Origin: Altererythrobacter sp. H2
Lineage (GTDB): Bacteria > Pseudomonadota > Alphaproteobacteria > Sphingomonadales > Sphingomonadaceae
Length of the DNA stretch: 64,000 nucleotides
Direction of reading: 5' to 3'
NCBI RefSeq assembly: GCF_035319885.1
Contig: NZ_CP141285.1
Coordinates: 992,001-1,056,000, forward strand
The notes under the pieces are model-generated. The model was not told the DNA's origin and did no database searches. It saw only the letters and a list, made by a program, of their open reading frames with translations. How positions within the stretch are numbered: position 1 is the first letter of the stretch; every line of letters starts with the position of its first letter. The translations under genes were made by a program, and so were the position numbers. Positions 1 through 64,000 of the stretch are shown piece by piece.

Positions 1-275
1 TGGTGCCGCGGTTCGACCTTGCCTTCACCGGCGAGCAGTTCGGCAACGTGTTCAATGGCAACGTCAACCGGATCGAACCGTTCGTCCAGGCGAACGCGCA
101 GATCCAGCTCAACGGGCCGGACAACAAGTGGTTCGTGCGCGGGTTCGTGCAGAACATCTTCGACAGCAACTCGACCACGGGCCTTTACGTGACCGATGCC
201 TCGTCGGGCCTGTTCACCAACATCTTCACCCTTGATCCGCGGCGCTACGGCCTCGCGGTGGGTGCCAAGTTCTGA
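1..275 (+). CDS. TonB-dependent receptor, C-terminal end (partial)
   Basis: Only the last 90 residues are in the window; the reading frame is open at the left edge. The translation alternates polar and hydrophobic residues as outer-membrane beta-strands do and ends in an aromatic residue (VGAKF), the usual C-terminal signature of an outer-membrane barrel. The segment FVRGFVQNIFDSN resembles the last strands of TonB-dependent receptors, which import iron chelates, vitamins or sugars across the outer membrane. A strong terminator follows 24 bases after the stop. The substrate cannot be judged from the tail. Confidence 0.75.
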   Translation, partial: VPRFDLAFTGEQFGNVFNGNVNRIEPFVQANAQIQLNGPDNKWFVRGFVQNIFDSNSTTGLYVTDASSGLFTNIFTLDPRRYGLAVGAKF

Positions 276-298
276 CCCACGAGGTCAGTTGGGGGAGG

Positions 299-330
299 GA
301 AGGGCCGGGAGAAATCCCGGCCCTTCTTAT
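299..330 (+). terminator. Rho-independent terminator after the TonB receptor gene
   Basis: A perfect 12-bp stem (AAGGGCCGGGA paired with TCCCGGCCCTT, plus one flanking G-C pair) with a GAAA tetraloop is followed by CTTATTT. It sits directly after the receptor stop codon. Confidence 0.85.
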
Positions 331-339
331 TTGCGTTGT

Positions 340-1104
340 TCAAGTCCTGTCGCTGCGGGCGAATGGCGAGAAATCGGTTGCGGTGTCGTAGAGGTCCACG
401 CCCTCTGACCGCTTGAGACGCCCCACCACCACATAGGTGACCGGCGTCAGCACTGCTTCCCACACGACCTTGAGCACCCAGTTGGTGACCATCACGATGA
501 TCACATCGCGGGTTTCCCACACGCCGAGGAAGGCGACCGGGTAGAAGATCGCGCTGTCCACTGCCTGCCCGACAAAGGTCGATCCGATCGTGCGGCTCCA
601 CAGTGCCTTGCCCTGCGTCCACACTTTCATCCGCGCGAGCACGAAGGCGTTGACGAATTCGCCCGCCCAGAACGCCAGGATCGAGGCGAGCACGATCCGC
701 GGCACCTGGCCGAACACGCTTTCGTAAGCGGATTGCCCGGTCCAGCTGGCGGCCGGGGGCATGGCGACCACGGCCCAGCTCATGAAGGCCATGAACACCA
801 GTGCGGCAAAGCCGGTCCAGATGCAGCGGCGGGCCCGCTCGTAGCCGTAGACCTCGGTCAGGATGTCGCCGATCACATAGCTGACCGGGAAGAACAGGAT
901 CCCTGCGCCGAATACGAACAGGCCATCGGGTGCGGGCCACCAGCCCTCCGGCCAGAACGGCACCGGCATGGCGGCCAGCTTGGCCGCACCGATGACGTTG
1001 GACAGCAGCAGGATGGCGACGAAGGCCGCCATCACTAGGTCGAAATGGCGGAACGTGCGCGGGGCACCGGCGCCGGTTTCGACGCGGATCGGGGTCTGGT
1101 CCAT
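340..1104 (-). CDS. yhhQ: YhhQ/VUT-family queuosine precursor transporter
   Basis: A 254-residue integral membrane protein of the DUF165/YhhQ family, whose E. coli member takes up queuosine precursors (preQ0/preQ1) for tRNA modification. Hydrophobic stretches are visible near residues 24-45, 66-80, 95-115, 134-155 and 195-225. The family-typical stretch FFPVSYVIGDILTEVYGYE lies near residues 70-90, and a conserved WAGEFVNAFVLARMK segment near 145-160. It is convergent with the receptor gene and divergent from tRNA-Arg. Transport of queuosine precursor is inferred from the family. Confidence 0.85.
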   Translation of the reverse strand: MDQTPIRVETGAGAPRTFRHFDLVMAAFVAILLLSNVIGAAKLAAMPVPFWPEGWWPAPDGLFVFGAGILFFPVSYVIGDILTEVYGYERARRCIWTGFAALVFMAFMSWAVVAMPPAASWTGQSAYESVFGQVPRIVLASILAFWAGEFVNAFVLARMKVWTQGKALWSRTIGSTFVGQAVDSAIFYPVAFLGVWETRDVIIVMVTNWVLKVVWEAVLTPVTYVVVGRLKRSEGVDLYDTATDFSPFARSDRT

Positions 1105-1164
1105 GGGGGGCGTGCCTAACGCGTTTTGACGGCCGCGAAAAGCGCGCTAATGCGAGCGCGGCGC

Positions 1165-1241
1165 GCGCCCGTAGCTCATCTGGATAGAGCGCGAGACTTC
1201 TAATCTTGAGGTAGCAGGTTCGAGTCCTGCCGGGCGCGCCA
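1165..1241 (+). tRNA. tRNA-Arg (anticodon TCT)
   Basis: A full cloverleaf can be drawn: acceptor GCGCCCG (1165-1171) pairs with CGGGCGC (1231-1237); D stem GCTC/GAGC; anticodon stem CGAGA/TCTTG around loop CTTCTAA; T arm GCAGG-TTCGAGT-CCTGC. The discriminator is G and the CCA end is encoded (1239-1241). The anticodon TCT reads AGA/AGG arginine codons. Confidence 0.97.
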
Positions 1242-1411
1242 TTCTTGTGTTCGCAGACCCCTCCGGGCCTGCGATTTCCTCGCTCCGGGTCGGCTTTGCC
1301 GCCCTTCGCTGCGGGCGGCCGTACAGGTGTGCTTTGCACGTCTGCACCTTCGGCTTCGACTCCGGCCTTGCGGACCCCGCGGGTCCGAGTGCGCTTCACA
1401 CTGGTGCGACT

Positions 1412-2194
1412 CTAGGCCCGCTGCGCGCTTTCGATCGGTTCGCCGGTGACCGGATAGCCGCAGTCGTCCGGAATGCAGATCCACGGTGTGCCGTCGCGGT
1501 GCTCGAAGAACGGGACAATCTTGCGGACCGGAATCGCGGCGCATTCCTGCGCGGCGGCGGGGAAGTCAGGGAAACGCGCGAGCCGTTCCAGGTTGCGGCG
1601 GGTGGGGAAGATCACGTTCAGTTCGCCGGCATCAGCCCGGGCAAGGGCCTGCTGCGCCGTAACCCAGAAAAGGCGGGTGTTTTCAGTCTCGTCCACGGTC
1701 ACGTCGACTGCGCCGGTGCCCAGGTCAGCGAGGTAGAACCGGGTATCGAACACGCGCGGGATGCGCTCGTTGATCGGGTGCCAGCGGGCGAATGGCAGCA
1801 GGGCGTCCAGGTCGAGCGTCCAGTCCATTGCCGCGAGGACCGGCGCCAGTTCGCCCTGCTCCAGCAGCAGCATGCGGGCATGGGCCGCGCGGACGGCGTC
1901 AATCTGACCGGTCAGGCCGATCGCAAGGCCGCTTTCCTCCAGCGTCTCGCGCACGGCAGCAATGCGGTGGGCGGCTTCGTCCTCGTCCTCGTGCCCCAAC
2001 GTGCGGGCCAAAGTCCGGTCTGCTTCGTCCACCCGTCCGCCCGGGAACACCGCTGCCCCGCCGGCAAAAGCCATGTTGCGTGAACGGACCAGCATCAGCA
2101 GTTCGGGGGGGCCGCCGGCCGGGCCATGGCGGAACACGACAACAGTGGCGGCGGGAATACCGTCCGGCTGGACGGCCTGGGGTGGAGTGCTCAT
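1412..2194 (-). CDS. NUDIX hydrolase
   Basis: A 260-residue NUDIX-fold hydrolase. The Nudix box is recognisable around residues 48-86: GG-R-V-D-E-A-D, an insert of about 20 residues, then AAVRETLEESGL, which supplies the REtxEExG metal-binding helix. The split box and the length resemble the NUDT19/acyl-CoA diphosphatase-like branch. Specificity cannot be read from sequence. The start was placed at the ATG giving MSTPPQAV; an upstream in-frame start would add 14 unconvincing residues. The gene faces tRNA-Arg and no partner gene is adjacent. Confidence 0.82.
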   Translation of the reverse strand: MSTPPQAVQPDGIPAATVVVFRHGPAGGPPELLMLVRSRNMAFAGGAAVFPGGRVDEADRTLARTLGHEDEDEAAHRIAAVRETLEESGLAIGLTGQIDAVRAAHARMLLLEQGELAPVLAAMDWTLDLDALLPFARWHPINERIPRVFDTRFYLADLGTGAVDVTVDETENTRLFWVTAQQALARADAGELNVIFPTRRNLERLARFPDFPAAAQECAAIPVRKIVPFFEHRDGTPWICIPDDCGYPVTGEPIESAQRA

Positions 2195-2420
2195 CTGCCG
2201 ACTGTGGCGGCGGCTCGCGCAGGCATCAAGCGGCAAAAATGCGCCGCCTGTCGAATTGTCTTACACCTGCTTGCCGCCTGCCTGAGACGTTAACCATCGA
2301 AACCCGCCCAATCTGTGCCTTTGGCATAACTGGCACGCGGTGTGCAAAGCTGTGTTCGTCTCTGATGGTCCAAGTTCAAAGAGCGCGCACCACCCCGGTC
2401 CCCGGTGCCGCTCCCCGAAA

Positions 2421-2458
2421 GGAAAAGGCCCGCAGCCGATCCGGCAGCGGGCCTTTTT
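2421..2458 (-). terminator. Terminator of grxD (possibly bidirectional)
   Basis: An 11-bp perfect stem (AAAAGGCCCGC, 2423-2433, with GCGGGCCTTTT, 2447-2457) has T-runs available on both strands. It lies about 30 bases beyond the grxD stop. The rest of the gap from 2195 to 2488 shows no convincing gene. Confidence 0.8.
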
Positions 2459-2488
2459 CTTGTCTGTCAGGCGAAGGTTTGCCCGCCA

Positions 2489-2815
2489 TCAGGCGCGGGC
2501 GACTTCCTTCTCCAGCATCAGCTGCTGCAGTTCGCCGGCTTCGTACATTTCCATCATGATGTCGCTCCCGCCCAGGAACTCGCCCTTGACGTAGAGTTGC
2601 GGGATCGTTGGCCAGTCGGAAAAGGCCTTGATGCCCTGACGGATCTCCTGATCCTGCAGCACATCGACGCTCTCATAGGCGACGCCGCAATGGTCGAGGA
2701 TCGCCACTGCCTTGCTGGAGAAACCGCACTGCGGGAACAGCGGTGTTCCCTTCATGAACAGCACGACATCGCTGCCGTTGACGATGGATGAAATGCGCGC
2801 GTTGGCGTCGGACAT
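2489..2815 (-). CDS. grxD: Grx4-family monothiol glutaredoxin
   Basis: 108 residues, the normal length for a monothiol glutaredoxin. The CGFS active site is at residues 30-33 with the conserved lysine of FMKGTP at 22, and [19 protein letters not shown] gives the glutathione-binding TIPQ region and the GG-D motif. These proteins bind a bridging [2Fe-2S] cluster with glutathione and pass it to targets, usually as a complex with a BolA protein. The bolA-like gene lies immediately upstream on the same strand, which fits a co-transcribed pair. Confidence 0.95.
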
Positions 2816-2846
2816 GGACTGGCTCCCGCTCAGGATGAATGTTGCA

Positions 2847-3083
2847 TCAGGAAGTGGGTGCGGCGGTGGTCAGTTGTAAGGCATGCAGCACTCCGCCCAT
2901 CCGCCCGCCGAGCGCATCATAGACCATCTTGTGCTGCTGCACCCGGTTCTTGCCCGCGAACTGCGGCGCAACCACGCGTGCGGCCCAGTGGTCGTTATCG
3001 CCCGCCAGGTCGGTCATGGTGACTTCCGCGCCCGGCAGGGCATCGGTGATCGCGCTTTCGATCTCGGCGGCGCTCATCGGCAT
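2847..3083 (-). CDS. BolA/IbaG family protein
   Basis: A 78-residue BolA-fold protein. The helix-turn-helix-like [27 protein letters not shown] near the C terminus carries the conserved histidine used for cluster ligation and the family V-x-QHxxVY pattern. A GAGGG ribosome-binding site sits seven bases before the chosen ATG. It lies between DUF1476 (10-base gap upstream) and grxD (31-base gap downstream). Known BolA-Grx4 heterodimers handle Fe-S clusters and sense iron, so a partnership with the adjacent glutaredoxin is likely. Confidence 0.9.
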
Positions 3084-3093
3084 GGCCGGGCCC

Positions 3094-3417
3094 TCAGCTC
3101 TCGCTCATCAGCTGGCGGCGGGCTTCGACGGCCTTTTCCTCCAACTTGGCGCGGATTTCGGCTTCGCTGACGTCGCAGCCTGCGGCGGTCAGATCACCCA
3201 GCAGCTTGCGGATCACGTCTTCGTCACCCGCTTCCTCGAAATCGGCCTGGACCACCGCCTTGCGGTAGGAATCGGTTTCTTCTGCCGTGAGGTTCATCTC
3301 GCCAGCGGCCCATTCGCCCAGCAGGCGGTTGCGGCGCGCGGCGACGCGGAAAGCAGTATCGGCATCGAGGGCAAACTTGGCTTCTTCGGCCCGTTCGCGG
3401 TCTTTGAAATCGGTCAT
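3094..3417 (-). CDS. DUF1476 protein, zeta-type F1-ATPase inhibitor
   Basis: 107 residues starting MTDFKDRERAEEAKFALD, with RRNRLLGEWAAGEMNL and VQADFEEAGDEDVIRKLLGDL further on. These match the alphaproteobacterial DUF1476 family, whose Paracoccus member (zeta subunit) inserts its N-terminal helix into F1-ATPase and blocks ATP hydrolysis. An in-frame start 66 bases upstream exists but lies outside the family alignment. It appears to head the bolA-grxD transcription unit; the inhibitory role is inferred from the family. Confidence 0.88.
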   Translation of the reverse strand: MTDFKDRERAEEAKFALDADTAFRVAARRNRLLGEWAAGEMNLTAEETDSYRKAVVQADFEEAGDEDVIRKLLGDLTAAGCDVSEAEIRAKLEEKAVEARRQLMSES

Positions 3418-3494
3418 GCGGTTCCCCTTTACGGCGCAGTGGCTCTTGCCGGTGCAGATAGGGCGGAGCAGGCGGGCGGGCAACCTATTCCATG

Positions 3495-4493
3495 CTAATC
3501 CATGGTAACCACGATCTTGCCCACGGCCTGCCTGTTTTCCAGCCGGGCAATCGCTTCGCCACCGCGCGCCAGCGGGAAGGTTTCGGACACCAGCGGATCG
3601 ATCTTGCCCGCCTTCATCAGGTCGAACAGTTCCTGCACCTGCGCGTGGAACTTGGCCGGTTCGCGCATGGTGAAGGCGCCCCAGAACACCCCGGCGATGT
3701 CGCAGCTCTTCAGCAGCGTCAGATTGAGCGGCATCTTGGCGATACCGGCCGGGAAGCCCACCACCAGGAAGCGGCCTTCCCAGGCAATCGCGCGCAGGGC
3801 CGGTTCGGAATACTGCCCGCCGACGATGTCATAGACGATGTTGGCGCCATCGGGGCCGCAGGCGGCCTTGAAGGCACTGGCGAGCGCCTTGGACTGGTCA
3901 CGGTCCATCATGTCTTTCGGATAGACGACCACTTCGTCTGCCCCGGCCTTGCGTGCCACTTCACCCTTTTCCGGGCTGGATACGGCAGCGACCACGCGCG
4001 CGCCGAAGGCCTTGGCCAACTCCACCGCCGAAAGGCCGACGCCGCCGGCTGCGCCCAGCACCAGCACGGTATCGCCCGGCTTGATGTGGCCGCGATCCTT
4101 CAGGCCGTGGATGGTGGTGCCATAGGTCATCAGCAGGCTCGCGGCCTTCTCGAACGGCACGCCTTCGGGGATGGCGAACATGCGGTTGGCGGGCACGCAG
4201 ACCTTTTCGGCCAGACCGCCATTGCCGATCCCGGCCAGCACCCGGTCGCCGATCTGATAGCCTTGCACGCCTTCGCCCAGCGCCTCGATCACCCCGGCGA
4301 TTTCGCCGCCGGGGGCATAGGGCCGCTCAGGCTTGAACTGGTAGAGATCGCGGATCATCAGCGTGTCGGGATAGTTGATCGCGCAGGCCTTGACCGCCAC
4401 CAGCACCTGGCCGGGACCGGGTTCGGGTGTGTCGATCTCTTCGAGAACCAGGGTTTCCGGTCCGCCGGTGGCGTGGGTGCGCAGGGCCTTCAT
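3495..4493 (-). CDS. NADPH:quinone oxidoreductase-like MDR protein
   Basis: 332 residues, the usual length for zinc-free quinone oxidoreductases of the medium-chain dehydrogenase/reductase superfamily. The GroES-like domain (about 1-120) is followed by a Rossmann domain with [23 protein letters not shown] (about 152-174), the NADPH-binding AAxGGVG motif. No catalytic or structural zinc cysteines are seen. It overlaps the leuD stop by four bases and so is translationally coupled to leuCD, although no link to leucine synthesis is known. The physiological substrate is unknown. Confidence 0.85.
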
Positions 4494-5092
4494 GCAGCTT
4501 GCTCCGTCAAATTGTTCAGCCAGGGCAGGTGCCGGGTCCGGCTCTGCTCGTGGCGGGTAATGGATTCGTCCCGGGCCATGGTCAGGCCGACTTCATCAAG
4601 TCCACCCAGCAGGCATTCCTTGCGGAACGGGTCGATGTCAAAAGTGAAGCGGTCCTGGAACGGCGTGGTAACGGTCTGGCTTTCGAGATCGATTTGGATC
4701 GGCTGCTCGCGGGCAACCTCCAGCAGCCGGTCAACCTGCTCCTGCGGCAGCACCACGGTGAGGATGCCGTTCTTGAATGCGTTCCCGGAAAAGATGTCCG
4801 AAAAGCTGGGTGCAATCACGGCGGTGATGCCGAGGTCGAGCAGCGCCCAGGCTGCGTGTTCGCGGCTCGATCCGCAGCCGAAGTTGTCGCCGGCAATCAG
4901 GATCGGCGCGCCGGCATATTCGGGATCGTCGAACACATTGCCCGGCTGGGCCCGCACGGTCTGGAACGCCCCGCGCCCGAGCCCTTCACGGGTGATCGTC
5001 TTGAGCCATTCGGCCGGAATGATCACGTCGGTATCGACGTTCTTCGCGCCAAAGGGAATTGCGCGCCCTTCGACGCAGGTCAGTGCCTTCAT
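4490..5092 (-). CDS. leuD: 3-isopropylmalate dehydratase small subunit
   Basis: 200 residues. [20 protein letters not shown] near the N terminus and [21 protein letters not shown] near residues 68-90 are diagnostic of LeuD, the swivelling domain that completes the isopropylmalate isomerase active site with LeuC. The reaction converts 2- to 3-isopropylmalate in leucine biosynthesis. The ATG chosen overlaps the stop of the preceding small ORF (TGATG); a TTG one codon upstream is possible. The downstream oxidoreductase overlaps it by four bases. Confidence 0.97.
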
Positions 5093-5253
5093 CAATCGGT
5101 CTCCGGCGGCTCGCCCGAGGGGATCGGGCCGGGCTGGGTCGGCGTGTTCTTCTTGTCCCTGCGGCGCGAGGCGTAGAGCAGCGCAGCAGCGATAGCGGCG
5201 GAGCCGACGGCAGCCGCACCCATGGCGGCCTTTCCGGTGATTTTCTTGGTCAT
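5092..5253 (-). CDS. Small single-pass membrane protein between leuC and leuD
   Basis: 53 residues: a short basic N terminus (MTKKITGK), an alanine-rich hydrophobic segment at about residues 10-28, a basic stop-transfer patch (SRRRDKK) and a proline-rich tail ending PPETD. It starts 44 bases after leuC, and its TGA overlaps the leuD ATG, so translation is likely coupled. I do not recognise the family. Topology with the tail in the cytoplasm is inferred from the positive charges. Confidence 0.6.
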
Positions 5254-5297
5254 CGGCTACTCATGGTGTCTGTCGCCTGTTGTGGCAAGAGGGTGCT

Positions 5298-6740
5298 TCA
5301 AGCGCCCCCGTCAACCAGTTCGCGCACGTCGGCGAGGCGACCGGTGACCGCTGCTGCGGCGGCCATCGCGGGGCTGACCAGATGGGTCCGCGCGCCGGGC
5401 CCCTGGCGGCCGACGAAGTTGCGATTGCTGGTGGAGGCGCAGCGTTCGCCCGGCGGCACTTTGTCCGGGTTCATGCCGAGGCAGGCGGAACAGCCCGGCT
5501 CGCGCCATTCGAACCCGGCGGCGGTGAACACCTTGTCCAGCCCTTCGTCCTCGGCCTGACGCTTGACCAGGCCCGATCCGGGGACAACGATGGCCCAGCG
5601 TACGCCCGGAGCCTTGGTCCGGCCGCGCAGCACGGCAGCGGCAGCGCGCAGGTCCTCGATCCGGCTGTTGGTGCAACTGCCGATGAACACGTTCTCGATT
5701 GCAATGTCGGTCAGCCGCGTGCCGGGTTCGAGGCCCATGTAGGCGAGGCTCTTGCGGGCCGCTTCCTGCTTGGATGGGTCGGCGAACGTTTCAGGCGCCG
5801 GGACCGTGCCGGTAATCGGCAGCACGTCTTCCGGGCTGGTGCCCCAGGTTACGCTGGGGGCAATATCGGCGGCGTTGATCACCACGCTCTTGTCGAACAG
5901 GGCGCCATCTTCGGTGGCGAGGCTGCGCCACCAATCAACGGCCGCGTCCCACTCCGCTCCCTTGGGCGCGAAAGGGCGGCCCTTGAGATAGGCGAAGGTC
6001 AGGTCGTCAGGCGCAACGAGGCCAGCCCGGGCACCTGCCTCGATGCTCATGTTGCAGACGGTCAGGCGGCCCTCGATGCTCATCGTCTCGAACACGCGGC
6101 CACGGTATTCGATGACATAGCCGGTGCCGCCAGCCGCGCCGATAACGCCGATCACGTGGAGGATCAGGTCTTTCGGCGTGACGCCGGGGCCGAGTTCGCC
6201 CTCAACCCGCACTTCCATCGATTTCGAGCGGGTCAGCAGCAGGGTCTGGGTAGCGAGCACGTGCTCCACTTCGCTGGTGCCGATCCCGAAAGCGAGTGCG
6301 CCCAGGCCGCCGTGGCTGGCGGTGTGGCTGTCGCCGCAGACAATGGTAGCGCCAGGGAGCGAGAAGCCCTGTTCGGGGCCGACCACGTGGACAATTCCCT
6401 GCTCGGCATCGGCATCACCGATATAGCGGATGCCGAACGCGGGTGCATTCTCTTCCAGCGCGGCAAGCTGGGCTGCGCTCTGCGGGTCGGCAATCGGGAT
6501 GCGCTGGCCGGCGGAATCGCGCCGGGCCGTGGTCGGCAGGTTGTGATCGGGCACGGCGAGCGTGAGGTCAGGCCGCCGCACGGTGCGCCCCGTCAGCCGC
6601 AGCGCCTCGAAAGCCTGTGGGCTGGTCACCTCGTGAACCAGGTGGCGGTCGATATAGACCAGGCTGGTGCCATCATCGCGGGTTTCCACGACGTGGGCGT
6701 CCCAGATTTTCTCGTAAAGGGTGCGGGGGCGACTGGCCAT
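5298..6740 (-). CDS. leuC: 3-isopropylmalate dehydratase large subunit
   Basis: 480 residues, full length for LeuC of the aconitase superfamily. [19 protein letters not shown] near the N terminus, [21 protein letters not shown] near 130-150, and the cysteines of GSCTNSR and [11 protein letters not shown] supply the [4Fe-4S] cluster ligands. With LeuD it isomerises isopropylmalate in leucine biosynthesis. It is the first gene of the minus-strand leu unit. A 197-base gap separates it from the divergent thioesterase and probably holds promoters for both, but no specific operator was recognised. Confidence 0.97.
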
Positions 6741-6937
6741 GCTGCGGGGCTAGGGCGGCAGGGCAGCGCGGGCAAGATGGGAAAACTTGGCCGCGCTCAA
6801 GACCGGACCGTAGCGGTGGAGGCCGGAACTGACCGCGGGATCGCCCCACCGCGCCCCCGGACCGGCCCGGCGAAAAAATCGCCGCCGGAAGCGCGAATTA
6901 CAATGATAATGCAACCATGGTCTGCTAACTGACAAGC

Positions 6938-7351
6938 ATGTCAACAAACGCCCCCGCTGCCCCCTTCACATTCCCGATCAAGGTCCTCCCCGAAGACATC
7001 GACTTCATGGGCCACGTCAACAATGCCCGTTACCTGGGCTGGGTGCAGGATGCCGTGCTGGCGCACTGGCGCGGCATTGCTCCGGCCGAAGACGTGGCAA
7101 GCAAGGCCTGGGTCGCGCTCAAGCACGAAATCACCTATCGTAAGCCTGCATTCCTTGACGATGCGGTGATCGCCCGCACCGTGCTGGAACAGTTCCAGGG
7201 CGCTCGTGCTTTCTACCACACCGTGATCCACCGGGGTGAGGAAGTGCTGGCCGAAGTCCGCAGCGCCTGGTGCTGCATCGACGCGGAAACCCTGCGCCCG
7301 GCCCGGATCGGGGATCACTTGCGCGCGTTCTTTTTTCCGCCCGAGAAGTAA
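6938..7351 (+). CDS. Acyl-CoA thioesterase, 4HBT/YbgC-like
   Basis: 137 residues forming one hotdog domain. The catalytic signature D-x5-HVNNARYLGW (DIDFMGHVNNARYLGW, residues 21-36) is that of 4-hydroxybenzoyl-CoA/YbgC/FadM-type thioesterases, with the aspartate as nucleophile or base. It is followed 15 bases later by crtZ on the same strand. Substrate is not predictable; the FadM-like branch hydrolyses long-chain acyl-CoA. Confidence 0.85.
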   Translation: MSTNAPAAPFTFPIKVLPEDIDFMGHVNNARYLGWVQDAVLAHWRGIAPAEDVASKAWVALKHEITYRKPAFLDDAVIARTVLEQFQGARAFYHTVIHRGEEVLAEVRSAWCCIDAETLRPARIGDHLRAFFFPPEK

Positions 7352-7365
7352 CCTATATCCCGGCC

Positions 7366-7887
7366 ATGTCTGACTGGTTGATTCCTGCGCTGATTGTTGT
7401 CGCCACCGTGCTGGCGATGGAAGTGGTCGCGTGGAGCAGCCACAAGTACATCATGCACGGCTGGGGCTGGGGCTGGCACCGCGATCATCACGAGCCGCAT
7501 GACAACCTGCTGGAAAAGAACGACCTCTACGGCGTAGTCGGCGCAGTAATGAGCATTTCGATGTTCGCCGTGGGCAGCCCGCTGGTGCTGGGCGAGAGCG
7601 CATGGCTGCCGGGCACGTGGGTTGGCCTGGGCATTCTGTTCTACGGGATAATCTACACGCTGGTGCACGATGGCCTGGTCCATCAGCGCTATTTCCGCTG
7701 GGTGCCCAAGCGCGGCTATGCCAAGCGGCTGGTCCAGGCGCACAAGCTGCACCATGCGACCATCGGCAAGGAAGGCGGGGTCAGCTTCGGCTTCCTGTTC
7801 GCGCGCGATCCGGCCCGGCTGAAGCAGGAACTGAAGCTGCAGCGCGAGGCCGGCGTGGCCGTGGTTCGCGAGGCGGCGGTCGACTGA
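7366..7887 (+). CDS. crtZ: Beta-carotene hydroxylase
   Basis: 173 residues, an integral-membrane di-iron hydroxylase. All four histidine clusters of CrtZ are present: HKYIMH (26-31), HRDHH (38-42), HDGLVH (about 105-110) and HKLHH (about 125-129). Between them are hydrophobic membrane segments. CrtZ adds 3-hydroxyl groups to beta-ionone rings, giving zeaxanthin, consistent with the yellow pigments of sphingomonads. The start gives MSDWLIPALIV and excludes a longer in-frame extension overlapping the thioesterase. No other carotenoid gene is adjacent. Confidence 0.93.
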   Translation: MSDWLIPALIVVATVLAMEVVAWSSHKYIMHGWGWGWHRDHHEPHDNLLEKNDLYGVVGAVMSISMFAVGSPLVLGESAWLPGTWVGLGILFYGIIYTLVHDGLVHQRYFRWVPKRGYAKRLVQAHKLHHATIGKEGGVSFGFLFARDPARLKQELKLQREAGVAVVREAAVD

Positions 7888-8235
7888 CTACTCGTTGCGC
7901 GTGGCGATCCAGCCGCCGCACAGCACCAGGATCGTCACCGAAATCCACACCCACGGATGGCCGAGGGTGAACCAGGTGAACACGGCGCCCACGCTCATCG
8001 CGCCGATTGCCATGACCTTGGCCCGGCGGTTGATCGCGCGCCGCTCGCGCCAGTCGCGCACCTGCGGCCCCCAGTGCGGGTGGCCGAGGATCTTCTGCTC
8101 CCACGCCGGGTTGCTGCGGGCAAAGCAGAACACCGCTACCAGCAGGAACGGCACGGTCGGCATGATCGGCAGGAAAGCCCCGACCGCCGCGAGCCCCAGC
8201 GCGGTGAACCCCCCGGCGGTGTAGAGCGGCCGCAT
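7888..8235 (-). CDS. DUF454 (YbaN-like) inner-membrane protein
   Basis: 115 residues with three hydrophobic segments (about 7-38, 72-90 and 92-110). LGAFLP-type sequence in FLPIMPTVPFLLVAVFCFARSNP matches the YbaN/DUF454 family, in which a conserved PTTPF/PTVPFLL motif precedes a FxRSSP-like motif. Function of the family is unknown. It starts one base after the sufE stop on the same strand and is convergent with crtZ. Confidence 0.82.
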   Translation of the reverse strand: MRPLYTAGGFTALGLAAVGAFLPIMPTVPFLLVAVFCFARSNPAWEQKILGHPHWGPQVRDWRERRAINRRAKVMAIGAMSVGAVFTWFTLGHPWVWISVTILVLCGGWIATRNE

Positions 8236-8236
8236 C

Positions 8237-8644
8237 TCAGGCGGCCGCGATGCGGGCTGCGTGTTCGCGCACCAGCGCGATCATATTGGGCACGCCTTGC
8301 GTCCGGTTGGAGGAAAGCTGGTTCTTAAGGTCGAACGGGGCGAGGGCGGCGGTTACGTCCATATCGGCGACGGCGTTAGCCGGGCGATCCTGAACCGCTG
8401 CTATCACCAGCGCGACGATGCCCTTGGTGATCGCGGCATTGCTGTCAGCCAGGAAGTGGAGCTGCCCAGGCTCGCCGGTGGGATAGACCCAGACACTGGC
8501 CGAACAGCCGCGCACCAGCGTGGCATCGGTCTTGAGCGCGTCGGGCATCGGCTCCAGCTCGCGGCCGAGCTCGATCAGCAGGCGATAGCGTTCGTCGCCA
8601 TCGAGGAACTCGTACTCTTCGAGGATGTCATCCAGTGTGCGCAT
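8237..8644 (-). CDS. sufE: SufE-like sulfur acceptor
   Basis: 135 residues. The conserved cysteine lies in LVRGCSASVWVY (Cys47), the residue that receives persulfide sulfur from cysteine desulfurase SufS and delivers it for Fe-S cluster assembly. MRTLDDILEEYEFLDGDERYRLLIELGREL is typical of the SufE N terminus; an upstream in-frame extension of 27 residues was rejected for lack of family similarity. No other suf gene is in the window. It lies downstream of the psp cluster on the same strand. Confidence 0.93.
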   Translation of the reverse strand: MRTLDDILEEYEFLDGDERYRLLIELGRELEPMPDALKTDATLVRGCSASVWVYPTGEPGQLHFLADSNAAITKGIVALVIAAVQDRPANAVADMDVTAALAPFDLKNQLSSNRTQGVPNMIALVREHAARIAAA

Positions 8645-8690
8645 AGCTGCGCAGGTAGGGATGCCGTGCGCGCGGCGAAAGGGGCAATCG

Positions 8691-8867
8691 TCAGCCGGAC
8701 AGCCCGCCGGGCCGCGTGAAGGCATGGTAAATCACGTAGAACCAGCCGAAGAAGCCGTGGATGATGGCCCAGATGATCGACTGGTGCAGGCTCCAGCTGA
8801 TCGCCACTGCAATCGCGCTGCCGAGGCCGATCCCGGCCTGGGTGGCGGTGTCGCGCGCGGCGCTCAC
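8691..8867 (-). CDS. Small membrane protein at the end of the psp operon
   Basis: 58 residues with a GTG start whose last two bases overlap the TGA of the preceding psp-operon gene (GTGA). Two hydrophobic segments flank SLHQSIIWAIIHGFFGWFYVIYH. It was recognised from coupling, position and composition; no known family was identified. It is the last member of the tightly packed series that starts with pspA. Confidence 0.6.
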   Translation of the reverse strand: MSAARDTATQAGIGLGSAIAVAISWSLHQSIIWAIIHGFFGWFYVIYHAFTRPGGLSG

Positions 8868-9109
8868 AGGTCCACTCCGCTGGCGATGGCTTCCAGCTTG
8901 CGGATGCGTTCCTTGAGGTCAGCCAGCTCGATCCGCGCCGCGCCGACGGCCGAGCCGCCTTCAAGTTCGCGCTGCGGACCGACCGCCCGTTCCAGCTCGC
9001 GCTCCTTGTAGCGCAGCCAGCCCTGCCAGCCCTGCAGCATGGCAATAACGACGATGGTGATCCCCAGCAGCGAAGTGGCGGCGAAAATGACCGGTTCGCT
9101 CATGTGCAC
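8864..9109 (-). CDS. PspB-like small membrane protein (copy 4)
   Basis: 81 residues: one transmembrane segment (about 6-25), then a charged coiled coil ending DLKERIRKLEAIASGVD. The layout and the RxLExI motif match PspB and the neighbouring paralogues. A second ATG two codons downstream (MSEPV) is an alternative start. It lies 29 bases after the previous gene and overlaps the following GTG start. A role at the membrane in the envelope-stress response is inferred from position. Confidence 0.7.
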   Translation of the reverse strand: MHMSEPVIFAATSLLGITIVVIAMLQGWQGWLRYKERELERAVGPQRELEGGSAVGAARIELADLKERIRKLEAIASGVDL

Positions 9110-9138
9110 TGCTCCCTTCCTCCTCGAGCCCTGGCGCC

Positions 9139-9384
9139 TTACCGGTCGCGCAGCCGCTCGATCTCCTCGGCAATGGCCCGGGCCTCGCGGCCCTCGACCG
9201 TGATCTGTTCCAGCACCTTGATCCGCTCGCGCAGATCGGTGAGTTCGCGGCGCATCTCGCTGTCGTCCGGCAGGGCGGCTGGCCCTGTCTCGCTGCGGGC
9301 TGTGCGGCTGGCATTGCGAGACTTCTGGAGCTCGACGAAGCCGATGATCGCCGCAATGATCACCATGGCGGTCCAGAAGCTCAT
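9139..9384 (-). CDS. PspB-like small membrane protein (copy 3)
   Basis: 81 residues: an N-terminal hydrophobic helix (MSFWTAMVIIAAIIGFVEL), a basic linker, and a C-terminal coiled coil with LTDLRERIKVLEQITVEG and a final EEIERLRDR. The start overlaps the preceding gene's stop by four bases. The RIKVLEQIT element aligns with the RVRVLERIV and RLANVERIV elements of the two upstream paralogues, and with the C terminus of PspB. Confidence 0.72.
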   Translation of the reverse strand: MSFWTAMVIIAAIIGFVELQKSRNASRTARSETGPAALPDDSEMRRELTDLRERIKVLEQITVEGREARAIAEEIERLRDR

Positions 9385-9719
9385 TGGACTTTCCCCTCTC
9401 CGCGGAGCTTCTCGATCTCGTGCGTCAGGTGGAAGCCGCCATCGGTGACGATCCGTTCGACATTGGCGAGCCGGTCCTTCAGGCTGCCCAGTTCAGCACG
9501 CAGCTGCGCGTTTTCCTGGGTGAGCAGGGTGACGCGCTGCTGGGCTTCGCTGGTCATGCCGGGCTTCAGCGACTGGCCCCACATGCCTTCCAGCGGATAA
9601 CCGTTCTTGATCTTCATCCGGGTGGTGTGGACCGTGGCGAAAATGCCGCCCGCACCGAGCAGGAAACCGGCGCTGATGAGCCAGCCGAGGTAAGGCGCGA
9701 TCTGGGCGAATTCCATCAC
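9381..9719 (-). CDS. PspB-like membrane protein (copy 2)
   Basis: 112 residues. A hydrophobic segment at about 10-30 is followed by a short loop (KIKNGYPLEGMWGQSLKP) and a coiled coil from about residue 62 that carries LKDRLANVERIVTDGG and ends with HEIEKLRG. The VERIVTDGG motif is shared almost exactly with the gene upstream. It overlaps that gene by four bases. Function is inferred only from placement in the psp operon. Confidence 0.72.
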   Translation of the reverse strand: MMEFAQIAPYLGWLISAGFLLGAGGIFATVHTTRMKIKNGYPLEGMWGQSLKPGMTSEAQQRVTLLTQENAQLRAELGSLKDRLANVERIVTDGGFHLTHEIEKLRGEGKVQ

Positions 9720-10027
9720 ACGCGCTCCTTGCTGTGAAGGCCGAGCGGCACACCGGCGCCAGCCTCATCGACCCGGCGGGTATCGCGCAGGGCCTCGATC
9801 TGGGTGGCAACATCATAGCCGCCGTCGGTGACGATGCGTTCCAGCACCCGCACCCGGTCTTCCAGCGCCTGCATCTTGCTGGCGTACTGGGCGGCCTTTT
9901 CAGCGGTGTGCTCGGCGGTCTTGCTGATCTGCATTTCCGCAATTTTCTGCTGGTGCTTGGTCCAGATCGCCACGATCGGGATCGACAGCGCGATGATCGG
10001 GATCATCAGGGCAATTATGCCTTCCAT
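9716..10027 (-). CDS. PspB-like membrane protein (copy 1)
   Basis: 103 residues: a strongly hydrophobic N terminus (MEGIIALMIPIIALSIPIVAI), a helical segment rich in Ala, Lys and Glu, then LEDRVRVLERIVTDGG and IEALRDTRR. It lies 27 bases after pspC. The LERIVTDGG motif recurs in the next gene, so these look like tandem duplicates. The closest recognisable relative by architecture is PspB. Confidence 0.72.
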   Translation of the reverse strand: MEGIIALMIPIIALSIPIVAIWTKHQQKIAEMQISKTAEHTAEKAAQYASKMQALEDRVRVLERIVTDGGYDVATQIEALRDTRRVDEAGAGVPLGLHSKERV

Positions 10028-10054
10028 TGGTAATTCCCTTTCTCGATTTGCAGA

Positions 10055-10435
10055 TCAGCGCAGCCGCTCGATTTCGGCGTTCAGGCGCGGGTTGCTGCTG
10101 ACGTAATAGGTTTCGACGTCGGCCAGGCGGCGGTCGATGTCGCGCATCCGGCTGCGGATTTCGCGCGCGGTCCGCTTCGGGCTCTGGCGCACGCCCTGCC
10201 AGTACTTCTGCTCTTCCGGGTCGACATAGAGGTGGGCCGGCTTCTTGTTCAGCAGCAGGCCGGCGATGAAATAACCCGGGATGATCAGGGGCGCTGCGCC
10301 CATCACGGTCAGGGCAATTGCCCCGAGGCGGACCCAGAGCGCGTTGACCCCGGTATAATCGGCAATCCCGGCGCAGACCCCCATGATCTTGCGGTTGAAG
10401 GGATCCTTGTAGAGCGTGGTGCGCGGGCTGGTCAT
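10055..10435 (-). CDS. pspC: Phage shock protein C
   Basis: 126 residues with a PspC domain: YKDPFNRKIMGVCAGIADY followed by hydrophobic segments through about residue 65 (VRLGAIALTVMGAAPLIIPGYFIAGLLL), then a cytosolic tail with a coiled coil (REIRSRMRDIDRRLADVE). PspC and PspB sense inner-membrane damage and sequester PspA away from PspF. The start overlaps the pspB stop by four bases. Confidence 0.93.
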   Translation of the reverse strand: MTSPRTTLYKDPFNRKIMGVCAGIADYTGVNALWVRLGAIALTVMGAAPLIIPGYFIAGLLLNKKPAHLYVDPEEQKYWQGVRQSPKRTAREIRSRMRDIDRRLADVETYYVSSNPRLNAEIERLR

Positions 10436-10728
10436 TTCTTGCCTCCCTTGGCTTCGGCGAGCAGGCGGTCGAGTTCGCGCAGCTGCTGGTTGTCGGCTTC
10501 CTGGTCGTGGACGAGCCGGGCCGGGCGGAAATCGGAGTTGTCGGCGGCGACCAGCCGCTCGACCGTGTCCATCCGCTCGTCGAGGCGCTTGGCCAGGTTG
10601 TAGAGCTCATCCAGCAGCACCTCGTCATCGGTGGTGATGGTGGCGGCGGTCTTCCACTTGGTGATGTAGTGCAGCACGACCCACGGCAGGCCGACGCAGA
10701 TCACCAGGGCGAGCATGACCTCTTCCAT
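10432..10728 (-). CDS. pspB: Phage shock protein B
   Basis: 98 residues: one transmembrane helix (MLALVICVGLPWVVLHYIT) and a coiled coil containing LDELYNLAKRLDERMDTVERLVAAD, the PspB arrangement. It lies three bases after the pspA stop and overlaps pspC. PspB is the membrane partner of PspC in sensing envelope stress. The C-terminal DNSDFRPARL segment is longer than the E. coli PspB tail. Confidence 0.88.
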   Translation of the reverse strand: MEEVMLALVICVGLPWVVLHYITKWKTAATITTDDEVLLDELYNLAKRLDERMDTVERLVAADNSDFRPARLVHDQEADNQQLRELDRLLAEAKGGKK

Positions 10729-10731
10729 GGC

Positions 10732-11424
10732 TTATTCCCCTTTCTTGGCGTCGTCGCTGAGGCCCAGCGCGCGCTTCATCTGTTCCAGTTCGTCATCGAT
10801 CTTGTCGGCGCTTTCGAGCGCGGCAATCTCGTCCGACAAGCTCGGCTTGCCCGAACCGTCAGCAATCGACAGGGCCTCGGCGCGGCCTTCGGCGTAATCG
10901 ACCCGCCGTTCGAGCTGGTCGAACCGGGTCAGCGCCTCGTCCACCCGCTCGTTGGTCATCAGGCTGCGCAGCTTGACGCGGTTTTCCGCGCTTTCGAGCC
11001 GGGCAGCGATGGCGGTCTGGCGGCTGCGGGCCTCGCGCAGGCGGTTCTGCAGCTTGGCGATGTCCTGCTCGTAGGCGCGCAGCGCATCGTCGAGCACGGC
11101 GATTTCCGCCTTGAGCTGGTCGGCCATATCGGCCGCCTTCTTCTTTTCCACCAGGGCAGCGCGGGCCAGGTCCTCGCGGTCCTTGCTCAGTGCCAGCTGG
11201 GCCTTTTCGGCCCAGTCTGCCTGGAGCCGGTCGAGCTTGACCGTGTGGCGGTGCATTTCCTTCTGGTCGGCAATCGTCCGGGCGGCACTGGCGCGCACTT
11301 CGACCAGTGTTTCCTCCATCTCGAGGATGATCATCCGGATCATCTTGGCCGGATCATCGGCCTTGTCGAGCATGTCGGTGAAGTTGGCGGCGATGATGTC
11401 ACGGGTGCGGCTGAAAATGCCCAT
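10732..11424 (-). CDS. pspA: Phage shock protein A
   Basis: 230 residues, the usual length of PspA (IM30/Vipp1 family). It begins MGIFSRTRDIIAANFTDMLDKADDPAKMIRMII, the amphipathic helix and first hairpin, and continues as long coiled coils. PspA binds stressed inner membrane and inhibits the sigma-54 activator PspF when membranes are intact. A GGAGT ribosome-binding site precedes this ATG, but an in-frame ATG at 11634, overlapping the previous stop, could add 70 residues. Confidence 0.95.
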   Translation of the reverse strand: MGIFSRTRDIIAANFTDMLDKADDPAKMIRMIILEMEETLVEVRASAARTIADQKEMHRHTVKLDRLQADWAEKAQLALSKDREDLARAALVEKKKAADMADQLKAEIAVLDDALRAYEQDIAKLQNRLREARSRQTAIAARLESAENRVKLRSLMTNERVDEALTRFDQLERRVDYAEGRAEALSIADGSGKPSLSDEIAALESADKIDDELEQMKRALGLSDDAKKGE

Positions 11425-11630
11425 CAAGGGTACTCCGTTGAACGAAAAATCGGGGAAGGGATCGCGCTGGCCGCGATCGCGCCGTTCGCCCTGCTGGGTC
11501 GGCGTCGGACTGCGGCGCAGCCGTTCGACCTCGTCGTCAAGCCGGGAGGCGCGGGGGGAACGGGCCGAAGCGCCATCCGAAGACGGGGGGCTCCGCTCCG
11601 GCCCGAGGGGGTCATGATCGATCGGGCGGG

Positions 11631-11783
11631 TCATGCCAGCTCGACCGTTTCGCAGTGGATCGTGGCGGCCAGCGCCGGGCTCGCCTGGATCTGGCTGCTG
11701 AGGGCCACGAACGCGGCCATCGCGGCTACGCTGGCGATTGCGGCCTGACCCAGCTTGGACTGGAAGAAGCGGCTGTCATACAT
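11631..11783 (-). CDS. Small membrane protein leading the psp operon
   Basis: 50 residues starting MYDSRFFQSKLGQAAIASVA, with one hydrophobic segment (about 13-30) and a short C-terminal tail containing a cysteine (IHCETVELA). An AGGAGG ribosome-binding site is correctly spaced before the ATG. It is the first gene after the sigma-54 promoter, and its TGA overlaps an in-frame upstream ATG of pspA. I do not recognise the family; a role in the stress response is inferred from position. Confidence 0.65.
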   Translation of the reverse strand: MYDSRFFQSKLGQAAIASVAAMAAFVALSSQIQASPALAATIHCETVELA

Positions 11784-11854
11784 GGTCAAAACCTCCTGAT
11801 CGGTGCTGCCCGCTGTGGTGTTCAGCGTGGGGCTCAGCGTCTTGTTCACCTATC

Positions 11855-11870
11855 AGCAAGCAGCGTGCCA
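11855..11870 (-). promoter_or_regulatory. Sigma-54 promoter of the psp operon
   Basis: On the minus strand the sequence reads TGGCACGCTGCTTGCT, matching the sigma-54 consensus TGGCACR-N4-TTGCW at every defined position. The GG (-24) and GC (-12) elements have the correct spacing. It lies about 70 bases upstream of the first small psp gene, and divergent pspF encodes the expected activator. Confidence 0.9.
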
Positions 11871-11970
11871 AACCGGAAGAGGCACGCAAATCCGCCGTTT
11901 TGGAGGTTTTCGACGAACGACATGCGGGCGCATATTGCCAACTATCGGGAAAATTTCCTATGCCTTGGTT

Positions 11971-12999
11971 ATGGAGCGGGCACAGCACTTTATCGGGCAG
12001 TCGGGGGCTTTCCTCGATGCGGTCGAGCGGGCCAGCCGCGCCGCGCCCATGGGGCGCCCGGTGCTGGTGATCGGCGAGCGCGGGACGGGCAAGGAACTGA
12101 TCGCCGAACGTCTGCATCGCCTCTCTTCCCGCTGGGGTGAACCCCTGGTCACCATGAACTGCGCCGCGCTGCCCGAAACGCTGATCGAAGCCGAACTGTT
12201 CGGGCACGAGGCGGGCGCTTTCACCGGAGCTACCAGAACCCGCGCCGGGCGGTTCGAGGAAGCCGACAAAGGCACCCTGTTTCTCGACGAACTGGGCACG
12301 CTGAGCATGGCCGCGCAGGAACGGCTCCTGCGCGCGGTCGAATATGGTGAAGTGACGCGGATCGGCTCCAATCGTGCGATGCGGGTCGATGTCCGGATCG
12401 TCGCGGCCACCAACGAGGACCTTCCCGCCAAGGCCGAGCGGGGTGAGTTCCGGCCCGATCTGCTCGACCGGCTCAGCTTCGAGGTCATCACCTTGCCGCC
12501 GCTGCGGGTGCGCGAGGGGGACGTAGAGGTGCTGGCCGACCATTTCGGACGGCGCATGGCGGCGGAACTGGGCTGGCAGGGTTGGCCCGGATTTGCCCCG
12601 CACGTCGCCCGGCAGCTCGACGAATACCCCTGGCCCGGCAATGTGCGCGAGCTGCGCAATGTGATCGAGCGCGCGGTCTACCGCTGGGATGACTGGGACG
12701 AGCCGATTGCCCATGTCCAGTTCGATCCGTTCGATTCCCCGTGGAAGCCGCTTACGCCTGTGGCCCGCACGCCCGAGGCCCGGCGCGATGGCGCGGCCCC
12801 GGCCGCACCATCCATGCCTGCCCCGACCGAGCTCGACAGCATTGGTGACCTGCGCGCCGCGGTCGACGCACATGAACGCACCATCCTCGAGCATGCTCTG
12901 GGCAAGCACCGCTGGAACCAGCGCCAGACCGCCAGGGCGCTCGGCCTCAGTTACGATCAGCTGCGCCACTGCATCAAAAAGCACGGTCTCAGCGAGTAA
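11971..12999 (+). CDS. pspF: Sigma-54 activator PspF
   Basis: 342 residues. An AAA+ domain starts almost at the N terminus, with no regulatory receiver domain, as in PspF. Walker A is GERGTGKE (35-42), the sigma-54-contacting GAFTGA loop is at 82-87, and Walker B is TLFLDELG. A Fis-type helix-turn-helix (RWNQRQTARALGLSYDQLRHCIKKHG) ends the protein. It is divergent from the psp operon and should drive its sigma-54 promoter, held in check by PspA. The start at MERAQHF excludes a 56-residue in-frame extension through the promoter region. Confidence 0.95.
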   Translation: MERAQHFIGQSGAFLDAVERASRAAPMGRPVLVIGERGTGKELIAERLHRLSSRWGEPLVTMNCAALPETLIEAELFGHEAGAFTGATRTRAGRFEEADKGTLFLDELGTLSMAAQERLLRAVEYGEVTRIGSNRAMRVDVRIVAATNEDLPAKAERGEFRPDLLDRLSFEVITLPPLRVREGDVEVLADHFGRRMAAELGWQGWPGFAPHVARQLDEYPWPGNVRELRNVIERAVYRWDDWDEPIAHVQFDPFDSPWKPLTPVARTPEARRDGAAPAAPSMPAPTELDSIGDLRAAVDAHERTILEHALGKHRWNQRQTARALGLSYDQLRHCIKKHGLSE

Positions 13000-13061
13000 C
13001 GCTCAGAAGAATTTAACCATTTTCCCGCTATTCTCGCCCGCGATATGCAGGGGAGCTTGGC

Positions 13062-13370
13062 ATGAATATCATCAAGGGACTGGTAGGGCTTGCCGCCACG
13101 GCGTGGATTGCGGCAGCTGTCGCATACAGCGTGTCTGCTCCCCGCAATGTCGAGGACGCCATGAATCAGCCGATGGATTCGCTCGGCGGGCAGAGCATCA
13201 ACCAGCAGGTTGCGGCCACGCAGGCCGAAGTCAGGCGGGACCAGTGCGAACGCTTCACCCAGATGGCGCAGGAAGCATGGGACCAGGCCATTGACCAGGG
13301 CACGGCTGACCGCGATGCTGCCCGGCTGGACGAGATGGACCGCCAGGCCGAGAACTTCTGCAAGCCCTGA
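13062..13370 (+). CDS. Hypothetical secreted or membrane-anchored protein
   Basis: 102 residues with an N-terminal hydrophobic segment (about 4-24) acting as signal anchor or signal peptide, followed by a polar helical region with two cysteines (RRDQCERF and ENFCKP). The preceding GGAG-like site and downstream position relative to pspF support the ATG. I do not recognise the family. Confidence 0.6.
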   Translation: MNIIKGLVGLAATAWIAAAVAYSVSAPRNVEDAMNQPMDSLGGQSINQQVAATQAEVRRDQCERFTQMAQEAWDQAIDQGTADRDAARLDEMDRQAENFCKP

Positions 13371-13396
13371 CCGCATGGGCCTGAGCCACCTGGCAC

Positions 13397-13606
13397 ATGG
13401 ATAGTCTCCCTCCCTGGGCGGCGTTGGTGGCCGTTCCGGTCCTCATGCTGCTGGTCTGGCCGCTGGCACGATCGAGTGGCCGGGCCCAGGCGGATCGGAT
13501 GCGCCAGCTGATGGGCGATCTGCGCCATGGCCGCGTGCGTGGATATGCTATCATTGCGGCGGTGGTGACGATGATCGTGATCTCCCATCTGGCAACCCCG
13601 GGCTAA
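13397..13606 (+). CDS. Small two-segment membrane protein
   Basis: 69 residues with hydrophobic stretches at about 6-24 and 49-66, separated by a basic cytosolic loop (RAQADRMRQLMGDLRHGRVRG). It follows the preceding hypothetical gene by 26 bases. No family was recognised. Confidence 0.55.
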   Translation: MDSLPPWAALVAVPVLMLLVWPLARSSGRAQADRMRQLMGDLRHGRVRGYAIIAAVVTMIVISHLATPG

Positions 13607-13770
13607 GTCGGTTCCAGCGCTCCTGCCGACGCAAACTAGCGCTTGCATCGGAAGGGCCACGCGCCTATCTGGCGCTCATCCCGACATTGTCGATGGCAGA
13701 AGAGGGGCTGGCGCCATACGGGGCCGGCACCGCTCGCCTTTGCGGCAATGCACCTGAACGGAAAGACCGA

Positions 13771-14340
13771 GTGGCCGATATCGCGCGCCTTGCCCAATTG
13801 ATCGAACCGGAAGCGAATGCGCTCGGGTTTGATCTCGTGCGCGTGAAGATGATGCCCTCGGAAGCCGGTGACGGCGGCATGGCGCTGCAGATCATGGCGG
13901 AAGATCCGGCCACCGGCCAGTTGGTCATCGACCAGTGCGCGGCCCTGAGCCGCCGCGTCTCCGACGTGATCGACGCGGCCGAGGAAGCGGGCGAAGTGCT
14001 GATCGAAGGTGCTTATCACCTCGAGGTGTCCAGCCCCGGCATTGACCGCCCGCTGACCCGTCCGCAGGATTTTGCCCGCTGGGCGGGTCACGAAACCCGG
14101 ATCGCCATGGACAAGGCATGGGACGGGCAGCGGTCCTTGCGCGGCAATCTCGAGGGCATCGAGGGTGATGCTGTCATGATCACCGACCGCAAGGCTGGTG
14201 CCATCACCGTGCCGCTGGCACAGATTCATTCGGCCCAGCTCGTCCTTACCGACGCGCTGATTGCCGCGACCAGACCGATCGACACCACCGGGGTCGAGGA
14301 CATTGTAGAAACCGACGACGAAGAGAAGGCTGACGACTGA
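13771..14340 (+). CDS. rimP: Ribosome maturation factor RimP
   Basis: 189 residues. IEPEANALGFDLVRVKMM and YHLEVSSPGIDRPLTRPQDFARW are typical RimP elements; the protein binds the 30S subunit and helps its assembly. A GTG start (VADIARLAQL) with GGAAAG upstream fits the family N terminus; an upstream in-frame start would add 28 residues of low similarity. The last base overlaps the nusA start (TGATG), and the gene opens the nusA-infB cluster. Confidence 0.93.
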   Translation: MADIARLAQLIEPEANALGFDLVRVKMMPSEAGDGGMALQIMAEDPATGQLVIDQCAALSRRVSDVIDAAEEAGEVLIEGAYHLEVSSPGIDRPLTRPQDFARWAGHETRIAMDKAWDGQRSLRGNLEGIEGDAVMITDRKAGAITVPLAQIHSAQLVLTDALIAATRPIDTTGVEDIVETDDEEKADD

Positions 14341-16022
14341 TGGCCAGTGCAATTTCCGCCAACAAGGCCGAGCTGCTCGCGATTGCGACCTCGGTTGCCA
14401 CGGAAAAGATGATCGACAAGGCGATCGTCATCGAAGCGATGGAAGAGGCGATCCAGAAGGCCGCCCGTTCGCGTTACGGTGCCGAGAACGACATTCGCGC
14501 CAAGCTCGATCCGCTGACGGGCGATCTCAGCCTGTGGCGCGTGGTCGAAGTGGTCGAGGACGTCGAAGACTACTTCAAGCAGATTTCGGTCGAGCAGGCG
14601 CAGAAGCTTCAGCCCGGCGCCACCTTGGGTGACTTCATCGTCGATCCGCTGCCGCCGGTGGACCTGGGCCGGATCGACGCGCAGAGCGCCAAGCAGGTGA
14701 TCTTCCAGAAGGTCCGCGATGCCGAGCGCGAGCGCCAGTTCGAAGAGTTCAAGGATCGCCAGGGCGAAGTCATCACCGGGGTGATCAAGTCGGTCGAATT
14801 CGGCCACGTTATCGTCAACCTCGGCCGTGCGGAAGGCGTGATCCGCCGTGACCAGCAGATCCCGCGCGAAGCGGCCCGGACCGGAGAGCGCGTCCGCGCG
14901 CTGATCACCAAGGTGGAACGCAACAACCGCGGCCCGCAGATCTTCCTCAGCCGGGCGCATCCGGAATTCATGAAGAAGCTGTTCGCGCAGGAAGTGCCCG
15001 AGATCTATGACGGCATCATCGAAATCAAGGCCGCAGCCCGCGATCCGGGCAGCCGTGCCAAGATCGGCGTGATCAGCCGCGATTCCAGCATCGACCCGGT
15101 TGGCGCCTGCGTCGGCATGAAGGGCAGCCGTGTTCAGGCGGTGGTGCAGGAACTGCAGGGCGAAAAGATCGACATCATCCCCTGGAGCGAAGACACCGCA
15201 ACGTTTGTGGTCAACGCCCTCCAGCCTGCCACTGTCGCCCGCGTCGTGCTCGACGAGGACGAGGGGCGGATCGAAGTGGTGGTGCCGGACGACCAGCTCA
15301 GCCTCGCCATCGGTCGCCGCGGCCAGAACGTGCGCCTTGCCAGCCAGCTGACCGGCCACCAGATCGACATCATGACCGAGGAAGAAGCCTCGGAAAAGCG
15401 GTCGAAGGAATTCGCCGAGCGGTCGAAGATGTTCGAGGAAGAACTCGACGTTGACGAAACGCTCAGCCAGCTGCTGGTCGCTGAAGGCTTCGCCGAACTG
15501 GTCGAAGTGGCCTATATCGACGTGGCCGAACTGGCGGCGATCGAAGGATTTGACGAGGAACTGGCCGAGGAACTTCAAACCCGTGCCGCCGAAGCGCTGG
15601 AGCGCCATGAGGCCTCCGCCCGCGAAGAGCGCCAGGCGCTTGGCGTGGAAGACGGCCTCGCCGAATTGCCGCACCTGACCGAGCAGATGCTGGTCACGCT
15701 GGGCAAGGCGGGCATCAAGACGCTCGACGACCTGGCCGATCTCGCCACTGACGAACTCATCGCCAAGAAGCGCGAGGCTCCCCGCCGCCGCAACAACCCC
15801 GCCGAAGGCCCGCCGATGCGGCGCCCGGCTCCGCGCGAGCAGGACAAGGGCGGCGTGCTGGGCGAATATGGCCTCAGCGAAGAACAGGGCAACGAGATCA
15901 TCATGGCAGCCCGCGCGCACTGGTTCGAGGATGAAGAGCCGGCAGCGGTTGCCGCGCCAACAGCTGAGCCGGAATCCGGACCAGCAACCGAGGAGGCCGC
16001 CGATGCGGATTCCTCACAATGA
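14340..16022 (+). CDS. nusA: Transcription termination/antitermination factor NusA
   Basis: 560 residues. In order: an N-terminal RNA polymerase-binding domain (1-130), an S1 domain (GEVITGVIKSVEFGHVIVNLG, about 140-160), two KH domains (VGACVGMKGSRVQAVVQEL and LSLAIGRRGQNVRLASQLTG), and acidic C-terminal helix-hairpin-helix repeats from about 370. An acidic alanine-rich tail follows. NusA binds RNA polymerase and modulates pausing and termination. It sits between rimP and ylxR in the standard order. Confidence 0.98.
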   Translation: MASAISANKAELLAIATSVATEKMIDKAIVIEAMEEAIQKAARSRYGAENDIRAKLDPLTGDLSLWRVVEVVEDVEDYFKQISVEQAQKLQPGATLGDFIVDPLPPVDLGRIDAQSAKQVIFQKVRDAERERQFEEFKDRQGEVITGVIKSVEFGHVIVNLGRAEGVIRRDQQIPREAARTGERVRALITKVERNNRGPQIFLSRAHPEFMKKLFAQEVPEIYDGIIEIKAAARDPGSRAKIGVISRDSSIDPVGACVGMKGSRVQAVVQELQGEKIDIIPWSEDTATFVVNALQPATVARVVLDEDEGRIEVVVPDDQLSLAIGRRGQNVRLASQLTGHQIDIMTEEEASEKRSKEFAERSKMFEEELDVDETLSQLLVAEGFAELVEVAYIDVAELAAIEGFDEELAEELQTRAAEALERHEASAREERQALGVEDGLAELPHLTEQMLVTLGKAGIKTLDDLADLATDELIAKKREAPRRRNNPAEGPPMRRPAPREQDKGGVLGEYGLSEEQGNEIIMAARAHWFEDEEPAAVAAPTAEPESGPATEEAADADSSQ

Positions 16023-16803
16023 GCCGCTAGGTTCCGCCAGCACTGACGGGCGCACGCAGCCCGGACAGCGCGGATCAGCCCCGGCTGATCCGGAGAGAAA
16101 GTGTGTCCTGACCGGAGAGCATGGCTCTCGCCAGGCGCTGCTGCGGCTGGCCATTTCGCCGGACGGCCTGGTCCTGCCCGACCCGCTGGCAAAGGCGCCC
16201 GGGCGGGGGGCCTGGCTCGGCGTCTCCCGGCGCGAGCTCGAGGCCGCGATGAAAGCGGGCAAAGGTGGGGGCAAGCTGCCCGGTGCGCTGGCGCGGGCAT
16301 TCAAGGGCGCGGCGCTGACCGTGCCCGATGACCTGCCTGAGCGGATCGAAGCGGCATTGACCCGCGCTTTCCTGGACCGGCTCGGCCTGGAATTGCGCGC
16401 CGGGCACGTGGTGATGGGGTCAGACCGGATTGCTGAACAGGCCCGGGCTGGCATGATCAGCCTGCTGCTCCATGCCAGCGATGCCAGCGCCGACGGCAGC
16501 CGCAAGCTCGACCAGGCATGGCGGGTTGGCCGCGATGCCGAAGGGACCGGGCAACAAGGCGTCACCTTGCCTCTGGACCGGATGGCTCTGTCTGTGGCAT
16601 TGGGCCGCGACAATGTCGTCCACCTCGCGCTGGCTGACGACAGGGCGGCCGGGCGGGTCAACCAGGTGCTGGAGCGCCTGATGCATTTTCTGGGCGATGA
16701 TCCCGTTGCCGAAGCCGCTGAAGCCGACGCACCCGTTGCTGTGCGCGAGAATGCCGACCGGGCCGAAAAGCCGGTGGCAGACGACAAGATTTTGAAGGAT
16801 TGA
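16003..16803 (+). CDS. ylxR: YlxR/DUF448 RNA-binding protein with C-terminal L7Ae-like region
   Basis: 266 residues overlapping the nusA end by 20 bases; AGGAGG stands seven bases before the ATG. The DUF448 domain (RKCVLTGEHGSRQALLRLAISPDG, then GRGAWL) occupies about residues 30-95. A second segment (LDRLGLELRAGHVVMGSD ... ARAGMISLLLHASDASADG) resembles the L7Ae/YlxQ RNA-binding fold. This YlxR-YlxQ fusion is common in alphaproteobacteria, between nusA and infB. Its role is not firmly known. Confidence 0.88.
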   Translation: MRIPHNEPLGSASTDGRTQPGQRGSAPADPERKCVLTGEHGSRQALLRLAISPDGLVLPDPLAKAPGRGAWLGVSRRELEAAMKAGKGGGKLPGALARAFKGAALTVPDDLPERIEAALTRAFLDRLGLELRAGHVVMGSDRIAEQARAGMISLLLHASDASADGSRKLDQAWRVGRDAEGTGQQGVTLPLDRMALSVALGRDNVVHLALADDRAAGRVNQVLERLMHFLGDDPVAEAAEADAPVAVRENADRAEKPVADDKILKD

Positions 16804-16811
16804 CGAGTTTT

Positions 16812-19364
16812 ATGAGCGACAGTGAAACCCCCCGCACCCGCAAGCCGCTGACCTTGAAGGGCAGCCAGCCGGGCGAGGTCAAGCAGACCTTCAGCCATGG
16901 CCGGACCAACAAGGTCGTGGTCGAGGTCAAGCGTCGCAAGCTCGTCGGCAAGCCCGGTTCGGCCGAGGCTGCCCCGCCGCCGCCGCCTCCGGCTCCGCCG
17001 CCCGCGCCTGTCGAGGCTGCTCCGCCGCCGCCACCGCCGCCGCCCGCGCGCAAGGCCCCGTCCGGCGAAACGCCGCAGGAACGCGTTGCCCGCCTCCAGC
17101 GCGAGGCCGAGGAAGATCGCCTGCGTCAGGCCGAGGAATCGCGCAAGCGCGAGGAAGAAGAAGCCCGCCGTGCCGCTGAGGAAGAGCGTCGCCGCGCCGA
17201 GGAAAATCGCAAGGCCAGCGAGGAAACCGCTCAGGCTGTTGATCAGGTGCCCGACGCTGCCGCTCCGGCGGCCGAACCGGCTCCGGAAGCCCCGGCAGGC
17301 GCGGCCGAAGCCGGCCAGGCTGGCACGGAGGACGCTGCCTCGGGCGAAGCCGCCCCCGCTCCGCGCCGGTTCACCCCGGTCGCCCGGCCGGAGGTCAAGA
17401 AGCCTGAAAAGGTCGAGAAGGACGTCAAGAAAAAGAAGGACGACAAGCGCACCGATCGCGCGGTCGATACCGACAAGCGCCGCAAGCTGACCGTCACCCG
17501 CGCCCTCAACGAGGACGAAGGGCGCCGGGCGATGTCGCTCGCCAAGCTCAAGCGTGCGCGCGAGAAGGAGCGCCGGATGCAGGGCGGCGGTTCGTCCGCG
17601 CCGCGTGAAAAGCAGGTCCGTGACGTGGTCGTGCCGGAAGCGATCACGGTGCAGGAACTGGCTAACCGCATGGCGGAAAAGGGCGCAGACCTGGTCAAGG
17701 CCCTGTTCAACATGGGCATGATGGTCACCGTCAACCAGACGATCGACCAGGACACCGCAGAATTGCTGGTCGAGGAATTCGGCCACAACATCACCCGCGT
17801 TTCCGAAAGCGATGTCGACATTGCCAGCGCGGAGGATGCCGATCCGGAGGAAACCCAGCGTCCGCGTCCGCCCGTCGTCACCATCATGGGCCATGTCGAT
17901 CACGGCAAGACCAGCCTGCTCGATGCGCTGCGCGGTACCAATGTGGTCAAGGGCGAGGCCGGCGGCATCACCCAGCACATCGGCAGCTACCAGGTGAAGA
18001 CGAAGGACGGCCAGACCATCACCTTCCTCGATACGCCGGGCCACGCTGCCTTTACCCAGATGCGCGCGCGCGGTGCCAATGTGACCGATATCGTGGTGCT
18101 GGTGGTGGCTGCCGACGACGGGATCATGCCGCAGACCATCGAGGCGATCAATCACACCCAGGCAGCTGGCGTGCCGATGATCGTGGCGATCAACAAGTGC
18201 GACAAGCCCGAGGCGAACCCGCAGAAGATCCGCGAGCGCCTGCTCGAACACAATGTCATGGTCGAAGCGATGAGCGGCGACGTGCAGGACGTCGAGATCT
18301 CCGCCAAGACCGGCATGGGCCTGGATCAGCTGCTCGAGAAGATTGCCCTCCAGTCCGAACTGATGGAACTGAAGGCACGGCCTGATCGCGCGGCAGAAGC
18401 CACCGTGATCGAGGCGCAGCTCGACAAGGGCCGCGGCCCGGTCGCCACCGTGCTGATCACCCGCGGCACCCTGAAGAAGGGCGACACCTTCGTGGTCGGT
18501 TCGGAAAGCGGCCGCGTGCGCGCACTGGTCGATGACCAGGGCAAGCAGATCAAGGAAGCCGGGCCGTCGATGCCGGTCGAGGTGCTTGGCCTCGGCGGCG
18601 TGCCGAGCGCAGGCGATGTGCTGACCGTGGTCGAGAACGAGCAGCGGGCGCGCGAAGTGGCGTCGTTCCGGCAGCAGAAGGCAACCGAGAAACGCACCAC
18701 GCTGGCGCCGACCAACTTCGACACCATGTTCTCCAACCTCACCAGCGACGTGGTGGAATTCCCGGTGCTGGTGAAGGCCGACGTGCAGGGCAGTGTGGAG
18801 GCGATCAACACCGCGCTGCACAACCTGTCCAACGACCTTATCAAGGTGCGGATACTCCATGCCGGGGTGGGCGCGATCACCGAAAGTGACGTGCAGCTGG
18901 CAGCGGCGAGCAAGGCGCCGATCATCGGCTTCAACGTGCGCCCCAACCCCAAGGCGCGCCTGCTGGTCAACCGCGACAAGGTGCGGATGATGTATTACGA
19001 CGTCATCTATCACCTGACCGAGGAAATCGCCAAGGAGATGGCCGGCGAGTTGGGCCCCGAGCGGATCGAGCACGTCAAGGGCCGGGCCGAGGTCAAGCAG
19101 GTGTTCCCTGCGGGCAAGAAGGACAAGGCTGCCGGCCTGCTGGTGCTGGAAGGCATCATCCGCAAGGGCCTCCACGCGCGCCTTACCCGCCAGGACGTCA
19201 TCGTGTCGGCTACCACCATCCAGTCGCTGCGGCGCTTCAAGGACGATGTCGACGAAGTCCGCACCGGGCTCGAATGCGGCGTCGTGCTGAGCGACACCAA
19301 CGACATCAAGGCGGGCGACATGCTCGAAGTGTTCGAGATCGAGGAGCGTGAGCGGACCCTGTGA
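16812..19364 (+). CDS. infB: Translation initiation factor IF-2
   Basis: 850 residues. The N-terminal part has a poly-proline/alanine stretch (about 55-85), a highly charged coiled coil and basic repeats; the IF2_N segment lies near 270-320. The GTPase domain has GHVDHGKT (G1), DTPGH (G3) and NKCD (G4), followed by domains II-IV. IF-2 brings formyl-methionyl tRNA to the ribosome. The ATG chosen lies 12 bases after a possible TTG. The gene starts eight bases after ylxR. Confidence 0.98.
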
Positions 19365-19816
19365 GTGACGGATCGGTGAGCCCAGGCCTGTTCAGCAGGG
19401 AAGACGGGGAATCCCCCCACTCCGCGCTGCTCGGTTCCTCGTTCGTGAGCTACGACGAGGAGACCTGTACTGCGACCATGCGGTTCGAGGTGCGGCGCGA
19501 AATGACCACCTGGCGCGGCGGCGTGCAGGGCGGCCTGGTGGCGGGCTATCTCGATGACGTGATGGGCTATGCCTATGTCGCGATGACCGGGGGCGAGCAG
19601 GCGCCGCTCAACCTCGACCTCAACATGACGCTGCTGCAGCTGATCCCGACCGGCGCCACCATCATCGGCAAGGGCCGGGTGATCCGCGCCGGGCGGCGGG
19701 TGATCTTCCTCGAAGGGGAACTGCTGGCGGAGGACGGTACCGTGCTGGCCCGCGCCACCAGCACCGCGATCCCGACCCCCAAGCCTCAGCCCTCCACCTC
19801 GGAGCTGCGCCGCTGA
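19361..19816 (+). CDS. PaaI-family thioesterase
   Basis: 151 residues, a hotdog-fold protein. [21 protein letters not shown] (about 47-67) carries the glycine-rich G-G-x-x-x-x-L-x-D-x-x-x-G pattern of PaaI-type acyl-CoA thioesterases, and [12 protein letters not shown] and [17 protein letters not shown] complete the sheet. A GTG start overlaps the infB stop by four bases, and its end overlaps rbfA by one base, so it is coupled within the infB-rbfA unit. Substrate unknown. Confidence 0.82.
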
Positions 19817-20214
19817 TGGTTCGCCAGACCGCCACCCCGGAACAGCAATCGGTCCGCGTGCTCAAGGTGGCGGAACGGGTGCGGCATATCCTCAGCGAGC
19901 TGCTCGCCCGGCAGGAAGTGCATGACGAGGTCGTCAGCGCCACGAGCATCGCTGTCACGGAGGTGCGGATGACGCCCGACCTGAGGAATGCCGCGGTCTA
20001 TGTGAAGCCTTTGCTGGGGGCAGAGGAAGCCGCGGTGCTCAAGGCGCTGCGCCAGAACACCGCCTTCTTCCAGCGCGAGGTAGCCAAGCGGCTTGGCCTC
20101 AAGTTTGCCCCCAAACTCCAGTTCAAGCCCGACGAAAGCTTCGACGAGGCGGAACGGATCGAGCGGCTGCTCAACGACCCCAAGGTGGCGCGCGACCTCG
20201 ACGAGGAAGCCTAG
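19816..20214 (+). CDS. rbfA: Ribosome-binding factor A
   Basis: 132 residues. [48 protein letters not shown] and [25 protein letters not shown] follow the KH-like RbfA fold, which assists 16S rRNA 5'-end maturation. The N terminus is slightly extended. The start shares a base with the thioesterase stop; the end overlaps the convergent yceI-like gene by four bases. Confidence 0.95.
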
Positions 20215-20852
20215 TCAGGGACAATCCGCGCCTTCAGCGTGATGTTGACCTGCCTGCCCACCACCAGCGAATAGGCAGTCATCCCGAACTTGCGCCGGTC
20301 GATCGTGGTCGTTCCGGTCAGGGTGATCGCCTCGCCGCGCCCGGCAGTCATCGGCGGCTTGTCGAAGGTGACTGCCAGGCTGACCGGGCGGGTCACCCCA
20401 CGCGCGGTCAGTTCGCCCTCTATGGTTCCCTTGCGGTCAGTCGTCAGCGCCAGACGGTCCCCGGCAAAGCGCACCTTGGGGTAGCGTTCTACCCAGAAGA
20501 ACTTCTCCCCGCGCAGGCGGCCGAGCGTGACCTTGTCCGGCGCGGTCAGGGCGCGGGCATCCAGCGTGACGTCGAGATCGATCCGGTCCGGCCGCTCCGG
20601 GGTCAGCCGGACAGTGCCGGAAACGTCCGGGAAGCCCGCTGTCTTGCTGCCGAGGCCGAGGAAACCGACCTTGGCCGAGACCGTGCTGGCCGCACTGTCA
20701 ACGGCGTAGGAGAAAACCGGCGGCGCATTCCCGGCCAGCGCGACCGCTGCGAGCAGCGGGGCGAACAGGAGCAGGCGAGGGCGGGCCAGGCGAGGGCGGG
20801 CCAAGCGTGCGCTGATGCGTCCGCCCGCCTGATGCCCCCGCCTGATGCCCAT
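20211..20852 (-). CDS. YceI-family periplasmic lipid-binding protein
   Basis: 213 residues. A basic N terminus and hydrophobic core ([19 protein letters not shown]) form a signal peptide. The mature part contains [24 protein letters not shown] and the beta-strand pattern of the YceI lipocalin-like fold, which binds polyisoprenoids. The basic part contains a perfect 15-bp tandem repeat encoding RPRLA twice. It ends four bases from the abgT-like gene on the same strand. Confidence 0.85.
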
Positions 20853-20855
20853 CGC

Positions 20856-22469
20856 CTAGCCGCCCGCTGCCGGTGCAGTGGCTTCGGCAGGTGCGGTGGT
20901 CGGCACCTCCATGAACACGCTGGCGCCCGGCCCCAGGGGCAAGTCGAGCGCAACCCAGCCGATCGTCATCGCGATACCGACCACCAGCAGCCCGATCGAG
21001 TAGGGCAGCATGGTTGCAGCCAGGCTGCCCAGCCCGAAGTCCTTCTGCCAGCGCTGGCAGAAAATCAGGATCAGCGGGAAATAGACCATCAGCGGAGTGA
21101 TGATGTTGGTCGCACCGTCACCCACGCGATAAGCAGCGGTCGACATTTCCGGAGTGATGCCCAGCAGCATCAGCATCGGCACCATGACCGGCGCCAGCAG
21201 TGCCCACTTGGCGCTGGCCGAACCAACGAACAGGTTGAGCAGGGCTGTCAGCAGGATGATCCCGGCCAGCAGCGCCCAGGCGGGCAGGCCCGATGCCTTG
21301 AGCCCGGCTGCCCCTTCCACCGCCATGATCAGGCCGAGGTTGGACCAGGCGAACATCGCGACGAAATGGGCCGCAGCAAAGGCGAGGACGAGGTAATAGG
21401 CCAGATCCTCCATGGCCCCCGCCATCATCTTCACCAGGTCGCGGTGATCGCCGATGGTCCCGGCCGCCTTGCCGTAAGCCCAGCCGGCCAGCAGGAAGAG
21501 GATGAAAAACCCGCCCACCAGGCTCTGGTAGAACGGGGTCAGCCGCGCTTCCGCCGTGGCGGTTTCGTCGATCAGCGGGGTGCCGGGCCCGAAGGTAAAG
21601 CCCAGCCACAGCGCGACCACCGCCAGCACGGCAAGGCCGGCGCGGCGAAGGCCCTTGCGCTCGCCATCGGTCAGCGGCCGGTCAGCCGGCTCGGCGTCGG
21701 CCGGACGGCCTGCAAGCGCCGAGTTCCAGGCGCCGAGGCGCGGCTCGATCACCTTGTCGGTCACATACCAGATGACCGGCAGGAAGATCACGAACATCCC
21801 GGCGATGAAATACCAGTTGCCCGCAATGTTGGCGGTAAAGTCACCGAACACGGTTTCAACCGAAGCCTCGGTAATGCCGAACAGCAGGGCATCGAGCTGA
21901 CCGGGGAGGAGGTTGGCGGAAAACCCGCCGGACACCCCGGCAAAGGCCGCCGCGATGCCTGCAATCGGATGGCGCCCGGCAGCATGGAAGATGATCCCGG
22001 CCAGCGGGATCAGCACGACATAGGCAGCGTCAGCCGCAAGATTGCCCATCATGCCCACGGCGACGACGATCGGGGTCAGCAGTGCCTTTGGCGCATCGCG
22101 CACGCCCGCGCGCATGGCAGTGCCGAACAGGCCAGCCCGCTCCGCCACACCTGCGCCAAGCATGACCACCAGCACATAGCCGAGCGGGTGGAAGTGGGTG
22201 AAGGTCCGGGGCATTTCGACCCATAGCCGCTGGATGTTCTCGGCGCTGAGCAGGCTGGTGGCCGCGATGACCTGGGCTTCGCCGGTTTCGGGATCGACTT
22301 CGGTCGGGTGGACAGCCGACCATCCGGTCAGCGACGCCACGATGGAGACGAGCACCAGCCCGACAATCAGGTAAAAGAACAGGAATACAGGATCGGGCAG
22401 CTTGTTGCCGGTCCGCTCGATCCAGCCGAGAATGCCGGTCTGTGCCTTTGCCGCTGCTGCCTCTGCCAC
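20856..22469 (-). CDS. AbgT-family transporter
   Basis: 537 residues with about 12 hydrophobic segments. ERTGNKLPDPVFLFFYLIVG at the N terminus and VLMLGAG-like VVMLGAGVAERAGLFGTAMR further on match AbgT (p-aminobenzoyl-glutamate) transporters; some members of the family export sulfonamides. The GTG start at 22469 has GGGAG correctly spaced; a longer frame reaching 22592 would add 41 polar residues. The likely substrate is a folate breakdown product, inferred from the family only. Confidence 0.85.
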   Translation of the reverse strand: MAEAAAAKAQTGILGWIERTGNKLPDPVFLFFYLIVGLVLVSIVASLTGWSAVHPTEVDPETGEAQVIAATSLLSAENIQRLWVEMPRTFTHFHPLGYVLVVMLGAGVAERAGLFGTAMRAGVRDAPKALLTPIVVAVGMMGNLAADAAYVVLIPLAGIIFHAAGRHPIAGIAAAFAGVSGGFSANLLPGQLDALLFGITEASVETVFGDFTANIAGNWYFIAGMFVIFLPVIWYVTDKVIEPRLGAWNSALAGRPADAEPADRPLTDGERKGLRRAGLAVLAVVALWLGFTFGPGTPLIDETATAEARLTPFYQSLVGGFFILFLLAGWAYGKAAGTIGDHRDLVKMMAGAMEDLAYYLVLAFAAAHFVAMFAWSNLGLIMAVEGAAGLKASGLPAWALLAGIILLTALLNLFVGSASAKWALLAPVMVPMLMLLGITPEMSTAAYRVGDGATNIITPLMVYFPLILIFCQRWQKDFGLGSLAATMLPYSIGLLVVGIAMTIGWVALDLPLGPGASVFMEVPTTAPAEATAPAAGG

Positions 22470-22610
22470 CTTGATCGCTCCCTGTCCGGTGTCTTGTTGC
22501 GAAGGGTTAGCATTGCGGATCGAGCCTGTCGCCTCGCTTAACCGTTTCCTGCCCGGGGAAATCGGTCCGGCCTCTGGCAAGGCTGCGCGCAAGCGGGTAG
22601 CGCGAAGCGC

Positions 22611-23189
22611 ATGGCCAAGCTCTATTTCTATTATGCCAGCATGAACGCGGGGAAGAGCTCGACCCTGCTGCAGGCGGCATTCAACTACGGCGAGCGCGAC
22701 ATGCGGGTTTCGCTATGGACTGCCGCGCTTGACGACCGCCCGGGGTTCGGTGCGATCAGCAGCCGGATCGGCTTGGCCAGCGATGCCCACCGCTACGAAG
22801 CAGGAACGGACATCGCATCGCGTGTGCTGGAAGACCACGCCGAAGCGCCGATTGCCTGCGTGCTGGTTGACGAGGCACAGTTCCTCACCAGGGCCCAGGT
22901 CTGGCAGTGCGCGCGGCTGGCGGACGAGGCCGGCATCCCGGTGTTGTGCTATGGCCTGCGCACCGATTTTCAGGGCGAGCTGTTCGAAGGTTCTGCCGCG
23001 CTGCTGGGGATCGCGGACTCGCTGGTTGAGCTCAAGGCGGTCTGCCACTGCGGGCGCAAGGCGACGATGAACCTGCGGGTGGACGAGCGGGGCCGGGCGG
23101 TAAGTCAGGGCGCACAGACCGAGATTGGCGGCAACGACCGTTATGTCGCCTTGTGCCGCAAGCATTTTTCCGAGGCACTGGCGGGATGA
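22611..23189 (+). CDS. tdk: Thymidine kinase
   Basis: 192 residues, the normal size for a type II thymidine kinase. MAKLYFYYASMNAGKSSTLLQ gives the P-loop at about 9-17, LVDEAQFLT holds the catalytic glutamate region, and zinc cysteines are in KAVCHCGRKAT and LCRKHF. It phosphorylates thymidine to dTMP for salvage. Its stop overlaps the truB start (ATGA), so the two are probably co-translated. Confidence 0.96.
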   Translation: MAKLYFYYASMNAGKSSTLLQAAFNYGERDMRVSLWTAALDDRPGFGAISSRIGLASDAHRYEAGTDIASRVLEDHAEAPIACVLVDEAQFLTRAQVWQCARLADEAGIPVLCYGLRTDFQGELFEGSAALLGIADSLVELKAVCHCGRKATMNLRVDERGRAVSQGAQTEIGGNDRYVALCRKHFSEALAG

Positions 23190-24187
23190 GCGAGAAGAAG
23201 CCTGCGCCTCACGGTTGGCTGATCCTCGACAAGCCGCGCGGGCTGGGCAGCACGCAGGCGGTCAGTGCGGTCAAACGCATTCTGCGGCAGGGCGGGTATG
23301 CCAAGGCCAAGGTCGGCCATGGCGGAACACTCGATCCGCTGGCTGAGGGCGTGCTGCCGATTGCGCTGGGGGAGGCCACCAAGCTCGCCGGGCGGATGCT
23401 GGAAAGCGACAAGATTTACGATTTCACTGTGCGCTTTGGAGAAGAGACCAGCACGCTTGATACCGAGGGCGAGGTTACGGTGCAGTCCGATCACCGCCCG
23501 ACCATGGCTGACATAGAAGCCGTTCTGCCGCGCTACACCGGGCCGATAGAGCAGGTGCCGCCGATCTATTCCGCGATCCTGGTTGACGGCCAGCGCGCCT
23601 ATGACCTTGCGCGTGCCGGGCAGGACGTCGAGATGAAGACGCGCGGGGTGACAATCCACTCACTCGATATCCGTCATGCTGAACTTATTCCAGCATCCAT
23701 CCAGCCATCAGGTCAAACTGAACGTCAGGAGGGATGGACTTTGAAGCAAGTTCAGGGTGACGATGCTCTGCGGTCGGTCACCCTCACCGCCCACGTCTCC
23801 AAGGGCACCTATATCCGCAGCCTTGCGCGCGACATCGCCCGCGCCTTGGGAACCGTCGGTCACGTCACCTATCTGCGCCGCGTCAAGGCCGGTCCGTTCA
23901 CTCAGGCACAGGCGATTTCGCTGGACAAGCTGGAGGAAGTCGCTAAGGGCGCGAGCCTTCAAGACCTCCTCCTGCCGCTGGAGGCAGGGCTGGACGACAT
24001 CCCGGCCTTGCACCTCGACCCGGAAAGCGCGCAGGCGGTCCGCCAGGGCCGGGTCCTATCCGGAATGCCCCACGCCGACGGGCTCCACCTTGCCAGGCTG
24101 CACGATGTGCCGGTGGCGTTGATGGAAATCGAAGGAGGGACGGCTCGCGTCGTCCGGGGTTTCAACCTTCCCGATGTCGCGGAGTAA
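23186..24187 (+). CDS. truB: tRNA pseudouridine-55 synthase
   Basis: 333 residues. [17 protein letters not shown] and [26 protein letters not shown] contain the catalytic aspartate (Asp50); [16 protein letters not shown] and [14 protein letters not shown] follow. TruB isomerises U55 in the T loop of tRNAs. About 30 residues near 163-193 (from HAELIP to KQVQGDD) interrupt the family alignment; their DNA is an imperfect palindrome that reads through in frame. The gene is otherwise intact. It overlaps tdk and is followed by rpsO after five bases. Confidence 0.95.
23672..23762. repeat. Palindromic repeat element inserted in frame in truB
   Basis: Two 31-base arms, 23672-23702 and 23732-23762, are inverted repeats of each other with 23 of 31 positions pairing. 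The left arm begins CGTCATGCTGAACTTATTCC and the right ends AAGCAAGTTCAGGGTGACG. The translated core (HAELIPAS ... WTLKQVQGD) is the sequence that a dispersed palindromic element of alphaproteobacteria produces when it lands in genes. No second copy was noticed in this window. Confidence 0.8.
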
Positions 24188-24192
24188 ACACA

Positions 24193-24462
24193 ATGTCGGT
24201 AACCGCCGAAAAGAAGCAGGAAATCATCCAGGGCAACGCCCAGGCCACCGGTGACACCGGTTCGCCGGAAGTGCAGGTCGCCATCCTGACCGAGCGCATC
24301 CGCAACCTGACCGGGCATTTCAAGCTCCACCACAAGGACAACCACTCGCGCCGCGGCCTGCTGATGATGGTCAACAAGCGCCGCAGCCTGCTGGCATACC
24401 TTAAGAAAAAGGATGTGGAGCGGTACAACGCCCTCATCCAGAAGCTGGGGCTTCGCAAATAA
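24193..24462 (+). CDS. rpsO: 30S ribosomal protein S15
   Basis: 89 residues, full length. [31 protein letters not shown] and the [25 protein letters not shown] terminus are typical of S15, which binds the central domain of 16S rRNA. GGAG lies before the ATG. It is followed by a hairpin terminator and then pnp, the conserved rpsO-pnp order. Confidence 0.98.
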
Positions 24463-24472
24463 GAGTTTTGCA

Positions 24473-24500
24473 GGAAGGCGGCTCGAGGGGCCGCCTTTCT
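24473..24500 (+). terminator. Hairpin between rpsO and pnp
   Basis: An eight-bp GC-rich stem (AAGGCGGC with GCCGCCTT) and a short loop are followed by TCT. It lies just after the rpsO stop and may act as a partial terminator or as an RNase III processing site before pnp, as in E. coli; the latter is inference. Confidence 0.65.
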
Positions 24501-24634
24501 CGCATTTGGGGCATGTCGGCATTCGGCTGACCACCCCTGGGGCTAAGAACAGCCCCGCACCGGACCGGGACGGATTGCCCGGCACATGCAGGCCCCGTGA
24601 CGCAATATGGCGCACGGGTTCAGAAGGAAAATAC

Positions 24635-26914
24635 ATGTTCGACACGAAAACCGTATCGCTGGAGTGGGGCGGAAAAACCCTCACCCTGGAAACCGGGCGC
24701 ATTGCCCGTCAGGCCGATGGCGCCGTTCTGGCGACCTATGGCGACACCGTGGTGCTGTGCGCCGTGACCGCTGCCAAGAGCGTCAAGGAAGGGCAGGATT
24801 TCTTCCCGCTCACCGTGCACTATCAGGAAAAGTTCTCTGCCGCCGGGCGCATCCCGGGCGGCTTCTTCAAGCGTGAACGCGGTGCAACCGAAAAGGAAAC
24901 GCTGGTTTCGCGCCTCACCGACCGCCCGCTGCGGCCGCTGTTCCCCGAAGGTTTCTACAACGAAATCAACGTGATTTGCCAGGTCCTGTCGTTTGACGGC
25001 GAGTGCGAGCCCGATATCCTTGCGATGATCGCGGCTTCGGCTGCGCTGACCATCTCGGGCGTCCCTTTCATGGGCCCGATCGGCGCTTGCCGCGTCGGCT
25101 ACGAAGACGGCGAATACACCCTCAACCCGAAGCAGGACGTGGCAGCCAATGGCCTGCTCGACCTCGTGGTTGCAGCAACCGACACCGCCGTGATGATGGT
25201 CGAATCCGAAGCCAAGGAGCTTTCGGAAGAGATCATGCTCGGTGCGGTCATGTTTGCCCATGCCGAATGCCGCAAGGTCATCGGCGCGATCATCGAGTTG
25301 GCCGAACAGGCGGCCAAGGATCCGTGGGAAATCGCGGTGACCGACAACTCGGCGATTAAGGAACAGCTCAAGGCCGTGGTTGGTGGCGACATCGCCGCCG
25401 CCTACAAGCTGACCGACAAGTCCGCCCGCTCGGACGCGCTCAACGCCGCTCGTGCCAAGGGCAAGGAAGCTTTCGCCGACGCCGACGGGCAAACCCAGAT
25501 GGCGGCCGGCAAGGTGTTCAAGAAGCTGGAAGCCGAGATCGTTCGCGGTGCCATCCTGAAGGATGGTCAGCGGATTGACGGCCGCAAGGTCGATCAGGTC
25601 CGCCCGATCGAGGCGATGGTTGGCCTGCTGCCGCGGACCCACGGTTCGTCGCTGTTCACGCGCGGCGAAACGCAGGCAATCTGCACCACCACGCTGGGCA
25701 CCAAGGACGCCGAGCAGATGATCGACGGTCTGGAAGGCCTGACCTACCAGAACTTCATGCTGCACTATAACTTCCCGCCCTACTCGGTCGGTGAAGTGGG
25801 CCGCTTCGGTGCGCCGAGCCGGCGCGATGTCGGCCATGGCAAACTGGCCTGGCGGGCGCTGCGCGGCGTGCTGCCTTCCAAGGAAGACTTCCCTTACACC
25901 ATCCGCGTGCTCAGCGACATTACCGAGAGCAACGGTTCGTCCTCGATGGCGACTGTGTGCGGTGGCTGCCTCAGCATGATGGACGCAGGCGTTCCGATCA
26001 CGCGCCCGGTTTCGGGTATCGCGATGGGCCTGATCCTGGAAGGCGAAGAGTTCACCGTTCTCAGCGACATTCTCGGCGACGAGGATCACCTGGGTGACAT
26101 GGACTTCAAGGTGGCCGGCACGGAAGTGGGGATCACCTCGCTCCAGATGGACATCAAGGTTGCCGGCATCACGCAGGAAATCATGACCAAGGCCCTTGAG
26201 CAGGCGAAGGCCGGCCGTGCGCACATCCTGGGTGAAATGGCCAAGGCGCTGGGTTCTGCCCGCACCGAGCTGTCGGCCCATGCCCCGCGCATCGAATCGC
26301 TGCAGATCGACAAGTCGAAGATCCGTGAAGTGATCGGGACGGGCGGCAAGGTGATCCGCGAAATCGTCGCCGAAACCGGTGCCAAGGTCGACATCGACGA
26401 CGAAGGCCTGATCAAGATCTCGTCGAGCGATATCAGCCAGATCGAAGCCGCCAAGAAGTGGATTCTCGGCATCGTCGAGGAACCGGAAATCGGCAAGATC
26501 TATGACGGCAAGGTCGTCAACATCGTCGATTTCGGCGCGTTCGTGAACTTCATGGGTGGCAAGGACGGCCTCGTCCACGTCAGCGAAATGAAGAACGAGC
26601 GGGTCGAGAAGCCGGGTGACGTCGTTTCCGAAGGCATGGAAGTGAAGGTCAAGGTGCTCGAGATCGACCAGCGCGGCAAGGTCCGCCTGTCGATGCGCGT
26701 GGTTGACCAGGAAACCGGTGCAGAGCTGGAGGACACCCGTCCGCCCCGTGAAGCGCGGGAGCCGCGTGGTGATCGCCCCGATCGCGGCGATCGTCGTGGC
26801 CCAAGAGGCAATGACCGTGGTGGCCCCCGTGGCGACAGGGGCGGCCGTGATCGCGGCCCCCGTCGCGAAGGCGGCGGTGGCGAAGGCTCGCTGCCCGACT
26901 TCCTGAAGGATTGA
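24635..26914 (+). CDS. pnp: Polyribonucleotide nucleotidyltransferase
   Basis: 759 residues. Two RNase PH-like cores (about 1-220 and 310-550) flank a helical domain. The KH domain ([20 protein letters not shown]) lies near 560 and the S1 domain ([20 protein letters not shown]) near 620. PNPase degrades RNA 3' to 5' by phosphorolysis. The C-terminal tail after about 705 is rich in Arg, Gly and Asp. The ATG gives [14 protein letters not shown]; the long leader of 170 bases after rpsO has the room needed for autoregulation. Confidence 0.98.
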
Positions 26915-26934
26915 TCCTTCTTCCACGACAAGGG

Positions 26935-26965
26935 AAAGGGCCGCTCGACAGGGCGGCCCTTTTCG
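26935..26965 (+). terminator. Rho-independent terminator after pnp
   Basis: A perfect 10-bp stem, AAAGGGCCGC with GCGGCCCTTT, is followed by TCGTTT. It closes the rimP-pnp cluster. Confidence 0.85.
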
Positions 26966-26980
26966 TTTCAAGGAACAGCC

Positions 26981-27661
26981 ATGCTTCCCCGCGAAACACT
27001 TGCCACGGCTGAGATACCCGGTGGCGGAACGTTGACTCTGGTCAGCCATGGCCGCGATTTCATCATCATGCTCGGCCGTGACGAGCTGATGGGCACGCGG
27101 ATGCAGTATTCCGAGGAACAGCTTGCCGTCCTCACCCTGGCCGAGCTGGAGGTTCCCGCCCCGAGGGTGCTGATCGGCGGCTACGGCATGGGCTTCACCT
27201 ACCGCGCCGCGCTGGAGCGGGTCGGGGCCGATGGCCGGGTGGTGGTAGCCGAGATCGTGCCCGAGATTCTGGACTGGGCGCAAGGGCCGCTGGCAGGCCT
27301 GACCGGCGCGGCCCTCGATGATCCGCGCGGATCGATCGTCCTGTGCGATGTCGCGGCGCTGATCGACGACGCCAACGACGGCACGACCGGCAAGTACCAC
27401 GCCATCCTTCTCGACGTCGACAACGGGCCGGACGGGATCGTGCGCGATGCCAACGACCGGCTCTATACCCGCACCGGGCTGGCCAAGGCGCGCGAGGCGC
27501 TGATGCCGGGCGGGATCCTGGCAATCTGGTCAGCCGCGCCCGATCACAAGTTCACCATGCGGCTGAAGCAGGCCGGGTTCGAGGTGACGGTGCGCGAAGT
27601 ACGCGCGCGGCCCAACAACAAGGGCCCGCGCCACACGATCTGGTTCGCGCGGAGGAGCTAG
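26981..27661 (+). CDS. Spermidine synthase-like SAM-fold protein
   Basis: 226 residues with a class I methyltransferase/spermidine-synthase Rossmann fold: VLIGGYGMGFTYRAAL supplies the nucleotide-binding glycines, VVVAEIVPEILDWA the acidic end of strand 2, and YHAILLDVDNGPDG the motif IV region. AREALMPGGILAIWSA is typical of SpeE-like proteins. The N-terminal domain is short, so true spermidine synthesis is uncertain. It is convergent with the DUF1993 gene. Confidence 0.72.
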   Translation: MLPRETLATAEIPGGGTLTLVSHGRDFIIMLGRDELMGTRMQYSEEQLAVLTLAELEVPAPRVLIGGYGMGFTYRAALERVGADGRVVVAEIVPEILDWAQGPLAGLTGAALDDPRGSIVLCDVAALIDDANDGTTGKYHAILLDVDNGPDGIVRDANDRLYTRTGLAKAREALMPGGILAIWSAAPDHKFTMRLKQAGFEVTVREVRARPNNKGPRHTIWFARRS

Positions 27662-27688
27662 CTTGCGGGCATCTGGGGGGGGCGTCCC

Positions 27689-28213
27689 TTAGCCTGCCTT
27701 GATCCGCACCCGGCCCATGAAGTCGCGCTTCCCCACTGGCACCCCTTTCATCCGCAGGATGTCGTAGGCGGTCGCACAGTGAAAATAGAAGTTCGGCTGG
27801 CTGAAGCTGAGCAGGAAGTTCTCGGCCGTAAAATCCAGCCCGCTGCCCTTGAATTCGAAGCGCATCGGCTGGCCCATGAAGCCCTCCATGTCTTCTTCGC
27901 TCAAGGCTTCCATGGCCGCCACTGCGCCCGCCAGCTTGTCGCGCAGGGCCGCGAAGGTGGCCGGCGGCGGGTTGAGGTCCGGCGAATAGACGCCCTGCCG
28001 GACACCCTCGATCGAACCTTGCGTGTGCTCAGCCACGCATTTCACCTGATAGGTGAAGGGCAGCATATCCTCGTGAATGCGCGCGGCGATCACCTCCGCT
28101 TCGCTGCAACCTGTCTGCTCACACCACTGCTCGGCCTTGTCGAGGAGGTGGTTTGCAGTCCCCAGCATCTGGAGCGCGCCGGGCACGTAGGCGGCATGGA
28201 GCGATAGCGGCAT
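27689..28213 (-). CDS. DUF1993 family protein
   Basis: 174 residues. MPLSLHAAYVPGALQMLGTANHLLDKAEQW and MLPFTYQVKCVAEHTQGS match the DUF1993 four-helix family (DinB-like fold). The ATG with GGGAAGGGAA upstream is preferred to a 58-residue longer frame. Function unknown. It is downstream of gcrA on the same strand and separated by a hairpin. Confidence 0.8.
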   Translation of the reverse strand: MPLSLHAAYVPGALQMLGTANHLLDKAEQWCEQTGCSEAEVIAARIHEDMLPFTYQVKCVAEHTQGSIEGVRQGVYSPDLNPPPATFAALRDKLAGAVAAMEALSEEDMEGFMGQPMRFEFKGSGLDFTAENFLLSFSQPNFYFHCATAYDILRMKGVPVGKRDFMGRVRIKAG

Positions 28214-28229
28214 AGTGGTATTCCCTTCC

Positions 28230-28272
28230 CTGGAAAACGCAAAGACCCGGCAGTCTTGCGACGGCCGGGCCC
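28230..28272 (-). terminator. Possible terminator of gcrA
   Basis: On the minus strand a stem of CCCGGC/GCCGGG with a 12-base loop is followed by TCTTTGCGTTTT. The stem is short (6 bp), so this is a weaker candidate than the other terminators here. Confidence 0.45.
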
Positions 28273-28287
28273 TGATAACCTGTTGGC

Positions 28288-28986
28288 TTAGCGGACCCGC
28301 GGGCCCCCGAACGGCAGTGGCGGGGGTGGGCGGCGCACGCCGCGCGGCAGCTGCGCCTGGTAGGCCCGGCCGCAATGTTCGACGCAATAGGGAAATCCCG
28401 GGTTCACCGCCACGCCGCAGAAGTGGAAATCGGGCTCGCCCGGATGGCCCATCGGCCAGCGGCAGACCTTGTCGCTGAGGTCGAGCAGACTGGTCTTGTC
28501 GGCGATTTCGGGGCTCGGTTTGGCCGGCACAAGCCGGCGCGGCGGGGCCGGCGGGATCGGGGCCTGCTGTTCGCCTGGCCCCTGGCGGAGGAAGCCGCCG
28601 GGGCCAACCGAGACGATGCGCGGCAAGTCCGATGAAGGGTTGGGCACAGGCTGCGAGGGAATGCCCGAGCTTGCGCTCGGCCGCTCGACCGGTTCTTCAC
28701 GCGGTTCCTGCACGGGCGGAGCGGGCGGCGGGGAGGCGGGTTTGGCCGCAACGACCGGCTTCTTCGGTGGTGCCTTGGCAACCGGTTTTTCCACCGGGGC
28801 GGCAGGCTTTTCCTTCTTGTCGTTCGGCTTGACCGGCGAAGGGCGCGCCTTCAGGCCAAGGCGGTGCGCCTTGCCGATCACCGCATTGCGGCTGACCCCG
28901 CCGAGTTCCTCAGCAATCTGGCTGGCGGTCGAGCCGCCTTCCCACATCGTCTTCAGCGTCGCGATCCGTTCGTCGGTCCAGCTCAT
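28288..28986 (-). CDS. gcrA: GcrA cell-cycle regulator
   Basis: 232 residues. MSWTDERIATLKTMWEGGSTASQIAEELGGVSRNAVIGKAHRLGL is the characteristic GcrA helix-turn-helix N terminus; the middle is a proline/lysine-rich linker and the C-terminal domain carries CRWPMGHPGEPDFHFCG and YCVEHCGRAYQ. GcrA binds the housekeeping sigma factor and reads GANTC methylation to control the alphaproteobacterial cell cycle. The linker is longer than in Caulobacter. Confidence 0.95.
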   Translation of the reverse strand: MSWTDERIATLKTMWEGGSTASQIAEELGGVSRNAVIGKAHRLGLKARPSPVKPNDKKEKPAAPVEKPVAKAPPKKPVVAAKPASPPPAPPVQEPREEPVERPSASSGIPSQPVPNPSSDLPRIVSVGPGGFLRQGPGEQQAPIPPAPPRRLVPAKPSPEIADKTSLLDLSDKVCRWPMGHPGEPDFHFCGVAVNPGFPYCVEHCGRAYQAQLPRGVRRPPPPLPFGGPRVR

Positions 28987-29065
28987 CGCAATCCAGTTTC
29001 CGTTCTCTTGGCGGCCACAAGGCCCCCGCTTGCCAGCAGCATGGCTTGGGCCTAGGCGCAGGGCC

Positions 29066-29956
29066 ATGGCCGATCAAGCACACACTCCGGGAAATACGGG
29101 CGTGTCCCGGGCGCAGACGAATACCGGGGCCGGGGTCCGGTTCCCACCCCCTGGCGAGCCTGTGTTCCACGGGCTCAACCGCATCGGGTTGTGGAGCCTC
29201 TATATGAAGGAGGTCCGCCGGTTTCTCAAGGTCCAGACGCAGACGATCTGGGCCCCGGCGGTCACAACGCTGCTGTTTCTGGTGATTTTCACCGTCGCGC
29301 TCGGGCGCGAAGGGCGTGAAGTGCTCGGCGTGCCGTTTTCGACCTTTGTCGCACCGGGCCTGATCGTGATGGGCATGATGCAAAATGCCTTCGCCAATTC
29401 CAGCTTCTCGCTCCTCGCAGGCAAGATCCAGGGCACGATCATCGACCTGCTGATGCCGCCTTTGTCGGAAGGCGAGCTGATGGCCGGGATCGTTGCCGCA
29501 GCTGTGACTCGCGCCATCCTGGTGGGTCTCGCCGTGGCCGCCGCCATGCTGCTCTGGCCGGGCGTGTCGCTGGCCATGGCGCACGTCTGGGCGGTGATCT
29601 GGTTCGGGCTGATGGGGTCCGTCATGCTGGCCCTGATCGGGCTGCTGACATCGGTCTGGGCGGAGAAGTTCGATCATAACGCCGCGATCACCAACTTCGT
29701 GGTAGCACCGCTCAGCCTGCTCTCAGGCACCTTCTACGTGATCGACAACCTTTCGCCGCTGTTCCAGGCGATCAGCCGGGCAAACCCGTTCTTCTACATC
29801 ATTTCGGGCTTTCGTTACGGGTTTCTGGGGCAGAGCGACATCGGCAACACCGACATGGCGGTGCTGAGCGGAGCCGTCGGCATCGGCTTGTTCAATGTGG
29901 TGCTGGCGGTGGTGACTTACCGCGTGCTCCGGTCCGGCTGGAAGCTGAAGAGCTGA
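29066..29956 (+). CDS. ABC-2 type transporter permease
   Basis: 296 residues, with a polar N-terminal stretch of about 45 residues and six hydrophobic segments. LKVQTQTIWAPAVTTLLFLVIFTVALG and the C-terminal ISRANPFFYIISGFRYGFLGQSD are typical of ABC-2 permeases of the NodJ/YadH kind. No ATP-binding subunit lies next to it, so its partner is encoded elsewhere or is lost. It is divergent from gcrA. Confidence 0.85.
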   Translation: MADQAHTPGNTGVSRAQTNTGAGVRFPPPGEPVFHGLNRIGLWSLYMKEVRRFLKVQTQTIWAPAVTTLLFLVIFTVALGREGREVLGVPFSTFVAPGLIVMGMMQNAFANSSFSLLAGKIQGTIIDLLMPPLSEGELMAGIVAAAVTRAILVGLAVAAAMLLWPGVSLAMAHVWAVIWFGLMGSVMLALIGLLTSVWAEKFDHNAAITNFVVAPLSLLSGTFYVIDNLSPLFQAISRANPFFYIISGFRYGFLGQSDIGNTDMAVLSGAVGIGLFNVVLAVVTYRVLRSGWKLKS

Positions 29957-29958
29957 AG

Positions 29959-30597
29959 GTGTCGCGCGCCAGCCATTCCACTACGCGGCTGGCACGCTAT
30001 GCTGCCGCGGCAATCGCTTTCGCTGCGCTGGCCGCGATGCTGCCGCCGCTCTTCAACGGTCTGGCCAGGGGCGAGACGCTGGCCGGGACAGTGTGGAGCC
30101 TGCTGCGCTTCTTCACCATTCTTACCAATCTGCTGGTTGGGCTGGTGTTCGCACGGCTCGCGTGGGGCGGCCGGGATGCGGTGCCGCCGTTGATCCAGGG
30201 CGGGGTCATGCTCGCCATCGTGCTGGTCGGGTTGGTCTACAACTTCGTGCTCGCTCCGATGCCGCAGCCGAACCTGTCGTCGGCCCTGGGGGACGACATG
30301 CATCACGTCTGGGTACCGCTGGCGGTGCCGCTGTGGTGGCTGGCCTTTGCCCCGCATCGGCGCCTTGGCTGGAGCGCGCCCTTCCTCTGGGCGCTCTACC
30401 CGATCGCCTATTCGGCCTATGTCCTGCTGCGCGCGGCGGGTGAGGCAGGGGGGACCCCGCTCCGCTATCCCTATCCGTTCATGGATGCCGAGGCGCTGGG
30501 CTGGGTCGGCGCGCTGACGAACATGGCGGCCATTGCCGCTGCTTTCGTGCTGGTCGGCTTGCTAGCCGTGCTGCTGGACCGCAAGCTACCGGGCTAG
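29959..30597 (+). CDS. Pr6Pr family membrane protein
   Basis: 212 residues with six hydrophobic segments. LRFFTILTNLLVGLVF and FALYPIAYSAYVLLR-like ALYPIAYSAYVLLRAA match the Pr6Pr (FAR-17a/AIG1-like) family. The GTG start lies two bases after the ABC permease stop. Function unknown. Its end overlaps the convergent hspQ by four bases. Confidence 0.75.
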   Translation: MSRASHSTTRLARYAAAAIAFAALAAMLPPLFNGLARGETLAGTVWSLLRFFTILTNLLVGLVFARLAWGGRDAVPPLIQGGVMLAIVLVGLVYNFVLAPMPQPNLSSALGDDMHHVWVPLAVPLWWLAFAPHRRLGWSAPFLWALYPIAYSAYVLLRAAGEAGGTPLRYPYPFMDAEALGWVGALTNMAAIAAAFVLVGLLAVLLDRKLPG

Positions 30598-30974
30598 TGG
30601 GTCAGCGCACGGCGCATCCGGTAGCGGCCGTTTTCGAACCGGTCGAACATTTCGGCAATTTGCGGATGATCAACTGGCCCTGCCTCAGAATCGCCAAGCA
30701 GGTTCTGCTGGCTGACATAAGCGACGTAGGACGATTCATCGTTTTCGGCCAGCAGGTGGTAGAACGGCTGCTCGCGCTTGGGCCGGATTTCCTCCGGGAT
30801 CGACTGGTACCATTCCTCGCTGTTGGCGAACACCGGGTCCACATCGAACACCACTCCGCGGAAATCGAACACGCGGTGACGGACCACGTCGCCAATGCCG
30901 AAACGCGCGCGCGCGTGGCGCGGCACGTCAATCGTGCGGCCGGCCTGGGCGGAATAGAACTGAGTGCGGTCCAT
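30594..30974 (-). CDS. hspQ: Heat shock protein HspQ / YccV-like
   Basis: 126 residues. RFGIGDVVRHRVFDFRGVVFDVDPVFANSEEWYQSIP and PFYHLLAENDESSYVAYVSQQNLLGD match HspQ, a hemimethylated-DNA-binding fold protein that promotes degradation by Lon/DnaA turnover in E. coli. The upstream in-frame extension (31 residues) has no family support. The gene stands alone. Confidence 0.92.
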   Translation of the reverse strand: MDRTQFYSAQAGRTIDVPRHARARFGIGDVVRHRVFDFRGVVFDVDPVFANSEEWYQSIPEEIRPKREQPFYHLLAENDESSYVAYVSQQNLLGDSEAGPVDHPQIAEMFDRFENGRYRMRRALTH

Positions 30975-31136
30975 GAGGAGAATATAGCCCCGCGCCGGTG
31001 CGAAACAAGCGCCGTTGCGACGAGCGCCCGTCTCACCAGACGGGCTGTGCCGATTCAGGCTTGGCAATCCCCCCGCTGTTCGCTAACCGCCGCGCTCTTT
31101 CGACCGGGCATTACCATACGCCCAGGCACGCTTCGC

Positions 31137-31228
<92 letters not shown>

Positions 31229-31365
31229 AGCTTGTTTCCCGAAGTGCCCATCCATCTCATGAACCGCTGAAAACCTAGCTTTTCAGGCCTAAAGCCGTCT
31301 CAAGCTGTCGCTTGCTAGGTCGCCAAATCTCACTTACTATGTGGGAGAAAACGTGGGAGTGTTGT

Positions 31366-32544
31366 ATGCCTAGGCTGGCAGCGACTTTTGTGAAATCTGT
31401 GTCCGCACCGGGCCGATACGGCGACGGGGAGGGTCTCTTCCTGCTCGTAGGGCCATCGAGCGGGAAAAGCTGGATGGTCAGGGTTCAGAAAGATGGTCGT
31501 CGTCGAGACATTGGGTTGGGAAGTGCATCGAAGGTTTCTCTGAAGCTGGCGCGCGAGCGGGCAGCGCTGGTGCGATCCCAAATCGAGGCTGGGATTGACC
31601 CCGTCAGCGAGCGGCGGAAGGCGGCGGGCGTCCCCACATTCCGGGAGGCCGCTGCAATCGTTCACGCCGAGCACAAGGCGGGATGGAAGAACGGAAAGCA
31701 TCAGGGTCAATGGTTGTCTTCGTTGGAGGCTCACGCCTTCCCGGCGTTTGGCGATCGATCGATCGCCCTGATCGAAACGGCGGATGTGCGAGATGCTCTG
31801 GTGCCGATCTGGTTGAGCAAACCGGAAACCGCGCGCCGAGTTCGCCAGCGCATTCGCACCATAATCGACTGGGCAGTGGCGAAGGGGTATCGTGAGCACG
31901 CTTTGGCCATGACCGTGATCGATAAGGCGCTTCCCAAGCAACGCGGCAAGGTCAAACACCACAAGGCCCTTCCCTATTCCGAGGTGCCCGCCTTCATGGC
32001 TGAACTGCGATCCAAGGAGACGCTGGGCCGTCTCGCGTTGGAAGCAGCTATTCTCACCGCCGCCCGTTCGGGCGAAGTGCGCAATGCCGCTTGGGGCGAG
32101 CTTGACCTCGATGCCGCCACATGGACGATCCCTGCCAGCCGCATGAAAGCGGGCCGGGATCATGTCGTGCCTCTTTCTGCGCAGGCCATTGCGCTCTTCG
32201 AGCGGCTGAAACCCTATCGGCGGGGTGACAGCGATCTGGTATTTCCGGGACAGAAGAGGGCAAAGCCCTTGTCCGACATGACATTGACCAAGGCGCTGCG
32301 GGACATGGGCCACGACGCGACCGCGCACGGCTTTCGATCCAGCTTCCGCGACTGGGTGGCGGAGCAGACTTCGTTTCCCAGCGATCTCGCCGAAGCAGCC
32401 TTGGCTCACGTCGTGAACGACAAGACGGTCGCTGCGTATCAACGGGGCACGATGCTCGAAAAGAGGCGCGAACTCATGTCGGCGTGGGCAAACTTTTGCG
32501 ACGGACAGAGGGTGAAGAACGTGATCCCGCTCCGGAAGAAGTGA
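31366..32544 (+). CDS. P4-type tyrosine integrase
   Basis: 392 residues. An N-terminal DUF4102 domain (KSVSAPGRYGDGEGLFLLV, with SWMVRVQKDGRRRDIGLG) is followed by the core-binding and catalytic domains. Catalytic residues are visible in TAARSGEVRNAAW (Arg), HGFRSSFRDWV (His-x-x-Arg), LAHVVNDKTVAAYQRG (His and the tyrosine nucleophile). GGGAG lies in front of the ATG. Proteins of this type integrate islands into tRNA 3' ends, in agreement with the adjacent tRNA-Ser. Confidence 0.93.
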   Translation: MPRLAATFVKSVSAPGRYGDGEGLFLLVGPSSGKSWMVRVQKDGRRRDIGLGSASKVSLKLARERAALVRSQIEAGIDPVSERRKAAGVPTFREAAAIVHAEHKAGWKNGKHQGQWLSSLEAHAFPAFGDRSIALIETADVRDALVPIWLSKPETARRVRQRIRTIIDWAVAKGYREHALAMTVIDKALPKQRGKVKHHKALPYSEVPAFMAELRSKETLGRLALEAAILTAARSGEVRNAAWGELDLDAATWTIPASRMKAGRDHVVPLSAQAIALFERLKPYRRGDSDLVFPGQKRAKPLSDMTLTKALRDMGHDATAHGFRSSFRDWVAEQTSFPSDLAEAALAHVVNDKTVAAYQRGTMLEKRRELMSAWANFCDGQRVKNVIPLRKK

Positions 32545-32823
32545 GGAACGGACCTGCTGGACGGTTTATGCCCCAAATCGACCGGCTAAGCTCGCCAGAG
32601 TGCGATCATGATAAATGTGCAGTGGCGGCCCGGCAGGTTTCCCAAAGGGTTCTGTGGGCCTCTCAATGAAACGACGTAACTCGATGGACGGGCAAAGCAA
32701 AAATATATCCTATTGATTTCTGCATCTTGGTCTCGGATCGCGGGCCATTTCCACGGCGCACCTTGTAGTCACACGACGGCGCTGTGTGTATCTAGACGGC
32801 CTTTCTTTTTCGTCAGAAGGGCC

Positions 32824-33021
32824 ATGACAATGCAGCCTCAGTTTCTCCGCGTGAACGAATTCTGTGACCGCTACGCAGTATCGCGGGCGACTTTCTATCG
32901 CCTGGTCAGCCGTGGAGAGATTGCGGTTTGCAAGGTTGGCAGCGCGACGCGGGTCCGTGCTTCAGACGCAGAAACTTGGGCACAGTCCCTCACCGACAGC
33001 CCGAGCAACGACATCGCCTGA
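32824..33021 (+). CDS. AlpA-like helix-turn-helix regulator
   Basis: 65 residues. FLRVNEFCDRYAVSRATFYRLVSRGEIAVCKVGSATRVRASD is a MerR/AlpA-type winged helix as found in phage excisionases and AlpA activators. Located 279 bases after the integrase, in a gap with no other supported gene. A longer in-frame start was rejected because the extra residues are not helix-turn-helix-like. Confidence 0.8.
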   Translation: MTMQPQFLRVNEFCDRYAVSRATFYRLVSRGEIAVCKVGSATRVRASDAETWAQSLTDSPSNDIA

Positions 33022-33039
33022 CCTTTTCAGACCCACGCG

Positions 33040-33196
33040 GACGGTCAAACGGTGGCGCGTGAAACTCTTCCGCCGTGAACCTGCGATACAGGCCCGGCAT
33101 GACCTGAAGCGTTTCAAGATGCTGATGGAGACAGGCGAAATTGCCACCTCCGAACGCAGACGCGCTGGCACTAACCAGAAGCAGGAGAACGGATGA
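33040..33196 (+). pseudogene. 3' remnant of a SRPBCC/cyclase-like gene
   Basis: The frame ending at 33196 gives a clean basic helical C terminus (from VKRWRVKLF through ARHDLKRFKMLMETGEIATS) that resembles the end of SRPBCC-family proteins which in sphingomonads often precede a zinc alcohol dehydrogenase. Upstream of about 33040 the frame loses this character and overlaps the AlpA-like gene, so the 5' part is missing. The stop overlaps the dehydrogenase start. Family call is tentative. Confidence 0.4.
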
Positions 33197-34365
33197 TGCG
33201 CGCCCTTACCTGGCACGGCACCCACGATATCCGCTGCGAGACCGTGGCGGATCCCGAGATCGTCAACCCTCGCGACGCGGTGCTCCGCGTAACCAGCACC
33301 GCCATCTGCGGGTCCGACCTCCATCTTTACGACGGTGTCATTCCGGGCATGTTGTCCGGCGACATTCCGGGCCATGAGTTCATGGGAGAGGTGGTCGATG
33401 TCGGTCCCGGGAGCATCCTCAAGAAGGGGCAGCGCGTGGTGGTGCCGTTCACCATCAGTTGCGGCGGCTGCTTCCACTGCAAGGTGCAGCAATATTCGGC
33501 CTGCGAGAACTCCAATCCGGCCGAGAAGCAGGATGCTTCGGCGGCGCTTTACGGCCATCCCATGGCCGGGCTGTTCGGTTACTCGCACCTGACCGGCGGA
33601 TACTCCGGTGGGCAGGCGGAATATGTCCGGGTGCCGTTCTCCGATATCGGCCCGATAGTCGTTCCCGATCACCTAGAAGATGACCAGGTCCTGTTCCTAT
33701 CGGACATTCTTCCGACCGGCTGGATGGCAGCCGAAAATGCCGGGATAGAGCCCGACGACACGGTGGCTGTCTGGGGCTGCGGGCCGGTCGGTCTGTTTGC
33801 CATCCAGTCGGCGCTGGCGATGGGTGCGGCCCGGGTGATCGCGATCGACCATTATCCCCACCGGCTCGAACTGGCGCGAAGCCTGGGCGCCGAGATCGTC
33901 AACTTCCGGGAAAGCGATGTTCGCGAGGCCTTGCTGGAAATGTCCGGCGGGATCGGCGTGGACGCAGTTATCGACGCGGTCGGCATGGAAGCCCACGGTT
34001 TCGCGATCGACAACATGCTCGATGTGGTGAAGCAGACGGTGGGCATGGGGGCGGACCGGGCGAGTGCGCTCAAGCAGGCGATCCTGGCAGTCCGGCCCGG
34101 CGGCCGGGTCTCCATTCCTGGCGTCTACGGCGGCATGACCGACAAGTTCCCGCTCGGCGCGCTGATGGAGAAAGGCCTGCAGGTCCGCACCGGGCAGACT
34201 CACGTCCAGCGATACACGCACCAGCTTCTGGCCATGATCGAGGACGGCACGCTGGATACCACGTTCCTGATCAGCCACACCCTGTCTCTGGCAGATGGGC
34301 CGGACGGCTATCGCAACTTCCACGATAACCAGAACGAATGGACCAAAGTCGTCCTCAAGCCGTGA
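33196..34365 (+). CDS. Zinc-dependent alcohol dehydrogenase
   Basis: 389 residues. Catalytic zinc ligands come from STAICGSDLHLYDG and GHEFMGEVVDVG; the structural-zinc region ISCGGCFHCKVQQYSACE holds four cysteines. The NAD-binding segment VAVWGCGPVGLFAIQSALAMGA follows. Length and the conserved HLYDG resemble the glutathione-independent formaldehyde dehydrogenase-like group. AGGAG sits before two in-frame ATGs (33193 and 33196). Actual substrate unknown. Confidence 0.88.
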   Translation: MRALTWHGTHDIRCETVADPEIVNPRDAVLRVTSTAICGSDLHLYDGVIPGMLSGDIPGHEFMGEVVDVGPGSILKKGQRVVVPFTISCGGCFHCKVQQYSACENSNPAEKQDASAALYGHPMAGLFGYSHLTGGYSGGQAEYVRVPFSDIGPIVVPDHLEDDQVLFLSDILPTGWMAAENAGIEPDDTVAVWGCGPVGLFAIQSALAMGAARVIAIDHYPHRLELARSLGAEIVNFRESDVREALLEMSGGIGVDAVIDAVGMEAHGFAIDNMLDVVKQTVGMGADRASALKQAILAVRPGGRVSIPGVYGGMTDKFPLGALMEKGLQVRTGQTHVQRYTHQLLAMIEDGTLDTTFLISHTLSLADGPDGYRNFHDNQNEWTKVVLKP

Positions 34366-34500
34366 TGGCGGACCGGGAGATCCGGTTCTGAGGTTGATGC
34401 ATGTTCGGCCCGCGGTGACGTGTCGTGTGGCTTGTGCGTCGTGTCGCAATCCGGCCCTTGAACTGATTCAGTTTAATACAGCGCACTGGAGGAAAGCGTG

Positions 34501-34791
34501 ATGTCCGACACGCCCGGCATCAATGACGATCAGGGTGGCGGCAGCCCCAGGAGGATCGACATGAGCACGTTCCGGATCACATTCAGCGACGATGGCTTCG
34601 GCGTGGGAAAATACCTCGAATACGAGAGCGTCAGCCCTTCTTCCGCTCTCAACTTTGTCCGCCGCGAACGTCTTGGACGCCGCGCCCATATCGCTTGCGA
34701 TGGCAAGGAGCTGGCTTCGATCACCTGCTGCAACCGGAGCGGGGACCTGTGGATAGTTGGCCCACCGCAAGGCCGGCAGCCCCAACAATGA
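34501..34791 (+). CDS. Hypothetical protein
   Basis: 96 residues. A polar N terminus is followed by a compact domain (FRITFSDDGFGVGKYLEYESVSPSSALNFV, then RRAHIACDGKELASITCC). GAGGAAAG stands in front of the start. I recognise no family. Start could also be the GTG at 34498 or the ATG at 34561. A strong terminator follows 64 bases after the stop. Confidence 0.65.
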   Translation: MSDTPGINDDQGGGSPRRIDMSTFRITFSDDGFGVGKYLEYESVSPSSALNFVRRERLGRRAHIACDGKELASITCCNRSGDLWIVGPPQGRQPQQ

Positions 34792-34854
34792 CCCGTTGAT
34801 CACGCCGCACGCGCGGGGCGGCCAATCCTCTCTCTCCCTTGGCTGATCCGTGTT

Positions 34855-34892
34855 CTGCCCAGCGGCACGCGGTGCCGCTGGGCAGCTTTTTT
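34855..34892 (+). terminator. Rho-independent terminator
   Basis: A 14-bp perfect stem (CTGCCCAGCGGCAC with GTGCCGCTGGGCAG) with a three-base loop is followed by CTTTTTTG. It terminates the preceding hypothetical gene. Confidence 0.93.
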
Positions 34893-34910
34893 GAACCACC
34901 CCCTCCGAAC

Positions 34911-34942
34911 AAAAAGCCGGCTGCGCTTATGCACAGCCGGCC
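34911..34942 (-). terminator. Terminator of the hemerythrin operon
   Basis: On the minus strand GCCGGCTG and CAGCCGGC form an eight-bp stem followed by TTTTTG. It lies about 25 bases beyond the stop of the small Gly/Asn-rich gene, back to back with the terminator on the other strand. Confidence 0.82.
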
Positions 34943-34966
34943 CGATCCTGAACCTGCTCCGGCGAT

Positions 34967-35257
34967 CTAGTTGTTGTCGCCGCTCCCGCCATTGGCGTTT
35001 CCGGCCCGGGCGGTATTGCGTTTTCCCAGACGACCCGCGCCGTGATAGCCCGGCTGCGATTGCCCGCCGTGATCGAGAAAGCCGCCGCCAACGTTGGCCT
35101 GCTCGTCTTTGCTCTTGCCAGTGTGGGGATTGGGATAAGGCGCGGCGGCATCGCTGCCGCCGGTCGCCCCGTCTCTTCCCTGATTGTTCACCCCGTCGGG
35201 CGCACCCTTGCGGGCCGAGTTTCGGGGCACCGCCTGAGTGGGCTTACCCGACGTCAC
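34967..35257 (-). CDS. Small Gly/Asn-rich disordered protein coupled to hemerythrin gene
   Basis: 96 residues with a GTG start inside the GTGTGA end of the hemerythrin gene, giving two bases of overlap with its stop. The composition is rich in Gly, Asn, Ala, Lys and polar residues and nearly free of hydrophobic residues. Segments such as DAAAPYPNPHTGKSKDEQANVGG and YHGAGRLGKRNTARAGN look like a disordered stress protein. A terminator directly after it supports it as the last gene of the operon. No known family was identified. Confidence 0.6.
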   Translation of the reverse strand: MTSGKPTQAVPRNSARKGAPDGVNNQGRDGATGGSDAAAPYPNPHTGKSKDEQANVGGGFLDHGGQSQPGYHGAGRLGKRNTARAGNANGGSGDNN

Positions 35258-35832
35258 ACGCGATATCCGCCTGCTGCGGGCTCCATCCGCATGGTGGTTT
35301 CGCCATCGCCCATGTAGCGGGAATATTCCTGCTCGTACTGCTGCGTCAGGAAGGCCTTCCGCTCCCGCGGCAGGTTGTCGACCAGATCCGGCAGCCACTC
35401 GCTTTCCTCCTGGTAGACGTGCTGCTGCACCGCGCCTTCGATATGTTCGAGCTTCTCGCGCCATTCCTCGCTGCCGGGATCAAGCTGCTTGAGCTTGGCC
35501 AGCTGGATCTTGGTCATGGCGTGTTCCTCGTACGCCATGCCGGCGTGCGTCTTGCCGCTGAACTCGGCGACGTCAGGATAGAGGACTGCCTCTTCGGCGG
35601 TGGCGTGGCCGGTGAGGAGGGTCGACAGCTGCTCCACGGCGCGCACCGCGCCGGGGCCGGACGCCTGGCGTGCTTCGTTGAACGCGGCCTCGATCTGCTT
35701 GTGCTGATCAACCACCGCCCGGAGCCAGGGCTCGCCGGCGGCAAGGCGCTCGACATTCCGGCGTGCCTCGGCCCGCTGTTCGTCGGAGGCCGCAGGCGTC
35801 ACTGCGGCGGCAATACGGTCGAGAAAAGACAT
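35254..35832 (-). CDS. Hemerythrin-domain protein
   Basis: 192 residues. The iron-ligand pattern of hemerythrin-type HHE domains is visible: VVDQHKQIEAAF, LLTGHATAEEAVLYP, YEEHAMTKIQLAKLK and VQQHVYQEESEWLPDL. The first residues (FLDRIAAAVTPAASDEQRA) form an N-terminal helix. Such proteins sense or scavenge oxygen, NO or iron. AGGAG stands eight bases before the ATG. It is divergent from the bufferin operon. Confidence 0.88.
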   Translation of the reverse strand: MSFLDRIAAAVTPAASDEQRAEARRNVERLAAGEPWLRAVVDQHKQIEAAFNEARQASGPGAVRAVEQLSTLLTGHATAEEAVLYPDVAEFSGKTHAGMAYEEHAMTKIQLAKLKQLDPGSEEWREKLEHIEGAVQQHVYQEESEWLPDLVDNLPRERKAFLTQQYEQEYSRYMGDGETTMRMEPAAGGYRV

Positions 35833-35956
35833 GACATTCACTCCTGATGGTTTCTTGCCTGTTCAGAAGACAGGGCATGCCCTGGCGGATCAATGACCTG
35901 GGTTAGGAAGCTCATCCGTCAGGCCCGCAACGTCAGGCACTCAGCGAAAGCCGGAT

Positions 35957-35982
35957 GTAACCATCGGCCGCCAAAGCCCGAA
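35957..35982 (+). promoter_or_regulatory. SigF-type ECF promoter of the bufferin operon
   Basis: GTAACC (35957-35962) is followed after exactly 16 bases by CGAA (35979-35982). This equals the motif I recall for Caulobacter SigF-dependent genes. It lies 52 bases before the bufA ATG, giving a leader of about 45 bases. The operon itself encodes a SigF-like sigma factor and its membrane anti-sigma, so autoregulation is likely. Confidence 0.85.
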
Positions 35983-36033
35983 TAGGACCGTGTGAGCCGA
36001 TCAGGCCTACGCTGGACTTGAGAAGGACTGACC

Positions 36034-36330
36034 ATGAAATCGACTCTCGGAATCGCTGCCGCTTCGCTGGCATCGCTCGCCGCAGCCTCGCTGCTCGCTT
36101 CCTCGCCTGCCGTTGCGCAGGGTTCGGGTGCCAAGGAAAAGTGCTACGGCGTCTCGCTCAAAGGCAAGAACGATTGCGCGGCCGGGCCGGGCACAAGTTG
36201 CGCCGGAACTTCCACTGTCGACTACCAGGGCAATGCCTGGAAGTATGTCGATAAGGGTGCATGCGCCAAGATGGGCGGCTCGCTGACCGCCAAGGCCGGC
36301 AATGCCAAGCCGGTTCCCCAGAAGGGCTGA
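36034..36330 (+). CDS. bufA1: Bufferin-type peptide precursor (DUF2282)
   Basis: 98 residues. An N-terminal signal peptide ([21 protein letters not shown], cut near AVAQ) precedes a core with four cysteines in [23 protein letters not shown] and GACAKMGG, the DUF2282 pattern. Bufferins are RiPPs whose cysteines are modified by the partner MNIO enzyme and which bind copper in the periplasm. The DUF692 enzyme follows 35 bases later. Confidence 0.9.
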
Positions 36331-36364
36331 GGTCCTCGGGTCGCACCCCCGGATGCTGGCTGAC

Positions 36365-37270
36365 ATGAACGCCTCGCGGCCGTTACCCCCCGTGGCCGGA
36401 GTTGGCCTCAAACCTGCGCATTATGTGCAGGCGCTTGAAGCCGTGTCAGCCAGCATCCACCCCCCTGCCGGTCCGCCCGGCTGGTTCGAGGTTCATCCGC
36501 AGAACTATTTCGGGGCTGGCGGGCCGCCCCACCGCTGGCTTGCCGCCTTTGCCGATGCCGCGCCCCTCAGCTTCCACTCCGTCGGACTGTCTCTCGGCAG
36601 CCGGGACGGGGTGAACACGGCTGAGCTGGACCAACTCGCCACCCTGTGTGATCGCTATGCACCCGTCTTGGTGTCGGACCATCTGAGCTGGAGCGGCAGC
36701 GCCAGCAATCGTTATCCGGACCTTTTGCCGGTGCCCTACACCCGCGAGGTGCTTGATCATTTCGTGGTGCAGGTCGGCCGGGTGCAGGAGCGGCTGATGC
36801 GTCCCCTGCTGATCGAGAACCCTTCGCGCTATCTTGCCTTTGCCGGGGACGAGATGAGCGAAGCCGAGTTTCTCCATGCACTGTGCGCGCGCAGCGGCTG
36901 CGGCATACTGCTCGACCTCAACAATATCGAAGTGTCCGCCAGCAACCTCGGCCTCGACGCCGAGGCGATGGTCGATGCCATCGATCCGGCATGGGTGGGC
37001 GAGGTGCATCTGGCCGGCCATGCGCGCGAGGATCATGCTGGCGGTCCGATCCTGATCGACGATCATGGCTCCGCAGTAAGCGACGAAGCATGGCATCTGT
37101 TTGCCCGCTTCATCCACCGCGCCGGGCCGCGTCCGGTGCTGATCGAATGGGACACAGACGTGCCCACGTTCGAAGTGCTGCTGGCTGAAGCGGCCAAGGC
37201 CGATGGGATTTTGCAGCCCGAACGTCCGGTGCCGGAAACCTTCGGGAAGCAGGCCCGTGAGCTGGCTTGA
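36365..37270 (+). CDS. bufB: DUF692 MNIO enzyme, bufferin maturase
   Basis: 301 residues, a TIM-barrel multinuclear non-heme iron oxidase. Metal-ligand motifs are in GVGLKPAHY, WFEVHPQNYFG, LVSDHLSW, LIENPSRYL, LLDLNNIEVSASN, VGEVHLAGH and LIEWDTDVP. Such enzymes convert cysteines of the DUF2282 precursor to thiooxazole or related heterocycles. The start is uncertain: an in-frame ATG at 36353 exists. Its end overlaps bufC by 14 bases. Confidence 0.92.
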   Translation: MNASRPLPPVAGVGLKPAHYVQALEAVSASIHPPAGPPGWFEVHPQNYFGAGGPPHRWLAAFADAAPLSFHSVGLSLGSRDGVNTAELDQLATLCDRYAPVLVSDHLSWSGSASNRYPDLLPVPYTREVLDHFVVQVGRVQERLMRPLLIENPSRYLAFAGDEMSEAEFLHALCARSGCGILLDLNNIEVSASNLGLDAEAMVDAIDPAWVGEVHLAGHAREDHAGGPILIDDHGSAVSDEAWHLFARFIHRAGPRPVLIEWDTDVPTFEVLLAEAAKADGILQPERPVPETFGKQARELA

Positions 37271-38000
37271 GCGCGGGCAGGCTGCGATGATGGCGGCGCT
37301 GGACCATGGCCCCGCGCACCTTCCGCAAGGCCTGTTCGCCGGTTCGCCAGAACGGGTGCTTGCGGGCATGAAAGTCCATGCCAACACTATCTCCCACGCC
37401 CGACTGGTGGCACTGGAAGATACCTTTCCGCGCACCCGCGAGTTGATCGGGCATGAGCGGTTCAACGCGCAATCCCGGTTATTCCTCAAGCAGCCCGGTG
37501 TGACTGCTCTCGCCATGTCCGACATTGGACTGGGCTTTGATCGGTTTCTGGCCGCGCAGGGCGAAGGGCCGGGCCCATCGGACCTCGCGCGGTTCGAGTG
37601 GCTCTGGCTCGCCGCCTATCATGCTGCCAATGCCATGCCGCTGGACCTGGCCGCGCTGGCGGGCATCGCACCGGAAGTGCTGCTGGAGGTCGTGGTCCAA
37701 CGCCATCCCGCAGCCAGCGCGTCGCGGTTCGATCCCTCGGTGAATATTATGATTGGCAAGGAAGTGGCGGGGGCTGAGGAAGCGGCCGCGATCCTGATTG
37801 CCCGCCCGTTCGCAGACGTGCTGATCTCGCCCGCGACGGACGTGATGGCCGCAATGCTGCACGCTGCAGACAGGCCGAACACCATTGGTAACCTTCTTGC
37901 TCTGGCCGGCGAACACCGTGCTGACCATGGCGAAGTGGCTGAAGCCTCAAAGCAGGCGCTGGTCGCCTTGCTCGATGCTGGGGCGCTGACCCGCACCTGA
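37257..38000 (+). CDS. bufC: DUF2063 protein, bufferin partner
   Basis: 247 residues. The N-terminal DUF2063 domain begins [19 protein letters not shown] and has [35 protein letters not shown], as in the partner proteins of MNIO enzymes that bind and present the precursor peptide. The GTG start overlaps bufB. The C-terminal half forms a second helical domain. DNA binding has been suggested for the family name but is not supported here. Confidence 0.88.
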
Positions 38001-38032
38001 CGCCCAGTGTGGCTGCAAACAGGGAAAAGACC

Positions 38033-38491
38033 GTGAAAGCAATCCTGACGACCTATGACCGCGTGGTGGGCATGATCGACAACAACAAGGTCGAGAGCCT
38101 CGTGCTGCTGTTTACCCGGATCGTGTTTGCCGGGATATTCTGGCGCTCGGCCCGCACCAAGGTTGACGAGGGAGCCTGGCTGTCCATCAGTGACACGACC
38201 TATTTCCTGTTCCGTGAGGAATACGCCGGGGTGCCACTGCCGAGTGACCTTGCAGCCGTCCTGGCCACAGTGTCGGAACACCTGTTTCCGATCCTGCTGG
38301 TGCTGGGCCTGTTGACGCGGCTGTCGGCCCTGGCACTGCTCGCGATGACGATGGTGATCCAGTTGTTCGTCTATCCCGATGCCTGGTGGCAGGTGCATTC
38401 GCTGTGGGTGGCAATGGCGCTCGTGCTGCTGGTGCGGGGTGCGGGGGCAATCAGCCTTGACGCGCCGCTGGCAAGAGCGCGTGCGAAATGA
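38033..38491 (+). CDS. DoxX-family membrane protein
   Basis: 152 residues with four hydrophobic segments, including [22 protein letters not shown] and [28 protein letters not shown], as in DoxX. It follows bufC and overlaps the sigma-factor start by four bases. DoxX proteins are frequent in bufferin operons, where they may supply redox equivalents; function inferred. The GTG start with AGGG upstream is preferred to one eight codons earlier. Confidence 0.85.
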
Positions 38492-39012
38492 AAGCTGACG
38501 AGGCCTCGCTGGCCCGCCTGATGGCAATGTCGCAAGGCGGCAACAAGCAAGCCTATGCGACCTTGCTGACCGAATGCCAGCGCTGGCTGCGTGCCTATTA
38601 CAGCAGGCGGATCGCACCATCGCAGCTGGACGATCTGGTGCAGGACACCTTGATGGCCCTCCATCACAAGCTGGCCACCTGGGATTCCTCGCGCCCGTTC
38701 CTGCCCTGGCTGGCGGCCATCGCGCGCTATCGCTGGGTCGATCACCTGCGCCGGATCTACCGCGCTGACGAATGCGAGCTCGATGGCGAATTCGCCGGAC
38801 AGGATGATGAGCCTGCCATCGCGGCACGCATCAGCCTTGACTGGCTGCTCGGCCTCCTGCCCGATGCCCAGGCTCGGGCGATCGAATTGGTCAAGATCGA
38901 AGGACTGAGCGTTGCCGAAGCCTCGCAAGCGAGCGGGCAAAGCGAATCGCTGGTCAAAGTCAACATACACCGGGGCCTGAAGAAGCTGGCCCACCTGATC
39001 GAGAAAGCCTGA
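38488..39012 (+). CDS. sigF: SigF-like ECF sigma factor
   Basis: 174 residues. Region 2 is in [54 protein letters not shown] (about 40-95); region 4 is in [48 protein letters not shown]. Sigma factors of this kind direct RNA polymerase to GTAACC/CGAA promoters and respond to heavy metals in Caulobacter. Its coupling to the bufferin genes and to the downstream anti-sigma gene fits the SigF-NrsF module. Confidence 0.92.
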
Positions 39013-39015
39013 ACA

Positions 39016-39660
39016 ATGCCTCGTGATAGCAACACCCTGATCGCAGAGTTGGTCGGCAGCCTGGAACCGGTCAAGCCGCTCAGCTTCCGCCGGGGCTTTG
39101 CCCTTGCGCTGGCAGCGGCCGCGGTATCGGTGCTGGGAGTGGCCGCAATGTTCGATCTGCGCCCGGACCTGCTGTCCGGCCGCTTCGAGCCGGTTTTCCT
39201 GCTGGCGAGCGGGCTTTTCCTGGTGCTGGGTATTGCAGCCTCGGTTACGGTTATCGTGATGAGCCGGCCGCGCGTCGGCAGCGATCACGGCGGCTGGGCC
39301 TGGGCCGCAGCGATGGTCGCCCTGCTGCCGGTTGCGGCGACGCTGGTCACCTTCGGACGCGGCGGGAGCGTCCTGGGGCATGATGAGCTGCTCTACGGGG
39401 CCGAATGTCTCGCGCTCGGCTCCAGCTATAGCGTGCTGGTCTTCGCCGTGCTGGTCTGGTGGCTGCGCAAGGGTGCGCCCACCTCGCCCGAACGGGCCGG
39501 CCTGCTCACCGGCATTGCGGCCGGCTGCTTCGGAATTTTCGCCTTTTCGCTGCACTGCCGATATGATGACATCGTCCATATCGGTCTGTGGCACAGCGCC
39601 GTTGTGGTGGTTGCCGCTACGGCGGGCAGGGCCCTGGTTCCCCGGCTGGTACGCTGGTAA
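39016..39660 (+). CDS. nrsF: NrsF-type anti-sigma factor (DUF1109)
   Basis: 214 residues with six hydrophobic segments and a short N-terminal cytosolic part (PRDSNTLIAELVGSLEPVKPL). Two cysteines lie in periplasmic loops or adjacent segments (GAECLALG and LHCRYDD), as expected for the sensing cysteine pair of NrsF. The start is three bases after the sigma-factor stop. It is expected to hold SigF at the membrane until metal stress; inferred from family and position. Confidence 0.88.
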   Translation: MPRDSNTLIAELVGSLEPVKPLSFRRGFALALAAAAVSVLGVAAMFDLRPDLLSGRFEPVFLLASGLFLVLGIAASVTVIVMSRPRVGSDHGGWAWAAAMVALLPVAATLVTFGRGGSVLGHDELLYGAECLALGSSYSVLVFAVLVWWLRKGAPTSPERAGLLTGIAAGCFGIFAFSLHCRYDDIVHIGLWHSAVVVVAATAGRALVPRLVRW

Positions 39661-39764
39661 ACGAACGGACCGAAATTGCACCCGGCCCGCACCAGATTCG
39701 GTCTTTCAGTCCGGCCTCACTCGTGACATGAGGCGGGCCAGCGAAAGACCGATCCAGGAGAGCC

Positions 39765-40967
39765 ATGGCCATGAACCTCGAATTCACCCCGGAAGAGCAG
39801 GCGTTCCGCGACGAAGTGCGCGCGTTCATCGCGGAGAATTATCCGAAACATCTGGCTGATTTCGGAATGCGCGAGGACATGTCGCCCGAAGACATGGTCG
39901 CCTGGCACAAGGTCCTGGGCGAAAAGGGCTGGTCGGTTCCGGCCTGGCCGGTCGAATACGGCGGCACCGGCTGGACGCCGACTCAGCGCTACATCTGGTC
40001 GGAAGAAAACGCCCGCATCAACGCCTTCATGCCGCTGCCCTTCGGCGTGGCGATGGTCGGCCCCGTCATCTACACCTTCGGTAACGAGGAGCAGAAGGCG
40101 AAGCACCTTCCCGGCATCCGCAGCGGCGATGTGTGGTGGTGCCAGGGCTATTCCGAACCCGGTGCCGGTTCCGACCTTGCCAGCCTCAAGACCACTGCCG
40201 TTCGCGATGGCGATCACTATGTGATCAATGGCCAGAAGACCTGGACCACGCTCGCCCAGCATGCAGACTGGGGCTTCTTCCTGTGCCGCACCGACCCCAC
40301 CGCAAAGGCGCAGGAGGGCATCAGCTTCATCCTGGTCGACATGAAGACGCCGGGCGTGGAAGTGAAGCCGATCAAGCTGCTCGATGGCGGTTACGAGGTC
40401 AACGAGACCTGGCTGACCGATGTGCGCGTGCCGGTCGAAAACCTGGTGGGTCAGGAGAACAAGGGCTGGACCTATGCCAAGTTCCTGCTTGCCCATGAAC
40501 GCAGCGGAATTGCCGGCGTCGCCCGGTCGAAGCGCGGGGTTGAAAAGCTGCGTGAAATCGCCGCCAACGAGACGATGGACGGCGCGCCCCTGATCAGGGA
40601 CTTCGACTTTGCCCGCAAGGTCAGCCAGCTCGAAATCGACCTCGCCGCGCTCGAAATCACCGAACTGCGCACGCTGGCGGGCGAGCAGGCGGGCAAGGGG
40701 CCGGGGCCGGAAAGCTCGATCCTCAAGATCAAGGGCACCGAAATCCAGCAGCGCCTCACCGAACTGACGCTGGAGGCGGTCGGAACCTATGGCGCGCCCT
40801 ATTACGGTTCTATCGCCAACGATACCGGCTCCAACGAATATGCCGTCGGCCCCGCTCACGCGCAGCACGCCGCGGCAACCTATTTCAACATGCGCAAGAC
40901 CTCGATCTACGGCGGATCGAACGAGATCCAGCGCAACATCATCACCAAGATGATCCTCGGCCTCTGA
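39765..40967 (+). CDS. Acyl-CoA dehydrogenase (large paralogue)
   Basis: 400 residues, a flavin-dependent acyl-CoA dehydrogenase fold. FTPEEQAFRDEVRAFIAENYP begins it, QGYSEPGAGSDLASLKTTA binds FAD/substrate and YGGSNEIQRNIITKMILG ends it. It starts after AGGAG and is followed by a second acyl-CoA dehydrogenase 24 bases later. Paired small and large subunits of this kind are seen in steroid/ring-degradation acyl-CoA dehydrogenases; a heteromeric role is inferred. Confidence 0.88.
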   Translation: MAMNLEFTPEEQAFRDEVRAFIAENYPKHLADFGMREDMSPEDMVAWHKVLGEKGWSVPAWPVEYGGTGWTPTQRYIWSEENARINAFMPLPFGVAMVGPVIYTFGNEEQKAKHLPGIRSGDVWWCQGYSEPGAGSDLASLKTTAVRDGDHYVINGQKTWTTLAQHADWGFFLCRTDPTAKAQEGISFILVDMKTPGVEVKPIKLLDGGYEVNETWLTDVRVPVENLVGQENKGWTYAKFLLAHERSGIAGVARSKRGVEKLREIAANETMDGAPLIRDFDFARKVSQLEIDLAALEITELRTLAGEQAGKGPGPESSILKIKGTEIQQRLTELTLEAVGTYGAPYYGSIANDTGSNEYAVGPAHAQHAAATYFNMRKTSIYGGSNEIQRNIITKMILGL

Positions 40968-40991
40968 AGAGCCTGAGACGGGAGAGACTAC

Positions 40992-42122
40992 GTGGACTTC
41001 AACTTCACCGAAGAACAGGAAATGGTGCGCGACGGCCTCTCACGGCTGGTGCGCGAGCAGTACGACTGGGAAACGCGGCGCAAGGCGATTGCCAGCTCCG
41101 AAGGCTGGCGGCCCGAGGTATGGGCGCAGCTGGCGGAGCTCGGCATCCTCGGCATGCCCTTCAGCGAGGCTGACGGCGGCTTCGGTGGCGGCGCGGTCGA
41201 TGCGATGGTCATCATGCAGGAATTCGGCAAGGGCCTGGTGGTCGAACCTTTCGTGCCCACCGTGGTCTGCGCGGGCGGCTTCCTCAAGCATGGCGGCAGT
41301 GCGGCGCAGAAGGAAGAGCACATCGGCGGGATCGTGGCGGGCAGCCGCGTGTTCGCCTTCGCCTATGCCGAGCCGCGCGGGCGGTTCGACTATGCCGATC
41401 TGGAAACCACCGCGAAGAAGGACGGTTCGGGCTGGGTGCTCAATGGCCACAAGGCAGTCGTGATCGGCGCGCCGTGGGCCAGCCACCTGATCGTGACCGC
41501 GCGCACCGGCGGCGAGCGGCGGGATCGCAGCGGCGTCTCGGTGTTCGTGGTGGACAAGAGCTCGCCGGGCATCGTGACGCGCGACTATGAAACCGTCGAT
41601 GGTCGCCGTGCGTCGGAAGTCTATTTCGAGAACGTCTCCGTCCCGGCCGAGGCGCTGATCGGTGCCGAGGGCGAGGGGCTGGCGCTGATCGAACTGGTGA
41701 CGGACGAAGCGATCGCCGCCCTGTGCGCCGAGGCCTGCGGGGCGATGAAGGTCGCCCACGCCATGACGGTGGAATATTCGCGCCAGCGCAAGCAGTTCGG
41801 GGTGCCGATCGGCAGCTTCCAGGTGCTCCAGCACCGCATGGTCGATATGTACACCGCTTACGAGCAGGCGGTGTCACTGACCTATCTTGCCACACTGCGG
41901 CTGGGCTCGGACGAAACCGAGCGCAAGCGCACGGTCTCGGCGGCCAAGGTCGGCGTGGGGCAGTCGGCGCGGCTTATCGGACAGGAAGCTGTGCAGATCC
42001 ACGGCGGCAACGGCGTGACCGACGAGTATGCCATCGGCCACTATTTCAAGCGGTTGACGATTTTCGATGCCGAATTTGGCAATGTCGACCACCACATGAA
42101 GCGCCACGTCGCGCTGGCATAG
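40992..42122 (+). CDS. Acyl-CoA dehydrogenase (small paralogue)
   Basis: 376 residues with a GTG start after GGGAG. FNFTEEQEMVRDGLSRLVREQY begins it; YAEPRGRFDYADL replaces the usual SEP-x-AGSD FAD loop, and IHGGNGVTDEYAIGHYFKRLTI is in the place of the catalytic region. The different loop supports it being the second, partly degenerate subunit of a heteromer with the upstream gene. Confidence 0.86.
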   Translation: MDFNFTEEQEMVRDGLSRLVREQYDWETRRKAIASSEGWRPEVWAQLAELGILGMPFSEADGGFGGGAVDAMVIMQEFGKGLVVEPFVPTVVCAGGFLKHGGSAAQKEEHIGGIVAGSRVFAFAYAEPRGRFDYADLETTAKKDGSGWVLNGHKAVVIGAPWASHLIVTARTGGERRDRSGVSVFVVDKSSPGIVTRDYETVDGRRASEVYFENVSVPAEALIGAEGEGLALIELVTDEAIAALCAEACGAMKVAHAMTVEYSRQRKQFGVPIGSFQVLQHRMVDMYTAYEQAVSLTYLATLRLGSDETERKRTVSAAKVGVGQSARLIGQEAVQIHGGNGVTDEYAIGHYFKRLTIFDAEFGNVDHHMKRHVALA

Positions 42123-42146
42123 CCGCACGGACGCCTGGCAGACGAG

Positions 42147-42175
42147 GCGCGCGGGGAGGGTAACAACCCCGCGCG
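42147..42175 (+). other. GC hairpin after the acyl-CoA dehydrogenase pair
   Basis: GCGCGGGG (42149-42156) and CCCCGCGC (42167-42174) form an eight-bp stem with a ten-base loop, without a T-run. It may slow or end transcription before purA, but is not a classical terminator. Confidence 0.35.
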
Positions 42176-42262
42176 TCCCCCGATACCGGGGGCTGGGTGC
42201 TTGCCCTCGGGCACCCCAGCGCCTAGTGCCGCGCGGTTTGTCTCCGGCAGGAAAGAGTTCGC

Positions 42263-43552
42263 ATGGCCAACGTTACCGTAATCGGCGCCCAGTGGGGCGA
42301 TGAGGGCAAGGGCAAGATTGTCGACTGGCTGGCCAGCCGCGCCGATGCCGTGGTCCGTTTCCAGGGCGGCCACAATGCGGGCCATACGCTGGTGGTGGGC
42401 GACACCACCTACAAGCTGAGCCTGCTGCCCAGCGGGATCGTGACGGGCACGCTCAGCATCATCGGCAACGGCGTGGTGCTCGATCCGTGGCATCTCAAGT
42501 CCGAGATCGAAAAGCTCGAAGGGCAGGGGGTGTCGATCACCACCGAGAACTTCGCCATTGCCGACAATTGCCCGCTGATCCTGCCGATTCACCGCGACCT
42601 TGACGGTCTGCGCGAAACGGCGGCTGGTGCAGGCAAGATCGGCACCACCGGGCGCGGGATCGGCCCGGCTTACGAAGACAAGGTCGGCCGCCGGGCGATC
42701 CGGGTGTGCGATCTGGCCCACCTTGACGCGCTCGACAGCCAGCTTGACCGGCTCTGCGCGCACCACGATGCGCTGCGCGCCGGGTTCGGCCAGCCGCCGT
42801 TTGACCGCGCCGCTCTCATTGCTGAACTGGCCGAGATCGCGCCGTTCGTGCTGCAATATGCCCAGCCGGTGTGGAAGCGGCTGAAGAAGGTGCGCAAGGC
42901 GGGCGCCCGCATCCTGTTCGAGGGCGCCCAAGGGGTGCTGCTCGATGTCGACCACGGCACCTATCCCTTCGTCACCAGCTCCAACACGGTGAGCGGCACG
43001 GCGGCGAGCGGATCGGGCCTCGGCCCGGCCAGCACCGGGTTCGTGCTCGGAATCGTCAAGGCATACACCACCCGGGTCGGCAGCGGCCCGTTCCCGACCG
43101 AGCTGGAGGATGACACCGGCCAGCGGCTGGGCGAACGGGGCCATGAGTTCGGCACGGTGACCGGGCGCAAGCGCCGCTGCGGCTGGTTCGATGCGGTGCT
43201 GGTGCGCCAGTCCTGCGCGATCAGCGGCGTGACCGGGATCGCGCTGACCAAGCTCGACGTGCTCGACGGGTTCGAGACAGTGCGGATCTGCACCGGCTAT
43301 CGTCTGGGTGGCAAGATCCTCGACTATTTCCCCAGCCATGCCGCCGACCAGGCCAATGTCGAGCCGATCTACGAGGACATGGAAGGGTGGAGCGGCACCA
43401 CTGCCGGTGCGCGCAGCTGGGCCGACCTGCCCGCCAACGCGATCAAGTACATCCAGCGGGTGCAGGAGCTGATCGAAACACCGGTTGCCCTCGTCTCGAC
43501 CAGCCCCGAGCGGGACGACACCATCCTGGTGCGCGATCCGTTCGTCGATTAG
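42263..43552 (+). CDS. purA: Adenylosuccinate synthase
   Basis: 429 residues, full length. [24 protein letters not shown] contains the GTP P-loop [33 protein letters not shown] and [10 protein letters not shown] are PurA signatures. It converts IMP and aspartate to adenylosuccinate with GTP. The gene stands alone, convergent with the DUF6768 gene. Confidence 0.98.
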
Positions 43553-43564
43553 GTCGCCTGCCGG

Positions 43565-43942
43565 TCAGGGGCGGCGCGCCTCTTCCAGGAGGGCGAGCTG
43601 CAGCTGGATCCGTTTGAGCTCGCGCAAGGTCGCGAGCAGGTTCATCCGGCTGTAGAACCACTCCTTGATGAAGCCCTGCATCATCAGGGCGCCCAGGGTG
43701 ACGAGGCCCCACCACAGGATTTCCTCGCTCGTCTCGGCGGTGAAGAAGCGCCAACCGCAGAACACCAGCGCGATGCCGAGCACGACGGCACTGGCGAAGA
43801 TCAGCTTCGACCAGCCACCCAGCGGCCCCGCCAGCACGTCGCTCATCTGAGCAACCATCCCGCGATCATGGTCGAGCGAGGCAAGGAAGGCGCGGTCATC
43901 CTCGTCAAGCGCACCGCGGATGCGGTTGTCGATATCGGTCAT
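43565..43942 (-). CDS. DUF6768-like membrane protein, sigma-factor partner
   Basis: 125 residues. A polar N-terminal part (MTDIDNRIRGALDEDDRAFLASLDHDRGM) precedes two hydrophobic segments (about 45-65 and 75-92) and an amphipathic C-terminal helix (LLATLRELKRIQLQLALLEEA). The start overlaps the stop of the ECF sigma gene. It has the pattern of DUF6768 proteins; position and topology suggest a membrane partner of the sigma factor, perhaps an anti-sigma. Confidence 0.72.
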   Translation of the reverse strand: MTDIDNRIRGALDEDDRAFLASLDHDRGMVAQMSDVLAGPLGGWSKLIFASAVVLGIALVFCGWRFFTAETSEEILWWGLVTLGALMMQGFIKEWFYSRMNLLATLRELKRIQLQLALLEEARRP

Positions 43943-44505
43943 TGGTTGTCTCCTGACAGAGCCGCTTTCAGCTGGCGGCGGGCGTGGAACAGGCGCGATT
44001 TGACGGTGCCTTCCGGCACCTCCTGCACAAGGGCGATCTCGGCAAGGGAGAGCCCCTCGACGAAAAACAGGTGGGCAGCGAGCCGGTGGACCGGGCTCAA
44101 TGTGGCAAAGGCCTGGATGATGGCGATGCGGTCATCCGGAGCGGCCTCGGCGGATTGTCCGCCGGTTTCGCTGCATCGGCTCCGTTCGCGTGCAAGGGCG
44201 GTGACCTGGTCGGCGCAGCGGCGACGCAGGATGCCGAACGCCCAGGGTGCGAAATGACCGGGATCGCGCAGACCGGGCAGCCCGCGCCAGATGGCCAGCC
44301 AGCAATCCTGCACTGCGCTCGCCGCCAGTTCGCTGCTGCCGGTATGACGCCGCGCGGTGCGGAGCAGGCGCGGGTGCCAGCGGGCGTAAAGCCTGCTTCC
44401 GGCGCGACGGTCGCCAGACAGCAGAAGTGTGACGAGCAGTCCGTCAAAGTGGGCATCTGCACCTGGCAGGGCCGCGGGCGGCAGGCTGACGGTTTGCTGT
44501 GTCAT
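43939..44505 (-). CDS. ECF-type sigma-70 factor
   Basis: 188 residues. Region 2 is in RLYARWHPRLLRTARRHTGSSELAASAVQDCWLAIWRGL; region 4 in FFVEGLSLAEIALVQEVPEGTVKSRLFHARRQLKAAL. The overlap with the DUF6768 gene downstream indicates a sigma/partner pair. Regulated genes were not identified; a GTAACC hexamer lies in the upstream gap but without the correctly spaced CGAA. Confidence 0.88.
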   Translation of the reverse strand: MTQQTVSLPPAALPGADAHFDGLLVTLLLSGDRRAGSRLYARWHPRLLRTARRHTGSSELAASAVQDCWLAIWRGLPGLRDPGHFAPWAFGILRRRCADQVTALARERSRCSETGGQSAEAAPDDRIAIIQAFATLSPVHRLAAHLFFVEGLSLAEIALVQEVPEGTVKSRLFHARRQLKAALSGDNQ

Positions 44506-44636
44506 TGCATGGATAGTCCGTCCCGGGCCTTGGGAGGTTCATTCTTGCGTTCAGTGTAACCAATTCTTTCGATTTTAGTGCCTTGTTCCTATTTTGTTTT
44601 ACGCATATACTAAAGGACTACGTAGGAATACCGATT

Positions 44637-45623
44637 ATGGTTCCGTCCGATTTCGCATATGCGCCGACTCAGGATGTCCAGCCCTTGCCCCTTTCCGTCA
44701 CCATCATGTCCGATAGCGATCAACTGCGCACTGACTGGTGTGAAGATGCCGACATGGCGGGGCTGGCGCTCGCGCATTTCGGCCCCTTGTCCGAAGAACA
44801 GACTGCGGCTGACGGCGATCTGGAGCCAACGCTCGGCGATATGGTGGTGGTCGATTGCCCGGGTGACGAGCCTGCGGCCCTCGCCGCGCTGGCCAGCCTT
44901 GACATGCGGGCGGCCCGGGCCGGATCCGAAATGGTGGTCGCCACAACGCCGGGTGCGCTTGACGCAGTATTCGCCTGCCTCGACCAGTCGCGGGCCGAAA
45001 TCCTCGTCGATCCGTCAAGGGGGGAGCGCGTGGTTGCGCTCGGCTGGATGATGGCGCGCAGTTCCGGCGCCCGGCTGCGCGATATTTCGGATGACGACCG
45101 CCTGTCGCTCTTGCGCCTGACGGAGCAGGTAGCCGAGATCGCCGAGCGGCTGGAACGGCTGGGGCAGCAGGGATTAGGGGCAGGTGGCGGCGCATTCCGG
45201 TTTGAATCGCCCGGTCAGGCTTTCCGCAGCGATGCCGATGCCGAACGCACCTTGCTGAACCGCCCCAGGCCGCCTTTGCCCGATCCCCGGCTGGTCCGGC
45301 GGATTATCCAGCAGCGCCAGTTGCGCGCCAAGTATTTCGATGGCGAGCTGTTTGCCGATCCGGCGTGGGACATGCTGCTCGACCTTACAGCTGCCAGGGC
45401 AGAGCACACGCGGGTTTCGGTAACATCGCTCTGCATCGCCAGTGCCGTGCCGCCGACGACGGCGCTGCGCTGGATCAGCCAGATGGTCGATGCCGGCCTG
45501 CTGGAGCGCCAGCAGGATGAGGTCGATCGTCGCCGCGCCTTTATTGCCCTGACGGACAAGGCCGCCGACGCAATGGCTCGCTATTTTGCCGAACTGGGCA
45601 GGGATGCGGCCGGGCTGGTCTGA
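44637..45623 (+). CDS. MarR-like winged-helix regulator with N-terminal receiver-like domain
   Basis: 328 residues. The C-terminal part (about 240-320) forms a MarR-type winged helix with TSLCIASAVPPTTALRWISQMVDAGLLERQQDEVDRRRAFIALT. The N-terminal 130 residues (VTIMSDSDQLRTDWC ... LGDMVVVDCPGD) resemble a receiver-like Rossmann domain but lack a clear DD/D/K set. Its tail overlaps the convergent siroheme gene by 43 bases. No effector is evident. Confidence 0.7.
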   Translation: MVPSDFAYAPTQDVQPLPLSVTIMSDSDQLRTDWCEDADMAGLALAHFGPLSEEQTAADGDLEPTLGDMVVVDCPGDEPAALAALASLDMRAARAGSEMVVATTPGALDAVFACLDQSRAEILVDPSRGERVVALGWMMARSSGARLRDISDDDRLSLLRLTEQVAEIAERLERLGQQGLGAGGGAFRFESPGQAFRSDADAERTLLNRPRPPLPDPRLVRRIIQQRQLRAKYFDGELFADPAWDMLLDLTAARAEHTRVSVTSLCIASAVPPTTALRWISQMVDAGLLERQQDEVDRRRAFIALTDKAADAMARYFAELGRDAAGLV

Positions 45624-46414
45624 CCGGCAAGGCGCAGTTCGACCACCAGCCCCTCTGCCGCACCACTGAATGGCAGCTTGTAGCGCGCCGCATCGGCCCG
45701 CGCGCGGGCCAGGATGGCGGGGCCGATCTGCGGATCGTGCAGGATCGTGTCGGCTTCGCCCAGCAACCTGGCCTGCCGCAGGGTGAGGTCTTCCGGGTCA
45801 TTGCTGGCCAGGGTGAAGACATGGCGGGCGGGTTCTGCTGGGGACGCTGCTTCGGCCAGCCACGCGTCGAGCTTAGCCACCGAACCCGGGTTGAACGGAT
45901 CGAGCATGGCGCCTTCCTGCAAGGCTGCATCAATCGCGCGGCGACGCTCGGCCCCGTCCGGCCAGCGCGCGCGCATGGCGTCGCGGGCGTCCGACAGAGC
46001 CTGAGCCAGCGGCCCCAGCGACTGGGGGAGCAGGCGTTCCAGCCGCAGCCGCAATTGCTTGGCCAGCCCCGCGCTCGCGCCAGACGTCGAAACCGCGACC
46101 AGCACCGGTTCCCGGTCGAGAATGCTAGGCAGGGTGAAATCGCACAGCTCGGGCTGGTCAGCGACATTGACCAGCAGCCCGCGCCGCTTGAGCCGCAGGG
46201 CGACCGCTTCTGCCTCGCGCTCGTCGTCCAGCGCCACGAAAACGAGGCGCGCCATATGTGCCTCCGCTTCGCTGCACGGGATGCCGCCAGCCCGCTCGAC
46301 CAGGCGGCGCTTGGCATCGCCCATCTGGCCTTCGCCCACCACCACCACATGCACCCCGCGCACCCGGTGGAACAGGGGCAGGCTGCCAATGCCGCCGGTC
46401 GAAGGCCCGCTCAT
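45581..46414 (-). CDS. Siroheme synthase N-terminal-like protein with methyltransferase remnant
   Basis: 277 residues. The NAD-binding precorrin-2 dehydrogenase domain (GVHVVVVGEGQMGDAKRRLVERAG, then VSTSGASAGLAKQLRLRLERLLP) resembles the CysG N-terminal region. After about residue 195 comes FTLASNDPEDLTLRQARLLGEADTILHDP, which resembles the start of the CysG methyltransferase domain without the GAGPGD motif, and then the protein ends. It probably oxidises precorrin-2 to sirohydrochlorin and may add iron. It lies directly after lysA. Confidence 0.8.
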   Translation of the reverse strand: MSGPSTGGIGSLPLFHRVRGVHVVVVGEGQMGDAKRRLVERAGGIPCSEAEAHMARLVFVALDDEREAEAVALRLKRRGLLVNVADQPELCDFTLPSILDREPVLVAVSTSGASAGLAKQLRLRLERLLPQSLGPLAQALSDARDAMRARWPDGAERRRAIDAALQEGAMLDPFNPGSVAKLDAWLAEAASPAEPARHVFTLASNDPEDLTLRQARLLGEADTILHDPQIGPAILARARADAARYKLPFSGAAEGLVVELRLAGQTSPAASLPSSAK

Positions 46415-46415
46415 C

Positions 46416-47690
46416 TCAGGCAAGCCATTCCGGCACGCGCTCGGCATCCATGATTGCGGCGGCATCGAGCCGGTCGGCGACCACGGCAAACCGGTCACCG
46501 TCAACCAGCACCTCGGCCACGAAACCGCGCGAATTGTAGGAACTGGCCATGGTCGCGCCATAGGCCCCGGCGGTGCGGAACACTGCCAGATCGCCCGACA
46601 CCAGCGCATCGCAATCGCGATCCGTGGCAAAGGTGTCACCGGTTTCGCAGATCGGGCCGACGATATTGGCGGTCATCCGCTCACCCCTTGGCATCACTGC
46701 CTCGAAATCGTGCCAGGCGCCATAGAGCGCCGGGCGGGCGAGATCGTTCATTGCCGCATCCACGATCACGAACGGCGGGCCGTTGCCTCCGCGCTTGACC
46801 CGGATCACCCGCGTCAGCAGCACCCCGGCATTGCCCGCGATCACCCGGCCTGGTTCAAAGGTCAGCTGCACGTCCCACCCCTTGGTCGCGCGGGCGACCA
46901 TCGCCCCGTATTCGGCCGGAGAGGGGAGCACTTCGCCGCGCCGGTAAGGCACGCCGAGCCCGCCGCCCAGATCGACATGGGTGATGGTGTGCCCCACTGC
47001 CCGCAGGTCTGCCACCAGCGCGCCGACCTTGGCAAAGGCGGTCTCGAGCGGTTCAAGGTCGGCCAGCTGGCTGCCGATGTGGATCGCCACGCCGCGCAGG
47101 TTCAGACCGGGAAGGGCAGCGAGCTCGGCGAAGGTTTCGCGCGCGCGCATCAGCGGCACGCCGAACTTGTTCTCCGCCTTGCCGGTGGAGATCTTGGCAT
47201 GGGTCTTCGCGTCGACATCGGGGTTGACCCGCAGGCAGGCCGGGGCGCTCTGGCCCCGCGCAGCGGCGAGGGCGGCGAGTTCCCGCCCTTCCTCGCGCGA
47301 TTCGATATTGAACTGGCCAATCCCCTGGTCGAGACCCAGCGCCAGCTCGGCGTCGGTCTTGCCCACGCCGGAAAAGACGATTTTTTCCGGTGCCATCCCG
47401 GCTGCCAGCGCCCGCATCAGCTCGCCGCCCGAAACCACATCCGCGCCAAAACCCTGGCGCTGCAGCACCCTGAGCACGGCCAGATTGGGGTTGGACTTGA
47501 CCGCGAAGGCGATCAGCGGCTCCTGTCCGTTGGTGCCCAAGGGCGCCAGCGCCTCGCGGAACACCTGCCCGTGCCGTTCAAGCGTGGCGCGGGAATAGAC
47601 ATAGACCGGCGTGCCGACCTCTGCCGCAATCCGGGGCAGGGGCACACCTTCGGCGTGCATCACGCCATCGATCAGGCTGAAATGGTCCAT
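46416..47690 (-). CDS. lysA: Diaminopimelate decarboxylase
   Basis: 424 residues, full length. The PLP lysine lies in IAFAVKSNPNLAVLR (Lys65), the GGGLGVPY loop in LGGGLGVPY, and the CETGD motif in PICETGDTF. It makes lysine from meso-diaminopimelate. It lies four bases after the lptM-like gene and one base before the siroheme-like gene on the minus strand. Confidence 0.97.
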   Translation of the reverse strand: MDHFSLIDGVMHAEGVPLPRIAAEVGTPVYVYSRATLERHGQVFREALAPLGTNGQEPLIAFAVKSNPNLAVLRVLQRQGFGADVVSGGELMRALAAGMAPEKIVFSGVGKTDAELALGLDQGIGQFNIESREEGRELAALAAARGQSAPACLRVNPDVDAKTHAKISTGKAENKFGVPLMRARETFAELAALPGLNLRGVAIHIGSQLADLEPLETAFAKVGALVADLRAVGHTITHVDLGGGLGVPYRRGEVLPSPAEYGAMVARATKGWDVQLTFEPGRVIAGNAGVLLTRVIRVKRGGNGPPFVIVDAAMNDLARPALYGAWHDFEAVMPRGERMTANIVGPICETGDTFATDRDCDALVSGDLAVFRTAGAYGATMASSYNSRGFVAEVLVDGDRFAVVADRLDAAAIMDAERVPEWLA

Positions 47691-47694
47691 GGTT

Positions 47695-47934
47695 CTACTC
47701 GGGCGGGAGATCGAAGGGATCGTCGGCCCGTTCTTCCGAGCGGCGGCGCAGTTCGACGCTGCGCTCAGGCGCGGCCTGGGTCGGGGGTGTCAGCAATTCT
47801 TCCGGCGACTTGGGTTCCGATGCGCCGAGCGGCGGCGGGGGCAACTGCTCGCCCGCCAGCGGTTTGAGATCGGCACGCTGGCCGCAGGCAGTCAGGGCAA
47901 GGGCAGCAGCAAAGGCGAGCGCGATACGCATCAT
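47695..47934 (-). CDS. lptM: LptM-like small lipoprotein
   Basis: 79 residues. [26 protein letters not shown] has a lipobox (LTAC) and the GQRADLKP-like start of the mature part; the rest is proline-rich. Small lipoproteins of this kind (YifL/LptM) lie in front of lysA or dapF and assist LptD assembly in E. coli. The start overlaps the argH stop by four bases. Confidence 0.8.
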
Positions 47935-49346
47935 GTCTCCATTCCCAGTGCAATGCGGGCGGCAGCGACCTGTTCCCTTACCCGCACCGGCGCTGTTCCG
48001 CCATGGCTGGCCCGGGCTGCCACCGACGCCTCGACCGAGAGGGCCGCAAACACCCGCTCGTCGATCCGCGAGTCGATGGCCTGCAGGTCAGCCAGCGACA
48101 GCGCGTCGAGCGCAATGCCCCGGCTTTCCGCCAGCCTGACCGCCGCGCCCGTGATATGGTGCGCTTCGCGAAAGGGGATGTCGGCCTGCCGCACCAGCCA
48201 GTCAGCGAGGTCAGTGGCGGTGGCATAGCCCAGCTCCGCCGCCTGCCGCATCCGCGCGGTGTGGAACGTGCTGTCTGCCACCATCCCCGTCATCGCGGCA
48301 ATCGACAGAGCGAGCAGGCTGGCCGCTTCGAACACCGGCGGCTTGTCGTCCTGCATGTCCTTCGAATAGGCCAGCGGCAGGCCTTTCATGGTGATCATCA
48401 GGCTGGTGAGGCAGCCGATGATCCGCCCGGAATGCCCGCGCACCAGTTCAGCCGCATCGGGGTTCTTCTTCTGCGGCATGATGCTGCTGCCAGTGCTGAG
48501 CGCATCGGGCAGGCGGATGAAGCCGAACGGCTGGCTGGCCCAGAGGATCATTTCCTCGGCCAGGCGGCTCAGGTGCAGCGAGCACTGTGCCGCCGCCATC
48601 AGGTAATCGAGCGCGAAGTCGCGGTCGCTGACCGAATCCAGGCTGTTGGCGGTCGGCTGGTCAAACCCGAGCGCGGCGGCGGTTGCATCGCGGTCGATCG
48701 GGAAGCCGGTCCCGGCGAGGGCCGCGCTGCCGAGGGGGCACTGGTTGAGCCGCGCCCTGGCATCGGCAAAGCGGCTGCGATCCCGCCGCGCCATTTCGTA
48801 ATAGGCCATCAGGTGGTGGCCCAGCGTGACCGGCTGTGCGGTCTGCAAGTGGGTGTAGCCGGGCATGATGCTCTCGGCGTGCTCGCCCGCGCGGGTGACG
48901 AGGGCGCGCTGGAGTTCCGCCAGCCCGGCATCGGCCTGGTCCATGGCGTCGCGCACCCACAGGCGGAAATCGGTTGCCACCTGGTCGTTGCGGCTGCGCG
49001 CAGTGTGGAGCCTGCCTGCCGCCGCGCCGACCAGTTCGGCAAGCCGGCTCTCGACTGTCATGTGGATGTCTTCGAGGCTCCAGTCTTCCGGCACCCCGTC
49101 GCGCTCGTATTCGGCAGCGATCCGGTCGAGCCCGTCGATGATGATATCGGCATCGTCGATGCTGACGATCTTCTGAGCGGCGAGCATCGCGACATGGGCC
49201 TTCGATCCGGCGATATCCTGCCGCCACAGCGCCTTGTCGAACGGGATCGAGGCGTTGATTTCGCGCATGATCGCGCTAGGGCCTTCGGCGAACCTGCCGC
49301 CCCACATCCTGTTGGAGCCTGTATCCATGTCCCGCTGGTCGCTCAT
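47931..49346 (-). CDS. argH: Argininosuccinate lyase
   Basis: 471 residues. [24 protein letters not shown] and the [19 protein letters not shown] signature are diagnostic of ArgH, which cleaves argininosuccinate to arginine and fumarate. The chosen ATG is preceded by AAGGA. With this start the gene overlaps the divergent TlpA lipoprotein gene by 20 bases; a start at 49328 ([11 protein letters not shown]) would reduce the overlap to two bases. Confidence 0.96.
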
Positions 49347-49899
49347 CGTTGTCCTTGCCCTGGCCCTCGCCGGTGGGGGCTGCGATAGGCAAGCGGCGGA
49401 CACTGCGCAAGGCGAGCCCGCGTTGGCGGGGGGCAAGACCTTCTTGCCCGGCCAGATCGACCGGGCCAACGCCGGCGCGCTGATGCCGGCCGTCACCCTG
49501 CGCGATCCGCAGGGGCGGGAGCTTAACCTCGGCGCATTGCAGGGGCAGCCGGTGCTGGTGAACCTGTGGGCGACCTGGTGCGCGCCCTGCGTGGTCGAAA
49601 TGCCGATGCTGGACGAACTGGCCGTGGAACTGGACGGCGCGCTGCGAGTGGTCACCGTCAGTCAGGATCTGGGCGGGGCGGACAAGGTGGTGCCGTTCTT
49701 CGCCCAGCGCAGCTTCGAGCGGCTGGAGCCGTGGCTCGACCCGAACAGCGAGCTTGGCTTCAGGGTCGAAAGCGACGTGCTGCCGACAACGGTCCTCTAT
49801 GACGCGAGCGGACTGGAGGTCTGGCGCGTGGTCGGCGAATACGATTGGTCCAGCGCCGCTGCACGGGAGGCGATCGCCGAAGCGAGCGCCCCCCGCTGA
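49327..49899 (+). CDS. TlpA-like thioredoxin-fold lipoprotein
   Basis: 190 residues. A signal peptide with lipobox (LAGGGC) is followed by a TlpA domain whose active site is [13 protein letters not shown]. It should act in the periplasm as a disulfide reductase, for example in cytochrome c maturation. GGAG lies before the ATG, inside the argH 5' end. The last residues end at SAPR; the gene is convergent with the DUF3011 gene. Confidence 0.9.
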
Positions 49900-49907
49900 G
49901 CTGCCGC

Positions 49908-50756
49908 TCAGTTGATGAAATCGAGTTCCAGCACCCGGCGCGAAGTGGCCCGACAGCGCATGGGGGCCTGGCTTTCTGCCCCGTCGTAACTGATGGTGGT
50001 CCGTGCATCGAAGCGCCAGCTGCTGCTGCCTGCCTCGTCCAGCCGGTCGAGACTGTCGAGCCGCAGCACTGTGCCGCCGACCGCGCCGACCTGTTTGGCA
50101 GCTTCGTTCAGGCACCGCTGCATGGGCTGGCGCGCGTTGGCGGGGATCAGGTTGAGATCAGCCTGAATTGCTGCTGGCCTGCCGGGCCGGTAATTGTCGT
50201 CGTGCGTGTAGTTATCGTCTTTCTTCTTCTTGCTCGCCAGCAGTGCGATCAGGCCGGCCGCGATCACCGCGCCACCGATCACGAGACCGGCGTTGGGGCC
50301 CTTGTCCTCGTCATGATGGCCATAGTCGCCGGGCCGGAAATTGCCGTAGCCATAGGCGAAGGTGGCCCGGCAATCGTTGCGGACCCACACGTTGCGGCTG
50401 TTGAAGCCCCAGTCGCGGTTCAGCTTGCACTGTCCGCTGTGGCGCTTGATCAGGGTGACGCGGTTTCCGGTGCTCACCCGGCAGCGCCGCTCCTGCCTGC
50501 CGGCCGCCGCGCAGTCGATCTGGCCCTTGTAGCCGCCATACTGCCAGCTGCCACCCGATCCGCCGAAATTGCCCCCTTGCGAGCTACCGGAGCCGCCGAA
50601 CCCGCGATTGCTTTGCTGGGCCAGATTGGCCGATTGCAAGGCTGCGGCGGCCAGCGGTGCAGGCTCCCGCGCCAGTGCCACCGGCGAGACGACCTGGGAC
50701 ACCAGCAGCGCCCCGGCTGCACCCATGTAAATCGCGTTACGTCCACCCATCGCCAT
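49908..50756 (-). CDS. DUF3011-containing secreted protein
   Basis: 282 residues. A hydrophobic N terminus (IYMGAAGALLVSQVVSPVALA) acts as signal peptide. A glycine/serine-rich stretch precedes a DUF3011 domain with six or more cysteines (DCAAAGRQERRCRV, SGQCKLNRDWGF, VWVRNDCRATF), then a hydrophobic helix (GLVIGGAVIAAGLIALLA) with a KKKKDD basic stop. The start among three nearby ATGs is uncertain. Function unknown. Confidence 0.75.
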   Translation of the reverse strand: MAMGGRNAIYMGAAGALLVSQVVSPVALAREPAPLAAAALQSANLAQQSNRGFGGSGSSQGGNFGGSGGSWQYGGYKGQIDCAAAGRQERRCRVSTGNRVTLIKRHSGQCKLNRDWGFNSRNVWVRNDCRATFAYGYGNFRPGDYGHHDEDKGPNAGLVIGGAVIAAGLIALLASKKKKDDNYTHDDNYRPGRPAAIQADLNLIPANARQPMQRCLNEAAKQVGAVGGTVLRLDSLDRLDEAGSSSWRFDARTTISYDGAESQAPMRCRATSRRVLELDFIN

Positions 50757-50898
50757 ACCCCCCTGACCGTGCGCGAGGCGGCATGTCCCCGCCTGCCTGA
50801 ACAGCGCACGGGAAAGCACCGAGCGGCTGCCAAGCTACGAATATCTACGTAGATTTCGCGTATGTCCAGAGGCGTTCACACGTCTTGCCGTTCGGCAC

Positions 50899-50974
50899 TG
50901 GTGGGCGGTAACGGGCTCGAACCGCTGACCCTCTCGGTGTAAACGAGATGCTCTACCAACTGAGCTAACCGCCC
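50899..50974 (-). tRNA. tRNA-Val (anticodon TAC)
   Basis: Read on the minus strand: acceptor GGGCGGT pairs with ACCGCCC; D stem GCTC/GAGC; anticodon stem TCTCG/CGAGA with loop TTTACAC, so the anticodon is TAC; T arm GCGGTTCGAGCCCGT-like; discriminator A and encoded CCA. Its 5' half lies in the left copy of the element's 44-bp repeat, so the promoter and 5' half come from the inserted element. Confidence 0.95.
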
Positions 50975-50978
50975 CAAC
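50935..50978. repeat. Left attachment repeat of the mini-element
   Basis: 44 bases beginning CGGTGTAAACGAGATGCTCT and ending GCCCCAAC, identical to 53430-53473. It spans the anticodon loop to the 5' end of tRNA-Val and four bases beyond. Confidence 0.93.
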
Positions 50979-50992
50979 GCCGGGAATCCGCC

Positions 50993-51020
50993 ATTACTGC
51001 GGGTTTGCGCGTTCCGTCAA
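50993..51020 (-). promoter_or_regulatory. Element-borne promoter of tRNA-Val
   Basis: On the minus strand TTGACG (51015-51020) and AGTAAT (50993-50998) stand 16 bases apart, upstream of the tRNA 5' end at 50974. The -10 box matches the consensus in four of six positions. It lies inside the inserted element. Confidence 0.55.
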
Positions 51021-51119
51021 CCGGCACGAAACCGGAACGAAGCGGCACCATTCGGAATATCGCGGCGCACAGTGTCCCGTAATAGTCCCGAACCCATCTG
51101 CCCACGCGGGAGGGGTGTG

Positions 51120-51761
51120 ATGATCGCGGCGCTCTATGTCCAAACCGGCGGCAGCTATTACGGCTTGGCCGATGTAGACCCCTGGGATGAAGCGCGTGAC
51201 GCTCGCCAGTATGCAGGCCCGTGGCCAGTGGTCGTGCACCCGCCTTGCCAGCGGTGGGGCAAGCTGTGGGCCGGTCAACCGCTGTGGATCAAGCGGACCG
51301 GCCAGCGCAAGGTGAAGGGTGACGACGCGGGATGCTTTGCCGCTGCGCTCGCATCTGTGCGGAAGTGGGGCGGTGTCCTGGAGCATCCTTGGGGAAGTCA
51401 CGCATGGCCGCATTTCGGCTTGAACGTGCCGCCCCGGTCTGGTGGCTGGATAGCGGCAGACTTTGAAGGCGGTTGGACCTGTTGTGTCGAGCAAGGCCGG
51501 TATGGTCACTACGCCCGCAAGCCTACGCTGCTGTATGCGGTCGGGTGCGATCTGCCGGAACTGCAATGGGGCAAGAGCGATCCGAAATTCCCGCCCGAGG
51601 CGATTGAAAAGCACGGGCTGGCCTATTGCAAGCGCGCCGGAGAACTGGCGTTCAAGGGTGGCGGGACTGACAGCGCCCCCAGGATAGGCACCCCGCCAGC
51701 ATTTCGCGAGCTGTTGCTGAAAATGGCGCGCTCGGTTCAACCTGAATACGGAAGGAAGTGA
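51120..51761 (+). CDS. Phage-like protein with HPPC motif
   Basis: 213 residues. PVVVHPPCQRWGKLWAG near residue 40 and GGVLEHPWGSHAWPHFGL near 90 resemble phage proteins with a methyltransferase-like PPC motif, though no SAM-binding motif was seen. FRELLLKMARS ends it. GGGAGGGG precedes the ATG. The remaining family is unknown; it is the first gene of the mini-element. Confidence 0.65.
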   Translation: MIAALYVQTGGSYYGLADVDPWDEARDARQYAGPWPVVVHPPCQRWGKLWAGQPLWIKRTGQRKVKGDDAGCFAAALASVRKWGGVLEHPWGSHAWPHFGLNVPPRSGGWIAADFEGGWTCCVEQGRYGHYARKPTLLYAVGCDLPELQWGKSDPKFPPEAIEKHGLAYCKRAGELAFKGGGTDSAPRIGTPPAFRELLLKMARSVQPEYGRK

Positions 51762-51762
51762 C

Positions 51763-51957
51763 ATGGATGACTACGACATCGCGGGCGCTGCGACCAAACA
51801 CGCTGACAAGGTGCTTCGCGCGTCTGGTAGCGGCCTGCATAACTATTCGATGGATGGAACGCGGCGGGCTATCTTGTCCGCCATGCTGGACGCAATCGAG
51901 GAAGCCTATCGGGCTGGCGCTGCCTTCGCCACCCGCCGCGCAGGAGAACCGCAATGA
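51763..51957 (+). CDS. Small hypothetical protein of the mini-element
   Basis: 64 residues, mostly helical and charged (MDDYDIAGAATKHADKV ... AIEEAYRAGAAFATRR). GGAAGGAAG stands before the ATG. The start is one base after the previous stop and the end overlaps the next ORF by four bases. No family recognised. Confidence 0.6.
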   Translation: MDDYDIAGAATKHADKVLRASGSGLHNYSMDGTRRAILSAMLDAIEEAYRAGAAFATRRAGEPQ

Positions 51958-52055
51958 GCGTGACCCCCACGCAGGCCGAAGTCGATTTAGGCGACACCTT
52001 TTGGCGAGTTCATCCAATAGAAATCATGGAAACCGGCATGACCCGCGCAGCGTGA
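51954..52055 (+). CDS. Very small ORF of the mini-element
   Basis: 33 residues (MSVTPTQAEVDLGDTFWRVH and 13 more). Its ATG overlaps the TGA of the preceding gene (ATGA), which supports translation coupling. It may be a real peptide or a broken longer gene; no family recognised. Confidence 0.4.
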   Translation: MSVTPTQAEVDLGDTFWRVHPIEIMETGMTRAA

Positions 52056-52089
52056 CCCGCCGCCGCACATTGCCGATGCGAGAGGCGAG

Positions 52090-52350
52090 ATGAGCGCGCA
52101 AGTCCTCTTGACCGAACCCCAGGCAGCAAAGGCGCTGCAAGTCTGTGTCCGCTCGCTGCGTAAGGCTCGGCAGGACGGACGCCTCACCTATGTCTTGATT
52201 GGCAAGTCGGTTCGATACACCATGGAAGACCTGAGGGGCTTCATCGAGGCCTCCCGTCAGGATGCCAAGCCATGCAGGAAACCGACGCCGCGCACCAACG
52301 CGGGCAATCGGGCGGGCAATATCGTCCCGTTCACGGAGCGTAGGGCGTGA
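52090..52350 (+). CDS. Excisionase-like helix-turn-helix protein
   Basis: 86 residues. VLLTEPQAAKALQVCVRSLRKARQDGRLTYVLIGKSVRYTMEDLRGFI is a MerR/Xis-type winged helix as found beside phage integrases. A basic tail follows. Its last bases overlap the integrase GTG start, so it is coupled to it, as expected for an excisionase. Confidence 0.82.
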   Translation: MSAQVLLTEPQAAKALQVCVRSLRKARQDGRLTYVLIGKSVRYTMEDLRGFIEASRQDAKPCRKPTPRTNAGNRAGNIVPFTERRA

Positions 52351-53396
52351 CAGTCTACAAGCCCGCCCACTCGCCCAACTGGCACTATGATTTCCGCTTC
52401 AAGGGCAAGCGGTTTTGCGGCTCGACCGGATGCCCCGGCAAGCGCGAAGCTGAATCCTATGAGCGCCGGATGCGCCACGCGGCTGCCAATCCCGCCAACG
52501 AGCGCCAGACGATCACGCTGGACGAAGCCTGCGGCCTCTACGCCGAACACGCGGGCGAATTGCCGAGCTGGCCCACTATCGAATACATGACCGCCGCGCT
52601 GGTGAAGGGGATCGGGGCCAAGCGCCTGCTGTCGGAGATCAGTCAGCGCGAACTTGAACGCTATTTCGCCAAGCGCAGGGCGGGGCGGTCCAACGCCAGC
52701 GTGAACCGCGAAATGGAGAATGCACGGGCGATCTGGCACCGGGCAAAGAAGGCTCGCTACGAAACCGGCGAAATGCCCGATTGGAAGGCCCTGCGCCTGT
52801 CAGTCCCGACCGCGCCGCCCCGCGAATTGTCAGCCGAGGAACAGGACCGGCTATTCGACCGGATCGCGCCGGATGCCTATGACGCCGTGATGTTCGCCCT
52901 GGTATCAGGCTGGCGTCGGGCCGAAGTGGTCGGGCTGCGATGGTCGGACCTGAACTTGCAGCAAGGCGAGGCGCGCACGAAGATCAAGGGCGGCAATACA
53001 GTCGTCCGCCCACTCAATGCTGCGCTGGTGGCCCTGATAGCCAATCAGCCGAAGGTCGGGCCGTTCGTGTTCACCTATGTCTGCCGCAAGAGCCGGGGCA
53101 AGCGCCGGGAGGGGATGCGCTACCCGCTGACCGCTACCGCCTTGCGCGCCCGGTTCAATGAGGCGAGGGAAGGCATCGAGGGCTTCCGGTTCCACGATCT
53201 GCGCCACACCGCCGCCACCCGTATCTTGCGCGCGACCGGCAATCTGGCAGCGACCGCGAAGGCCCTGCGCCACACCAATTTGAAGACCACGATGCGTTAC
53301 GCGCACGTCCTGGACGATGATGTTCGGGCGGCGCTGGATGCAGGCAATTCCCGCACTATTCCCGCACCTGCCAAGCGCGGCAGGGCGAAAGGCTAA
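52347..53396 (+). CDS. Tyrosine integrase of the mini-element
   Basis: 349 residues with a GTG start overlapping the preceding stop. An N-terminal SAM-like core-binding part (about 50-150) is followed by the catalytic domain: ALVSGWRRAEVVGLRWSDL (Arg), FHDLRHTAATRIL (His-x-x-Arg) and LRHTNLKTTMRYAHV (His and tyrosine nucleophile). It presumably catalyses integration at the anticodon loop of tRNA-Val. The right attachment repeat starts 34 bases after its stop. Confidence 0.95.
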   Translation: MTVYKPAHSPNWHYDFRFKGKRFCGSTGCPGKREAESYERRMRHAAANPANERQTITLDEACGLYAEHAGELPSWPTIEYMTAALVKGIGAKRLLSEISQRELERYFAKRRAGRSNASVNREMENARAIWHRAKKARYETGEMPDWKALRLSVPTAPPRELSAEEQDRLFDRIAPDAYDAVMFALVSGWRRAEVVGLRWSDLNLQQGEARTKIKGGNTVVRPLNAALVALIANQPKVGPFVFTYVCRKSRGKRREGMRYPLTATALRARFNEAREGIEGFRFHDLRHTAATRILRATGNLAATAKALRHTNLKTTMRYAHVLDDDVRAALDAGNSRTIPAPAKRGRAKG

Positions 53397-53429
53397 GCGA
53401 TGCAAGCAGTTATTGAGGATAGCGGATCG

Positions 53430-53473
53430 CGGTGTAAACGAGATGCTCTACCAACTGAGCTAACCGCCCCAAC
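53430..53473. repeat. Right attachment repeat (partial tRNA-Val)
   Basis: Exact copy of 50935-50978. The sequence to its left no longer matches tRNA-Val, so this copy holds only the 5' half of the tRNA. Confidence 0.93.
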
Positions 53474-53489
53474 AGGTGTGACTACCGGC

Positions 53490-53517
53490 CCTTTAGCGCG
53501 CTGCCGTGACCGGTCAA
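53490..53517 (-). promoter_or_regulatory. Original tRNA-Val promoter, now in front of a truncated tRNA
   Basis: On the minus strand TTGACC (53512-53517) and TAAAGG (53490-53495) stand 16 bases apart, upstream of the right 5' tRNA half. The spacing equals that of the element-borne promoter. It partly overlaps the end of the neighbouring regulator gene. Confidence 0.5.
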
Positions 53518-55172
53518 GAAACTTGCTGCGCGTCAGCCGCCACCGTGCGGATAATGGTGGCCCGGGCAGCATCATTCCAGACAAAGACCTGCACCACCCT
53601 GCGTAGCTGCTCGGGATCGTAAGGACCGCCGGACAGCGCCTGGCCCAGCGTCCGGTAGAATGTGTCAAGCGACCGGTCGAGGTTAGTGCCGGTCCGGTGT
53701 TCGCGAAGCGTGGCACGCGCGGTTTCGACATCGCCCGCTTCGAGAGAGGCGAGCACCAGATAAGCCCGCAGGATTGGCGCTGCATCGATGTTGTAGCTGA
53801 CCAGTTTCTGAATCTCCTGCCGGGCTCTTTCCCGCTCTGCCGGATCGGTCATGCAGGGAATGCCGTCGGTGAGCATCATTGCCTGAAGCGACGGGAAAAC
53901 CTCGATCCGCTTGTTCAGCCGATTCATGCGGTGCAGCCCGCGGTCGCACCGGCCCTCCGCAAAGTCGATCCGGGTGAGAAGCACGCTGGTGTAGAGGCTG
54001 GAATCGCCGTGCCTTTGCGCTCGCTGGACTTCGGCCCATGCCTTTCCTTCGGAACGCACTTCTCCACCGGCCCGCAGGTCCTGGACATAAAGGGAAAAGG
54101 CGTTGCGGGCGATGATATTGGGCAAGTGGATACGGTCATCGCCGAACCGGGCCACACATTCGTCGACAGCGTCACTGTCCACCGTCACCACCCGGTTCAG
54201 GTCGAACGCGATATAGCATTCGTACGCAGATCGCGGCTTTTCCCGGTCGATCCGCCCCAGAACCGCGTCGGTCAGGATGCCGGACGGGCGGAAAATATCG
54301 ATCAGGAAGGCTCGCGCCTGATCCGGGATGGCGGGGTCGTCAGGATCGATCGGGTATTCTGCAGATGATATGAGGTTGCCGGCACGGTCCTCCAGGACAA
54401 TGCTCACCGCGGTTTCATTTCCTGTGCCAGCCGTTGCAACGGCGAGCACGTAATCGCCCGGCTCATCCCTCGCCAGCCTTCCCACCAGCGACGATGTGAC
54501 CATCGTCCGGGCCAGTTCTGCCACGGGTCGGCTTGCCGCCGCTTCCGCGCTGGACGCCTCGTCATCCACCACCACCTCGACCAGGGGACTCATGGTCAGC
54601 CCTGCGTCCGCTTGCTGCCGCCATCCTGACAGTGCGGCAGCGATGCCCGCGGCAACGACAATGGCGAGGAGGGCGATAATCGCCATGGCAACCAGCGTGC
54701 CCGGTGCCCGGAAGCGCGCGCGGGCAGCCTCACTCTTCTCCGTCTGCGCATCGCCTGCAGGGGCGCTATCCCGGCGGGGCGTGGAGGCCTTTCCTCCGGC
54801 CAGTTCGGGGTATGCCTCTTCCGGCGCGGCGAGGGCGATCGAGTAGATGCCCTTGGGAACATGGAGACAAAGTCCGTCAACCGGCGTGTTCGCCGCGTAG
54901 TGCTGCGCCAGTGCCTTGCGCAGGCGGGACACCATGACACGGGCGTAGCTTTCGTTGCCGAAGTCGAAGGCATGGGCCTTGCCCATCGCTTCGACCGCAA
55001 TGTCATACTGCGTTACCTTGCCGGAAGGATCGACAATGGCGCGATCAACCAGGTACCTGAGCAACCGAACAAGCGTCGGCGACTGGCGGAAGGGCATTTC
55101 CGCCAGGACTGCGTCACGCTCGGCGAGCAATTGCTCAGCCGACGCGCTGGCGTGACTTGACACGTTACTCAA
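53514..55172 (-). CDS. Membrane-anchored winged-helix regulator
   Basis: 552 residues. The N-terminal DNA-binding-like domain (AERDAVLAEMPFRQSPTLVRLLRYLVD ... YARVMVSRLRKALAQHYA) is followed by a transmembrane segment near 170-190 (TLVAMAIIALLAIVVAAGIAAAL) and a periplasmic part with helical repeats resembling TPRs. Together this resembles ToxR/CadC-like one-component regulators of alphaproteobacteria. It is divergent from the LuxR-type gene across a 205-base gap. Confidence 0.72.
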   Translation of the reverse strand: MSNVSSHASASAEQLLAERDAVLAEMPFRQSPTLVRLLRYLVDRAIVDPSGKVTQYDIAVEAMGKAHAFDFGNESYARVMVSRLRKALAQHYAANTPVDGLCLHVPKGIYSIALAAPEEAYPELAGGKASTPRRDSAPAGDAQTEKSEAARARFRAPGTLVAMAIIALLAIVVAAGIAAALSGWRQQADAGLTMSPLVEVVVDDEASSAEAAASRPVAELARTMVTSSLVGRLARDEPGDYVLAVATAGTGNETAVSIVLEDRAGNLISSAEYPIDPDDPAIPDQARAFLIDIFRPSGILTDAVLGRIDREKPRSAYECYIAFDLNRVVTVDSDAVDECVARFGDDRIHLPNIIARNAFSLYVQDLRAGGEVRSEGKAWAEVQRAQRHGDSSLYTSVLLTRIDFAEGRCDRGLHRMNRLNKRIEVFPSLQAMMLTDGIPCMTDPAERERARQEIQKLVSYNIDAAPILRAYLVLASLEAGDVETARATLREHRTGTNLDRSLDTFYRTLGQALSGGPYDPEQLRRVVQVFVWNDAARATIIRTVAADAQQVS

Positions 55173-55377
55173 AGACTAACTCTCTGTTTTTCTTGCGATC
55201 GTTACCTGAGTACGGCAGCTTGATTGCGTTTGTTCCGACATTTTCACCTTAACGACGCGGTAATGATCATAGTGGAGCCCGCGAAACGTTACATATACCG
55301 AGAAACACTGATGCCGTTCCGGAGTTCCCCATACTTTCGTCCGGCCACATTTTGTGGCCAACGAAAGCGGGTCGCAC

Positions 55378-56001
55378 ATGCCGGAATTCAAGGAAAACAA
55401 GGCCCGACATGCCTTTGCACTGATCGAGCCAGACCCCCAGGTCCGGATGGTAGTCAGCGCCATGCTGGTGGCCGAAGGTCATTCGGTGGAGCCCTTCGAC
55501 GAGGTGGGCGAGATGCCCGCATCGTGGCTGGGCCGGCGCCTGATCCTGATGCGCGATGTGCGGGGGGCGTTCAGCAGGCTGGTTGCAATGGCGGATCGCG
55601 CGCATATCTGGCCTCGGGTCATTCTCTACGCCGACGAACCGGCACCTGAGGATATTGCCAGCCGGATCAAGCAAGGGGCGGTGGGATACATATTCACCCC
55701 GGAGTGCGCGTCGCAGATCCTCTCCATTGTCGAGACAGATGACTTCGGGGGATCCTTCATTTCCCGGATCAAGTGGCGCGTCTATCAGGCAGAGCGGGCC
55801 ATGGAGGGCCTGACGCCAAGAGAGCACGAGATCCTGGCGCTCGTCGCCAACGGGCACACCAGCCGCCAGATTGCCACCTTGCTCAAGCTCAGCACCCGGA
55901 CGGTAGAGGTCCACCGGGCGAACCTGCTGAGCAAGCTGGGAGCAAGGACCAGCGCCGAGGCAGTCAGGCTTACGGTCGAAAGGTCGCTGATGACAACCTG
56001 A
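55378..56001 (+). CDS. LuxR-type regulator with degenerate receiver domain
   Basis: 207 residues. The C-terminal GerE/LuxR helix-turn-helix is clear (GLTPREHEILALVANGHTSRQIATLLKLSTRTVEVHRANLLSKLG). The N-terminal domain has the receiver fold with LIEPDPQVR in place of the usual DD, but LILMRDV where the phosphoacceptor is expected and YIFTPE in place of the K-P switch lysine, so phosphorylation seems unlikely. A longer in-frame GTG start lies eight codons upstream. Confidence 0.85.
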   Translation: MPEFKENKARHAFALIEPDPQVRMVVSAMLVAEGHSVEPFDEVGEMPASWLGRRLILMRDVRGAFSRLVAMADRAHIWPRVILYADEPAPEDIASRIKQGAVGYIFTPECASQILSIVETDDFGGSFISRIKWRVYQAERAMEGLTPREHEILALVANGHTSRQIATLLKLSTRTVEVHRANLLSKLGARTSAEAVRLTVERSLMTT

Positions 56002-56094
56002 GCACAGAAGCGGGGAGGCTTCCGGCAATCCCTTCCGCTTCTGAAACCCTCATAACAATTGCAGCCCGTTGCCGGTCGCGGCTAGAGCCCGGAT

Positions 56095-57081
56095 ATGACC
56101 CAGCCGCGCATCATGATCCTCGCCACCGGCGGCACGATTGCCGGCAGCGCCGGTTCTGCGCTCGGGCGCGGGTATCGGGCGGGGCAGCTCGGGATAGACG
56201 AGCTGGTCTCCGCTGCCCGCGAACTCGGGCTGGTGGCCGACCTTTCCGGTGAGGAAATCGCCGCAGTCGGCTCGCAGGATATCGGATGGGGCGAATGGCA
56301 GGCACTCTACGCCGCCATTACACGTGCCATTGCCGATCCTGCGGTGGCAGGCGTGATCGTGACCCATGGCACCGATACGGCCGAGGAGACCGCCTGGCTG
56401 CTCGACCTCACTCTGCCGGCAGGCAAGCCGGTGGTGCTGGTGGGGGCAATGCGCCCGGCCGATGCGGTGGGCAGCGACGGGATGCGCAATTTCGCCAATG
56501 CCGTGCGGGTGGCGGGGGACACGGGCGCGCACGGGCGCGGGGTCATGGTGGTGATGGGCGATGCCGTGTTCGCCGCCAGCGACGTACGCAAGGCGGCGAC
56601 CAGCAATATCGATGCCTTCAAGGGGTTTCCGCGCGGACCGCTGGGACTGGTCAGCCCGGCTTCGCTGGACTGGTTCGCACCAGCGGCCAAAGCGGGCGAA
56701 CAGGCGCGCTTCACCTGGCCCGAGGCGCTCCCGCGGGTCGAGATCCTCTATGCCCATGCCGACATGGACGCCCAGCCGGTGGCCAGCGCGCTGGCGATCG
56801 GAGCAGTAGGGCTGGTGCTCGCCGGGCTCGGGCAGGGCAACGCGTCCGCGCCTGTGCTCGACGCGCTTCAGAGCGCCTCGCGTGATGGCGTGCCGGTAGT
56901 CCGCGCCAGCCGGGTCGACGAAGGCTATGTCGACCGCAATGTCGAGGTTGACGACGATGCGCGGGGATTTGTCGCCGCCCGCAGCTTCAACCCGCAGAAG
57001 GCCCGCATCCTGCTGCAACTGCTGATCGCGGGCGGGGTGACTGGCCCCGCCGCGATGCAGGCTGCGTTCGACCGGCGTTAG
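56095..57081 (+). CDS. Asparaginase
   Basis: 328 residues. MILATGGTIAGSAGSALGRGY contains the catalytic threonine (Thr14) and GVIVTHGTDTAEETAW the second T-D pair. No signal peptide is seen, so it is cytosolic. It hydrolyses asparagine to aspartate. It is convergent with the dehydrogenase downstream. Confidence 0.92.
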   Translation: MTQPRIMILATGGTIAGSAGSALGRGYRAGQLGIDELVSAARELGLVADLSGEEIAAVGSQDIGWGEWQALYAAITRAIADPAVAGVIVTHGTDTAEETAWLLDLTLPAGKPVVLVGAMRPADAVGSDGMRNFANAVRVAGDTGAHGRGVMVVMGDAVFAASDVRKAATSNIDAFKGFPRGPLGLVSPASLDWFAPAAKAGEQARFTWPEALPRVEILYAHADMDAQPVASALAIGAVGLVLAGLGQGNASAPVLDALQSASRDGVPVVRASRVDEGYVDRNVEVDDDARGFVAARSFNPQKARILLQLLIAGGVTGPAAMQAAFDRR

Positions 57082-57084
57082 GCC

Positions 57085-58197
57085 TTATCCCCAGGGGGTG
57101 ACGAGGTACTTCTCACCGGTGCGCATGGCGCGGTAATCGAGCGCGGCGTCCTTCTCCAGCATCTGCTCCAGGCTTACGTGCGCCTTGTAATGGCTGGCAA
57201 AAGTGGTGGTGAGGCCGGCCTGAACCCGTTGGCGCATCCGCACCACGGTTTCCATGCCCGCCTTCTGCAGGAACGGCGTGAGCAGCCAGCCCGACACCGT
57301 CCATTGCAGGCCGTAGCTCGGCGTCAGGATGGTCGGCCCGAGGTCGAGCCGGCCATACATGTACATCTTCTTGTCCTGATTGGAGCCGTAGCGGCTGTAT
57401 TCGCTCATCCGGCTGGAGGCGACCTGCTCCATCGCTTTTAGGCAGGCGTCGGTGTTGGTGCCGCCGCCGATCGGGTCGAAGCCGAGGAAGGCGCCCGTAG
57501 CATCCACTGCGCTGCGCAGCTGCTTCATGAAATCGGGGTCGGACGAATTGACCACGTGTTCGGCGCCCTGGGCTTTCAGCAGCTCTACCTGCTCGGCCTT
57601 GCGGACGATGTTGACCAGCTTCATGCCGTCTTCAAGGCAGATGCGGTTGAGCATCTGGCCAAGGTTGGAAGCAGCGGCGAGGTGGATGATCGCCTCGTGT
57701 CCTTCCATCTTCGCGGTTTCGACGAAGCCCAGTGCGGTCATCGGGTTGACGAAGGCGCTCGCCCCCTCGGCACTGGAAAGTTCGCCGATCGGCAGGCACA
57801 TCATCGCTTCAGCCACGCAATACTGGCCGAAGGCATTGCCCGGCACGCAGGCGACCCGCTGGCCGACCAGCGCCTGGGCCATGTCGGATTCGCCTGCTGC
57901 GATAACCGTGCCCGCGCCCTCGTTGCCAACCGGCAGGCGCTGGCCGTGGCGGCCCTTCTGCCCGGTCAGGAACGGCTCGGGCATCTGCGCCACGATCTTG
58001 CCGGGCGAATATTCGGCGTTTTCGAGATCAGCGGCGGAGAACAGCAGGGCAAGGTCGCTCGGGTTGATCGGCGCGGCCTCCATCTTCACGAGAACCTGGC
58101 TGGGGCCGGGGGTGGGGACAGGCGCTTCGCCAACCTCGACCGTCAGGGTACCGCCCGCGTCGAGCGTGGTGAAGATCTGCTTGCCGGTCTGCGTCAT
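57085..58197 (-). CDS. Zinc-binding-dehydrogenase-like MDR protein
   Basis: 370 residues. GroES-like domain (PGPSQVLVKMEAAPINPSDLALLF) and Rossmann domain (AIIHLAAASNLGQMLNRICLEDG) are visible. The zinc cysteines and the usual GxGxxG are not apparent; instead LAAASNLGQ occupies the binding loop. It is probably a reductase of the quinone-oxidoreductase branch. Substrate unknown. Confidence 0.8.
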   Translation of the reverse strand: MTQTGKQIFTTLDAGGTLTVEVGEAPVPTPGPSQVLVKMEAAPINPSDLALLFSAADLENAEYSPGKIVAQMPEPFLTGQKGRHGQRLPVGNEGAGTVIAAGESDMAQALVGQRVACVPGNAFGQYCVAEAMMCLPIGELSSAEGASAFVNPMTALGFVETAKMEGHEAIIHLAAASNLGQMLNRICLEDGMKLVNIVRKAEQVELLKAQGAEHVVNSSDPDFMKQLRSAVDATGAFLGFDPIGGGTNTDACLKAMEQVASSRMSEYSRYGSNQDKKMYMYGRLDLGPTILTPSYGLQWTVSGWLLTPFLQKAGMETVVRMRQRVQAGLTTTFASHYKAHVSLEQMLEKDAALDYRAMRTGEKYLVTPWG

Positions 58198-58250
58198 TGT
58201 CGTCTCCCTTGAATCGTCAGCGCATCGCTACGCTGGCAATGCCGGGTTGG

Positions 58251-59015
58251 CTAGGGTGACGTGGCGTCAGCTTCGTCCGGATAATCGGCCCTGACGAAGT
58301 ACAGCCCTTGCGGCGGGGCGTTCAGGCCCAGCTGCTGCCGGTCACGGGCGGCGAGCACCTCGGCCACCTGTTCCTCGCGCCAGCGGCCCATGCCGACGAG
58401 CGTGAGGCAACCGACCATGCTGCGCACCTGATGGTGGAGGAAGCTGCGGGCGGCGGCCTCGATGATGACATGGCTGCCCTCCCGCCGCACATCCAGCCGG
58501 TCGAGCGTCTTGAGCGCGCTGGCCGACTGGCAATGGACCGAGCGGAACGTGGTGAAGTCGTGCTGCCCGACGAGCGCCTGCGCCGCGCGGTGCATCGCGC
58601 CAGCGTCAAGCGGTTGCTGCACCTGCCAGGCGCGGTTCGCCTCCAGCGTCAGCGGCGCGCGGCGGTTGATGATGCGGTATTCGTAAGCGCGGCCGGTGCA
58701 GGAAAAACGGGCGTGCCAGTCATCGGGCTTCACCGCGCAGGCCAGCACCGCGATCGGGTTTGGACGCAGGTGGTAATTCAGCGCTTCCATCAGCCGGAAT
58801 GGTTCGATTGGCCTGGCGATATCGACATGCGAAACCATGGCAAGCGCGTGGACCCCGGCGTCGGTCCGCCCGGCGGAATGGAGTGCCGCGGCTTCTCCCG
58901 TGACGGCATGCACCGCCTGCTCGACCGCCTGCTGCACGCTTGGACCGTGGGCCTGGCGCTGGAGGCCCATGAACGGCGTGCCGTCAAATTCGAGGGTGAG
59001 GGCAAAGCGGGTCAA
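58251..59015 (-). CDS. truA: tRNA pseudouridine(38-40) synthase
   Basis: 254 residues. [39 protein letters not shown] (catalytic Asp in RTDAGVHA) and [21 protein letters not shown] are TruA signatures. The TTG start, overlapping the fmt stop, fits the usual family N terminus; an ATG at 59045 would add ten residues. It modifies the anticodon arm of tRNAs and is coupled to fmt. Confidence 0.93.
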
Positions 59016-59917
59016 TCGAGCACTGCCCCCGCCGCAATCGGCCATCCGCGCAGCAATTCGTCCGCCTCCATCGCCGGTTTGCCGGCCCGCTGGAGCCTGA
59101 TCGGCCGGATCGCTCCATTGCCGCAGGCGATGGTGAGCTTGCCGTCAATCACGGTGCCGGGCTTCTCGTTCCCCTGGGCCACGCCGGCCTTCAGCAGCTT
59201 CACCCGCTCGCCGCCGATTTCGCACCAGGCACCGGGAAAAGGGGCGAGACCGTGGATATGGCGAACCACGTCGGTGGCGGGGCGCTGCCAGTCGATCCGC
59301 GCCTCGGCCTTGTCGATCTTGGCAGCGTAGGTGACGCCCTCCGCAGGCTGGACCTGGGGCGCCAGCTGGTCGAGCCCGGCCAGTACTTCCACCATCAGGT
59401 GCGCTCCCAGTTCGGCCAGTTCCGCAGTCAGTTCGCCGGTCGTCTTGTCCTCGATCGGGGTGGCGGCCCTGGCCAGCATCGGCCCGGTGTCGAGCCCCGC
59501 TTCCATCTGCATGATGGTGACGCCGGTTTGCTCATCGCCCGCCATCACCGCGCGGTGGATCGGTGCCGCCCCGCGCCAGCGCGGCAGGAGCGAGGCGTGG
59601 ACGTTGAGGCAGCCGTGCTTCGGCGCGTCGAGCACCGCCTGCGGCAGGATCAGACCGTAGGCGGCGACCACCGCCACGTCGGCGCCAAGCGCGGCGAATT
59701 CGGCCTGCTGTTCGGGCTTGCGCAGCGATTTGGGTGTCAGGACCGGGACGCCCAGAGCTTCCGCCGCCCGGTGCACGGGCGAGGGTTGCAGCTTCTTGCC
59801 GCGCCCGGCAGGCGCTGGCGGCTGGCTGTAGACTGCCACCAGTTCGTGCCCTGCTTCGTGCAGTGCCCGCAGCGTCGGCACCGCGAAGTCAGGCGTTCCC
59901 ATGAAAATGATACGCAT
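59012..59917 (-). CDS. fmt: Methionyl-tRNA formyltransferase
   Basis: 301 residues. [52 protein letters not shown] (catalytic SLLPxWRGAAPI region) and the C-terminal domain are all present. It formylates the initiator Met-tRNA. It is followed by truA (overlap of four bases) and divergent from recR, with def two genes away, the usual neighbourhood. Confidence 0.97.
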
Positions 59918-59969
59918 AAGGGGCGGGGCAGCCTTTCGTTCGGTAGTTGCTGCCCCTATCTGCCGCTTC

Positions 59970-60563
59970 ATGGCATCGCAAGAGATCGAGCGGCTGGCTT
60001 CTGCACTGGCGCGGCTTCCCGGCCTTGGCCCGCGCAGTGCGCGGCGGGCGGTGCTGTGGCTGGTCAAGCACCGCGAACGGGCGCTGCCCGAACTGGTCGA
60101 GGCGCTGGCCGGGGTGCGCGAGAACCTCTCCGAGTGCCCGCAATGCGGCAATGTCGATACCCACAGCCCCTGCGGCATCTGCGCTGACCCGCGCCGCGAT
60201 CCGCGCAGCCTGTGCGTGGTGGAGGAAGTGTCTGACCTGTGGGCGCTGGACCGGGCGCGGCTGTTCACCGGGCGCTACCACGTGCTGGGTGGGCGGCTCT
60301 CCGCGCTGGAGGGTGTCCGCCCGGAGGATCTCAACATCACCGGCCTGCTGGCGCGCGTGGAAGAAGGCGGCATCGACGAGGTCGTGCTGGCGATGAACGC
60401 CACGCTCGAAGGGCAGACCACTGCCCATTACCTCGCCGAGCGGCTGGAGGCCTTTCCGGTGCGGGTGACCCAGCTGGCCCACGGCCTGCCCGTCGGCGGA
60501 GAGCTCGATTACCTTGACGAAGGCACGCTGGCGCAGGCGCTGCGCGCACGGCGGCCGGTTTGA
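59970..60563 (+). CDS. recR: Recombination mediator RecR
   Basis: 197 residues. An N-terminal helix-hairpin-helix ([20 protein letters not shown]) is followed by the C4 zinc finger ([16 protein letters not shown]), a Toprim domain ([14 protein letters not shown]) and the end region. RecR works with RecO and RecF to load RecA at gaps. It is 48 bases before def on the same strand. Confidence 0.96.
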
Positions 60564-60611
60564 TCGACGCAGGCAGTTGAAGCCGCGCCATACCCGCACT
60601 ATGTGGCGGCG

Positions 60612-61175
60612 ATGGCTATCCGTGAAATCCTCGAAGTGCCGGATCCCCGGCTCAAGGTCGTGTCCGAACCCGTCACCGAGTTCGATGACGAACTGCGCAC
60701 CCTCGTCGAGGACATGTTCGAGACGATGTACGATGCGCCCGGTATCGGCCTCGCGGCGATTCAGGTCGGCGTGCCCAAGCGCCTGCTAGTGATCGACCTG
60801 CAGCCGGAAGACCCGGATGCCGAGCCCGAACCGTGCAACCACGATGGTCACCACCACCATCACCAGCCGACGAAGAAGGAACCGCGCGTCTTCGTCAATC
60901 CGGTGATTGTCGATCCGGCAGAAGACCTCGCGACCTATCAGGAAGGCTGCCTCTCGGTCCCCGAAATCTACGCCGACGTTGATCGTCCGGCGACCTGCAC
61001 CGTGCGCTACCAGGATCTCGACGGCAAGCACCACGAGGAGCGGATGGAGGGCCTGATGGCGACCTGCATCCAGCACGAGATGGACCACCTCGAAGGCATC
61101 CTGTTCATTGACCACCTGAGCCGCCTGAAGCGGCAGATGGCGCTCAAGAAGCTGCAGAAGCTGCGGGCGGCCTAG
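60612..61175 (+). CDS. def: Peptide deformylase
   Basis: 187 residues. The three deformylase motifs are present: [18 protein letters not shown] and QHEMDHLEG. It removes the formyl group from nascent proteins, pairing with fmt across the divergent recR. An insert of about 20 residues near 75-93 contains [14 protein letters not shown], a natural five-histidine run between the first two motifs, which is unusual. Confidence 0.96.
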
Positions 61176-61177
61176 GC

Positions 61178-61579
61178 TCAGCCGACCATTTGGAGCGCCT
61201 CGCGGCACCGCGCGGCGCAATCACGGCAGGCTTCGGCACAGATCCGGCAATGGTCGTTGTCATGCTGTTCGCATTCGGCAGCGCAGAGCTCGCAAGCCTG
61301 GATGCAGGTGTTCAGCATCGAGCGCAGGACCTCCTCGTTGGCGCCGGTGCGGCGAGCCGCAACGCGTGACGTGGCGGCGCAGATATCGGCGCAGTCACTG
61401 CAGGTGCGGATGCATTGCTGCATGTCCATCTCTTCGGCGGCGCAGGCGTCCGCACAGGATGTGCAGACTACCGAGCAATAGCTCGTAATCGCAGCGGCCT
61501 GGGCAAGTGCTTCGTTTGGCGGCCCCCCGATCCCTTCGCGCAGGTCAGGATGGGCGGCGATGATGCTGACGATCGACAT
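61178..61579 (-). CDS. Cys-rich four-helix copper-binding protein (Csp-like)
   Basis: 133 residues with about 17 cysteines in repeated patterns (CSVVCTSCADAC, CIRTCSDCADIC, CIQACELCAAEC, CRICAEACRDCAARC). It matches the DUF326/Csp four-helix-bundle copper-storage proteins. No signal peptide is visible, so it is the cytosolic Csp3-like type. The start follows GGAGAAAA. It is convergent with def and divergent from DUF1622. Confidence 0.88.
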   Translation of the reverse strand: MSIVSIIAAHPDLREGIGGPPNEALAQAAAITSYCSVVCTSCADACAAEEMDMQQCIRTCSDCADICAATSRVAARRTGANEEVLRSMLNTCIQACELCAAECEQHDNDHCRICAEACRDCAARCREALQMVG

Positions 61580-61696
61580 GAGTTTTTTCTCCTTGGATAA
61601 CGAATAGACGGGCAGCCTGGAGATATGTTCCGCAGTTGCCCTGCTGCGGTCGTTTCTTGCGGGGAACCGTGAGCCGGAGGCGGCCGTTCGTCTGAC

Positions 61697-62095
61697 ATGA
61701 TCGGGGACGATACCATCGGACTTCTCGCTCGGTCGGCCGCGCAGGTGTTCGAGGTGGCCGGCATCGGGGTGATTGTCGCCGGCTCGCTGGTCGCCGTTGT
61801 GTTGTTCGCGATGGGCATGGTCAGGCTTCAGACGTACGGACAACGCGAGAAGGCCGACGATCCGGTCGCGATCTTCCGCCGCGCCTTGGGACGGTCCATC
61901 CTGGTGGGCCTTGAGCTGCTGGTCGCAGCCGACATCATCCGCACCCTCGCGGTCGACCCGACCATCGACAGCGTTCTGGTACTTGCAGTGATCGTGCTGA
62001 TCCGCACTTTCCTCAGCTTCAGCCTGGAGGTGGAGATCGACGGGCGCTGGCCGTGGCAGAAGCAGACCCCGAGCACCAAAGAGGGCGGGCCCTGA
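61697..62095 (+). CDS. DUF1622 family membrane protein
   Basis: 132 residues with three hydrophobic segments (about 14-42, 68-85, 90-110). AGIGVIVAGSLVAVVLF and RALGRSILVGLELLVAADIIRTLAVDPT match DUF1622. Function unknown. It is divergent from the Csp-like gene with a gap of 117 bases. Confidence 0.82.
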   Translation: MIGDDTIGLLARSAAQVFEVAGIGVIVAGSLVAVVLFAMGMVRLQTYGQREKADDPVAIFRRALGRSILVGLELLVAADIIRTLAVDPTIDSVLVLAVIVLIRTFLSFSLEVEIDGRWPWQKQTPSTKEGGP

Positions 62096-62159
62096 GGCGG
62101 CAGGTGAATAAACTGGTTCCTGTCTTGGCGACGGCGCCCGTTCCAGCTATGTTCCCGTC

Positions 62160-63509
62160 ATGGAACCTGTCATTGTTGTTGTCGCTGTCCTTTTCCTGGT
62201 GGTCGGGCTTGGCGTGGGCTGGCTCGCTGCTTCGCGGCCCATCGCGGACCTGAGGGAACGCCTCGGAGACGCGGAGGGGCAAGTGTCAGACGCGGAAGCG
62301 CGCTTCAAGCAGGCGGTGGCGGAATTGGGCGATGCCCGGATCGAAGTGGCCACCTTGCGCGCCAATGCCGCGAACTTTGACAAGCAGATCGAGGCGATGC
62401 GGCAGGCGCGGGAGGAGCTGCTGATGCAGTTCCGCGCAACCGGCGGCGAGGTGCTGGCCAAAGCGCAGGAAGAATTCATGAAGCGCGCCGAAGAGCGGCT
62501 CGGCCATTCGGAAAAGGCCAGCGAGGAAAAGCTCAAGGCGCTGCTCGCCCCGGTGGGCGACCGGCTGAAAAGCTACGAGGACCAGGTCAAGGCGCTGGAG
62601 GAAAAGCGGGTCGATGCCTTCGGCCAGCTGGCCGGGGTGATCGAGCAGATGCGCGCCGGGCAAGAACAGATCCGGCGCGAGGCACAGCGGCTCGGCAATT
62701 CGCTCACCAATGCGCCCAAGGCGCGCGGGCGCTGGGGCGAGCGGGCATTGCAGAACGTGCTGGAGCAGTGCGGCCTGTCCGAACACACCGATTTCTTCCT
62801 CGAACATTCGCTCGATACCGATGAAGGGCGGCTGCGCCCCGATGCGATCGTGCGGGTGCCGGGGCAGAAGATGCTGGTGATAGACGCCAAGGTTTCGCTC
62901 AACGCCTATCAGGCGGCATTCGAGGCGGACGATGAAGGCGAGCGCAAGCGCCTGTTGGAGGTCCATGCCAAGGCGATGAAGGGCCATGTCCAGACGCTCG
63001 GCGCCAAGAGCTACCAGAGCCAGTTCGACGAGGCACCGGACTATGTCGTTATGTTCGTGCCGGGGGAGCATTTCGTCGCCGCCGCCCTGGAAGCCGATCC
63101 GGAGCTGTGGGACTTCGCCTTTCGCAACAAGGTGCTGCTGGCAACGCCGACCAACCTGGTGGCGATTGCCCGCACCGTGGCGCAGGTGTGGCGGCAAGAC
63201 ACCATTGCCCGAGAGGCGATCGAGATCGGCAAGGCCGGGGCCGAGCTGTATGACCGGCTGGCGGTTGCGGCCGAGCACCTGAAGCGCGTCGGTGGCGGGC
63301 TCGAAACGGCGGTCAACAACTACAACAAGTTTGTCGGCTCGTTTGAGCGCAACGTGCTCACCTCCGGCCGGCGGCTGGCGGAAAAGGGCATCGAAATCGG
63401 CAAGCGTGAGATCGAGGACGTGCCGCTGATCGAAGGCGCACCGCGCTATGGCGCAGCGGACGTATCCGAGGAGGAGGAAGGCGTGGCCCTGCCGCCGCCT
63501 GCCGCCTGA
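62160..63509 (+). CDS. rmuC: DNA recombination protein RmuC
   Basis: 449 residues. An N-terminal transmembrane segment (VIVVVAVLFLVVGLGVGWLAA) precedes a long coiled coil, then the RmuC domain with RGRWGERALQNVLEQCGL, RPDAIVRVPGQKMLVIDAKVSLNAY and YVVMFVPGEHFVAAALE. The PD-(D/E)XK-like nuclease core is visible (DAKV). RmuC limits inversions at repeats and restricts phage. Confidence 0.93.
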   Translation: MEPVIVVVAVLFLVVGLGVGWLAASRPIADLRERLGDAEGQVSDAEARFKQAVAELGDARIEVATLRANAANFDKQIEAMRQAREELLMQFRATGGEVLAKAQEEFMKRAEERLGHSEKASEEKLKALLAPVGDRLKSYEDQVKALEEKRVDAFGQLAGVIEQMRAGQEQIRREAQRLGNSLTNAPKARGRWGERALQNVLEQCGLSEHTDFFLEHSLDTDEGRLRPDAIVRVPGQKMLVIDAKVSLNAYQAAFEADDEGERKRLLEVHAKAMKGHVQTLGAKSYQSQFDEAPDYVVMFVPGEHFVAAALEADPELWDFAFRNKVLLATPTNLVAIARTVAQVWRQDTIAREAIEIGKAGAELYDRLAVAAEHLKRVGGGLETAVNNYNKFVGSFERNVLTSGRRLAEKGIEIGKREIEDVPLIEGAPRYGAADVSEEEEGVALPPPAA

Positions 63510-63527
63510 ACCCGACGCATCCGGGTG

Positions 63528-63920
63528 TCAGTCAGCCCGCACCAGTTCGGCCTTGTGGCTGTCTGAGCTCAGCGTCAGTCGGTCACCCGCAACGGTTAAC
63601 ACCGGCTTTTCCGCCAGCAGGGCGCCAATGGCGCGCTCCTGCTCCATCAGCCCGTCGCAGAACATCATGGTCGAGGCGTAGGGGCCGCCCATTAGCCGAT
63701 CGCCTTCGATTGTCCAGGTGCCGCCCATGCCGTTGCAGCCTGCGGTGGCGCTGATTCGCTCGGCGGTGAACGCCATGCGCGCCCGGTCCGATGCCGGGGC
63801 TTGCCCGTCAATGGCAACAAAGCGCCATTCGGTCCCGGCCAGTTGCGGCGTTTCGGCATAGCCGGTGCTGGCACAGGCGGCGAGCAGGGGCAGGGCGGCG
63901 AGGGTAGCGAGTCGGATCAT
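63528..63920 (-). CDS. META-domain lipoprotein (HslJ-like)
   Basis: 130 residues. Signal peptide with lipobox (LLAAC) followed by a META/HslJ domain (LAGTEWRFVAIDGQAPASD, SATAGCNGMGGTWTIEGDRL, MMFCDGLMEQERAIGALL). HslJ-type proteins are heat-induced outer-membrane-linked lipoproteins; function not settled. Convergent with rmuC. Confidence 0.85.
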   Translation of the reverse strand: MIRLATLAALPLLAACASTGYAETPQLAGTEWRFVAIDGQAPASDRARMAFTAERISATAGCNGMGGTWTIEGDRLMGGPYASTMMFCDGLMEQERAIGALLAEKPVLTVAGDRLTLSSDSHKAELVRAD

Positions 63921-63965
63921 GGCGCAAGGCTAGGCCCGCCCGCCTGATCGCGCAATGAACGCGCC

Positions 63966-64000
63966 TCAGCCTTCGAGCGAGTCCAGCACCTCGTAGGCCA
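63966..64000 (-). CDS. C-terminal end of a minus-strand gene (partial)
   Basis: The minus strand reads AYEVLDSLEG and then TGA at 63966-63968. Only ten codons are inside the window, so the product cannot be named. The reading frame is open at the right edge. Confidence 0.35.
   Translation of the reverse strand, partial: AYEVLDSLEG

Follow-up and report, generated by a model that had tools for sequence, protein, structure and literature searches.

Many bufferin operons of Sphingomonadales carry a predicted SigF promoter within bufC, upstream of doxX-sigF-nrsF

RESULTS

Gene content of the operon

The window analyzed here is a 64-kb stretch of DNA from a member of the Sphingomonadales, an assignment that was judged from named relatives and agrees with the sphingomonad host proposed in the initial annotation. 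Between positions 35957 and 39660 of its plus strand, six genes, bufA1-bufB-bufC-doxX-sigF-nrsF, lie complete and in order behind an exact SigF (ECF16) promoter.

35957 to 35984, plus strand: P1, SigF (ECF16) promoter GTAACC-N16-CGAATA, 5' of bufA1; identical to the SigF consensus of C. crescentus
36034 to 36330, plus strand: bufA1, bufferin precursor, DUF2282 (PF10048), 98 aa
36353 to 37270, plus strand: bufB, MNIO maturase; PF05114 (MbnB_TglH_ChrH), E = 7.5e-90; MNIO_BufB (NCBIfam)
37257 to 38000, plus strand: bufC, DUF2063/RRE partner protein; PF09836, E = 7e-10
37888 to 37913, plus strand: P2, predicted intragenic SigF promoter GTAACC-N16-CGAA within bufC; exact consensus
38033 to 38491, plus strand: doxX, DoxX-family membrane protein; PF07681, E = 2e-15
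38488 to 39012, plus strand: sigF, ECF sigma factor; Sigma70 regions 2 and 4 (PF04542/PF08281), adjoining nrsF, with the ECF16 consensus in both promoters
39016 to 39660, plus strand: nrsF, DUF1109/NrsF membrane anti-sigma factor; PF06532, E = 1.3e-43

All six genes had been named in the initial annotation, and each was recovered on the plus strand with a Pfam match to its family. Its view of the locus as a bufferin cluster that encodes both a sigma factor and a membrane anti-sigma factor is borne out; the cluster is of the Buf1 (DUF2282) type and the sigma factor belongs to ECF16. As such the operon is ordinary, because this gene set and its control by SigF/NrsF are already published for Caulobacter CC3252-CC3257, the S. 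meliloti RpoE7 regulon and Buf1 clusters.

The product of bufA1, the sole DUF2282 gene of the genome, matched the PF10048 HMM above the cut-off (E = 1.8e-24), a comparison that had been suggested earlier. Of the features previously ascribed to this precursor, the four cysteines (Cys37, Cys48, Cys56 and Cys77) are each kept in 109 of 109 relatives, and the N-terminus looks signal-peptide-like when judged by eye. Conversion of the central cysteines to 5-thiooxazoles and copper binding are the hallmark of Buf1 bufferins. BufB belongs to MbnB_TglH_ChrH, which is the MNIO family, previously DUF692; it scores 331 bits against NCBIfam MNIO_BufB (cut-off, 310), and its profile matches the solved MNIO structures 3bww, TglH and MbnB. 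Its gene probably starts at the ATG at 36353 or 36365 and not at 36302, where the open frame begins inside bufA. A search of the PDB with the BufC sequence gave no match; its AlphaFold2 model (pLDDT 92.8) matches TglHI and NGO1945 (3dee) with an E value of about 1e-5 and PqqD-type RRE domains weakly. The likely start of bufC is GTG 37257, in an open frame that extends from 37203, and that of doxX is GTG 38033, following AGGGA, with 38009 as the alternative. The doxX product matches the NCBIfam HvfX family weakly, under the cut-off. ECF16 pairs are typified by an anti-sigma factor of the six-helix DUF1109/NrsF type that has two conserved cysteines. In NrsF, Cys131 is kept in 131 of 133 relatives and Cys181 in 131 of 132, and the cysteines known to be functional in the C. 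crescentus protein bear the same residue numbers (PMC3511200).

The junctions are tight, as had been described: bufB and bufC overlap by 14 nt, provided that bufC starts at GTG 37257, doxX and sigF share an ATGA overlap, and sigF and nrsF are separated by 3 nt. Within the operon, no terminator or attenuator exceeded the shuffle background, and no Rfam family was matched. The further description as one unit is incomplete, since the conserved putative SigF promoter inside bufC predicts a second, nested doxX-sigF-nrsF transcript; a single simple transcript probably does not account for the locus.

Two exact SigF motifs in the window

With the C. crescentus consensus (PMC3511200) used for matching, the 64 kb contain two exact SigF motifs, at 35957 and 37888, compared with 0.04 expected by chance, and both belong to this operon. 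The second, which the initial annotation overlooked, lies inside bufC, 5' of doxX-sigF-nrsF, where it is read as the codons GGT AAC CTT ... GGC GAA. Transcription is predicted to start at about 35992 from P1 and would start at about 37923 from P2. P1 has a pyrimidine-purine pair at CGAA+10, like other SigF promoters. The same position has a purine in promoters of several kinds (bufA, internal, divergent and stand-alone sigF); the printed string of the S. meliloti RpoE7 promoters ends at this position (PMC6180224). At P2, the purine where transcription would start also falls on the first base of a bufC codon, and coding accounts for it in part.

Presence of P2 is tied to gene order

Relatives of the operon, gathered via protein similarity and not via the motif, show that P2 is not a matter of chance. 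In a set of 86 deduplicated loci in which A-B-C-doxX-sigF run in the same direction (colinear loci), the exact motif was found in bufC in 71; three more have one mismatch, and one has exact half-sites with a 17-nt spacer. Of the 75 colinear loci that match exactly or nearly so, 74 have a spacer of exactly 16 nt, whose sequence is little conserved. On the plus strand of the colinear loci, bufC (62 kb) has 71 exact motifs and the other five genes, bufA, bufB, doxX, sigF and nrsF (235 kb), have none. Divergent ("split") loci of the same family carry no exact motif in bufC (0/21), and bufC of 40 loci drawn from other parts of the class contains no GTAAC followed by 15 to 17 nt and CGAA. The presence of P2 is thus tied to the position of sigF-nrsF 3' of bufABC. 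P2 is nevertheless dispensable in principle, because nine operons of the Sphingomicrobium clade are without it despite identical gene order. In two loci, L072 (exact) and L163 (one mismatch), the motif occupies another place in bufC, about 223 nt from its end.

In four loci of the Blastomonas/S. ursincola type (L131 to L133 and L190), P2 is kept 5' of doxX with no sigF beside it, so P2 would also serve doxX alone. One could accordingly suppose that P2 is used chiefly for doxX rather than for autoregulation of sigF-nrsF, and the membership of C. crescentus doxX in the structural operon would be in keeping with this. In most relatives, however, doxX reads straight into sigF-nrsF, so that both would be transcribed, and three loci (L053, L059 and L064) bear an additional exact motif past most of doxX, immediately 5' of sigF. 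We consider a role chiefly in doxX expression conceivable but doubtful.

Related systems and the inducing signal

The SigF-NrsF system of Caulobacter crescentus/vibrioides with CC3254-CC3257, the bufferin 1 operon (PMC3511200, PMC8224329), has the six gene families in common with our locus, together with the promoter consensus and the two NrsF cysteines; its structural genes depend on SigF, and sigF too has a promoter of the SigF type. There, SigF is sequestered by NrsF and set free under metal stress (PMC3511200). In Caulobacter the sigF-nrsF pair stands apart, behind a promoter of its own, whereas here it is downstream and co-directional, with its predicted promoter within bufC. In the RpoE7-EcfR7 regulon of Sinorhizobium meliloti (ECF16), the sigma factor likewise controls DUF692 and DUF2063 genes and activates its own promoter, and GTAAC...CGAA promoters have been mapped; its arrangement differs in being divergent, with an intergenic sigma promoter, and reporter fusions were not induced by H2O2, Cd or chromate (PMC6180224). 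A survey of Buf1 clusters (Microb Genom 2025, PMC12452194) counts precursor, MNIO, DUF2063, DoxX, sigma factor and NrsF as cluster members, as here; the portion of it drawn on here gives gene content and order rather than promoters, and contains neither an intragenic promoter nor a codon constraint. Homologous genes also occur in the gold-induced gig operon of Cupriavidus and Legionella, which reportedly responds to Au, Ag and Cu (PMC5413113, cited in PMC8224329).

In relatives, control by SigF/NrsF and the promoter consensus (PMC3511200) as well as induction by copper (PMC8224329) have been reported, and modified bufferin has been shown to bind copper. The first metals to be linked to SigF were Cr and Cd (PMC3511200), whereas oxidative or hypochlorite stress has been linked to related ECF16 systems (PMC8315932), so that the natural signal might be one of these and BufA1 might not be a copper peptide here. 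This appears unlikely to us, since copper is the most consistent inducer of the same regulon, mutation of sigF brings copper sensitivity (PMC8224329), Buf1 of Caulobacter chelates the metal (PMC12452194), and the four cysteines of the bufferin are invariant.

Codon constraint at P2

In 65 bufC sequences that are less than 78% identical, we ranked the columns by third-base constraint. The motif codons rank 1, 2, 4, 5 and 7, with log10 P values of -31.1, -18.5, -15.5, -9.9 and -9.3. In the top-ranked column the third base is T in 55/65 sequences, though the residue varies (Gly in 48, Cys in 5, Ser in 4 and Arg in 3, plus 5 others without the motif); the residue preceding the conserved Asn is thus nearly always one of those encoded by NGT codons. 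In the -10 column the third base is C in 54/55 sequences, over 11 different residues. As read from these columns, it is the DNA rather than the BufC protein that is conserved at P2, because the residue before Asn varies almost only within the NGT-encoded set. The protein itself may also favor the hydrophobic residues (CTN NTN) that coincide with the -35 motif. When the last 84 bufC codons were recoded with the protein preserved and the exact motif was scored per locus, its probability was 0 to 0.027 (0 to 2.7% of draws); 0.22 of 12 loci were expected to carry it and 11 of 12 did. P2 is therefore conserved at synonymous sites beyond what the protein requires, and a chance occurrence is excluded by this test, by the window expectation and by the gene counts in colinear loci.

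Since the constraint is demonstrated for DNA and the promoter function is predicted, the element might be real and act otherwise, for instance at the RNA level or by making the SigF holoenzyme pause or serving it as a decoy. We regard this as most improbable: the element is an exact ECF16 promoter with a near-invariant spacer length and little spacer conservation, matches no Rfam family and points toward doxX-sigF-nrsF. It is equally hard to credit that the motif is a by-product of a conserved BufC RRE protein motif (G-N-L-L...E), with no promoter and a single P1 transcript, for although N, L and E are almost invariant in BufC relatives and this stretch is helical in the confident model, sequences that have the motif always use an NGT codon for the residue before Asn, the codon before Glu keeps its C, the Leu codon is mostly CTT, which is uncommon here, Asn is missing wherever the motif is missing, the motif sits at a different place of bufC in L072 and L163, and recoding seldom regenerates it; the codon-constraint ranking rules out such an artifact as the main cause.

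DISCUSSION

We conclude that this Buf1 bufferin operon is very probably served by two promoters that depend on SigF, P1 for the whole operon and P2 for doxX-sigF-nrsF. NrsF would retain SigF at the inner membrane until NrsF itself is acted on, probably via Cys131/Cys181, by a metal or thiol stress, of which copper is the most likely. Freed SigF would then fire P1, giving the exported BufA1, the MNIO/RRE modifying pair BufB-BufC and DoxX along with the rest of the operon, and would also fire P2, giving the shorter doxX-sigF-nrsF transcript. P2 would be the counterpart of the separate sigF promoter in the divergent arrangement of Caulobacter and other alphaproteobacteria: with sigF-nrsF 3' of bufABC, that promoter would be embedded in bufC and the codons constrained to retain it. 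We infer that P2 initiates transcription here, with a role in feedback and/or basal supply of SigF and NrsF that would be decoupled from the 2.5 kb upstream. For the order at large, it is highly probable that sigF-nrsF came to lie 3' of bufABC-doxX in Sphingomonadales and that an autoregulatory promoter was set inside bufC, where it is kept by codon selection that over-rides residue choice in the BufC RRE domain; this dual-coding promoter, conserved across several families of the order, would wire the heavy-metal regulator.

Intragenic promoters of bacteria are often dismissed as noise. P2 offers a clean test case, as it combines an exact sigma consensus, synonymous-site selection, natural gains, losses and one relocation, and a known sigma/anti-sigma pair downstream. 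A literature search, in which few subscription journals were covered, found no earlier intragenic ECF promoter in this setting, and we know of none in the gig operon. If P2 acts as predicted, SigF and NrsF are supplied independently of the bufferin transcript, a prediction relevant to the question of SigF autoregulation: in Caulobacter, sigF shows no strong autoregulation under Cr/Cd (PMC3511200) and clear induction under Cu (PMC8224329). In these bacteria, codon changes or edits in bufC might therefore switch the regulator off.

Other SigF motifs were also considered. Genome-wide, we counted eight exact SigF motifs versus four for the reversed pattern, and the six beyond the operon all lie within or across long open frames. 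Three of these six (L080, L081 and L084) have a possible downstream gene; they were inspected and none was convincing as a regulon member.

The operon and its known relatives

The operon start proposed in the initial annotation, position 35957, coincides with base 1 of an exact GTAACC-N16-CGAATA sequence, the SigF promoter motif before bufA1 (P1). The features of the operon are as follows.

36034, + strand: bufA, probable translation start
36353 or 36365, + strand: bufB, probable translation start
37257 (GTG), + strand: bufC, probable translation start
37888-37913, + strand: P2, second exact SigF motif (GTAACC-N16-CGAA), inside bufC, ~120 nt upstream of the probable start of doxX
38033 (GTG), + strand: doxX, probable translation start
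38488, + strand: sigF, probable translation start
39016, + strand: nrsF, probable translation start

The gene content of this operon is of an already known type, since such genes and their control have been published for Caulobacter, with related findings for Buf1 clusters and S. meliloti. In Caulobacter, DUF2282-DUF692-DUF2063-DoxX operons are controlled by SigF via GTAACC-N16-CGAA promoters, sigF has its own, similar promoter, and NrsF is an anti-sigma factor in which Cys131 and Cys181 are important (PMC3511200). Copper induces these Caulobacter genes, sigF and nrsF among them, and mutation of sigF makes the cells sensitive to copper (PMC8224329). A bufferin study lists sigma factor and NrsF genes as members of Buf1 clusters and describes copper-chelating thiooxazoles derived from Cys in Caulobacter Buf1 (PMC12452194). 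In S. meliloti, the ECF16 sigma factor RpoE7 switches on both its own promoter and a DUF692/DUF2063 operon arranged divergently (PMC6180224). SigF/NrsF control and the response to copper are documented in relatives.

BufB matched its NCBIfam model above the curated cut-off, and the bufferin, HvfC, HvfX and NrsF equivalog models matched the other operon proteins only below cut-off. The genome (one contig, 3.24 Mb) contains a single DUF2282 gene and a single NrsF match. The window NrsF has both Cys131 and Cys181, numbered as in Caulobacter, which are kept in 131/133 and 131/132 relatives, respectively. The four precursor cysteines noted initially are BufA Cys37/48/56/77, each present in 109/109 relatives, and the suggested sphingomonad host is borne out by the named close relatives, almost all of which are Sphingomonadales. 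Divergent from the operon, ~115 nt from P1, lies a hemerythrin HHE-domain gene (35254-35841, - strand) with a weak, below-cut-off NCBIfam match to a PA2171-type ribosome-binding persister protein.

A SigF motif inside bufC in most colinear operons

Two exact SigF motifs were found in the window, versus 0.04 expected from shuffles. Whereas Caulobacter and the divergent loci have an independent sigF promoter between genes, its counterpart in the window, P2, lies inside bufC. No earlier report of such an intragenic promoter was found in open-access papers.

We compared family genomes, 80 named loci, and order-level and class-level genomes, gathered by NrsF or BufB similarity and never by motif, with architectures and motifs called using profiles built from the window proteins. 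Three architectures were observed: colinear bufA-bufB-bufC-doxX-sigF-nrsF, as in the window; a split type in the same family, with C-B-A' leftward and A-doxX-sigF-nrsF rightward and, in most loci, SigF motifs in the shared gap; and, elsewhere in the class (40 loci), A-B-C-doxX with sigF-nrsF divergent when linked, or else no adjacent sigF. Linked sigF-nrsF occurred in 8/40 class-level loci, all 8 with a SigF-type motif before bufA.

An exact motif was present in bufC in 71/86 deduplicated colinear loci, with one mismatch in 3 more and a 17-nt spacer in 1; since this set was fetched with queries from the window's own family, these frequencies describe Sphingomonadales. On the + strand of the same 86 loci, the other five genes contained none. 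The bufC motif was absent from split loci (0/21) and, even in relaxed form, from class-level loci (0/40).

Constraint on the DNA at P2

In the bufC frame the motif reads NGT AAC CTN ... NNC GAA. In a comparison of 65 bufC sequences sharing less than 78% identity, motif columns ranked 1, 2, 4, 5 and 7 of all bufC codon columns in third-base constraint (log10 P of -31.1, -18.5, -15.5, -9.9 and -9.3); as the sequences are related, these probabilities are indicative, not exact, and the other bufC columns and the other five genes are the safer control. The residue before Asn was Gly in 48, Cys in 5, Ser in 4, Arg in 3 and another in five; NGT codons encode exactly Gly, Cys, Ser and Arg, and in motif-bearing bufC this codon was always NGT. 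The codon before Glu ended in C in 54/55 sequences across 11 different residues, and where the motif was missing, the Asn was also gone. When bufC was recoded at random with its protein kept, 0 to 2.7% of the draws for each locus contained an exact motif; the expectation among 12 loci was 0.22, versus 11 observed. Moreover, in two related loci the motif was relocated within bufC, again as an NGT AAC pair (exact in L072, one mismatch in L163). Column ranks, codon bias, recoding and relocated copies together point to selection on the DNA itself.

The rank 3 column, an Ala codon (GCC) near the bufC start, lies outside the motif, as do several codon columns there with unusual third-base constraint (alignment columns 1-59); some other constraint must therefore act in this region, and may stem from the overlap of bufC with bufB or from translation initiation. 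The motif codons correspond to a helix predicted at residues 210-218 (block pLDDT 82), within the RRE-like C-terminal portion of BufC, so in this structural model the promoter would borrow coding space from a functional domain.

Predicted transcription starts and a two-promoter model

In almost all bufA promoters a purine is found at CGAA+10, usually preceded by a pyrimidine. The same purine occurs in most antisense/sense promoters of split loci, in stand-alone sigF promoters and at the internal bufC site, where it is weaker evidence because it falls on a first codon position. The S. meliloti RpoE7 promoter strings, as printed, end at the same distance from CGAA (PMC6180224); in another row the final base is set in lower case, which suggests that the strings run up to the start site, but the boldface marking that site is missing from the text. 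This geometry predicts transcription starts near 35992 (P1) and 37923 (P2).

In the most likely mechanism, NrsF would respond to metal stress and release SigF, which would drive bufABC from P1 with read-through into doxX-sigF-nrsF, and an extra, separate doxX-sigF-nrsF transcript from P2. P2 would thus preserve the independent sigF promoter found between genes in Caulobacter and divergent loci, and may supply sigma and anti-sigma factor 2.5 kb downstream of P1, as well as feedback or basal expression.

Gain, loss and variation of SigF motifs

In a BufB tree built by a quick method, the 75 site-bearing rows spread across Erythrobacter/Porphyrobacter, Sphingobium, Novosphingobium, Sphingopyxis, Sphingorhabdus/Parasphingorhabdus and Blastomonas, and the split loci formed one separate, well-supported group. 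In a Sphingomicrobium-centred clade the site was absent in 9/11 members (colinear loci L164, L165, L181 and L183-L188) and relocated in the other 2. P2 is thus favoured but not essential, and can be lost or shifted within bufC; the operons lacking it offer a natural comparison for its function. The sole same-genus genome with the operon, G034, carries the split type (L077), and the nearest match of the window NrsF (63%) is in another genus, so the two types were probably shuffled by gene exchange or differential loss.

Further exact SigF motifs were observed in individual loci. In four, one lies downstream of nrsF (L107:8087, L112:6441, L041:2878, L102:9637); in the first three it precedes by 52-75 nt a gene for a secreted thioredoxin-like protein (WCxTCKAQAP), followed by one for a CcdA/DsbD-like membrane protein, both candidate SigF targets. 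Split loci L053, L059 and L064 carry an extra motif at or inside the doxX 3' end, just before sigF, apparently a second instance, distinct from P2, of a SigF promoter within a gene. Motifs between sigF and nrsF (L091:5520, L136:8687) suggest that nrsF has its own promoter there. In Blastomonas/Sphingomonas ursincola-type loci (L131, L132, L133, L190), both SigF promoters surround bufABC-doxX without adjacent sigF-nrsF, and one such genome, G001, gave no NrsF match. Finally, two different DUF2282 precursors stand back to back in mostly split loci (L043, L047-L048, L050-L056, L059-L061, L063-L064, L066-L068, L071, L077, L089), one beside bufBC and the other, which could be a second substrate, beside doxX-sigF-nrsF without a maturase.
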